Shown here in pieces: positions 1 through 31,041 of a stretch of DNA of 31,041 bases (position 1 is its first letter; every line of letters starts with the position of its first letter). Under the pieces are notes generated by a model, which made no database searches, was not told the DNA's origin, and saw only the letters and a list, made by a program, of their open reading frames with translations. This DNA is from a virus: IMG/VR virus record IMGVR_UViG_3300032046_000141, positions 1 through 31,041 of that record. One strand, given 5' to 3'. Both the position numbers and the translations under genes were made by a program.

Positions 1-3000
1 AAGCTCGATCAGTCGTTCAGCTCGCAGGTCGATACTGTCACAAAGCTTGCTGCTGCGTTCGGAACTGCTGGAACTGCAGATACGGTCCAGAGGATCGAGG
101 CGATGGGCAAGTCCTTTCAGACCGCCGGAGAGAACGCAAAAGACGCAGGAAAAGCCGGCGAAGAAGCCTTCTCAAAGATGGGGAAGGACATCAAAAAGAC
201 CGGTGAAGAGATCGGTAAGAAGTTTCCAAAGTCTGTCATCTTTGCAGCTGGTGCTCTATCCGGCCTGAAGCAATCCGGTGCCAATGTTATTGCAATGGGC
301 AAAGGCTTGATCGACTTCACCACCGGTCTTGTCGATGGTCTTGTCGGCGTCGCATCATCTATCATCGCGATTCCATTCAAGATGTTCACGGGCCTTGTCG
401 ATATGGCTGCAAAGTCTGCAGGTGGGTCTAATGAACTTGCTGTTGCGATGGAAAAGCTTCGCAAAGAGTTCGGACACTTTACGGGTCCGACGAACAAAGC
501 GATCATCTCAACGTCTGTTAATCTAAAAGGGTTCAGTGACACAGGATTGAGCGCCTGGCGCGTGTTCGGAACGCTCGCAGAGCGACTCGAGGCCATGGGT
601 GAACTCGCAAAAGAGATGGGTGGAGCCTTTAATCTCGTTCGAAAAGAATTTGAGGACAATGGCGGTGCACTCCTAGCATACCAGAAAGGCCTAGGCCTCA
701 GCAACGAGGCCATGAAGGCCGTCACCCAGCGCGGTATCACCATGGGCGAGAAGCTCGGTGATACGCTCAAGGAGACGACGAAGTACTCGCTTGACCTTGG
801 AAAAGCGTTCCAGCTCGATGCTAAATTGATCAGTCGAGACATGACGAAGGCGATGCAGGATGTTGCGCACTTTGCAGGTGCAACAGTCAAACAGATCGGC
901 GAAGCTTCAACGTATGCTCGTAAGTTAGGCGTTGAACTGAAGGACATCACAGGAACGCTCGACGCGTTCGAAACGTTTGATTCTGCGGCAGACAACGTCT
1001 CAAAGATGTCACAAGCGTTCGGCGTCAATGCTGACGCGATGGAACTGATGTCTGCGCAAAACCCCGCAGAGATCATTGACAGCCTGCGAAAGTCATTCGC
1101 GGCAGCAGGTGTAGACTCGTCAAAATTCGATCGACAGAACACGAAATTGTTGACGACGATGACCGGACTGGACGCCGCGACTGCAAAGCAAGTATTCTCA
1201 GCAAAGAATCAAGGCGTCAGCCTTGATGCTATCAAAAAGAAAAGCAGCGAATCAGAAAAGAAGACTCTGTCTCAGGCTGATGCAATGAGTCAACTTTCCG
1301 GCGCAATCGAGCGTATGACAAAGTCAGGCGGCGCGATGTCCGGTGGTTTCATGGATCAGTTCATCAAGGGTTTCCTGGGTGGCATCCAGGCGTCCACTGA
1401 GTTCAGAACCATCATTATGAACATCAAGCAAGGCCTGCGTGAAACGGAGCAGGCTGGCGTCCGACTAGGAAAAGCTTTTGTCGCTACGTTCCCTGGCGTC
1501 AAAGATTTTTTGGGTGGCATTGCTGATTTCTTCGATCCTGCTAAATTTAGAAAACTTACAGGTGGTGTCGTTGACGTTCTCAAAGTCTGGATGAATGGAC
1601 TAACAAGCAACGACGGTAGTGCGTCATTTGCAAAATTGATGGATAACATTCAAGAGAAGTTTTTTGACTTCTTTGATGCATCAAGTCCTTCAGGACAAAA
1701 AGTCATTGGTGGCTTCAAAACGTTTCTTAAGACATTTTCAACAATAATCGCTGAAGGAATCAAGATGTTGATTCCCAAGGTCATCGAAGGTCTTAAGTCG
1801 CTAACAGAGCTCATCACCAATCCCGCCAAGTTCATGGCCGCGGCTTCGAGTCGCGCCGCTGGTGGTGCTTCAAGTGGAATGGCGATTGTGGCGGAGATCT
1901 TAGATCCGATCATAAAAGCGCTTGACAATCCTGCGATGATGACCAAGTTGTGGGATGCTATCGGCGGATTGGCTTCAATTTTGTGGGACAAACTCTATGA
2001 ATTGGTCATCAAGGGTGCCAAGGAAATGCCAACTAAAGTGTGGTTAGGTGTTGGCGCCATCATGTTCGGTCCAGCGCTTGGTCGTGCTCTGCTTGGTGCA
2101 GGTATCAGTGCGTTAGGAAGCGTGTTTAAGAAGATTTTCATAGAGTCTGCTGAAAAGGCGTTAATCGATAAGGCAGTTGCAGCGACGTTTGCGAAGACGA
2201 CTAGTTCGTTGGTAGAGAGTGGTGTTAGCGCGGCATCAAAGACGGCTACTGATGCGGTGGCAAAGGGCGCAAGTGGTGCTGCTTCCGGCGGTGCAGGCGT
2301 TAGCAAGATGGCATCGCTGCTAGCGAATCCATACGTTCTTGTTGCAGTTGCCGCACTTGCCATCACCGTTGGTGCCTTTGCGCTTGCAAAGACGTCAATG
2401 AAAGGTGAGGCAGAAAAACTTCAAGACGCACTCGATGATGAAGATTGGCTTAAGAAGCTCGAAGACAAAAGTAAGACTGTCGATGAACGAATCGACATGA
2501 TGAAACTTGAGCGGCTTAAACACATGAAGAAAGCAGATGAAGAAGCCGGCGCCGGCATTTTGAACTTCATCCGCGGAGGTATGTCTGAGCAAGAGGCTGA
2601 CGCTCGAGCTAAAGCAGGTTCAATTGAAAAGCAACTTCAGGCCGAGAAACTAAAGAAAGATCGTGAGTTGATCGTTGGTACACCTGAGTATCAAGCGAAG
2701 ATGAAACTTGCTGCAGACGAGAATAAGAAGCGCATCCTTGACGCAATGGGTCCTGTCACGATTGAAAACGCGGCAGAGAAGTTCAAAAAAGTTGGTGACC
2801 TTGCAAAGCAGGTGACCGGCAAGGACTTCGATCTAGCTGAAAAGATGAAGATGATTCGTGACAAGCTCGACAGTGTTGATTTTTCGATCTTCGGAAGCAA
2901 AGAAAAGGAAGACAAACTCAATCTTGCACTGTCGGCCCTGAGTTCAGTTAAGGCATTGTTTGGCGTCATCGGCGACGTCGGCCAACTTTCGGCAAAGGCC

Positions 3001-3798
3001 ACGTCATCAATCAAGATGATTGATAACAAGGAGTTGAAGACGGCGTTCGAATCGTTGCAATCATTTGGTAACACTGTGATGATGGGAATTGCCGATATGA
3101 AGTTCATCGAAAGGTTGCAATTGTCTGCAACATATTCGAAGAGTGCTGCTGTCAATATTGCGGCAATCGCTGAAAATTTGAAAACGACAAGCACTGCAAT
3201 GAATGAAATTGCAAAGGCGATGAAAGAAATCTCGACGCGTGTCACTGATGTTTCAAACATAACGCCCCAAAAAGTTGGCGATCAAGCTATCGAAGCAGTT
3301 GGCAAGAATCTTGCCATTGTCGAAAAGATTCAAACAAAAATTGGTCAGGCTACAAATAGCCCGTTCTTCCTTGCATTTGGTTCAACGGTTCAAAAATTCA
3401 CTTCAACGATTAAAGGCAGTGCCGATAACAAAGAAGGCATCTCCGGTGCGCTGCTTGCAGTCTCAGAGATGGTCAAACAAGCGAACGATCTGAACAATGC
3501 TCTTGCCTCAAGCGGCAATGTCATCGACATCGAGGCTAAACTTAAACGTGTTGCCGGTGCGTTGAGTCTCGGAAGTAAAACCTCATACTCTGTGAACGCT
3601 GGCAAGAACGTAGAGATCACTGTCAACCTTGCAGTTGAGATCAACGCAGCAGACATTGAGAAGGCGATCATCATGCGTGAGTCTTCGCAGATCAGAAAGC
3701 GTCTTGACTGGGCAACGTTTGACCACGTGGGTAAGAAGACCACACAGAACACAGAACAGTCTACACGTACAAACACACCTCTCGTTGAAGGAAAGTAA
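1..3798 (+). CDS. Tail tape-measure protein, 5' end outside window
   Basis: The frame is open from the first base of the window, so the gene begins upstream and about 1265 residues are visible. Tape-measure proteins set tail length, occupy the tail lumen and assist DNA passage through the host envelope. The call rests on the great length, the Ala/Lys/Gly-rich and largely helical composition, the absence of cysteine-rich or enzyme motifs, and hydrophobic stretches in a long soluble protein: one around 285-420, a Gly/Ala-rich one around 2038-2127, and a clear membrane-type segment around 2326-2391, followed by a charged coiled-coil-like part. Its position directly before baseplate genes is where tape-measure genes usually lie. 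An ATG at 103 is internal, because coding continues upstream of it. The family is inferred from architecture and context; no catalytic motif is visible. Confidence 0.82.
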   Translation, partial: KLDQSFSSQVDTVTKLAAAFGTAGTADTVQRIEAMGKSFQTAGENAKDAGKAGEEAFSKMGKDIKKTGEEIGKKFPKSVIFAAGALSGLKQSGANVIAMGKGLIDFTTGLVDGLVGVASSIIAIPFKMFTGLVDMAAKSAGGSNELAVAMEKLRKEFGHFTGPTNKAIISTSVNLKGFSDTGLSAWRVFGTLAERLEAMGELAKEMGGAFNLVRKEFEDNGGALLAYQKGLGLSNEAMKAVTQRGITMGEKLGDTLKETTKYSLDLGKAFQLDAKLISRDMTKAMQDVAHFAGATVKQIGEASTYARKLGVELKDITGTLDAFETFDSAADNVSKMSQAFGVNADAMELMSAQNPAEIIDSLRKSFAAAGVDSSKFDRQNTKLLTTMTGLDAATAKQVFSAKNQGVSLDAIKKKSSESEKKTLSQADAMSQLSGAIERMTKSGGAMSGGFMDQFIKGFLGGIQASTEFRTIIMNIKQGLRETEQAGVRLGKAFVATFPGVKDFLGGIADFFDPAKFRKLTGGVVDVLKVWMNGLTSNDGSASFAKLMDNIQEKFFDFFDASSPSGQKVIGGFKTFLKTFSTIIAEGIKMLIPKVIEGLKSLTELITNPAKFMAAASSRAAGGASSGMAIVAEILDPIIKALDNPAMMTKLWDAIGGLASILWDKLYELVIKGAKEMPTKVWLGVGAIMFGPALGRALLGAGISALGSVFKKIFIESAEKALIDKAVAATFAKTTSSLVESGVSAASKTATDAVAKGASGAASGGAGVSKMASLLANPYVLVAVAALAITVGAFALAKTSMKGEAEKLQDALDDEDWLKKLEDKSKTVDERIDMMKLERLKHMKKADEEAGAGILNFIRGGMSEQEADARAKAGSIEKQLQAEKLKKDRELIVGTPEYQAKMKLAADENKKRILDAMGPVTIENAAEKFKKVGDLAKQVTGKDFDLAEKMKMIRDKLDSVDFSIFGSKEKEDKLNLALSALSSVKALFGVIGDVGQLSAKATSSIKMIDNKELKTAFESLQSFGNTVMMGIADMKFIERLQLSATYSKSAAVNIAAIAENLKTTSTAMNEIAKAMKEISTRVTDVSNITPQKVGDQAIEAVGKNLAIVEKIQTKIGQATNSPFFLAFGSTVQKFTSTIKGSADNKEGISGALLAVSEMVKQANDLNNALASSGNVIDIEAKLKRVAGALSLGSKTSYSVNAGKNVEITVNLAVEINAADIEKAIIMRESSQIRKRLDWATFDHVGKKTTQNTEQSTRTNTPLVEGK

Positions 3799-3823
3799 CT
3801 TTCATGTGTTGTAGGATCACGTC

Positions 3824-4090
3824 ATGAAATCACGCAAGGACTTTATCGACGGTCTACACGAAAACGAGCAGTTCAAGCGTGCGATGTCAATGGCCCGTAC
3901 GCCTGCTGAAAAGAAGATGGTCGCAGACATGGTCGAGGGTTTTGTTGCCGGCTTTGCAGATGTTTTGGGACCATTGATTGCTCGAGCAGAAAATGATCCT
4001 GTGTTTGCTGAACAATTAGGACGGTCAATCATTGCGAACAAGGACGTAGTTAGTAGCAACGAACCTGCAACCTCAGGTTCGAATGGCTGA
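3824..4090 (+). CDS. Small unknown protein between tape measure and baseplate gene
   Basis: This encodes 88 residues, charged and helix-rich, starting at an ATG preceded by an AGGATC-type ribosome site. It lies 25 bases after the tape-measure stop and 2 bases before the next gene, so it is almost certainly co-transcribed with tail genes. The middle is amphipathic (MVADMVEGFVAGFADVLG) and the end is Ser/Asn/Gly-rich. I do not recognise a family. A tail-assembly or baseplate accessory role is inferred from position only. Confidence 0.7.
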   Translation: MKSRKDFIDGLHENEQFKRAMSMARTPAEKKMVADMVEGFVAGFADVLGPLIARAENDPVFAEQLGRSIIANKDVVSSNEPATSGSNG

Positions 4091-4092
4091 AC

Positions 4093-7000
4093 ATGGCAGA
4101 TAAAATCGACACAGGCGCCGGCGGATTTGACATCGACGGCAAGACTTTCACAATGGACCCGGGTGCCCAGGGCAACCCGAACGGTTACGGCCCGTACCTG
4201 AAGAAAGTCGATGTGTCGGCGGGTTACATTGATGACTCTGGCAAGCCAAAGGACATCAGCGTACCCACGCGAGAAACTTTAGCACGTTACCTGGGTGATC
4301 TGACAACAGGTGCCAAAGGGTCCGCCAAAATCTCTAACAAGTATCCGGTCGCAATAACAACGATCACGCTGCGTTCATTGACGCTAGCATCAGGCAACCC
4401 TACAAGATTGACGCCACTGGGTGCTTCTGATAATTTTTTCGGTACGCCGCCAGGTTCATACACGCAGCAATATCCTGCAATTGCAACAGAACTGAAAAAA
4501 GGAAAGCAAGACGGCACCGGTAAAGACGGTAATGAACTTCTTAGTAGTGTCGTTGCTAGTACTGATCCCGCTAGCGTTGATTATAGCCCACTGGGTAAAT
4601 ATCAAACGACCGTTGTCGACGTAAATCGTCTTGCAAGAACATCAACGCCTGGAAAACACACGTATACAAAAGATGTTGATCCTGCGTCTCCGCCACGTGA
4701 TTACGATGCTGAATTACCATTGTCACAAGACACTGACAAAGGAAAATACAACGTTAATGCTGGTGTTCTTAAACTAGAAACTTTATCACAATATCTGCAT
4801 GATGCGACTGTTAAAAATCGTTACCCAATATTGTCGGGTTTCAAACCCACACGCCTATCAGATGACAATGGTAACCCAGTTGTTCTCACGCCAGTTACAA
4901 ATGGATTCGGTGCCGCAGAAACGTCATACACGCAGCAATATCCAGCCATTGCACCCGAGATTCGCAAAGGCAAGCAAGAAGGTACTGTTCGTGATGGAAA
5001 CGAACTCCTGCGCTCTGTAGAGCCCAAGACAGAAGACAACACCGTCGTTGATGATTCAGCGATTGGCAAATACCAGTCTGCTGTGATGAGCATCAACCGC
5101 TTTTCAGCAGCTAGCGCCGGCAAGCAGAAGTTCACTGACACAGGCGGCGGATCTGACGGCGGGTTCAATCCATCGTTGACGCAGCAGAAAAACAAGGGAA
5201 CGTATAATGTTCTCGCACCGGGAATCACACCCGGGCGAATGGCATCGATCGGTCCGCTTCTTGCACTTCGTGCCGGCAAGGAACTTGGTGCAGCTAGCGC
5301 GGGTTCAGATCCGAATTCAGCAGGAATGCAACTCGGAGCTCTTCTTCCAGGTGGCGCTCAGATCGGAATTACACGTGTTGACACACAGGTGCTGCTAGCG
5401 TCTGATGTCATCAATGGGCTTACGACAGACGAACTTGACAGTGCAAACGTTCTGAGTTTCGGTTCACTTTCGTGGGGTCAACTCAACAACCCAAACGATC
5501 CATATTCAGGCACAGATGCCTTGGGAATGCTAATTCTGTCGACTGCTTTGGTCGCCGGCGTTACGCTCTTGTTTGACGGTCTCAGTCTGTTGCTTGGTCT
5601 GATCACACCTTCAACGAAGCGCGCCACACGAGATGCGCAAGGCCGTTACTCACCAGGCGAGTACTATGCCGGCAGCAAGGCAGGCAACAAGGCCGCATCA
5701 GGTGGCATTGGAGGGGCCCTGTCAGCCCTCTCGTCACTCAATTTTGGTGCCTTGTTGGGTATCAAACCTACGAACTTTCCATTTTCTCTGGCCCTCAAGA
5801 GGGGCACGAATGCGTTCTTTGGAATTCCGGAAGATGCTGGCTTGTTGGGTCAGCTAGCGGGAGCTCTGTCGTCATCTGCTGACAGCCCGGGATTCAACGT
5901 TGTTGTAGCACGAGCAATTATTCGCAGCGGAATCACGATCGTCGATCAGATGAAGAAGATCGGCGGAAACATCATGAATGCGATCAGCGCCATCCTTGCA
6001 CTGATCGACGTCATCAAGGGTTCAAAACTGATCTCCGCATGCAATATCTTTGCAGGTCTGGGTGACGCGATCCTAACAAAACCAGCTAGCTGGCTCGATC
6101 CAGATGCTCCTGGAACTAAAAATTCTGCAATGGACAATCGTGGCGATGCTGATCCTCATGCATCAGTGACGAAGAGTCGAATGAAGGGGAGCCTTAAGCT
6201 GTCGTGGTCGTCAAATAGAGCTGCAGCAAATCTGATTATGCCGGCTAACATTCTTGCTGCAAATCTTGCCAGCGGGAAGAAGCTCGGCGCACCGTCGCCA
6301 TTCGTTGGGTTTAAGGCTGCTTCTTTAGTTGAATCAACTGTTACTAGTCCAGGAACCGGTCGTATTTCAAATGCTTTGGCACTTGAATTTGAAAAGCAAC
6401 TTGATGCATCATACGTTCCGTTCTATTTTCATGACATTCGCACCAACGAAATGATTAGCTTTCATGCGTTTATTGCATCACTAGGAGACTCATACACAGT
6501 AGCATATGATAAACACGATGGTTTTGGCCGCGTAGAGCCCATCAGAATTTACAAGTCAACTGAACGAAAGATTGACATGTCGTTCTACGTTGTCTCTACG
6601 TCACCATCGGACTTTGATGACATGTGGGTGAAGATCAACAAGTTGGTAACCCTTCTGTATCCTCAGTATACGAAAGGAAAACAACTTCAGGACAAGGACG
6701 GTAACAACGTCTTTACGCAACCATTCAGCCAGTTGATCGGCGCATCACCTATGATTCGAATCCGACTAGGTGACCTAATTCGCAGCAATTATTCATTGTA
6801 TGCTCTTGGTCGACTTTTTGGAATGGGAGATCCAAAATTCACAATTGACAAGAAGAAACTTGACGAAGGTTCTATTGCAGTTCTTGATGATAGTGAAACG
6901 CTGAGATCTCTTGTTGTCGGTCTAGACAAGGCACTATCGAGTCCTAATGATGAAACGTACCATCTTCCTTCTGGTTACATAGCTACACTTGCAACTGATC

Positions 7001-7668
7001 AAGAAGCAGGTGGCGGGGGCATTTCAATTCCCGTTCCCCCTCTTCCATTGGTTGGCACTAAAAATACGTTGAAGTATTCACCGACGTTAAGCGTATTTGC
7101 TGACTATTTAGAAATAAAAGCTAAGAAAGTTCATCCCGATAACCCGCAACTTATTATCGGTGAAGTGCAACTAACAACCGATCCTACCATTCTAGAAAAA
7201 TACAAGGCAAATTCATTCAAAGAATTCAACAAACAATACGACAACCCTGACAATCCATATGAGCGTATCATTGGCGGAAAGTACATATTTCCAGCAAGTC
7301 AACTAACGCCCACGTCTAAAAACACGTCAAATCTCGTTAAAGAACTCAGTACGCTAGCAAGTGTTCTAAAGAAAAACGAAGGTTACGGTGTTGCAGTTCA
7401 AAAATTCTTAAGTGCTGATTCGAATGCAGTCGTAAAAGCTTTTGCAGACACTGCAGGAAAAGGAATGGCCGGCTTTATTGAGACAATGGCATTTGATTGG
7501 TACGATAAGGTAACTTGGGAGATCGATCATGGTAGAATTGCACCCAAGATGTGCAAAATTACGTTGTCGTTTGCGCCAATTCATGATATCTCTCCTGGTA
7601 TTGATCATAACGGTTACAACAGGGGTCCTCTTTATCCCGTGGGATCGAGTGGTCCACAAGAGAAGTAA
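4093..7668 (+). CDS. Large baseplate-associated virion protein with duplicated N-terminal module
   Basis: This is a 1191-residue structural protein. Its N-terminal third has two copies of a module of about 100 residues, 156 residues apart: each begins SYTQQYPAIA (residues 122 and 278), continues KGKQ-D/E-GT, DGNELL-SV, GKYQ, and ends KG-YNV. A hydrophobic stretch lies near residue 480. The C-terminal half contains a region around residues 770-860 (FHDIRTNEMISFHAFIASL, then YKSTERKIDMSFYVVSTSP and MWVKINKLVTLLYPQY) that I associate with baseplate or tail proteins of large myoviruses. Near the C-terminus a 'KVTWEIDHGRIAPKMCKITLSFAPIHDISPG' type segment resembles tail-tube or hub-like folds. It sits between the tape measure and a gp53-like gene. 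The exact role is not certain. Confidence 0.75.
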   Translation: MADKIDTGAGGFDIDGKTFTMDPGAQGNPNGYGPYLKKVDVSAGYIDDSGKPKDISVPTRETLARYLGDLTTGAKGSAKISNKYPVAITTITLRSLTLASGNPTRLTPLGASDNFFGTPPGSYTQQYPAIATELKKGKQDGTGKDGNELLSSVVASTDPASVDYSPLGKYQTTVVDVNRLARTSTPGKHTYTKDVDPASPPRDYDAELPLSQDTDKGKYNVNAGVLKLETLSQYLHDATVKNRYPILSGFKPTRLSDDNGNPVVLTPVTNGFGAAETSYTQQYPAIAPEIRKGKQEGTVRDGNELLRSVEPKTEDNTVVDDSAIGKYQSAVMSINRFSAASAGKQKFTDTGGGSDGGFNPSLTQQKNKGTYNVLAPGITPGRMASIGPLLALRAGKELGAASAGSDPNSAGMQLGALLPGGAQIGITRVDTQVLLASDVINGLTTDELDSANVLSFGSLSWGQLNNPNDPYSGTDALGMLILSTALVAGVTLLFDGLSLLLGLITPSTKRATRDAQGRYSPGEYYAGSKAGNKAASGGIGGALSALSSLNFGALLGIKPTNFPFSLALKRGTNAFFGIPEDAGLLGQLAGALSSSADSPGFNVVVARAIIRSGITIVDQMKKIGGNIMNAISAILALIDVIKGSKLISACNIFAGLGDAILTKPASWLDPDAPGTKNSAMDNRGDADPHASVTKSRMKGSLKLSWSSNRAAANLIMPANILAANLASGKKLGAPSPFVGFKAASLVESTVTSPGTGRISNALALEFEKQLDASYVPFYFHDIRTNEMISFHAFIASLGDSYTVAYDKHDGFGRVEPIRIYKSTERKIDMSFYVVSTSPSDFDDMWVKINKLVTLLYPQYTKGKQLQDKDGNNVFTQPFSQLIGASPMIRIRLGDLIRSNYSLYALGRLFGMGDPKFTIDKKKLDEGSIAVLDDSETLRSLVVGLDKALSSPNDETYHLPSGYIATLATDQEAGGGGISIPVPPLPLVGTKNTLKYSPTLSVFADYLEIKAKKVHPDNPQLIIGEVQLTTDPTILEKYKANSFKEFNKQYDNPDNPYERIIGGKYIFPASQLTPTSKNTSNLVKELSTLASVLKKNEGYGVAVQKFLSADSNAVVKAFADTAGKGMAGFIETMAFDWYDKVTWEIDHGRIAPKMCKITLSFAPIHDISPGIDHNGYNRGPLYPVGSSGPQEK
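4456..4943 (+). repeat. Direct repeat inside the large baseplate gene
   Basis: An identical 20-base block starts at 4456 and again at 4924, encoding most of SYTQQYPAIA, within a longer diverged duplication of about 300 bases with a 468-base (156-codon) offset. The protein copies are more alike than the surrounding DNA, which suggests a maintained domain duplication rather than a recent copy. Confidence 0.8.
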
Positions 7669-7714
7669 TTTGAATCATTTGCACTCATTGATCACAATGG
7701 TTAATAGTTAGATC

Positions 7715-8323
7715 ATGAGTTCTAAGAAAGCAGAATCAATTGACGCCTGGCACAGTGATGTGCTAGCGTACTATCCTACTCATTCATACAAAGAAACGTA
7801 TGCGTACATTCGTGAACATTATAACGTTTCAGAACGTTCACTTAGAAAGTTTTTAGACGAATCAGGTATTCGTAGAAGTTTTGCAGATTCACAATTGCTT
7901 AAGTCAGTTCGAATTAAACAATGTCGCTATCCAAGAACGTGTGTAATATGCGTTCGAACATTTTCTGGTCGAACTCCCACTGTGCTTATGTGTGATGAGT
8001 GTGTAGGCGACAATACACCTGGTGCTAGCGTAGTTCGGCTAAGAAAATACACTCAATTTCGAAAAATTGCTGCGCGAATTAAATTGTTTGGGATCGATCA
8101 ATCGATGTTTGATGCAATGTTAGTGTCTCAAGATCATTGTTGTGGTTTGTGTAATGCATTTTTAAAACAACCATGTGTTGATCACTGTCATTCAACAGGT
8201 AAAGTTCGTGGTCTATTGTGTCACCGATGCAATTTAACGCTAGGTCATGTTGAAAAAGCTGGTAGTTATGATTGGCTAATGAAAGCACGTACGTGGCTAG
8301 AAAGTGTGCAGGATAAATCGTAA
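7715..8323 (+). CDS. HNH / endonuclease VII-like free-standing (homing-type) endonuclease
   Basis: This encodes 202 residues. The C-terminal half has the recombination endonuclease VII (T4 gp49) zinc/nuclease signature: C143-x2-C146, D156-H157-C-H159, then G-K-V-R-G-L-L-C169-H-R-C172-N173. The cysteines would bind zinc, and Asp156, His157 and Asn173 are the likely catalytic residues. A second possible zinc site is C76-x2-C79 with C93-x2-C96. Residues 20-55 look like a helix-turn-helix. The gene is more AT-rich than its structural neighbours and separates two baseplate genes. Its stop overlaps the next start (TAATG at 8321-8325). Such small HNH proteins in phages are commonly mobile homing endonucleases, and this is the best reading here. 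A resolvase role like gp49 is the alternative. Confidence 0.85.
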   Translation: MSSKKAESIDAWHSDVLAYYPTHSYKETYAYIREHYNVSERSLRKFLDESGIRRSFADSQLLKSVRIKQCRYPRTCVICVRTFSGRTPTVLMCDECVGDNTPGASVVRLRKYTQFRKIAARIKLFGIDQSMFDAMLVSQDHCCGLCNAFLKQPCVDHCHSTGKVRGLLCHRCNLTLGHVEKAGSYDWLMKARTWLESVQDKS

Positions 8324-8616
8324 TGCCATTTACTAGATACAAACGGACACCTGTCATGAATTTTGGCGAGCAGTTTGGCACTGGCCGCGCTCAGGAGGCT
8401 ATTCGTTCAGCCGTTGCATCGGGCGCGCTCTCAACAAAGACCATTATCGTGAGAGGAAAAGAACGCCTTGACACAATCGCAGGATCTGTCTATGGTGACG
8501 GTCGTTACTGGTGGATCCTTGCCGCTGCTTCCGGAATCGGATGGGGCATGCAAATTCCGCCCGGGACTGTGATTCGTGTACCATCATTGGGTGACATTGC
8601 GTCATTGGTAGGTTAA
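8323..8616 (+). CDS. Baseplate wedge gp53-like protein with LysM domain
   Basis: This encodes 97 residues. The C-terminal half has a LysM-like pattern: L-D-T-I-A-G-x-V-Y-G-D-G-R-Y-W-W-I-L-A, then IPPGTVIRVP. That pattern, in a short protein starting with an F-x-R-Y segment and lying in a tail cluster, is typical of gp53-like baseplate wedge proteins, in which LysM acts as a structural module. The start ATG overlaps the stop of the preceding endonuclease gene by one base; an internal ATG at 8356 is a less likely alternative. Before the endonuclease gene arrived it would presumably have followed the large baseplate gene directly. Confidence 0.78.
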   Translation: MPFTRYKRTPVMNFGEQFGTGRAQEAIRSAVASGALSTKTIIVRGKERLDTIAGSVYGDGRYWWILAAASGIGWGMQIPPGTVIRVPSLGDIASLVG

Positions 8617-8618
8617 TC

Positions 8619-11561
8619 GTGGCGGAGTTCAACTCGTTAGATCAGATTTTTACGATGTTCACGCCGGTCGATTTGATCGGTACTGTTCAACCGTCGTTAG
8701 GCTCACCGCTAGACAAGGTCGACAATGCCTTGATCGCCTTGTTAAGAATCATCGAAAACAGCGGACGTGGCGTTCGAAGTGTAGTTAGCATGAAAAAAGA
8801 TCTTGCTACGCTAGCTAGTCATAAGGCAGACGAAAAGACTGGTGTTCAACTTGACGCTGCAATTGACTTGAGTAAGTTCATCTCGTTTTATAGCAGCGAA
8901 GGTTTCGTAAAAGAATTGGGCGAGGATCTACAAAAAGCGCCAGATTCGTCAAAAAACGGTGAACGCACGAAAATTGATAACATCAATGCAATTCTTGGCC
9001 ATGATTTTAAACCACCCGAGAATTTCAGTTATTCGATCCTCTTGAGCAAATCGCCGTTCTTTCACCCAAATAACAGGAACACGAGAAGGATCGAGACGTT
9101 CTTGAATGGAATGCCTGCAACAGTCGCTTCTCAGCTAGCTCCATTCATGGATGTAGAGTTTCAAACAACAAGGAACCCAGGAACTGCGCTTCAAGCGCCT
9201 GGTTTGTTGAAGTTTCTAATTGGCGCAGCACCCATTAACGAATCAGGAACAAGCCCTAACGACTTGATGATACAAGGTCACCAGAAATCTGGGATTGGAA
9301 AAGACAAGAAAGAGGTAGAAGAAGATTTCGCCGGAATGGAAATGTTCACATCGCCTCAGACGCTAGTTAACCCTCAACCAAATTCTAGTGTGGGCTTTCA
9401 TGGTTCACGATATGCACCCGTTGCCGATCCGTTTAGGCCATTTGCGTCTCTTGAAAGCATGACTGTTTCGCAACCTCAGTTCACGGTAGGCATGTTTGCA
9501 CACAAGAAGTGTAACATGGTGATTAAACTTCATGATCGTTCGAGACTAGCAGACATCAGTGACTTCATTCGACCCAAGGTTTACACGGGAGTGACAGTTT
9601 GGATGACGTACGGTTGGCGAGCTCCTGTGAGAAACGGTGAGAATCCGTATTTTGACTACATCAACAACAATATGTTGATGCGTGAAGCATACGGAATTCA
9701 AAACTGTAGCATTGCATTTGACAATATTGGTCAGGTTACTATCAACCTTGAACTTTTCACAAAGGGAGTCAGTGAACTAAAAAAGATTTTAGTTTCTGAC
9801 ACAACAAGCGACTCTGAAGCGCTCTTGAAGAAGCTTCAGGACATGGGAGGGCAACTGCAGAAAGCACTTCAGGCGCTAAATCTTACTGAACGAGATGGTC
9901 CCAGTAAAGAAATTCGGGCGTTTCAAGTTATTGAATCAGCTGTTGCCGGTGAAATGCCCAATTTCAGTAAACCTGAAATCGCCGCGGCGATCAACAGCCT
10001 TGACCGAGTGCTCAAACAAGGAAAGGGTGATGTTGGAAAAGTTAAGGCATTGAAGGACGCGCTCAATGACATTTATGGAACGTCAACGTCAAAAGCGCTA
10101 GAGTCAAAGTTGAACGTCAAAGAACGTTTAGCATCGCAGATCACGATGACGATTCAAAAATTGTTCAAGGAAGTGAACGAAGGAAGGGATCCGTTTCTTC
10201 CAGTCACAGGAAAAGATGGCGTCGACGCCGCGCTAGCAAAGACAGTCGATGATTTCAATCGCAACAAAGCAGTAAAGGTTGAAAAGTTTCAGAATTCTGT
10301 TGTTTCGTTTGGTAAGTTGTTCAGTACGTTTGCTGTGCGAACGATCATTAATTCAGGTGCAGCAGACGAATTGCAGATCTTTTTTTACAACATGAATGCA
10401 CATTGTGGTCCTATTAGCGGTCACAGCGTTGCAGAGTTTCCAATCGAGATGGCGGTCTTTCTTGATCAATATCGTGAACTATGTGTCAGTAGGGGAGGCG
10501 AGAAAACAACACTCGACGATTTTTTGTTGTTGCTTCGAAACTCACAATTCACTGACAACAGAGCGATAGGTTACGGACTTCGCTCAACGTATAAGCCATA
10601 TGACTCAAAACAAAAGGAAGCTCAGCAAAAAGATGACAAATCAGGTAACACTGACAGCATATTGGCACACTGGACGCAACAATACGGTGCATTTAAGCAA
10701 CCCACGATTGAAATGTATGTCGAAACAACACATGAAGCTCCGTCTGAACAAGGCGACAATGACATTCTTCAACAACTGAACTACTCAGTGAAGGACGCTA
10801 GCGTCGACACCGCCAAAGATCTCAGAGACAAGTCTTCAAAGCGTATCATGAGAATTCACATATACGACAAGCAGACAGACTCTAACACTCTTGCAACATC
10901 GCTTGTCAAAGCTGAAAACTCAGCAGGTTCATTGGGTTTTTATCAAAAAGCGCCGACTGATGTTTCGAAACAAACGGCCGGCACACCGTCTGATCAAATT
11001 GCAGGTCTTACTGATTCACTTGCTAAATCAATAAAAGCGCACGATAAGTCAGATGATCTTGTATTGCCAGGTGACAATGGTTCGTTTAGTACGAACCAGC
11101 AGATCAAAGACACGGTGTCAAAGTTGATGCCAACGATCATGTATGGTGCGAATGGCACTACAATTTTCAACGCAGCACTGTCATCAAAGGCTGATCCATT
11201 GTTGACGGCAGCAAACTTGACACGAGGATTCTCAACTCGAAATGATTCTGCACCTAACGGTTCTGGTGAGTTGGGAATTCCACTTCGTGTCATTCCTGCT
11301 CAACTGACAATGAACACTTTAGGTTGCCCGCTAGCAACCATGGGTCAAAAGTTTTTCATTGACTTTGGAACAGGTACGACGCTTGATAACGTTTATGTTG
11401 TCACAGGGTTGTCACATACGTTCTCACCCGGAAAGTTTGAGACGTCGTGGACATTTGCGTTTCATGATGCATACGGTGTGTACCAAGACGCGCCCAACAT
11501 CACTAAGCAAGTCAAAGATATCGTTGCTAAAGCCGCGGCTGCTAATCTTGGCAAGGGATAA
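8619..11561 (+). CDS. Baseplate hub-like structural protein
   Basis: This encodes 980 residues from a GTG start 3 bases after the preceding stop; no ATG in this frame lies nearby, so the GTG is chosen. A segment near residues 285-390 (SQPQFTVGMFAHKKCNMVIKL, DFIRPKVYTGVTVWMTYGW, then YGIQNCSIAFDNIGQVTINLELF) looks like the beta-rich fold of contractile-tail hub proteins of the gp27/gpD type. The C-terminal part (AQLTMNTLGCPLATMGQKF, FGTGTTLDNVYVVTGLSHTF, then FETSWTFAF) reads like the last domain of such hubs. The middle is long, helical and lysine-rich. It closes the tail cluster. The hub role is inferred from these motifs and the position. No lysozyme motif was seen. Confidence 0.7.
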   Translation: MAEFNSLDQIFTMFTPVDLIGTVQPSLGSPLDKVDNALIALLRIIENSGRGVRSVVSMKKDLATLASHKADEKTGVQLDAAIDLSKFISFYSSEGFVKELGEDLQKAPDSSKNGERTKIDNINAILGHDFKPPENFSYSILLSKSPFFHPNNRNTRRIETFLNGMPATVASQLAPFMDVEFQTTRNPGTALQAPGLLKFLIGAAPINESGTSPNDLMIQGHQKSGIGKDKKEVEEDFAGMEMFTSPQTLVNPQPNSSVGFHGSRYAPVADPFRPFASLESMTVSQPQFTVGMFAHKKCNMVIKLHDRSRLADISDFIRPKVYTGVTVWMTYGWRAPVRNGENPYFDYINNNMLMREAYGIQNCSIAFDNIGQVTINLELFTKGVSELKKILVSDTTSDSEALLKKLQDMGGQLQKALQALNLTERDGPSKEIRAFQVIESAVAGEMPNFSKPEIAAAINSLDRVLKQGKGDVGKVKALKDALNDIYGTSTSKALESKLNVKERLASQITMTIQKLFKEVNEGRDPFLPVTGKDGVDAALAKTVDDFNRNKAVKVEKFQNSVVSFGKLFSTFAVRTIINSGAADELQIFFYNMNAHCGPISGHSVAEFPIEMAVFLDQYRELCVSRGGEKTTLDDFLLLLRNSQFTDNRAIGYGLRSTYKPYDSKQKEAQQKDDKSGNTDSILAHWTQQYGAFKQPTIEMYVETTHEAPSEQGDNDILQQLNYSVKDASVDTAKDLRDKSSKRIMRIHIYDKQTDSNTLATSLVKAENSAGSLGFYQKAPTDVSKQTAGTPSDQIAGLTDSLAKSIKAHDKSDDLVLPGDNGSFSTNQQIKDTVSKLMPTIMYGANGTTIFNAALSSKADPLLTAANLTRGFSTRNDSAPNGSGELGIPLRVIPAQLTMNTLGCPLATMGQKFFIDFGTGTTLDNVYVVTGLSHTFSPGKFETSWTFAFHDAYGVYQDAPNITKQVKDIVAKAAAANLGKG

Positions 11562-11572
11562 ACTAGCAATTT

Positions 11573-12802
11573 GTGGTGTACGATGTAATCGTGCCACGAT
11601 TTTGCCTTGACATGTCCCTTCTTGGGACTGAGAAACACCTGCTTGTAGCAGACGGATCATTTCAGTGGTGTGACAATGTGCCAAAAGACACATGGCATCT
11701 CAATGGTCACGTCAAGGATCACAGTGATTGGTGCCTTGACACGGTGTTACGCTTATCAGGAAAGCCCATTGACCTATCGCCTCCCAAACGATTCGTGCAG
11801 GCGATGTCAATCATGTCTGGTTCGTTAGTAGACACGCCCATTCCGTGGCGCAGCGTCATGCCCGCGAGAGAACACCAGGGCTTCACCAAGCAATTGATTG
11901 GGCGTGTGGAAGAGGCCATGGCCGACAGTCCCTTGAATTACTACAAGGACGCGTGGGTGCCCAGTAACGGCGTCTTCAGGGCTTTGAGACTGGCGTGCGT
12001 CGACACAAAAGCCCGTCAAGAAATCCTTGACAAAGGTGAAGGAAACATCCCTGCGGTTCGTTCCTTCGAGCCTGATGAAAATAACTTTGCTCCTCGCGTG
12101 TGCTACAATCGGTTTAGAACATTGACTGGTCGTTTGACGGTCGAGAGCGGTCCTCAGATCCTCACTTTGAAGCGTGAACACAGGGGCATCATCAAGTCTT
12201 TCTATGGTGACAAGGGCACCATCGTAGCGCTAGACTTTGCTGCACTCGAGGCACGTGTTCTTTTGTATGAGTACGGTCGAAAGTGCGATGACGTTGACCT
12301 CTACGGAATGATCGCAAAGGAATTGGGCCAAGATCGCAAAGCAGTCAAAGGTGCCGTCATCAGCGAGCTCTACGGGAGCAGCAAATATGCGCTCGGAAAG
12401 GTGCTCGGCATCGAAGGCAAGGAACTGAACGAGTTCGTCGGCCGCATCAAGACGTACTTCAACACAGAAGACCTGCTTAAGCGCGTGAAGGCACAGTTCG
12501 TCTCAACGGGTTACGTCATCAATCGATACGGTCGTCCCATCAAGATCGATGAACCGCTTGACCACGTGATGATCAACTATTACTCACAGTCAACCGGCGC
12601 TGACGTTGCGCTTCTCGGGTTCAAGCAGGTCATCGACACGCTTGCTAAGCGTGCGGGGCGAGTGCGCCCAATCTATTTGTTACATGACGCCTTGATCCTT
12701 GACGCTTATAACGATGATCTCGGCGAAGTTGCAGGAATCAAATACGTCAAGGTCAAGGGTTACGTTCAAAAGTTCCCATTGCGCTACGAGAGACTGACTT
12801 GA
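11573..12802 (+). CDS. Family A DNA polymerase, polymerase domain only
   Basis: This encodes 409 residues, about the length of the isolated polymerase domain of Pol I, with no 3'-5' exonuclease motifs. Residues 185-188 are TGRL. Motif A is D221-F-A-A-L-E226-A-R. Motif B (O helix) reads D-R255-K-A-V-K259 to Y267-G268. Q339 lies in the NYYSQSTGAD segment. Motif C is L-H371-D372-A373. Aligning by eye to E. coli Pol I, Arg754, Lys758, Tyr766, Asp705, Glu710 and Asp882 are kept. The Phe762 position is Ile263, and the Glu of the HDE motif is Ala373. The start is uncertain: two adjacent GTG codons (11573, 11576) or an ATG at 11612. The exonuclease may be encoded elsewhere. It begins the replication cluster. 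Confidence 0.9.
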   Translation: MVYDVIVPRFCLDMSLLGTEKHLLVADGSFQWCDNVPKDTWHLNGHVKDHSDWCLDTVLRLSGKPIDLSPPKRFVQAMSIMSGSLVDTPIPWRSVMPAREHQGFTKQLIGRVEEAMADSPLNYYKDAWVPSNGVFRALRLACVDTKARQEILDKGEGNIPAVRSFEPDENNFAPRVCYNRFRTLTGRLTVESGPQILTLKREHRGIIKSFYGDKGTIVALDFAALEARVLLYEYGRKCDDVDLYGMIAKELGQDRKAVKGAVISELYGSSKYALGKVLGIEGKELNEFVGRIKTYFNTEDLLKRVKAQFVSTGYVINRYGRPIKIDEPLDHVMINYYSQSTGADVALLGFKQVIDTLAKRAGRVRPIYLLHDALILDAYNDDLGEVAGIKYVKVKGYVQKFPLRYERLT

Positions 12803-12832
12803 ACAAGCAACACATCGAAGGTAGGATTGATC

Positions 12833-13456
12833 ATGTCACTGACGCCGGAAGAAATTGAGACGAACTGGAAGCGCTATCGTGGACTCTGTGAGAAACTGGG
12901 CGATCGCTCAGCATCGTTTCTTGCAATGTTGGATGAAATCGAAGATCGCTTGTGCTTGTGTCCGGCTTCAGCGAAGACCGACTATCACGGAGCGTTCCCG
13001 GGTGGTCTTGTCGATCACAGCCTTCGAGTCTTGAATCATCTCGTTGCACTCAACAAGGCATACGATTGGAAGCTTCCAAAAGAGAGCATGATCATCGGTG
13101 CATTGTTTCATGACATCGGAAAGCTCGGCATGCCTGGAAATGACCCGGGCAATGACTTCTACACAGAACAGACTGACAGCTGGCGCAGGGACAAGCTTGG
13201 TGAGGTCTACAAGTACAACAACGACATTCCGTACATGACGACTCCCGATCGGAGCGTCTTTCTGCTTCAGCATTATCAGGTGAAGTTGACTGTCGATGAG
13301 GCCCTTTGTATTAAACTCAACGATGGGTTCGTTGTGCCTGAAAATAAGCCCTACTGTCTCAAAGTGAGTCCTCTTGTGTATGGTGTCATGACAGCCGATT
13401 ATGTTGCGACAATGTGGGAGAAGGATGTTAGTTTCTGGCCACGTAACGATGATTGA
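12833..13456 (+). CDS. HD-domain phosphohydrolase
   Basis: This encodes 207 residues with the metal-binding pattern of HD-superfamily phosphohydrolases: H62 (GGLVDHSLRV), H93-D94 (GALFHDIGKLG) and a late Asp at D189 (TADY). These enzymes bind divalent metal ions and hydrolyse phosphate esters; the substrate cannot be read from sequence, but a nucleotide is likely given the replication and nucleotide genes around it. The ATG at 12833 is preceded by AAGGTAGG at useful distance, so it is preferred over a TTG two codons upstream. The gene follows the polymerase by 30 bases. Its last 8 bases overlap the start of the GIY-YIG gene. Confidence 0.85.
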   Translation: MSLTPEEIETNWKRYRGLCEKLGDRSASFLAMLDEIEDRLCLCPASAKTDYHGAFPGGLVDHSLRVLNHLVALNKAYDWKLPKESMIIGALFHDIGKLGMPGNDPGNDFYTEQTDSWRRDKLGEVYKYNNDIPYMTTPDRSVFLLQHYQVKLTVDEALCIKLNDGFVVPENKPYCLKVSPLVYGVMTADYVATMWEKDVSFWPRNDD

Positions 13457-14099
13457 TACGTTCGGTTACAAACACTGGACGCTTGAGGATCCGCCACGTT
13501 GTTTTAACGTTGGCAAAGGTCTCGTCAATCGATCAAGTTCGCATTGTAGTCGCAATCACAAGTGGCACGCGATTGTCAAGCGATATGGTCTTCGAGTTGA
13601 GGTCTGTGTTGGACCACTTGAACACTTCGATGCATGCGCTTGGGAGATTGAGAATGTCGCTTTGATGGGAACGTACACGTCAAATCATTCTCATGATGAT
13701 TCAAGCGACATAGGGTGCAATTTCACCCGCGGTGGTGAAGGCGGTCCGGGACGAGTGCAAAGTGATGCAGAGAAACAAAAGCATTCTGATGACGCGAAAG
13801 CAATGTGGGCTGATCCTGAATCACGTGCATTGATAGTTTCGAAATTGAAAATTGCATGGTCAGATCCTAACGTAACTGAAACGCGTCGTCAAATGGCACG
13901 TAATACGCTAGCAACTCCCGAAGCAAAAGCAAAACACAAAGAATCACTAGCAAGATTAGACGTAAAAGAGAAACACTCAATGTCTGCAAAAGCTTATTGG
14001 AGAGATCATCCTGAAGCACTAGTAAAAAGAACTGAATCACAACGCAAATCATGGGAAATTCGAAAGGCAAAGAAAAATGAAAAAGCTAATTCGACGTGA
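13449..14099 (+). CDS. GIY-YIG homing endonuclease with NUMOD-like repeats
   Basis: This encodes 216 residues. The N-terminal domain fits the GIY-YIG nuclease pattern: C-F-N-V-G-K-G at 18-24 followed by N27-R28, an H-K-W-H-A-I-V-K-R-Y-G segment, the W-E-I-E block at 65-68 carrying the probable metal-binding Glu66, and C-N-F-T-R-G-G-E-G at 90-98. After it come repeated K-H-S-x-x-A-K-A and W-x-D-P/H-x-E segments typical of NUMOD3-type DNA-binding modules. It lies between replication genes, a favoured site for such elements. The ATG at 13449 is chosen because it starts just before the domain and overlaps the HD gene by only 8 bases. The second half is lysine- and adenine-rich compared with its neighbours. 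Confidence 0.85.
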   Translation: MIDTFGYKHWTLEDPPRCFNVGKGLVNRSSSHCSRNHKWHAIVKRYGLRVEVCVGPLEHFDACAWEIENVALMGTYTSNHSHDDSSDIGCNFTRGGEGGPGRVQSDAEKQKHSDDAKAMWADPESRALIVSKLKIAWSDPNVTETRRQMARNTLATPEAKAKHKESLARLDVKEKHSMSAKAYWRDHPEALVKRTESQRKSWEIRKAKKNEKANST

Positions 14100-14283
14100 C
14101 ATTGTGACAGGCGAAATGATTGGTAAACCTACTATGAGCACTAGCGAAACGTGTCTTAATAGAACGGCGGAAGCATTACGTGGCGACGACAAGAATAAAC
14201 GAGCAAGGAACAAGAATCAAAATCTGATTCGAGCTCATTTTGACGAAGTTGGTTGGCATCGTTACGTTGCTGCGTATGTCTGA
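14077..14283 (+). CDS. Small basic unknown protein
   Basis: This encodes 68 residues, strongly basic (K/R/N-rich), overlapping the end of the GIY-YIG gene by 23 bases in another frame. The start ATG sits in an A-rich stretch with no good ribosome site. A central segment (NRTAEALRGDDKNKRARNKN) could bind nucleic acid, but no family is recognised. It may be a small gene that travels with the endonuclease, a remnant, or a chance open frame; the last cannot be excluded. Confidence 0.4.
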   Translation: MKKLIRRDIVTGEMIGKPTMSTSETCLNRTAEALRGDDKNKRARNKNQNLIRAHFDEVGWHRYVAAYV

Positions 14284-14332
14284 TTTGAGTGCTTAATTCC
14301 TCATCTGACGGACCGAGCCTCCTATTTATGAC

Positions 14333-14764
14333 ATGAGCAACGTAACTAAAAAGACATTGCTTGTGAAATATTTGAAGGCTGTCATTGCTGAATCTGCGTC
14401 AAAGCTAGAAATCAGCAGACTGGCCCAACAATTAGGCGGAAAGACAAAACGGGGAGTCGCAGACAGTTGGTACTTTGGTTCCGACGCTGAGGCTTCAAGC
14501 AAGCGGCTTGTGAAAGCAATTACTTCGATGGGCCTCAAAGCCTATACGATTTACACGGGACCTTACTTTGTTGTGAAGTTGAGTTTGGCTGAAGCGCACC
14601 TTGCAAGGGTGCCAAATCAGCTGATCGAACCGGATCAAAATGCGGAAGACGGAAATGAGGATGAAGTGGAAGAAGTGAACGAGTTTTGCGGAATGGCTGG
14701 CGGCGGAGTCATGGGATACACAGGCCCTCTTGGTGGAAAGACCAAGAAGAAGACTCGCAAGTAA
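14333..14764 (+). CDS. Unknown protein with capsid-targeting-like N-terminus
   Basis: This encodes 143 residues of unknown function. The N-terminus (MSNVTKKTLLVKYLKAVIAE, then S-A-S-K) is a short amphipathic helix ending in I-A-E followed by Ser, the form of a T4-type prohead-protease site. Residues 20-85 look like a compact alpha/beta domain (SWYFGSDAEA, then GLKAYTIYTGPYFVVKL). An acidic stretch (EDGNEDEVEEVNE) follows, then a Gly-rich segment with GYTGPLGG and a basic tail. It has no clear Shine-Dalgarno sequence before the ATG. It stands alone between the endonuclease block and the SSB gene. The packaging idea is inference from the N-terminus. Confidence 0.75.
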   Translation: MSNVTKKTLLVKYLKAVIAESASKLEISRLAQQLGGKTKRGVADSWYFGSDAEASSKRLVKAITSMGLKAYTIYTGPYFVVKLSLAEAHLARVPNQLIEPDQNAEDGNEDEVEEVNEFCGMAGGGVMGYTGPLGGKTKKKTRK

Positions 14765-14894
14765 GCGAACAAAGACTTTCTCGGCATTGAAAAATGCTGA
14801 TTGAACAACGGACAGATCGTAAGTTAGGATCTGATTACATCCACACGGTGTGGTGTGTCAGGTCATTTGTGGAACTAGGAAAGAGGATATCGGA
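14765..14894 (+). other. Longest intergenic gap, upstream of SSB gene
   Basis: About 130 bases without a convincing gene. It contains a possible sigma-70-type promoter (listed separately), a short palindrome CACACGGTGTG near 14843-14853, and the ribosome site of the SSB gene. A frame open from 14850 extends the SSB protein by 15 residues, but those do not look like the family's N-terminus. No tRNA fold was seen. Confidence 0.5.
14801..14830 (+). promoter_or_regulatory. Possible sigma-70-type promoter before the SSB gene
   Basis: TTGAAC at 14801-14806 and TAGGAT at 14825-14830 are separated by 18 bases; each matches four of six consensus positions or better. It lies 65 bases upstream of the SSB start, in the longest gap of the window. 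This is a weak match judged by eye. Confidence 0.25.
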
Positions 14895-15815
14895 ATGGCA
14901 GTAGATCTCGCGGCAATCAGAAAGCGTGTGCAGGAACTCAGTGGGCAGCGTCGGAATTCGAACGTTCAGCTCTGGAAGCCGGGTCCCGGCGAACACAAGG
15001 TGCGCGGTCTTCCGTGGCCTTCAACTCCCGATGGAATGCCCTTCATCGAGCGTAGGTTTTACTACATCGGCACCAACTCCGGCATTCTTGCGCCGTCGCA
15101 GTTCGGCAAGCCCGATCCGATCAATGATCTGATTCGGAAGCTCTATTCGACCAACAGCCCGGACGACCGTGCTCTTGCAAAGCAGCTTCAGCCGAAGATG
15201 CGTGCATACATGCCCGTCATCGTTCGAGGTCAGGAAGACAAGGGCGTGCAGGTGTGGTCCTTCGGAAAGATGGTCTACCAGCGTTTGCTCGGCTTCTTCA
15301 CCGAGGAAGATGTCGGCGACATCCTCGATCCGCTCGAGGGCTTCGATCTCAAGGTGACAATCAGTCAGGCACCCGGGAAACAGTTCATGGACACTGTCGT
15401 CGATGCAGGTCGTCGATCCAGCAAGCTCGCAGATGATGCTGAGCTCGCCAAGAAGTGGCTTGATGGTGTTCCTAACATCGATGACATGTACCGCCAGAAG
15501 ACGGTTCAGGAAATCGAGCAGGTTCTGAACGCATGGCTTGCAGGTGGTGCATCTGAGAGCGGCGACGAAGGCAGCACACGTGGTGCTGACCGTCAGAAGG
15601 ATGAGCTCGATAGGCTCGTCGATGAAGTCAAGACCGAAGTCAAGTCTGAGGTTCGCACGGCTCCCGTCACTGCGAAAGCAGATGATGTGGCTCCTCCCAA
15701 GTCAACGAAAAAGGGAAAGGCAGCGGCCGCCCCTGATCTTGATGATGACAAGCCGGCTGCGAAGCAGACGCTCGATGATGCATTCAACGAGCTGATGGAA
15801 AAAGACGACGAGTGA
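14895..15815 (+). CDS. Single-stranded DNA-binding protein, gp32-like
   Basis: This encodes 306 residues. The layout is that of T4-type gp32: a basic N-terminal region (AAIRKRVQELSGQRR) for cooperative binding, a core with W-K-P-G-P-G-E-H-K-V-R and a PVIVRGQEDKGVQVW-FGK segment seen in gp32-like proteins of many large phages, a GDILDP-GFDLKV stretch, and a long Lys/Ala/Asp-rich linker ending in an acidic tail (LMEKDDE) that would contact replication partners. The ATG at 14895 is chosen because AGGAAAGAGGA precedes it and MAVDLAAIRK matches the expected start. The RecA-type gene follows after 11 bases, a pairing that makes functional sense because both coat single-stranded DNA. Confidence 0.82.
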   Translation: MAVDLAAIRKRVQELSGQRRNSNVQLWKPGPGEHKVRGLPWPSTPDGMPFIERRFYYIGTNSGILAPSQFGKPDPINDLIRKLYSTNSPDDRALAKQLQPKMRAYMPVIVRGQEDKGVQVWSFGKMVYQRLLGFFTEEDVGDILDPLEGFDLKVTISQAPGKQFMDTVVDAGRRSSKLADDAELAKKWLDGVPNIDDMYRQKTVQEIEQVLNAWLAGGASESGDEGSTRGADRQKDELDRLVDEVKTEVKSEVRTAPVTAKADDVAPPKSTKKGKAAAAPDLDDDKPAAKQTLDDAFNELMEKDDE

Positions 15816-15826
15816 AGGAGTAGACC

Positions 15827-17089
15827 ATGGCAAAAGCAGCGAAAGAAGTTGCTGTTGCTCCGGTTGAAAAGTCCAAGACGAGCTCAGCTGGCGATAGTGA
15901 AGACTTCACCAGCGAGCTCATCAAGGCTATCAACAAGGAAGCAGGCATGCGGGTTGCGTACAACCTGGGTGAGACTGAAGCGCCGACGACTGTCAAGCGT
16001 TGGTTGAATACTGGATCAATCCAGTTGAACTATGCGATCAGAAATGCTTCCGCTGGAGGTTACCCAGAAGGCAGAGTTATTGAGATCTCAGGACCTCCAT
16101 CTATTGGCAAGTCACACCTTGCATACCATGCCGCGGCAGTCACCCAATCGCTGGGAGGCATTGTAGTCTATATTGACACAGAAAATGCGACACCGACCGA
16201 CAAGCTCAAGCAGATGGGCATTGACGTCAACAAGAACTTCATTTACATCGATGAACACTGCACTGAAAGTGTTTTCAGCTGGATCGAAAAAACGATCCTC
16301 TTGGCGAAAGCAAAGATCGACAAAAAGAGAAACGTGCCCATCCTCGTCGTTTGGGATTCAGTAGCTGCAACGTCTCCCAAGGCTGAACTCGAGGGCGACT
16401 ACGAAGACAGCACGATAGGTCTCCAGGCACGCCAGATCAGTAAGGGTATGCGAAAGATCACGGGCGTCATCGGCCAGAATAACGTCACACTGCTATGCCT
16501 TAATCAGCTGAGGACTGCGATCGGCGTAACATACGGCGACCCCGACATCACACCCGGTGGAAAAGCGATTCCATATCACGCCACGATTCGGATCAAACTT
16601 ACGTCCGGAACGCAAGTCAAGGACTCGAAGGGAAATGTCATCGGCATTCATGTCATCATGACGATCAAAAAGAACAAGGTTGCCCCTCCGTTCAGAAAAT
16701 ACGAGTTCGACATCATCTTTGGTCGGGGCATCGTTGAACATGAGTACGTCTTTGACGAGCTCAGGTCTTGGTGTGCTGACAACAAGGTGACGACCGACTA
16801 CACCGACTCAAAGGGAAATGTCTCTAAGGTTGACATCAAGATCTCTGGACAGTCTGCCTGGCGTGATCTTACGATCACAGACGCAAAGACTGGCGAAGTT
16901 CTGATCGAAAAGAAGTTCAATAAGAGCAAGTTCGATGAGATCATGGCTGATCCGATTTACAAGCCGTTCATCGACAAGATCATCGATGATGCGTACACGT
17001 TGAGAAGCGACTCGAAGGCATTGACCTATGTAGGTGATGGTGAGTCACCTGAGACAGATGAAGAGGAAGAGACTGTCGATGCAGCTTAA
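15827..17089 (+). CDS. recA: RecA/UvsX-type recombinase
   Basis: This encodes 420 residues. The Walker A motif is G89-P-P-S-I-G-K95-S96. The segment ILVVWDSVAA provides the Walker B Asp, and NQLRTAIGVTYGDP followed by TPGGKAIPYHATIRIKL matches the loop-2 and following strand of RecA. The N-terminus has a Lys/Ala-rich leader of about 25 residues before the oligomerisation helix. The C-terminal third is longer than in typical phage UvsX and ends acidic (SPETDEEEETVDAA). The ATG is preceded by GAAGGAG. The protein would form filaments on single-stranded DNA and carry out strand exchange, working with the adjacent SSB. The signatures look closer to RecA than to T4 UvsX, but both names describe the role. 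Confidence 0.92.
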   Translation: MAKAAKEVAVAPVEKSKTSSAGDSEDFTSELIKAINKEAGMRVAYNLGETEAPTTVKRWLNTGSIQLNYAIRNASAGGYPEGRVIEISGPPSIGKSHLAYHAAAVTQSLGGIVVYIDTENATPTDKLKQMGIDVNKNFIYIDEHCTESVFSWIEKTILLAKAKIDKKRNVPILVVWDSVAATSPKAELEGDYEDSTIGLQARQISKGMRKITGVIGQNNVTLLCLNQLRTAIGVTYGDPDITPGGKAIPYHATIRIKLTSGTQVKDSKGNVIGIHVIMTIKKNKVAPPFRKYEFDIIFGRGIVEHEYVFDELRSWCADNKVTTDYTDSKGNVSKVDIKISGQSAWRDLTITDAKTGEVLIEKKFNKSKFDEIMADPIYKPFIDKIIDDAYTLRSDSKALTYVGDGESPETDEEEETVDAA

Positions 17090-17519
17090 CATCGTAGTAA
17101 GAGTCAAGAATACAAGCGGGAATGAACTTCCCATGTATCAGACCGCCGGTGCTGCGGGTTGTGACATTCGCTCTGCAGAGGAGGACGTTATTCTACCGGG
17201 AGAGAAGAAGATCTTCATGACCGGTCTTTCATTTGAGATCCCGAGTGGATTTGAGTGTCAGATCCGTCCCAGGTCGAGTCTGGCGCGAAATCACGGCGTT
17301 ATTGTCTTCAATTCACCGTCAACGATTGACAGTGACTTTCGCGGGGAGCTCGGAATTCTGTTGGTGAACACAAGCAACAAGAATTTCAAAGTCGACGTGG
17401 GCGATCGAATCGCTCAGCTTGTCTTCGCTCCCGTGACACGTGCAGCATTCGAGACCGTCACAGAACTGTCCGAGACAATTCGCGGGCAGGGTGGTTGGGG
17501 CTCAACTGGGAGGCAATGA
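17079..17519 (+). CDS. dut: Trimeric dUTPase
   Basis: This encodes 146 residues, the normal size for a trimeric dUTPase, with all five motifs in order: A-A-G-C-D-I-R-S-A (25-33), P-R-S-S-L-A (64-69), G-V-I-V-F-N to T-I-D84-S-D-F-R-G-E (73-90), G-D-R-I-A-Q-L-V-F (108-116) and R-G-Q-G-G-W-G-S-T-G (135-144). Asp84 is the expected catalytic residue. Motif 3 has Phe where Tyr usually stacks under the uracil, and motif 5 has Trp in place of Phe. The enzyme converts dUTP to dUMP, keeping uracil out of DNA and supplying ThyX. The start at 17079 lies inside the last codons of the recombinase gene (11-base overlap), implying translational coupling. Confidence 0.95.
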   Translation: MQLNIVVRVKNTSGNELPMYQTAGAAGCDIRSAEEDVILPGEKKIFMTGLSFEIPSGFECQIRPRSSLARNHGVIVFNSPSTIDSDFRGELGILLVNTSNKNFKVDVGDRIAQLVFAPVTRAAFETVTELSETIRGQGGWGSTGRQ

Positions 17520-17962
17520 TGAAAAATCAAGAAGAGGTTGTATTTTATTGGGATCGTCGTCCGGGCGTATTCGTTAACAAGACAACGGGCAGAGAAGTCG
17601 ATTTGTCGACACCTTTGTCGCCAGGTCCAGCATTCAACGGATCCATTCGTGAATGGTACGAAACGTTAACTGAAACGCTGATCGATGTAAGGAACAATCT
17701 TACGCCTGAAGGAAAAGTACGAGAACGTACGATTGTCAGAGCACACCCCGACGTGTGTTGCATGCTGATCTGCAGCGTGCTGTTCAGGCCAAGTCCACAC
17801 GACACATTCAGTGGAACAATGGGAAGCAGTCCATTGTTCGAAGTCGTGGGTGACCCAAAAGCAACACGATTTGAACCAACGGTTGAGGTTCGTTTCGCGA
17901 ACAACACGTCCGCAAAGGGACGAGTGATCATTCTTGACGGAACAAATTTAGCAACCGCCTAA
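17519..17962 (+). CDS. Unknown protein
   Basis: This encodes 147 residues, with the ATG overlapping the dUTPase stop by one base (TGATG) and GGGAGG five bases upstream, which selects this ATG over the one a codon earlier. The sequence has no clear family signature: a mixed alpha/beta composition, two adjacent cysteines (HPDVCCMLICSVLF) in a hydrophobic strand, and a final beta-like segment (TVEVRFANNTSAKGRVIIL). It is tightly coupled to dUTPase but that says little about function. It converges with the minus-strand kinase-like gene and the two coding ends overlap by 4 bases. Confidence 0.75.
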   Translation: MKNQEEVVFYWDRRPGVFVNKTTGREVDLSTPLSPGPAFNGSIREWYETLTETLIDVRNNLTPEGKVRERTIVRAHPDVCCMLICSVLFRPSPHDTFSGTMGSSPLFEVVGDPKATRFEPTVEVRFANNTSAKGRVIILDGTNLATA

Positions 17963-18876
17963 CGGTTCTTGCCTGGCTTCACAGTCTTTTCGTCATCAGG
18001 AGCAACATGCTTGTTCCCGGGTTTGACTGTCTTCTGATCGGGAGTTTCAGGTGCTGGTGCAGTCTTTCCGTATGGGTTAACGCCCGTTGACGCGTTGTTC
18101 GCCGGCTTAGCAGGCTTCACGGTCTTTTCGTCATTTCCTGCGAATGCGCCAGGCTTTCCGCCAGGTGTTGTTTTGTCAGTTCCGAGGTTTGCTGCAGGTG
18201 ACTTTTGTGAGTAGTGTTCTTCCCACACCTCACCTGTGAACCCGTAGTCCAGAAGCACGGCTCGCCCGTCAGGTGTCTTGCCCCAGTGATCGATGACAGA
18301 ATGTGGGTCTCCGTCTGCGAGGTCGACGAGGTCACCTCGCAGGAGGTTGCTCGCCAGCGCAGTCTGAACGACAGACTTCACAAAGTCAGGTGCCTCATCG
18401 GGCATCTTCTTGTTTTTGATTGCGGCTGCGACAAACTTGCAGAAGCCAGCCCAAGGAACACCGGTTAGTTGCTTGAACTCGTCAACGCTCTTGATTGGCT
18501 TTACGACGTCAGAGATCACCCAATTGTAGCTCTTGTCAGCACTGTAGACTTTTGCAACGACCTTTGCAGACTTTGGGTTAGTGAAGACGTCGACCTCAGC
18601 ACGATTTTGACCCACGCCCTTGTCATTGACAGCGATCTTTAGGGCGTATTTTCCGCTCAGGAGGTACGCAGCTCTCGATGAACCCTGACCTAACTTGTCG
18701 AGGTATGTCTCTGCATACTTGTTCATCTCCTGAATGTCAGTCAGTGATTTGAACTTGTTGAGATCAAATCTTGAACCGCCGCCGCTCTTCACGCCCTTCT
18801 TGGAGCGGATCGCTTCGACAAGAAGGTCAATGTACTCACGTAGCAAGTTGCTGGCCATTCCAGTAAGTAGGCGCAT
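17959..18876 (-). CDS. Kinase-fold-like protein with capsid-targeting-like N-terminus and Thr-repeat tail
   Basis: This encodes 305 residues and is the only minus-strand gene. Residues 7-21 (MASNLLREYIDLLVE) form a helix-like peptide followed by A-I-R. A kinase-type N-lobe follows: glycine loop L-G-Q-G-S-S-R, A-L-K-I-A with the ATP lysine, a Glu in N-R-A-E-V-D-V-F, a hinge-like WVISDVVKPI, and later G-K-T-P-D-G-R-A-V-L-L-D-Y-G-F, like the metal-binding DFG strand. The usual catalytic loop (HRD or HxDxxxxN) is not clear: D-P-H-S-V-I-D-H-W-G occupies its place, so activity is uncertain. The tail after about residue 235 is low-complexity with three K-T-V-K-P motifs. Start 18876 or 18858; neither has a strong ribosome site. 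Function is unknown; an effector role is inference. Confidence 0.78.
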   Translation of the reverse strand: MRLLTGMASNLLREYIDLLVEAIRSKKGVKSGGGSRFDLNKFKSLTDIQEMNKYAETYLDKLGQGSSRAAYLLSGKYALKIAVNDKGVGQNRAEVDVFTNPKSAKVVAKVYSADKSYNWVISDVVKPIKSVDEFKQLTGVPWAGFCKFVAAAIKNKKMPDEAPDFVKSVVQTALASNLLRGDLVDLADGDPHSVIDHWGKTPDGRAVLLDYGFTGEVWEEHYSQKSPAANLGTDKTTPGGKPGAFAGNDEKTVKPAKPANNASTGVNPYGKTAPAPETPDQKTVKPGNKHVAPDDEKTVKPGKNR

Positions 18877-18901
18877 GTACTGTGTCTGTTTGCTGAATAA
18901 G

Positions 18902-18909
18902 ATTTTATA
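18902..18909 (-). promoter_or_regulatory. Possible T4-late-like promoter box for the minus-strand gene
   Basis: The minus strand reads TATAAAAT here, about 25 bases upstream of the 18876 start codon, with no recognisable -35 hexamer. That resembles the single-element TATAAATA box of T4-type late promoters (6 of 8 positions). The gene must have its own promoter because everything around it is on the other strand. Confidence 0.3.
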
Positions 18910-18938
18910 CGTGCCACCTTAGTTATGCACGGTTACCA

Positions 18939-19832
18939 ATGTACGTAAAGCAACTGACGGTTAAACTTTCATTGTATAAGTGTGATCAATGTGAAAAAGA
19001 ATTTAAACGTTATGTGAAAGATGCTGGTGACATTCATCTTTGTTCAACAAACTGTGTTTCGAATGCTGCTAAAAGGGGCGGCGTAATTTGGTTAAAGACG
19101 TCTAAAACGTGTATGGAACGACACGGTGTTGAAACACCTTTTGCGTCATCAGTTGTAATGGACAAACATAGACAAACATGTCTTGAGCGTTATGGTGTTG
19201 AAAACGTGATGCAAATTCTCAACGTTCAATTGAAAGCCAAACAAACGTGTCTTGAGCGTTATGGTGTTGAAAACGTACTGGCATCCGATGCAGTGCGTCA
19301 AAAGATAAAGAATGTCATGTTTGAACGTTATGGCATCAATTATCCTCAGCAGTTACTTGAAATTCGTGAACGTACAAAGAAAACGAACGTTAAGCGTTAC
19401 GGTGTTGAAAATACGCTGCAACTTCCTGTCACACGTGAGCGATGTAATACGCCTGAAACTCACGCTAAACGACATCAAACAATGAAATGTAACGGTACAT
19501 ATGCAAAATCAAAACCTGAAGATCGTATGTACGAACTGTTGTGTAAATTGTTTGGTTTTGCAAATGTTGAACGTCAGGTGACTATTCATAAATGGCCCAT
19601 TGATTTCTACGTTAAAAGTATCGACGTATACGTTCAGCTTGACGGTGTTTATTGGCATGGTCTTGATCGACCAATTGAAGTGATTGCTGAACATAAAACG
19701 AACCGAGATGTGCAAATTCATAAAAAATGGAGCACAGATCGTGAACAAGATCAATGGTTTAGCACACAAGGTTTGAAACTTGTGAGGATTACTGACGTAC
19801 AGTTATGTAACCTGGTGAATGCATATGAATAA
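18939..19832 (+). CDS. Free-standing endonuclease with five 23-residue repeats and Vsr-like nuclease domain
   Basis: This encodes 297 residues. The N-terminal part has a C15-x2-C18 and C35-x3-C39 putative zinc module. Residues 57-171 are five tandem 23-residue repeats of the form T-C-L-E-R-Y-G-V-E-N-V plus a 12-residue linker, a module I associate with DNA recognition in phage homing endonucleases. The C-terminal domain looks like a PD-(D/E)xK or Vsr/EDxHD-type nuclease: an early Glu in S-K-P-E-D-R-M-Y, W-P-I-D-F-Y-V, then V-Q-L-D-G-V-Y-W-H-G, ending L-K-L-V-R-I-T-D. The gene is AT-rich compared with its neighbours and abuts the 5'-3' exonuclease gene (8-base overlap), a favoured kind of target for such elements. 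It is most likely a homing endonuclease. Confidence 0.82.
   Translation: MYVKQLTVKLSLYKCDQCEKEFKRYVKDAGDIHLCSTNCVSNAAKRGGVIWLKTSKTCMERHGVETPFASSVVMDKHRQTCLERYGVENVMQILNVQLKAKQTCLERYGVENVLASDAVRQKIKNVMFERYGINYPQQLLEIRERTKKTNVKRYGVENTLQLPVTRERCNTPETHAKRHQTMKCNGTYAKSKPEDRMYELLCKLFGFANVERQVTIHKWPIDFYVKSIDVYVQLDGVYWHGLDRPIEVIAEHKTNRDVQIHKKWSTDREQDQWFSTQGLKLVRITDVQLCNLVNAYE
19172..19276 (+). repeat. Near-identical 36-base direct repeats inside the endonuclease gene
   Basis: The blocks at 19172-19207 and 19241-19276 differ at one base and are spaced by 69 bases (23 codons). They encode repeats 2 and 3 of the protein. Their near identity, while repeats 1, 4 and 5 are diverged, suggests a recent unequal exchange or gene conversion. 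Confidence 0.9.
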
Positions 19833-20796
19833 TCGACCCGTACTTTTAGTTGACGCCATGAATCTTTTTGTACGTAGTTACGCGGCGTACCCACAAATGT
19901 CAGCACACGGCTATCAGATGGGCGGGTGCATCGGCTTCATGAAGACCCTGAAAAGGATTGTCTTCGAATCACAGCCGTCAGCCGTCTACGTGTGTTGGGA
20001 ATCCGGCGGATCTTCTCGTAGGCGTAAACTCTTCAGCGAATACAAGCTTGGCCGAGCACCCGGGAACTTGAACCGCTTCTATGAAGATGACATCCCTGAC
20101 TCAGACCAGAACAGGCAGCACCAGATTCAAGCACTGCTTGGAATGCTGAAATGTGCGCCAATGTGTCAGCTCTATGCCTCAGACTGCGAAGGCGACGATC
20201 TGGTCGCATACTTATCGTGCGGTCCACTGAAGGACCTTGATAAGATCATCGTGTCATCTGACAAGGATTTGTATCAACTGCTCGACGATCGCACTAAGTT
20301 GTACAGCCTGCACAGGAAAATCTACATCACCAAAGAATTGGTCATGGAGGAGTTCAGAGTGCAGGCAAAACACTTCGCTTTAGCGAAGGCACTGTGTGGT
20401 GACCCCGGAGATAATGTGCCCGGGATCAAAGGCATAGGATTCAAGAAGGTCTCCAAACTATTTCCCATGATGGGCCTCGAAGAAGACGTGCTGCTTCAGG
20501 ATATCATTGACTACGCTCACACGCATTCTGACGAGTCGCCGCTCTTTCGAAGGATCATTGAACACACAGATGATGTTCAGCGGAACTGGCGACTCGTGTA
20601 TCTCAATGGCGGCATGGTGCCGGCAAATCAGCAGGCACAAGTTGACCAAATGATAGCAAATTTTATACCTCGAGCAGACCGGGTCGGTCTGGTCAGGAAC
20701 CTCATACGTGAGGGGATCAACGACTTCGACGTAGAAGACTTTTTCTACGTGTTCAATTGTATCGATAACCTAAAGCTCAAGACCGGAGACACTTGA
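19825..20796 (+). CDS. 5'-3' exonuclease (FEN / T4 RNase H-like)
   Basis: This encodes 323 residues from the ATG at 19825 (a second ATG two codons upstream is possible). Conserved acidic clusters of the FEN family are visible: V-L-L-V-D-A-M-N-L-F at the start, the S-D-C-E-G-D-D-L-V-A cluster, I-V-S-S-D-K-D-L-Y-Q-L-L, and G-D-P-G-D-N-V-P-G-I-K-G-I-G (helix-hairpin-helix with metal-binding Asp). These bind two metal ions and cleave 5' flaps, so the protein probably removes RNA primers during phage replication and matches the nuclease activity missing from the compact polymerase. Its stop overlaps the helicase start (TGATG at 20794-20798), which indicates translational coupling. Confidence 0.92.
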   Translation: MNNRPVLLVDAMNLFVRSYAAYPQMSAHGYQMGGCIGFMKTLKRIVFESQPSAVYVCWESGGSSRRRKLFSEYKLGRAPGNLNRFYEDDIPDSDQNRQHQIQALLGMLKCAPMCQLYASDCEGDDLVAYLSCGPLKDLDKIIVSSDKDLYQLLDDRTKLYSLHRKIYITKELVMEEFRVQAKHFALAKALCGDPGDNVPGIKGIGFKKVSKLFPMMGLEEDVLLQDIIDYAHTHSDESPLFRRIIEHTDDVQRNWRLVYLNGGMVPANQQAQVDQMIANFIPRADRVGLVRNLIREGINDFDVEDFFYVFNCIDNLKLKTGDT

Positions 20797-22232
20797 TGAG
20801 TGAAACAGCGACAGTGGGACAAAAGCCTGGATTCGGGCAGTACGGAAAGAGCTTTCAAGAAAAGGTTGTTCAGGCGCTCCTGAGCGATAGAGTGTGGGCC
20901 GAACAGTTGACCGAGGTCTTCAATGTTTCGTACCTTGAACCGAAGTACCTGCAGTTCTTGGCTGAGCGATACTTTGGCCATGCGCACAAGTACAAGGTCT
21001 TCCCAACACTTCAGTTGCTGGTCACAATCATTCGTGACGAGCTCAAGATTGGCACAGATGCCATCCTCCGTGATCAGATCATCGAGTACCTCACCCGCAT
21101 GCGGGCAAATCCCGACCCGGGTGACCTGCAGTACGTAAAGGACAAGACGCTAGACTTCTGCAGAAAGCAGGCGTTGAAGCAGGCGTTGACAGAAGCCGTC
21201 GATCAGATGCAGGCTGAAAAGTACGAGCAGATCGTCGAAAGCATCAAGAAGGCAGTCATCGTAGGAACGACGCCTGCCTTGGGTCACGACTTCTTCCAGG
21301 ACTACGAGGCACGGTTCACGAGGTTGCAGCGTAATGCAATTGCAACTGGAATGGACGAACTGGATCGAAAGGACATCCTCAATGGTGGTCTAGGTTCTGG
21401 CGAGATCGGTGTCATCGTTGCACCAACAGGCGTAGGCAAGAGCCACTTCCTTGTCATGTTGGGTGCAAATGCCCTACGTAACGGTCTGAACGTGCTTCAT
21501 TACACGATGGAACTCTCTGAATCTGCTGTCGGCATCAGATATGACTCAAACCTGTGTGACATCGATTCAAACACTGTCATCGACAGCAAGGACAGCGTCC
21601 TCGGCAGCTACAAGACGCAGAAGCTCGGACGACTCATCATCAAAGAGTTTCCTACCAACACTGCAACGATCTACAGCATCAGGGCTCACATTGAGCGCCT
21701 CGAAATTCGAGGCTTCAGGCCTGACCTGATCATCATCGACTATGCAGACATCATGCGGTCGACTCGGCAGTACGACTCCCTACGCCATGAGCTCAAGCTG
21801 ATCTATGAAGAGCTTCGTGGATTTGCAGGCGAGAAAAAGTTTCCGATCTGGACGGCATCGCAGTCCAACAAAGAAGGCTCTGGCGCCGAGGTTGTCGACC
21901 TCAGCAACATGAGCGAAGCATACGGAAAGGCCATGGTCGCCGACGTGGTGCTCAGCATTTCTCGTCGATCGCATGAGAAATCTTCGGGACACGGCAGACT
22001 ATATGTTGCTAAGAATCGCGCAGGAAGAGACGGGCTCGTCTTTCCGTGTCTAATCGACACCGCGCGGAGTAAGTTCGCGATCTCTGGAGTGGCTGGCGGT
22101 TTCAGCCAAGCAGTCTCTGAAGACGAGGATGAAATGAAGAAGGCATTGCGAATGAAGTGGAAAGAGCTCAAGAACGAGCCCTTTAACGCTAAGCCTCCCA
22201 TCGCTTCAGAACCTCAAGCGCCTAAGGAATAG
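20796..22232 (+). CDS. dnaB: Replicative DNA helicase, DnaB/gp41-like
   Basis: This encodes 478 residues. A helical N-terminal domain (1-180) is followed by the RecA-like motor: Walker A A209-P-T-G-V-G-K215-S216, a Glu in H-Y-T-M-E-L at 235-240, Walker B L-I-I-I-D315-Y-A-D, and T-A-S-Q356-S-N, as in DnaB-family hexameric helicases. A K-N-R-A-G-R-D-G segment near the end matches the arginine-finger region. It would unwind the phage replication fork ahead of the polymerase. The ATG at 20796 overlaps the exonuclease stop by one base and is preferred to a TTG one codon upstream. No primase domain is fused, and none was found elsewhere in the window. Confidence 0.93.
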   Translation: MSETATVGQKPGFGQYGKSFQEKVVQALLSDRVWAEQLTEVFNVSYLEPKYLQFLAERYFGHAHKYKVFPTLQLLVTIIRDELKIGTDAILRDQIIEYLTRMRANPDPGDLQYVKDKTLDFCRKQALKQALTEAVDQMQAEKYEQIVESIKKAVIVGTTPALGHDFFQDYEARFTRLQRNAIATGMDELDRKDILNGGLGSGEIGVIVAPTGVGKSHFLVMLGANALRNGLNVLHYTMELSESAVGIRYDSNLCDIDSNTVIDSKDSVLGSYKTQKLGRLIIKEFPTNTATIYSIRAHIERLEIRGFRPDLIIIDYADIMRSTRQYDSLRHELKLIYEELRGFAGEKKFPIWTASQSNKEGSGAEVVDLSNMSEAYGKAMVADVVLSISRRSHEKSSGHGRLYVAKNRAGRDGLVFPCLIDTARSKFAISGVAGGFSQAVSEDEDEMKKALRMKWKELKNEPFNAKPPIASEPQAPKE

Positions 22233-22312
22233 TTATGACAGTCCAGCGTGTCCTCGAGCTCAACGCAAGCTCGATCCATGATTGCCCATAAGTCGTCGGA
22301 GAGAGCCATTTA

Positions 22313-24799
22313 ATGAGGTCATACACATACGATGAGGCGCGCAGCGCCTCACTAACGTATTTTGAGGGAGATGAACTTGCAGCTGAGGTGTTCGTCGGAA
22401 AGTACGCTTTGCAGGATCTCAAGGGCACGCTCTATGAAGCAACCCCTGCTGATACGCATAGACGTGAAGCTAGAGAGTTTGCACGAATCGAGCGGTCATA
22501 CCCAAACCCGCTAGACGAAGAAACGATCTACGACTACCTTGCAGATTGGCGAATTGTCCCGCAGGGCGGACCGATGTCGGCGATCGGCAATAAGTTTCAG
22601 GTGCAGTCACTGAGCAACTGCTTCGTGATTCAATCACCGTACGATTCGTACGGCGGCATCATGAAGACTGATCAGGAAGAAGTTCAGATCATGAAGCGTC
22701 GTGGAGGCGTCGGATTTGACGTCTCTACGATCAGGCCTCGTGGTCTTCCTGCAGCAAATGCCGCGAGGACGACAGACGGCATCGCCGTCTTCATGGAGCG
22801 CTATTCGAACACGTGCCGTGAGGTGGCGCAAGGTGGACGCCGCGGCGCACTGATGCTGACGATCAGCGTTCATCATCCTGAGGTCTTGACGTTTGCCAAC
22901 ATCAAGCGTGACAAAAAGAAGGTCACCGGTGCGAACGTGTCTGTTCGTATGTCGAACGAGTTCATGCTTGCTGTCGCAGCAGGCAAAAAGTACCAGCAGC
23001 GCTTTCCCGTCGACGCTAAACCCGGTGAGTACCTCATCGAACAGTGGGTCGATGCACGTGAAGTCTGGGACAACATCGTACTCGCGATGCGTGATTGCAG
23101 TGAACCGGGAATGTTGTTCTGGGACACCGTCACGAGAATGGGTCCCGCAGATGCGTACTTCAAGCAAGGCTACGGTTCAATCAGTACGAATCCTTGTGGC
23201 GAGATCACGTTGTCTGCATATGACAGTTGCCGACTTCTGTATATGAACCTGTGGAAGTTCGTGTTGAACCCTTTCACTTCTAAGGCAAAGTTTGACTTCA
23301 CGGCGTTTGACAAGGCGGTCATCGTAGCACAACGCTTGATGGATGACTTGATTGATCTCGAGCTCGAGGCAATCGATATCATCGTAGCGAAGATCAATGC
23401 AGACCCAGAGCCTCATGACGTCAAGCGTGTTGAACTTGAGCTGTGGGAAAAGATCAAAGCTGCGGCGATCAATGGTCGACGTACCGGGCTGGGAATCACA
23501 GCCTTGGGCGATGCCATGGCGGGTTGCAACCTGAAATATGGCAGCGATGAATCGATCGTGTTCACTGATCGAGTCTATCGCCAGCTAGCGCTGTCTTCGT
23601 ATCGGTCGTCAATTGCCATGGCGAAAGAACGTGGCTCATTTCCGATCTTCTCACATGAAGTTGAAAAGGATCATCCGTTCATTGAACGCATTCTGAACGA
23701 AGATCCCGACCTGCGTCGTGATTACAACCTCTACGGCCGCCGAAATATTGCAAACACGACAACCGCGCCAGTCGGCAGCGGTTCATTGATCGTGCGGACT
23801 ACGTCAGGGTGTGAGCCCGTTCTATTCTTGATGAGCAGGCGCAAGCGTAAGATCACATCTGCAGACAAGCAGGCTCGAGTTGACGAGACTGATGCGATGG
23901 GCGATCAATGGCAATACTACGACCTCGTTCACCCAGGCTTGAAGGTCTGGATGGACGTGACAGGTGAGACTGACATCACAAAATCGCCCTATCACGGCGC
24001 GACAGTCGAGGAGATTGACTGCCTCAAGAAAGTCGACATCCAGGCTGCAGCGCAGAAGTGGATCTGTCACAGCATCAGCAACACCACGAATATGGTGAAG
24101 GACGTCCTTCCTGAGACAGTTGAGGCACTGTGTTGGAGGGCTTGGGAAACAGCATGCAAAGGTGTCACCATCTATCGCGTCGGAAGCAGAGACGCAGTCA
24201 TCGTCAATGAAGAGGCATCGACGCCTGACGGTCAGCCGCTGTTCGTCACAGAAACGCATGCGCCGAAGCGTCCCAAGGAGCTTGAATGTGACGTTCACCG
24301 CGTAACTGTCAAGGGCGAACTGTATTTGGTCCTTGTCGGTCTTCTGAATGGTCGCCCGTACGAAGTCTTTGCCGGATTGAACGAACAGATCGAGGTTCCG
24401 AAGCGAGCAAAGAAAGCGATCCTCATCAAGAACGGAAAGAAGGACGGCGTCGCAACGTACAACCTCCGCATCCCGTTGGGAGATGACGACTTCATCACCT
24501 TGAAGGACGTCGTTTCGCTGTTCGACAACACGTTGTATGGCACCGTCACACGGATGATCTCGCTTGGATTGCGCCACGGAGTCCCGCTCCAGTACCTCGT
24601 CGAACAGCTACGCAAGGACAAGAACAGTGACGTCACGTCATTCAGCGCTTGTATTGCTCGAGTATTGAGTAAAGGCTACATCACTGATGGCACAGCTTCA
24701 ACTCTTGAAAAGACGTGCCCATCTTGTGGAAGCACCAACATCGCATATCAGCAAGGTTGTCCGACATGCATGTCCTGCGGAAACAGCAAGTGCGGGTGA
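22313..24799 (+). CDS. nrdJ: Class II (adenosylcobalamin-dependent) ribonucleotide reductase
   Basis: This encodes 828 residues. Redox cysteines C103 (L-S-N-C-F-V) and C306 (D-S-C-R-L), the thiyl Cys C295 and Glu297 in N-P-C-G-E, and the phosphate-binding A-P-V-G-S-G-S-L-I segment (485-493) make the reductase call firm. The C-terminal T-C802-P-S-C805 and C816-x2-C819-x2-C822 to C827 tail is the reductant-exchange or zinc module typical of NrdJ, and the S-N-T-T-N-M and A-C-K-G-V-T-I-Y-R-V-G-S-R segments also fit class II. There is no small radical subunit nearby. The enzyme reduces ribonucleotides to deoxyribonucleotides with or without oxygen but needs host or imported cobalamin. GGAGAG precedes the ATG. 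An 80-base gap separates it from the helicase. Confidence 0.93.
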   Translation: MRSYTYDEARSASLTYFEGDELAAEVFVGKYALQDLKGTLYEATPADTHRREAREFARIERSYPNPLDEETIYDYLADWRIVPQGGPMSAIGNKFQVQSLSNCFVIQSPYDSYGGIMKTDQEEVQIMKRRGGVGFDVSTIRPRGLPAANAARTTDGIAVFMERYSNTCREVAQGGRRGALMLTISVHHPEVLTFANIKRDKKKVTGANVSVRMSNEFMLAVAAGKKYQQRFPVDAKPGEYLIEQWVDAREVWDNIVLAMRDCSEPGMLFWDTVTRMGPADAYFKQGYGSISTNPCGEITLSAYDSCRLLYMNLWKFVLNPFTSKAKFDFTAFDKAVIVAQRLMDDLIDLELEAIDIIVAKINADPEPHDVKRVELELWEKIKAAAINGRRTGLGITALGDAMAGCNLKYGSDESIVFTDRVYRQLALSSYRSSIAMAKERGSFPIFSHEVEKDHPFIERILNEDPDLRRDYNLYGRRNIANTTTAPVGSGSLIVRTTSGCEPVLFLMSRRKRKITSADKQARVDETDAMGDQWQYYDLVHPGLKVWMDVTGETDITKSPYHGATVEEIDCLKKVDIQAAAQKWICHSISNTTNMVKDVLPETVEALCWRAWETACKGVTIYRVGSRDAVIVNEEASTPDGQPLFVTETHAPKRPKELECDVHRVTVKGELYLVLVGLLNGRPYEVFAGLNEQIEVPKRAKKAILIKNGKKDGVATYNLRIPLGDDDFITLKDVVSLFDNTLYGTVTRMISLGLRHGVPLQYLVEQLRKDKNSDVTSFSACIARVLSKGYITDGTASTLEKTCPSCGSTNIAYQQGCPTCMSCGNSKCG

Positions 24800-24822
24800 T
24801 ACTTATCATCCAGGAGTGAAGC

Positions 24823-25557
24823 ATGGGACTCACGAAACGACAGGCCGCGCTCATCAATCAGATCATCTCGGAAGACGCTCAAGGTGTCATCGCTGGCCGC
24901 AATGCTCGTGACGGCCATCTTCATCGTGGAAAGCTTCTAGAAGAGCAATTGGATGAACTTGTTGATCTGACACCACACGGTGGATCTAGATCAGATCGTG
25001 GAGGGCACGAACGTAGTGCCGTCGCGCAAGATTTCAAAAAACTCAAAAAGCGCTCGTCTTCTGGTGACAAAGAAGCTAGCAGCGTTATGCGTTACGTCAC
25101 GAAAAATGCGGGCGCACCGAAATCTGCGGCACGTTATGCTGATCTTGCTGATCATGTTGACGAACTTGATGAGGCTGAGTACGGACCCAAGGGAATCGAT
25201 CCCAAGGCGATGGAGGGCCGTGTCAACGTCGATCTGCTAGAAAAGCAGATTCAGGATGCTTTTGAAGATCAGATGATCTCAGGGTTTGATGCCGCCGCGT
25301 GGAGCCTTTGCCAATTGATTCACAAGGGTGTTGTCAAAGAGCTATTTGCGTCGACGAAGAAGTACGGTTTGGGTTACACGACGCCACGTGAAGTTGCTTC
25401 ACTGTTGGATCCCGTGGAATCAGAAAATGACGATGTCAGTGATGCTGAGATGGAATTCCATGGCGCATTGTTGGACGCAGCAACTGAGTACGGTAAAGCC
25501 ATGGCGCGGTCATTGATGAAAGTCGTTGATCGCACAAACGAAGACTACGAAGGATGA
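24823..25557 (+). CDS. Unknown protein with capsid-targeting-like N-terminus (first of three)
   Basis: This encodes 244 residues from an ATG preceded by AGGAG. The N-terminus MGLTKRQAALINQIISE, followed by D-A-Q, is a helix ending in I-S-E. The next part is charged and probably disordered (S-R-S-D-R-G-G-H-E-R-S, K-K-L-K-K-R-S-S-S-G-D). The second half is helical (MISGFDAAAWSLCQLIHKG, then MEFHGALLDAATEYGKAMAR). No family is recognised. It is followed by two further genes with similar N-termini, with 4- and 2-base gaps, forming one unit. Confidence 0.78.
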   Translation: MGLTKRQAALINQIISEDAQGVIAGRNARDGHLHRGKLLEEQLDELVDLTPHGGSRSDRGGHERSAVAQDFKKLKKRSSSGDKEASSVMRYVTKNAGAPKSAARYADLADHVDELDEAEYGPKGIDPKAMEGRVNVDLLEKQIQDAFEDQMISGFDAAAWSLCQLIHKGVVKELFASTKKYGLGYTTPREVASLLDPVESENDDVSDAEMEFHGALLDAATEYGKAMARSLMKVVDRTNEDYEG

Positions 25558-25561
25558 GACC

Positions 25562-26098
25562 ATGAAGAAGACAATCAAACTAGACCGTGCTATGCTTCGT
25601 GGTCTCATCAACGAAGCAATCATGGCTAAGCCGTTCGGTCAACCCGAGGGTATCTGGGTCAATGAAGCTGACGAGCATGAAACCGATGCTAGCGACGTAG
25701 TGCAGCAAATGGCTGAAGTTGCTAAGCAGTTTTGGATTGATACCTTCAGTGAAGGCGATCCAAGCCAACAAGAAGCAGGACTCGAATCTTGGAATGAACA
25801 GTGTGAACGTGCTGCAGAAGAACTAGTTCAGCGCCTACTCGGACCATTCTCTGACGTAGAAGATCGACTAATCGATGGCGAGTTCTATGAAGGTCCCCAG
25901 CATCAGTTCGATGAGATGGACGAGTCTGATGATGAGCTTCCTCCAATGCACCCACGAGGCGGTGGCACCGGCTCTTCGGGAGGTGGTCAAGGCGTAGGTT
26001 CGAACGCATCTTCATCGACGGGTACTCTTCCAAAATCGGGCACCAAATCGGGAACGCAGGATGACCTGCCCCCAACGCACCCACGCGGTCGTCGCTGA
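25562..26098 (+). CDS. Unknown acidic protein with capsid-targeting-like N-terminus (second of three)
   Basis: This encodes 178 residues from the ATG at 25562, preceded by AAGGATGAG; an upstream in-frame start (25526) would overlap the preceding gene. The leader MKKTIKLDRAMLRGLINE is followed by A-I-M-A, so a cleavage site I-N-E/A is possible. Residues 30-110 are acidic and helical. A Gly/Ser-rich linker near the C-terminus is flanked by two copies of a D-D-x-L-P-P-x-H-P-R-G motif (DNA about 25930-25962 and 26060-26092). I recognise no known domain. Confidence 0.78.
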   Translation: MKKTIKLDRAMLRGLINEAIMAKPFGQPEGIWVNEADEHETDASDVVQQMAEVAKQFWIDTFSEGDPSQQEAGLESWNEQCERAAEELVQRLLGPFSDVEDRLIDGEFYEGPQHQFDEMDESDDELPPMHPRGGGTGSSGGGQGVGSNASSSTGTLPKSGTKSGTQDDLPPTHPRGRR

Positions 26099-26100
26099 AC

Positions 26101-26511
26101 ATGAAAGTTCGAGTCGGCGACCTCAGGCACTTCATCAAAGAAGGCTGGAAGAACATGTACTGCGAGTATTGTCGCGGGCAAGGCTGGCTTTTAAACAAGC
26201 GTGACGAAAAGGGCGATCCAACGATGTGCCCCGAATGCGGCGGTCAGGGTCGCAAAATGACCAAAGTGGACGATCCTCTCAAGGAGGAATATTTGAACGG
26301 AGTACCAGAATGGCAACTTCGTGAGGATACCGCTACCTACGTCAATCAGATTCGCGATCGTATCAAGCAGTACATCATGTTGAACAAAAGCAACAACGGT
26401 GCAGACCAACGCGAAGCGATCAGGGCAATGAATGACGTCTGCGACGAAATGGAACTGAAGCTTTACGACGTGCTCGAGGATTCTCTATTCAACTTCGTCA
26501 GACGAGTCTGA
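26101..26511 (+). CDS. DnaJ-type zinc-finger protein with capsid-targeting-like N-terminus (third of three)
   Basis: This encodes 136 residues. The leader MKVRVGDLRHFIKE is followed by G-W-K, giving a possible I-K-E/G site. Directly after come C-E-Y-C-R-G-Q-G and, 14 residues later, C-P-E-C-G-G-Q-G, the paired CxxCxGxG motifs of the DnaJ cysteine-rich zinc domain, enough for one zinc. The rest is helical (TYVNQIRDRIKQYIM, then MNDVCDEMELKLYDVLEDS). There is no J domain (no HPD motif). The ATG is 2 bases after the preceding stop with no obvious ribosome site, so translation is probably coupled. Function is unknown; zinc binding is well supported. Confidence 0.82.
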   Translation: MKVRVGDLRHFIKEGWKNMYCEYCRGQGWLLNKRDEKGDPTMCPECGGQGRKMTKVDDPLKEEYLNGVPEWQLREDTATYVNQIRDRIKQYIMLNKSNNGADQREAIRAMNDVCDEMELKLYDVLEDSLFNFVRRV

Positions 26512-26542
26512 ACAGCACACACGTGTAGGTTACTGTGTGGCG

Positions 26543-26869
26543 ATGGACCCACACTACCTCGAGTGTCAGTGCAGTGATTTCAATCATCTTGTACGATTCA
26601 ATCTGTCTGAACTAGATGGTGATGTGTACGTTGACGTACGCTTGAATCACTACGAACGTTGGTACAAGCGAATCTGGATCGCAGTCAAGTACATCTTCAA
26701 GAAGCCACATGCGTATGGTCATTATGACTGTACGCTTTTGCGCGTTGAAGACTATCCTGCGCTTCACGATCTGTTGGACAGAAGCAAGCTGCTTCTGAAG
26801 CAGGCTGATGATAAAAGAGTGGCCGAGTGGGCCCTCAAGAAGTCCCAAGATAATTCTAGCTGTGCCTAA
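26543..26869 (+). CDS. Conserved phage protein of unknown function
   Basis: This encodes 108 residues. It begins with E-C-Q-C-S-D-F-N-H-L-V-R-F and has beta strands (DVYVDVRLNHY) and a basic-aromatic helix (WYKRIWIAVKYIFKK), then YGHYDCTLL. I recall this pattern from unnamed proteins of other large phages, but no function is known to me. The two cysteines near the start plus His could bind a metal. The start may be the ATG at 26543 or a GTG two codons upstream. It ends 11 bases before the deacetylase gene. Confidence 0.72.
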   Translation: MDPHYLECQCSDFNHLVRFNLSELDGDVYVDVRLNHYERWYKRIWIAVKYIFKKPHAYGHYDCTLLRVEDYPALHDLLDRSKLLLKQADDKRVAEWALKKSQDNSSCA

Positions 26870-26879
26870 AAGGAAACCA

Positions 26880-27758
26880 ATGACAACTGCTATTCCCGTT
26901 TTCTACAGTCCCAAGATGGTCGCACTCTCGAAGTGCATGTCGCCGAGCGCAGCTAAACCTGCAAAAGTCGTTGACTCGTGGCAGAAGCAATTTCAGATTG
27001 AACTCCTCGAGCCTACGCCTGTCACTGTCGATGAATTCTGCCGCGCTCATGATCGTGAGTACGTAGAAGACGTCCTTGCGTGCCGCATTGAGAACGGGTT
27101 TCACAATCGTGAAGCAGATGTGGCACTCGCATTGCCGTACACCACGGGAGCGATGCTCTCTGCGGCACGTCATGCGATCTGGAGCGACAGTGTAGCAGTT
27201 GCACCGTGCTCAGGATTTCACCATGCTGGGTACGAGAGAGCTGAAGGATTCTGCACGTTCAATGGTCTGATGGTCACTGCCTTAGCATTGAAGGAGTCTG
27301 GTGTCCAGCGTGTTGGAATCCTTGACCTCGATATGCACTATGGGAATGGAACAGACGAGATCATTCGTAAGTTGGGCCTTCAGAATTTCATCAGACACTT
27401 TACGGGCGGCGCGACATACGATAGTAGCAGGCACCTTGCGTCGCAAGAACAAGCAAAGCAAGTCGCTGACTTCTTTCACAAGCTCCCAGAGATTGTTGAA
27501 TGGATGACTGATTGCGACGTCGTGCTGTATCAGGCGGGTGCAGACCCGCACATCAACGATCCGTACGGCGGATGGTTGTCAACTCCGGAACTACGTCATC
27601 GAGATGAAGTCGTGTTTGACATCTTGCACGCATCAGGTACTCCAGTCGCCTGGAATCTTGCGGGAGGCTACCAGACTGAACCCGATGGATCGATCCCGAA
27701 GGTCCTTGAGATCCACGATAACACAATGCGTGAGTGCGTTCGAGTCTACGGAGGTTGA
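26880..27758 (+). CDS. Histone deacetylase / acetylpolyamine amidohydrolase family protein
   Basis: This encodes 292 residues, about the size of the catalytic core of this zinc-hydrolase family. Visible catalytic set: the His pair H114-H115 in G-F-H-H-A-G-Y-E; D149-L-D151-M-H153-Y-G-N-G, supplying two zinc ligands (D151, H153); D222 in Q-A-G-A-D-P-H as the third ligand; and the transition-state Tyr264 in A-G-G-Y. These enzymes remove acetyl groups from lysine side chains, polyamines or related acyl amides; the substrate here is unknown. The ATG at 26880 follows AAAAGGAAACC and begins directly with the fold (IPVFYSPKM). An upstream in-frame start would overlap the preceding gene. ThyX follows by 1 base. 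Family is certain, biological role is not. Confidence 0.9.
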   Translation: MTTAIPVFYSPKMVALSKCMSPSAAKPAKVVDSWQKQFQIELLEPTPVTVDEFCRAHDREYVEDVLACRIENGFHNREADVALALPYTTGAMLSAARHAIWSDSVAVAPCSGFHHAGYERAEGFCTFNGLMVTALALKESGVQRVGILDLDMHYGNGTDEIIRKLGLQNFIRHFTGGATYDSSRHLASQEQAKQVADFFHKLPEIVEWMTDCDVVLYQAGADPHINDPYGGWLSTPELRHRDEVVFDILHASGTPVAWNLAGGYQTEPDGSIPKVLEIHDNTMRECVRVYGG

Positions 27759-27759
27759 C

Positions 27760-28674
27760 ATGGGATACGGAGCAAAGATTCTGAAGGACAGCCTGAGCCC
27801 TGATGGCGTGCGTTTGACGACGATGGAGGTCACGTTTCCTCGCATCGTGTTGGCTGAGTTCAACACACATCGAATGTTCTCGAGAAACAGCGCTTCAAGT
27901 CGAGCGATCCCTGTCGAGAAGATGCTCAAGAAAGTTGATGAAGATCCGTTCATCCCAATCTACTGGGGCAAGAATCAAAAGGGCATGCAGGCCGAACAGG
28001 AGCTCAGTGATGAGGATCAGGAATATGCTCGTGATTGCTGGCTCAGGGGTCGAGATTATGCCGTTGACACTGCCAAGAGAATGCTCGACATGGGCATTCA
28101 CAAGCAGATCACAAATCGCATGCTCGAACCATGGCTCTGGCAAACAGTCATTGTGACAGCGACTGAGTGGGACAACTTTTGGGGACTGCGTTGTCACAAG
28201 GACGCTCAACCCGAGATTCGTGTCGTTGCTGAAATGATGGCTAGTGCATATGCGATGTCTGCACCTCTGAACTTGCAGTACGGTCAATGGCACCTACCAT
28301 TACTCCAGGACGATGAATTTGTTGATGAAGACATGGGATTTCCATGTGTATCATTCACAGCAAAGGATGCAGTCAAAGCATGCGTTGGCAGGTGTGCTCG
28401 GATCTCGTACCTGACACACGATGGAAAGCGCGATCCAAAGGCAGACATTGAGATGGCAGAACGTCTTGCTGCAGCAGGACATATGAGCCCATGGGAACAT
28501 GTTGCTCGACCGATGCACAAGGATGAGATCAAGACATACTCAACGCTCGATCCTCGTCACTATCCAGGCGATGGCGTCATTCTGAATGAAGTTCCATTCT
28601 TGGGCAATTTCCGAGGTTGGGTTCAGGCTCGTAAAGAACTTCCCAATGAAGACAACTTCCTGAAGACGAAGTGA
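27760..28674 (+). CDS. thyX: FAD-dependent thymidylate synthase, motif order permuted
   Basis: This encodes 304 residues. It carries the ThyX motif as H37-R38-x2-S41-x-N43-x2-S46-x-R48 (first Arg of RHR replaced by Thr), the L-R144-x4-A-Q-P-E-I-R block (143-154), and C-A-R-I-S-Y (212-217) followed by G-H-M-S-P-W-E-H (240-247). In standard ThyX the ARVSF and GHxSxxEH parts come first and the RHR motif after them; here that N-terminal part is at the C-terminal side. The enzyme makes dTMP from dUMP using folate and reduced flavin. The ATG is preceded by GGAGG, one base after the deacetylase stop. Upstream in-frame ATGs overlap the deacetylase and are rejected. Confidence 0.88.
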   Translation: MGYGAKILKDSLSPDGVRLTTMEVTFPRIVLAEFNTHRMFSRNSASSRAIPVEKMLKKVDEDPFIPIYWGKNQKGMQAEQELSDEDQEYARDCWLRGRDYAVDTAKRMLDMGIHKQITNRMLEPWLWQTVIVTATEWDNFWGLRCHKDAQPEIRVVAEMMASAYAMSAPLNLQYGQWHLPLLQDDEFVDEDMGFPCVSFTAKDAVKACVGRCARISYLTHDGKRDPKADIEMAERLAAAGHMSPWEHVARPMHKDEIKTYSTLDPRHYPGDGVILNEVPFLGNFRGWVQARKELPNEDNFLKTK

Positions 28675-28690
28675 CGCATAGTTAGCTAGC

Positions 28691-29038
28691 ATGTACCAGT
28701 ACGTTGCTAAGCTACACCGCGTTGTTGACGGAGACACTGTCGACCTTGACGTCGATCTTGGGTTTACCGTTAGTGTCCTCGTCAGATTTCGACTTTCCGG
28801 CATCAACGCGCCCGAGATGACAGGGACGGCGCATGATGCCGGAAAAGCATCAAAAGCCGGCCTCGAGACACTGTTAGCGCTAGCAGACAAGGGCATGATC
28901 TACGTTGAGTCAACCGGCAAGGACAAGTACGGTCGCTGGGTGGCCAAACTAATGTTTGTTAGTACCGCAGGAGGTGCTGTCGTCGATGTCAGCCAAACGC
29001 TTGTAACAGAAGGTTTTGCAGTGTTACACGCGTATTGA
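28691..29038 (+). CDS. Staphylococcal nuclease-like (thermonuclease) protein
   Basis: This encodes 115 residues forming one SNase domain: V-V-D13-G-D15-T at the first turn of the barrel, R-F-R34-L-S-G-I-N-A-P-E42 with the catalytic Arg and Glu, and G-K-D-K-Y-G-R82-W with the second catalytic Arg. The family cleaves DNA and RNA with calcium. No signal peptide is present, so it would act inside the infected cell or be packaged; host DNA breakdown to feed nucleotide supply is a reasonable guess. A GCTAGC precedes the ATG immediately, and no clear ribosome site is seen. It lies in the nucleotide-metabolism cluster. Confidence 0.88.
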   Translation: MYQYVAKLHRVVDGDTVDLDVDLGFTVSVLVRFRLSGINAPEMTGTAHDAGKASKAGLETLLALADKGMIYVESTGKDKYGRWVAKLMFVSTAGGAVVDVSQTLVTEGFAVLHAY

Positions 29039-29069
29039 TCTTTTGACCCGGTTGTGGTTATTATGACGC

Positions 29070-29666
29070 ATGACCGCAAAGCTGGTAGTCTTCGAAGGGC
29101 CCGATAAGGTCGGAAAAGAAACTCAGTCGAAGCTCCTTCTGAGGAGTTTGAAAGACGCTTCCTACAACGTAGTTCGATGTGAAGTGCCGACGAATACGTG
29201 TCCACGTACGTACAAACTCATCTACAGCATGTTGAAGAGCGGATGGGCGAAACGGACGCCGAATCTGTTTCAGTTCATTCAGTTTCTCAACAAATGGCTG
29301 TTTCAGGTTTTGCATATGCCATCGTTGATGCGTAACAATGACGTCGTCATTCTTGATCGCTGGAGTTTGTCCGCAGTGATCTATGGTGGTGCTACTGGCG
29401 TCAACAGTGTGCTCAACATGTTCCTGTTCAACAGGCTCAAGAAGCCTGATATCACGATTGTTCTTGACGGACAGTCGTTTCGACGTTCAACAACAGAAGA
29501 CGACTCCTACGAAAAGGACAATGAACTTCAGGCTGCCGTCAAGGTAGCGTATCATCAGTGGGCGCTTGATCATTCAAACGATCACGTCCTAGCACAAAAC
29601 AATGCTTCGAAGCTTGAAGTGCACTATGACATTCTCATCGCGCTGAGAATGGCGGGTATCCCGTGA
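29070..29666 (+). CDS. tmk: Thymidylate kinase
   Basis: This encodes 198 residues. The N-terminus V-V-F-E-G10-P-D-K-V-G15-K16-E17-T-Q-S-K-L-L is the thymidylate-kinase P-loop, although the Ser/Thr that normally follows the lysine is Glu17. D96-R97-W98-S-L-S-A-V-I-Y-G matches the DR(Y/W)-S-AYG motif that holds dTMP, and D-I-T-I-V-L-D-G the following core strand. A lid-like segment (R-S-T-T-E-D-D-S-Y-E-K) follows. The enzyme phosphorylates dTMP from ThyX to dTDP. It follows the SNase gene by 31 bases and overlaps the methyltransferase gene by 4 (GTGA). Confidence 0.9.
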   Translation: MTAKLVVFEGPDKVGKETQSKLLLRSLKDASYNVVRCEVPTNTCPRTYKLIYSMLKSGWAKRTPNLFQFIQFLNKWLFQVLHMPSLMRNNDVVILDRWSLSAVIYGGATGVNSVLNMFLFNRLKKPDITIVLDGQSFRRSTTEDDSYEKDNELQAAVKVAYHQWALDHSNDHVLAQNNASKLEVHYDILIALRMAGIP

Positions 29667-30268
29667 AGTATCAAGTGATTGTAGCAGATCCGCCTTGGGG
29701 TTTCAATGACGGTCTCAAGAAGATGAAGCGAAAGGTCAAGCGCTCTGCTGCGTCGCAGTACAGCACGATGTCACCTGCACAGGTGATTGCGCTTCCTGTG
29801 AACCAACTCGTTGATCCGGCCGGCTGTCTCCTTGCGCTGTGGGTGCCAGGGAGCATGCTTGAGACAGGCCTCGACGTTGTCCATGCCTGGGGCTTCAAGA
29901 TGAAGCAGACGTTCGTGTGGGTGAAGTTAAAGAAGGACTACGCAAAGGAAGCCGACTGGAACTGTTCCACGCGCGTTGGCATGGGTCGTTTGTTTCGTCA
30001 ATCACATGAAATTGCGTTGATTTGTACTGCTGGAAAGAGCATCTATCCACTGTTGAAGAACAAGTCTCAGCGTAGCGTCGCGTTTGATTTGAACGCTGGG
30101 CACTCAGTCAAGCCCGGAACATTGCAGAATCGCATTGATACGATGTTTCCATCGGCGAACAAGCTAGAAATGTTTGCAAGACGGCAGGTTCCCAATTGGA
30201 CTTGCATCGGCGACGGTGTGACAGGCAAAGATATTGTCTTATCGATACAGGAGCTCGCAGCGTTGTAG
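29663..30268 (+). CDS. MT-A70-type adenine N6 methyltransferase
   Basis: This encodes 201 residues from a GTG start that overlaps the kinase stop. The D9-P-P-W12 motif in V-I-V-A-D-P-P-W-G-F is the catalytic signature of MT-A70 enzymes, and later A-L-W-V-P-G, G-F-K-M-K-Q-T-F-V-W-V-K and F-R-Q-S-H-E segments fit the AdoMet-binding and core strands of the family. In phages such enzymes usually methylate adenine in DNA, which could protect from host restriction or mark phage DNA; an RNA target cannot be excluded. No restriction partner is nearby. Length is typical of the phage and bacterial stand-alone forms. Confidence 0.88.
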   Translation: MKYQVIVADPPWGFNDGLKKMKRKVKRSAASQYSTMSPAQVIALPVNQLVDPAGCLLALWVPGSMLETGLDVVHAWGFKMKQTFVWVKLKKDYAKEADWNCSTRVGMGRLFRQSHEIALICTAGKSIYPLLKNKSQRSVAFDLNAGHSVKPGTLQNRIDTMFPSANKLEMFARRQVPNWTCIGDGVTGKDIVLSIQELAAL

Positions 30269-30287
30269 GATCGTTGATGAGGACCAG

Positions 30288-30563
30288 ATGTCAAATAACA
30301 TGAAATTCGCAGACGGAGTGTGGCACCGCGTGGTGCAGATCGTACAAGAAGCAATGCTGACGGGCACTGACTGTGCAGATTCACTGCGTCAAGTCAGAGT
30401 CGTCCCAGACGCAAGTGACCCGCACGTGTTGGTGCTCTCAGCAGAATATCAACAGCAGGTCAAAGAAATGCATGAGAAGATGCTAGCCCATGTTCGTGAG
30501 ATTCAGTCTGCACAAACAGGAAACAAGTTCATCATTCCTGGTGAGTCCGGTGACGGTAATTGA
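30288..30563 (+). CDS. Small unknown protein
   Basis: This encodes 91 residues from an ATG with AGGA five bases upstream, which is why the upstream in-frame start is not used. It begins K-F-A-D-G-V-W-H-R-V-V-Q-I-V-Q-E-A, followed by an alpha/beta region (LRQVRVVPDASDPHVLVLS) and a coiled-coil-like helix (EYQQQVKEMHEKMLAHVREIQ). I think similar unnamed proteins occur in other large phages. No catalytic motif is seen. Confidence 0.7.
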   Translation: MSNNMKFADGVWHRVVQIVQEAMLTGTDCADSLRQVRVVPDASDPHVLVLSAEYQQQVKEMHEKMLAHVREIQSAQTGNKFIIPGESGDGN

Positions 30564-30630
30564 GCTCATAGTCCTGGGCGTGCTGTTGGGATTGTGTTTT
30601 GTATTAGGCGGAGAGACTGATGACGATTGA
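30550..30630 (+). CDS. Possible 26-residue membrane microprotein
   Basis: A short frame starting with GTG (30550, or GTG at 30541 for 29 residues) encodes [19 protein letters not shown] followed by the acidic end E-T-D-D-D. It overlaps the previous gene by 14 bases and the next by 11. A single hydrophobic helix with charged ends and the chain of overlaps are compatible with a real coupled gene, and it fills the only gap between its neighbours. It has only alternative start codons, so it may be chance. Confidence 0.4.
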
Positions 30631-31041
30631 TGTGAACTGTTCATTCTGTGAGAAGTCATCTCGTGATGTCATGAAGGTGATTGCGGGTCCGCGCTCAACG
30701 TACATCTGCAATGAGTGCGTTGGACTATGCAACGAACTGATCGATGGAAAGCCCAGAGAGCAGGATCGCCTCAAGCAGATGTGGGACCAGCAGGAAGCAT
30801 TCATGCGCCTGTTGCAGCAATCACGTGGGTTTCCTGACTTTCCGACTGACATCACTTCAAAGCAAGGTCAGAAGTTTCTCAAAGACATCACTCATCACAT
30901 GATGGACGAACTGTTCGAAGCAGGACAACACTTGAAGAACTCGAAATCACATCGCGCCACGCTCGTTCCAGAGGTTGACCGTGAAGCCTTCAAAGAAGAA
31001 CTCGTGGACGCGCTTCACTTGTACCTTGAGCTGGTGATTGC
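30620..31041 (+). CDS. ClpX-type zinc finger fused to MazG-like NTP pyrophosphatase, 3' end outside window
   Basis: 140 residues are visible before the window ends, with no stop. Residues 7-41 match the zinc-binding domain of ClpX: C7-S-F-C10, then V-I-A-G-P-R, then Y-I-C30-N-E-C33-V-G-L-C. Residues 85-140 have the helical pattern of MazG or dimeric dUTPase-like pyrophosphatases: D-E97-x2-E100, S-K-S-H-R, then D-R-E-A-F-K-E-E127-L-V-D130-A-L-H-L-Y-L-E-L. The four acidic residues would bind metal and cleave an NTP or dNTP to the monophosphate. There is no AAA+ motor in the visible part. GGCGGAGAG precedes the ATG. The pyrophosphatase fits the dTMP-supply genes; the role of the ClpX-like finger is unknown. 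Confidence 0.82.

Follow-up and report, generated by a model that had tools for sequence, protein, structure and literature searches.

The analysed window is an entire virus record of 31,041 bases, in which a plus-strand gene encodes a relative of the flavin-dependent thymidylate synthase ThyX with its conserved motifs in a rearranged order. The gene, its parts and the neighbouring genes of the same pathway are as follows.

17034..17519, plus strand: dUTPase, which makes dUMP, of the same phage pathway (phrog_135, 1e-51)
22313..24799, plus strand: ribonucleotide reductase large subunit, of the same phage pathway (phrog_84, 2.6e-95)
27750..27754, plus strand: GGAGG ribosome-binding site, 5 nt upstream of the ATG
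27760..28674, plus strand: ThyX relative of rearranged order, 304 aa (Pfam Thy1, PHROG_85, doubled-profile alignment)
27760..27795, plus strand: residues 1-12, modelled as a new N-terminal strand that occupies the position of canonical strand 1
27820..28275, plus strand: residues 21-172, equivalent to canonical columns 60-209, core with the flavin/dUMP site (profile alignment)
27865..27903, plus strand: THRx7S motif, residues 36-48, canonical RHRx7SxR with Arg78 replaced by Thr36
28186..28221, plus strand: LRxxxxAQPEIR, residues 143-154, with R144 equivalent to Arg174
28381..28506, plus strand: residues 208-249, equivalent to canonical columns 17-58, the relocated block with RCARISY and GHMSPWEH (profile alignment)
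28606..28635, plus strand: NFRGWVQARK, residues 283-292, near-invariant C-terminal motif that may fill the flavin site
29070..29666, plus strand: thymidylate-kinase-like protein, the next pathway step (PF02223, 3e-13)

Judged by these matches, the ribonucleotide reductase, the dUTPase, the ThyX relative and the thymidylate-kinase-like gene represent a dTTP supply module. A single base separates the ATG of the ThyX-like gene from the stop of the upstream gene, a histone-deacetylase-like gene (PF00850, 2.1e-31; 26808-27758, plus strand) that ends just before the ThyX start. For this neighbour there is no convincing PHROG match and a BLAST match in only one of the 209 relative loci (L107); its product is possibly, as a guess, an acetyl-polyamine or modified-base amidohydrolase. 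Elsewhere in the window, endonuclease VII-like and homing-endonuclease-like genes (7715-8323, 18939-19832) lie amid the replication genes, the DNA polymerase match is confined to 11573-12802, and a comparison with 50,697 phage records turned up nothing closely related to the first 25 kb.

Family profiles recognise the protein in part. Pfam Thy1 aligns its positions 60-190 with residues 21-169 (E 1.4e-15; 58 bits against a curated cut-off of 24.8), while the NCBI equivalog TIGR02170 (thyX) scores 60 bits, below its cut-off of 87.9. The phage family PHROG_85, named "thymidylate synthase", matches residues 5-297 (E 5e-73), with only positions 412-702 of its 866-position profile involved and a name that is silent on motif order. 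Phage relatives do carry a thymidylate synthase annotation, in keeping with the belief voiced in the original prediction that phage proteins of similar order are annotated as ThyX. That prediction had also located the ThyX motifs at residues 37-48, 143-154 and 212-247, and in the 304-residue translation each lies exactly there: T36-H37-R38-x2-S41-x-N43-x2-S46-x-R48, L143-R144...A149-Q150-P151-E152-I153-R154, and finally C212-A-R-I-S-Y217 followed by G240-H241-M-S-P-W-E-H247.

The order of these pieces was examined with a canonical profile built from 28 diverse ThyX proteins of prokaryotes and phages. Its columns 60-209 align with residues 21-172 (49.9 bits) and its columns 17-58 with residues 208-249 (14.0 bits); when the profile is written twice in succession, one continuous alignment joins columns 60-278 to residues 21-249 at 62.6 bits. 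A gain of more than 5 bits for the doubled over the single profile is seen in 165 of 209 unique relatives, in none of 40 canonical ThyX proteins and in 2 of 209 shuffled sequences, and the best doubled-profile alignment crosses the junction in 189, 2 and 5 of these sets, respectively. When profile was compared with profile, the two pieces reached E values of 2e-14 and 9.7e-10 and the doubled template one of 2.2e-21, and the C-terminal segment alone matches canonical ThyX at 7.8e-12. The 28-sequence profile replaced an earlier, narrower one of 40 sequences, mostly of one class, with which the doubled gain exceeded 5 bits in 15 of 209 relatives, a weak result. With that earlier profile, both pieces were found in 167 of the 209 unique relatives and were swapped in all 167 (L038, L051 and L066, which run off contig ends, were dropped), whereas the 40 canonical proteins, the same 40 from which the profile had been built, each gave one colinear match. 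The 209 unique relatives were drawn from the best 80 of 186, of 188 and of at least 556 candidates, so the sample is biased towards near relatives.

The swapped order is thereby confirmed as real and not a product of chance. The idea that assembly had joined gene pieces, or that the motifs match by accident, can point to nothing except that identity to canonical ThyX is low, and has practically no probability left, since the identical order in all 167 relatives with both pieces, across viral contigs, isolates, MAGs and complete chromosomes, already refutes it.

Structure prediction bears on how the chain was rearranged. AlphaFold2 models of the window protein (64-row alignment; pLDDT 90.9, pTM 0.89) and of a Saccharibacteria member (55 bacterial rows; pLDDT 95.3, pTM 0.92) were obtained; of the alignments, A1 was made without L032, L068, L077, L082-L085 and near-copies, and A2 comprised 55 of the 76 listed bacterial rows. 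The top PDB match in Foldseek is T. maritima ThyX (7ndw_C, 1.6e-6). In VIA-align, ThyX and PolB entries reach Z scores of 8.8 to 11.6 with both models and everything else stays at or below 4.2, the aligned ranges extending to about residue 170 and leaving residues 200-304 outside. The Saccharibacteria model matches 6j61_B best (Z 11.6, rmsd 2.6, 140 aligned), and the window model matches 4p5a_A best (Z 11.5, rmsd 2.8, 163 aligned). The latter entry is PolB, a UMP/dUMP methylase of Streptomyces cacaoi (4p5a, 4p5b); its Z score is tied with that of ThyX and so shows no special kinship to PolB, and residues 200-304 lie outside the alignment. Against 1o25_D the window model gives Z 10.6, rmsd 2.9 and 155 aligned residues, so that the ThyX fold is found for residues 1-170 only.

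Each model has its residue 1 matched to T. maritima residue 7 or 8; the alignments comprise 148-156 residues and stop at 198-201. The modelled N-terminal strand would thus lie on canonical strand 1, and the skipped canonical residues, about 18-59, would be those of the C-terminal block. The original prediction that the usual N-terminal segment had moved to the C-terminus holds for the segment with CARISY and GHMSPWEH, here and throughout the relatives; its further reading as a circular permutation is improbable for the whole chain, because a new N-terminal strand over the place of canonical strand 1 fits better with a block transposition. The part that moved is probably no more than the block "helix 1 - helix 2 - GHxSPxEH". 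A true whole-chain permutation, in which strand 1 moved along with the block and the N-terminal strand was newly added, is doubtful, even though the doubled-profile alignment runs continuously across the junction, the model has a short strand at 197-199 ahead of RCARISY, and no sequence counterpart of canonical strand 1 is detectable in the N-terminal 20 residues. It is at odds with the pairing of residue 1 onward with canonical 7 or 8 onward in both models, with an aligned residue number so high that it has to take in the greater part of the first strand, and with the finding that residues 183-207 gave no alignment to canonical columns 1-16. The sequence alone cannot settle between transposition and full permutation.

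A conceivable duplication intermediate is seen in tandem ThyX-like proteins, whose two domains each match Thy1 within a chain of about 460-600 aa. They are widespread (L226, L306-L312 and further genomes). As a source of the rearranged gene they are not supported, the profile comparison with eight such proteins (a ninth, L228, had no usable ORF) being weak at E 0.0042 against 2e-14 for single canonical ThyX.

No description of a rearranged or permuted ThyX was found in the literature searched, which left most subscription journals outside and included the available portions of PMC7824862, PMC8265664, PMC5954106 and PMC9931769; in the available portion of PMC7824862, circular permutation refers to DNA methylases.

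Residues were mapped in T. maritima numbering across 210 rearranged and 28 canonical rows. Those shared by both orders, with the number of rearranged rows that keep them in brackets, are Ser30 as S216 (210), His53 as H241 (209), Glu58 as E246 (209), His79 as H37 (210), Arg80 as R38 (205), Ser88 as S46 (210), Arg90 as R48 (210), Arg147 as R120 (210) and Arg174 as R144 (210). The residues for dUMP and flavin, His53, Ser88, Arg90, Arg147 and Arg174, are accordingly retained in 209-210 of the 210 rows. The protein agrees with canonical ThyX (PF02511 Thy1; T. maritima TM0449) in the fold of residues 1-170, in the equivalents of His53, Ser88, Arg90, Arg147 and Arg174, and in the HRx7SxR spacing. It differs in that the block 17-58 stands behind the core, in the changes Arg78 to Thr, Tyr91 to Ala and Gln75 to Glu, in an extra C-terminal NFxGWxQxR that has no canonical counterpart, and in its score below the TIGR02170 cut-off. 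The RHRx7S motif appears as THRx7S with its spacing kept: its first Arg, Arg78, already read as Thr in the original prediction, is Thr36 here and Thr in 209 of 210 rows. The equivalent of Tyr91, the proposed general acid, is Ala in all 210 rows, and that of Gln75 is Glu in 208; among the canonical rows, Tyr91 is Tyr in 28 of 28 and Arg78 is Arg in 20, Lys in 7 and Thr in 1. The protein departs from three defining features of canonical ThyX, namely the motif order, the leading Arg of RHR and Tyr91, and it also misses the equivalog cut-off; it is therefore classed as a ThyX-like variant, not a plain member of ThyX.

Other positions are near-invariant within the rearranged family: Lys115, His178 and Pro180 in all 210 rows, and, within the NFxGWxQxR motif, Asn283 in 208 and Arg291 in 209. 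Arg42 is Arg in 198 rows and Lys in 12. The R-x-W-x3-R spacing of NFRGWVQAR resembles that of T. maritima RQWFRHR. The notion that this C-terminal motif is a second copy of the RHR helix was rejected, as the profile comparison gave no such match and the motif is a strand in the model.

Two kinds of thymidylate synthase are known, ThyA and ThyX, and Tyr91 and Arg78 are held to be central to ThyX chemistry. The most probable function of the rearranged protein, at a probability of roughly 0.8, is that of a flavin-dependent thymidylate synthase converting dUMP to dTMP. As in ThyX, dUMP would be methylated with the use of FAD, NADPH and methylenetetrahydrofolate. The relocated block would fold back into its canonical position, with the new N-terminal strand standing in for strand 1; the invariant Arg291 or Arg42 might hold the reduced flavin in place of Arg78, and the acid role of Tyr91 might fall to another invariant residue, with Lys115 and His178 as candidates. 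The phage gene is part of the dTTP module, and in several bacterial lineages the enzyme appears to be the only thymidylate synthase. What speaks against this function is the loss of both Arg78 and Tyr91, together with the score below the TIGR02170 cut-off; changing Tyr91 cripples T. maritima ThyX. In the available text of PMC11940539, Tyr91 and Ser88 are called strictly conserved in ThyX, mutation of Tyr91 is given as a 1000-fold loss, and Arg78 is placed at N1/O2 of the reduced flavin; a lowering of T. maritima ThyX by 100- to 1000-fold upon a Tyr91 change is given in the available parts of PMC11940539 and PMC8316439.

The absence of these two residues, held important in T. maritima ThyX, could also mean a catalytically dead or regulatory ThyX-like protein. 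Such a protein is very improbable, given that the core active-site residues are retained in 205-210 of 210 rows and that the gene appears to replace ThyA and ThyX across whole lineages.

This replacement was assessed in 50 carrier genomes, most of them MAGs, taken from the best 80 of 188 bacterial relatives, which are not independent of one another. ThyA was found in six and canonical-order or two-domain ThyX in four, and in 40 of the 50 the rearranged gene is the sole recognisable thymidylate synthase; in this count, G044, with a two-domain protein, stands as canonical, and G034 stands as a sole carrier though Pfam missed its copy. Two of the sole carriers, Saccharibacteria CP011211.1 and Svornostia abyssi CP088295.1, are titled as a complete genome and a chromosome, and cyanobacterial strains also belong to this group. 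ThyA yields dihydrofolate and so needs DHFR, which ThyX does not, and scarcity of DHFR in carriers without ThyA is therefore a prediction of ThyX chemistry. DHFR of the PF00186 type is present in 8 of the 50 genomes, namely in six of six carriers with ThyA and in two of 44 without it, leaving 42 of those 44 devoid of this type (Fisher 1.8e-6, uncorrected for kinship). Of the 40 sole carriers, 14 have a thymidine kinase above the cut-off, so that salvage may operate there, which counts against the assigned function; the other 26 have none above it, so salvage cannot account for all sole carriers.

Counts were also made within single taxa. Among 148 genomes of the phylum of G043, 54 have the rearranged kind, 52 the canonical kind (five as split matches) and 18 ThyA, with 9 of the 115 Thy1 genomes, partial or weak, placed in neither kind; none of the 148 has two kinds, where the expected overlaps of the rearranged kind are 19.0 and 6.6. 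In the order of G046, 26 of 38 genomes carry the rearranged gene, 24 of them as sole synthase, one together with ThyA and one together with canonical ThyX. The rearranged kind is rare among genomes of the phylum of G001 (2/116). At several loci canonical ORFs were not found. Judged by these sequence searches, many bacteria seem to have no thymidylate synthase other than the rearranged one. As a separate observation, the canonical ThyX matches of G069, G123 and G171 are split at profile column ~84, just after RHR, with about 500-700 nt between the pieces, possibly by inteins or inserts at the active-site loop.

The neighbourhoods of the relatives add further context. In a complete Saccharibacteria genome, a dCTP deaminase gene lies within a few bases 3' of the rearranged gene and is followed by thymidylate kinase; among the seven Saccharibacteria loci, dCTP deaminase is present in six (the seventh contig is 3.5 kb long) and thymidylate kinase in three. 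In the viral loci, a dNMP or dTMP kinase occurs in at least 21 of 131 by BLAST, which is a lower bound. In Eremiobacterota, copy L103 is flanked by ftsZ on one side and by type II secretion genes on the other. A prophage-only origin of the bacterial copies was rejected, as no phage structural gene was among 20 neighbour ORFs at five loci (20 of the 97 ORFs listed for 13 loci); these neighbours include ftsA, ftsZ, type II secretion, SufBD, Ham1, ribosomal L1, molybdopterin oxidase, dCTP deaminase and thymidylate kinase. Other bacterial copies, on short contigs, may be phage-borne. Locus L114 has acetyl-CoA-synthetase-like and NADH-dehydrogenase-like ORFs, recognised by eye only.

These surroundings also weigh on a different product of the same scaffold, a modified pyrimidine such as 5-hydroxymethyl-dUMP for phage DNA or, as in PolB, 5-methyl-UMP. 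Arg78 and Tyr91 are gone, the window model finds its best structural match in PolB, a UMP/dUMP methylase, albeit tied with ThyX, and phages often modify their DNA, an MT-A70 methyltransferase gene lying near the ThyX relative in the window. Such a product is nevertheless quite unlikely, for 40 of the 50 carrier genomes have no other recognisable dTMP-making synthase, the Saccharibacteria gene adjoins dCTP deaminase and thymidylate kinase, and the window itself has a dUTPase and a thymidylate-kinase-like gene.

The gene is widely distributed. In tblastn the protein was found in 1023 of 50,697 phage records, with at least 80% of its length covered in 982; the phage carriers include ICP1, N4-like phages and V5-like coliphages, and a canonical ThyX query of 110 residues matches 1216 records. 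Among bacterial species genomes, 188 relatives were confirmed, of which the best 80 were taken, and the rearranged gene is hence not a phage oddity, being present in bacterial genomes as well. In a core tree of 87 of the 210 rearranged rows and 28 canonical rows (without L032, L068 and L077; a quick tree with some long branches), one branch with SH-aLRT 99 splits the two orders, viral and bacterial rows are intermixed within the rearranged part, and a clade of 11 rows, nine of them Eremiobacterota, has a support of 99. Overall, the protein is a real and widespread rearranged ThyX relative whose active site has been rewired, and dTMP is its most likely product.

A fuller account, in which all parts must hold together, is favoured slightly. 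It would make the family a second class of flavin-dependent thymidylate synthase, of ancient separation, whose chain was rearranged once, whose rebuilt flavin site relies on the C-terminal NFxGWxQxR motif and on Lys115 or His178 instead of Arg78 and Tyr91, and whose methylene transfer takes a somewhat different route. It would serve as the only synthase of whole lineages (many Eremiobacterota, Pseudanabaena, and some Saccharibacteria and Actinomycetota), and many phages would carry its gene.

A widespread natural enzyme that has its chain reordered and is devoid of Tyr91 and Arg78 offers a ready test of the proposed flavin-carbinolamine mechanism, and a comparison of the two orders could illuminate how an intersubunit active site survives the relocation of a catalytic block. 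There is a practical side as well: as the window protein falls below the NCBI thyX cut-off, genomes relying on such enzymes may seem to have no proper thymidylate synthase, which constitutes an annotation gap for rearranged ThyX-like enzymes.

Individual relatives show further variation in gene structure. In L077 (2800-3759), an intein C-terminal-like part precedes the rearranged ThyX and ends immediately ahead of the THR motif. In Escherichia phage vB_Eco_Alma (L325:2483-3467), the rearranged gene is split into two adjacent ORFs, intact relatives of which exist, and L032 (2989-4458) encodes a 490-aa fusion of the rearranged ThyX with a C-terminal cysteine-rich domain.
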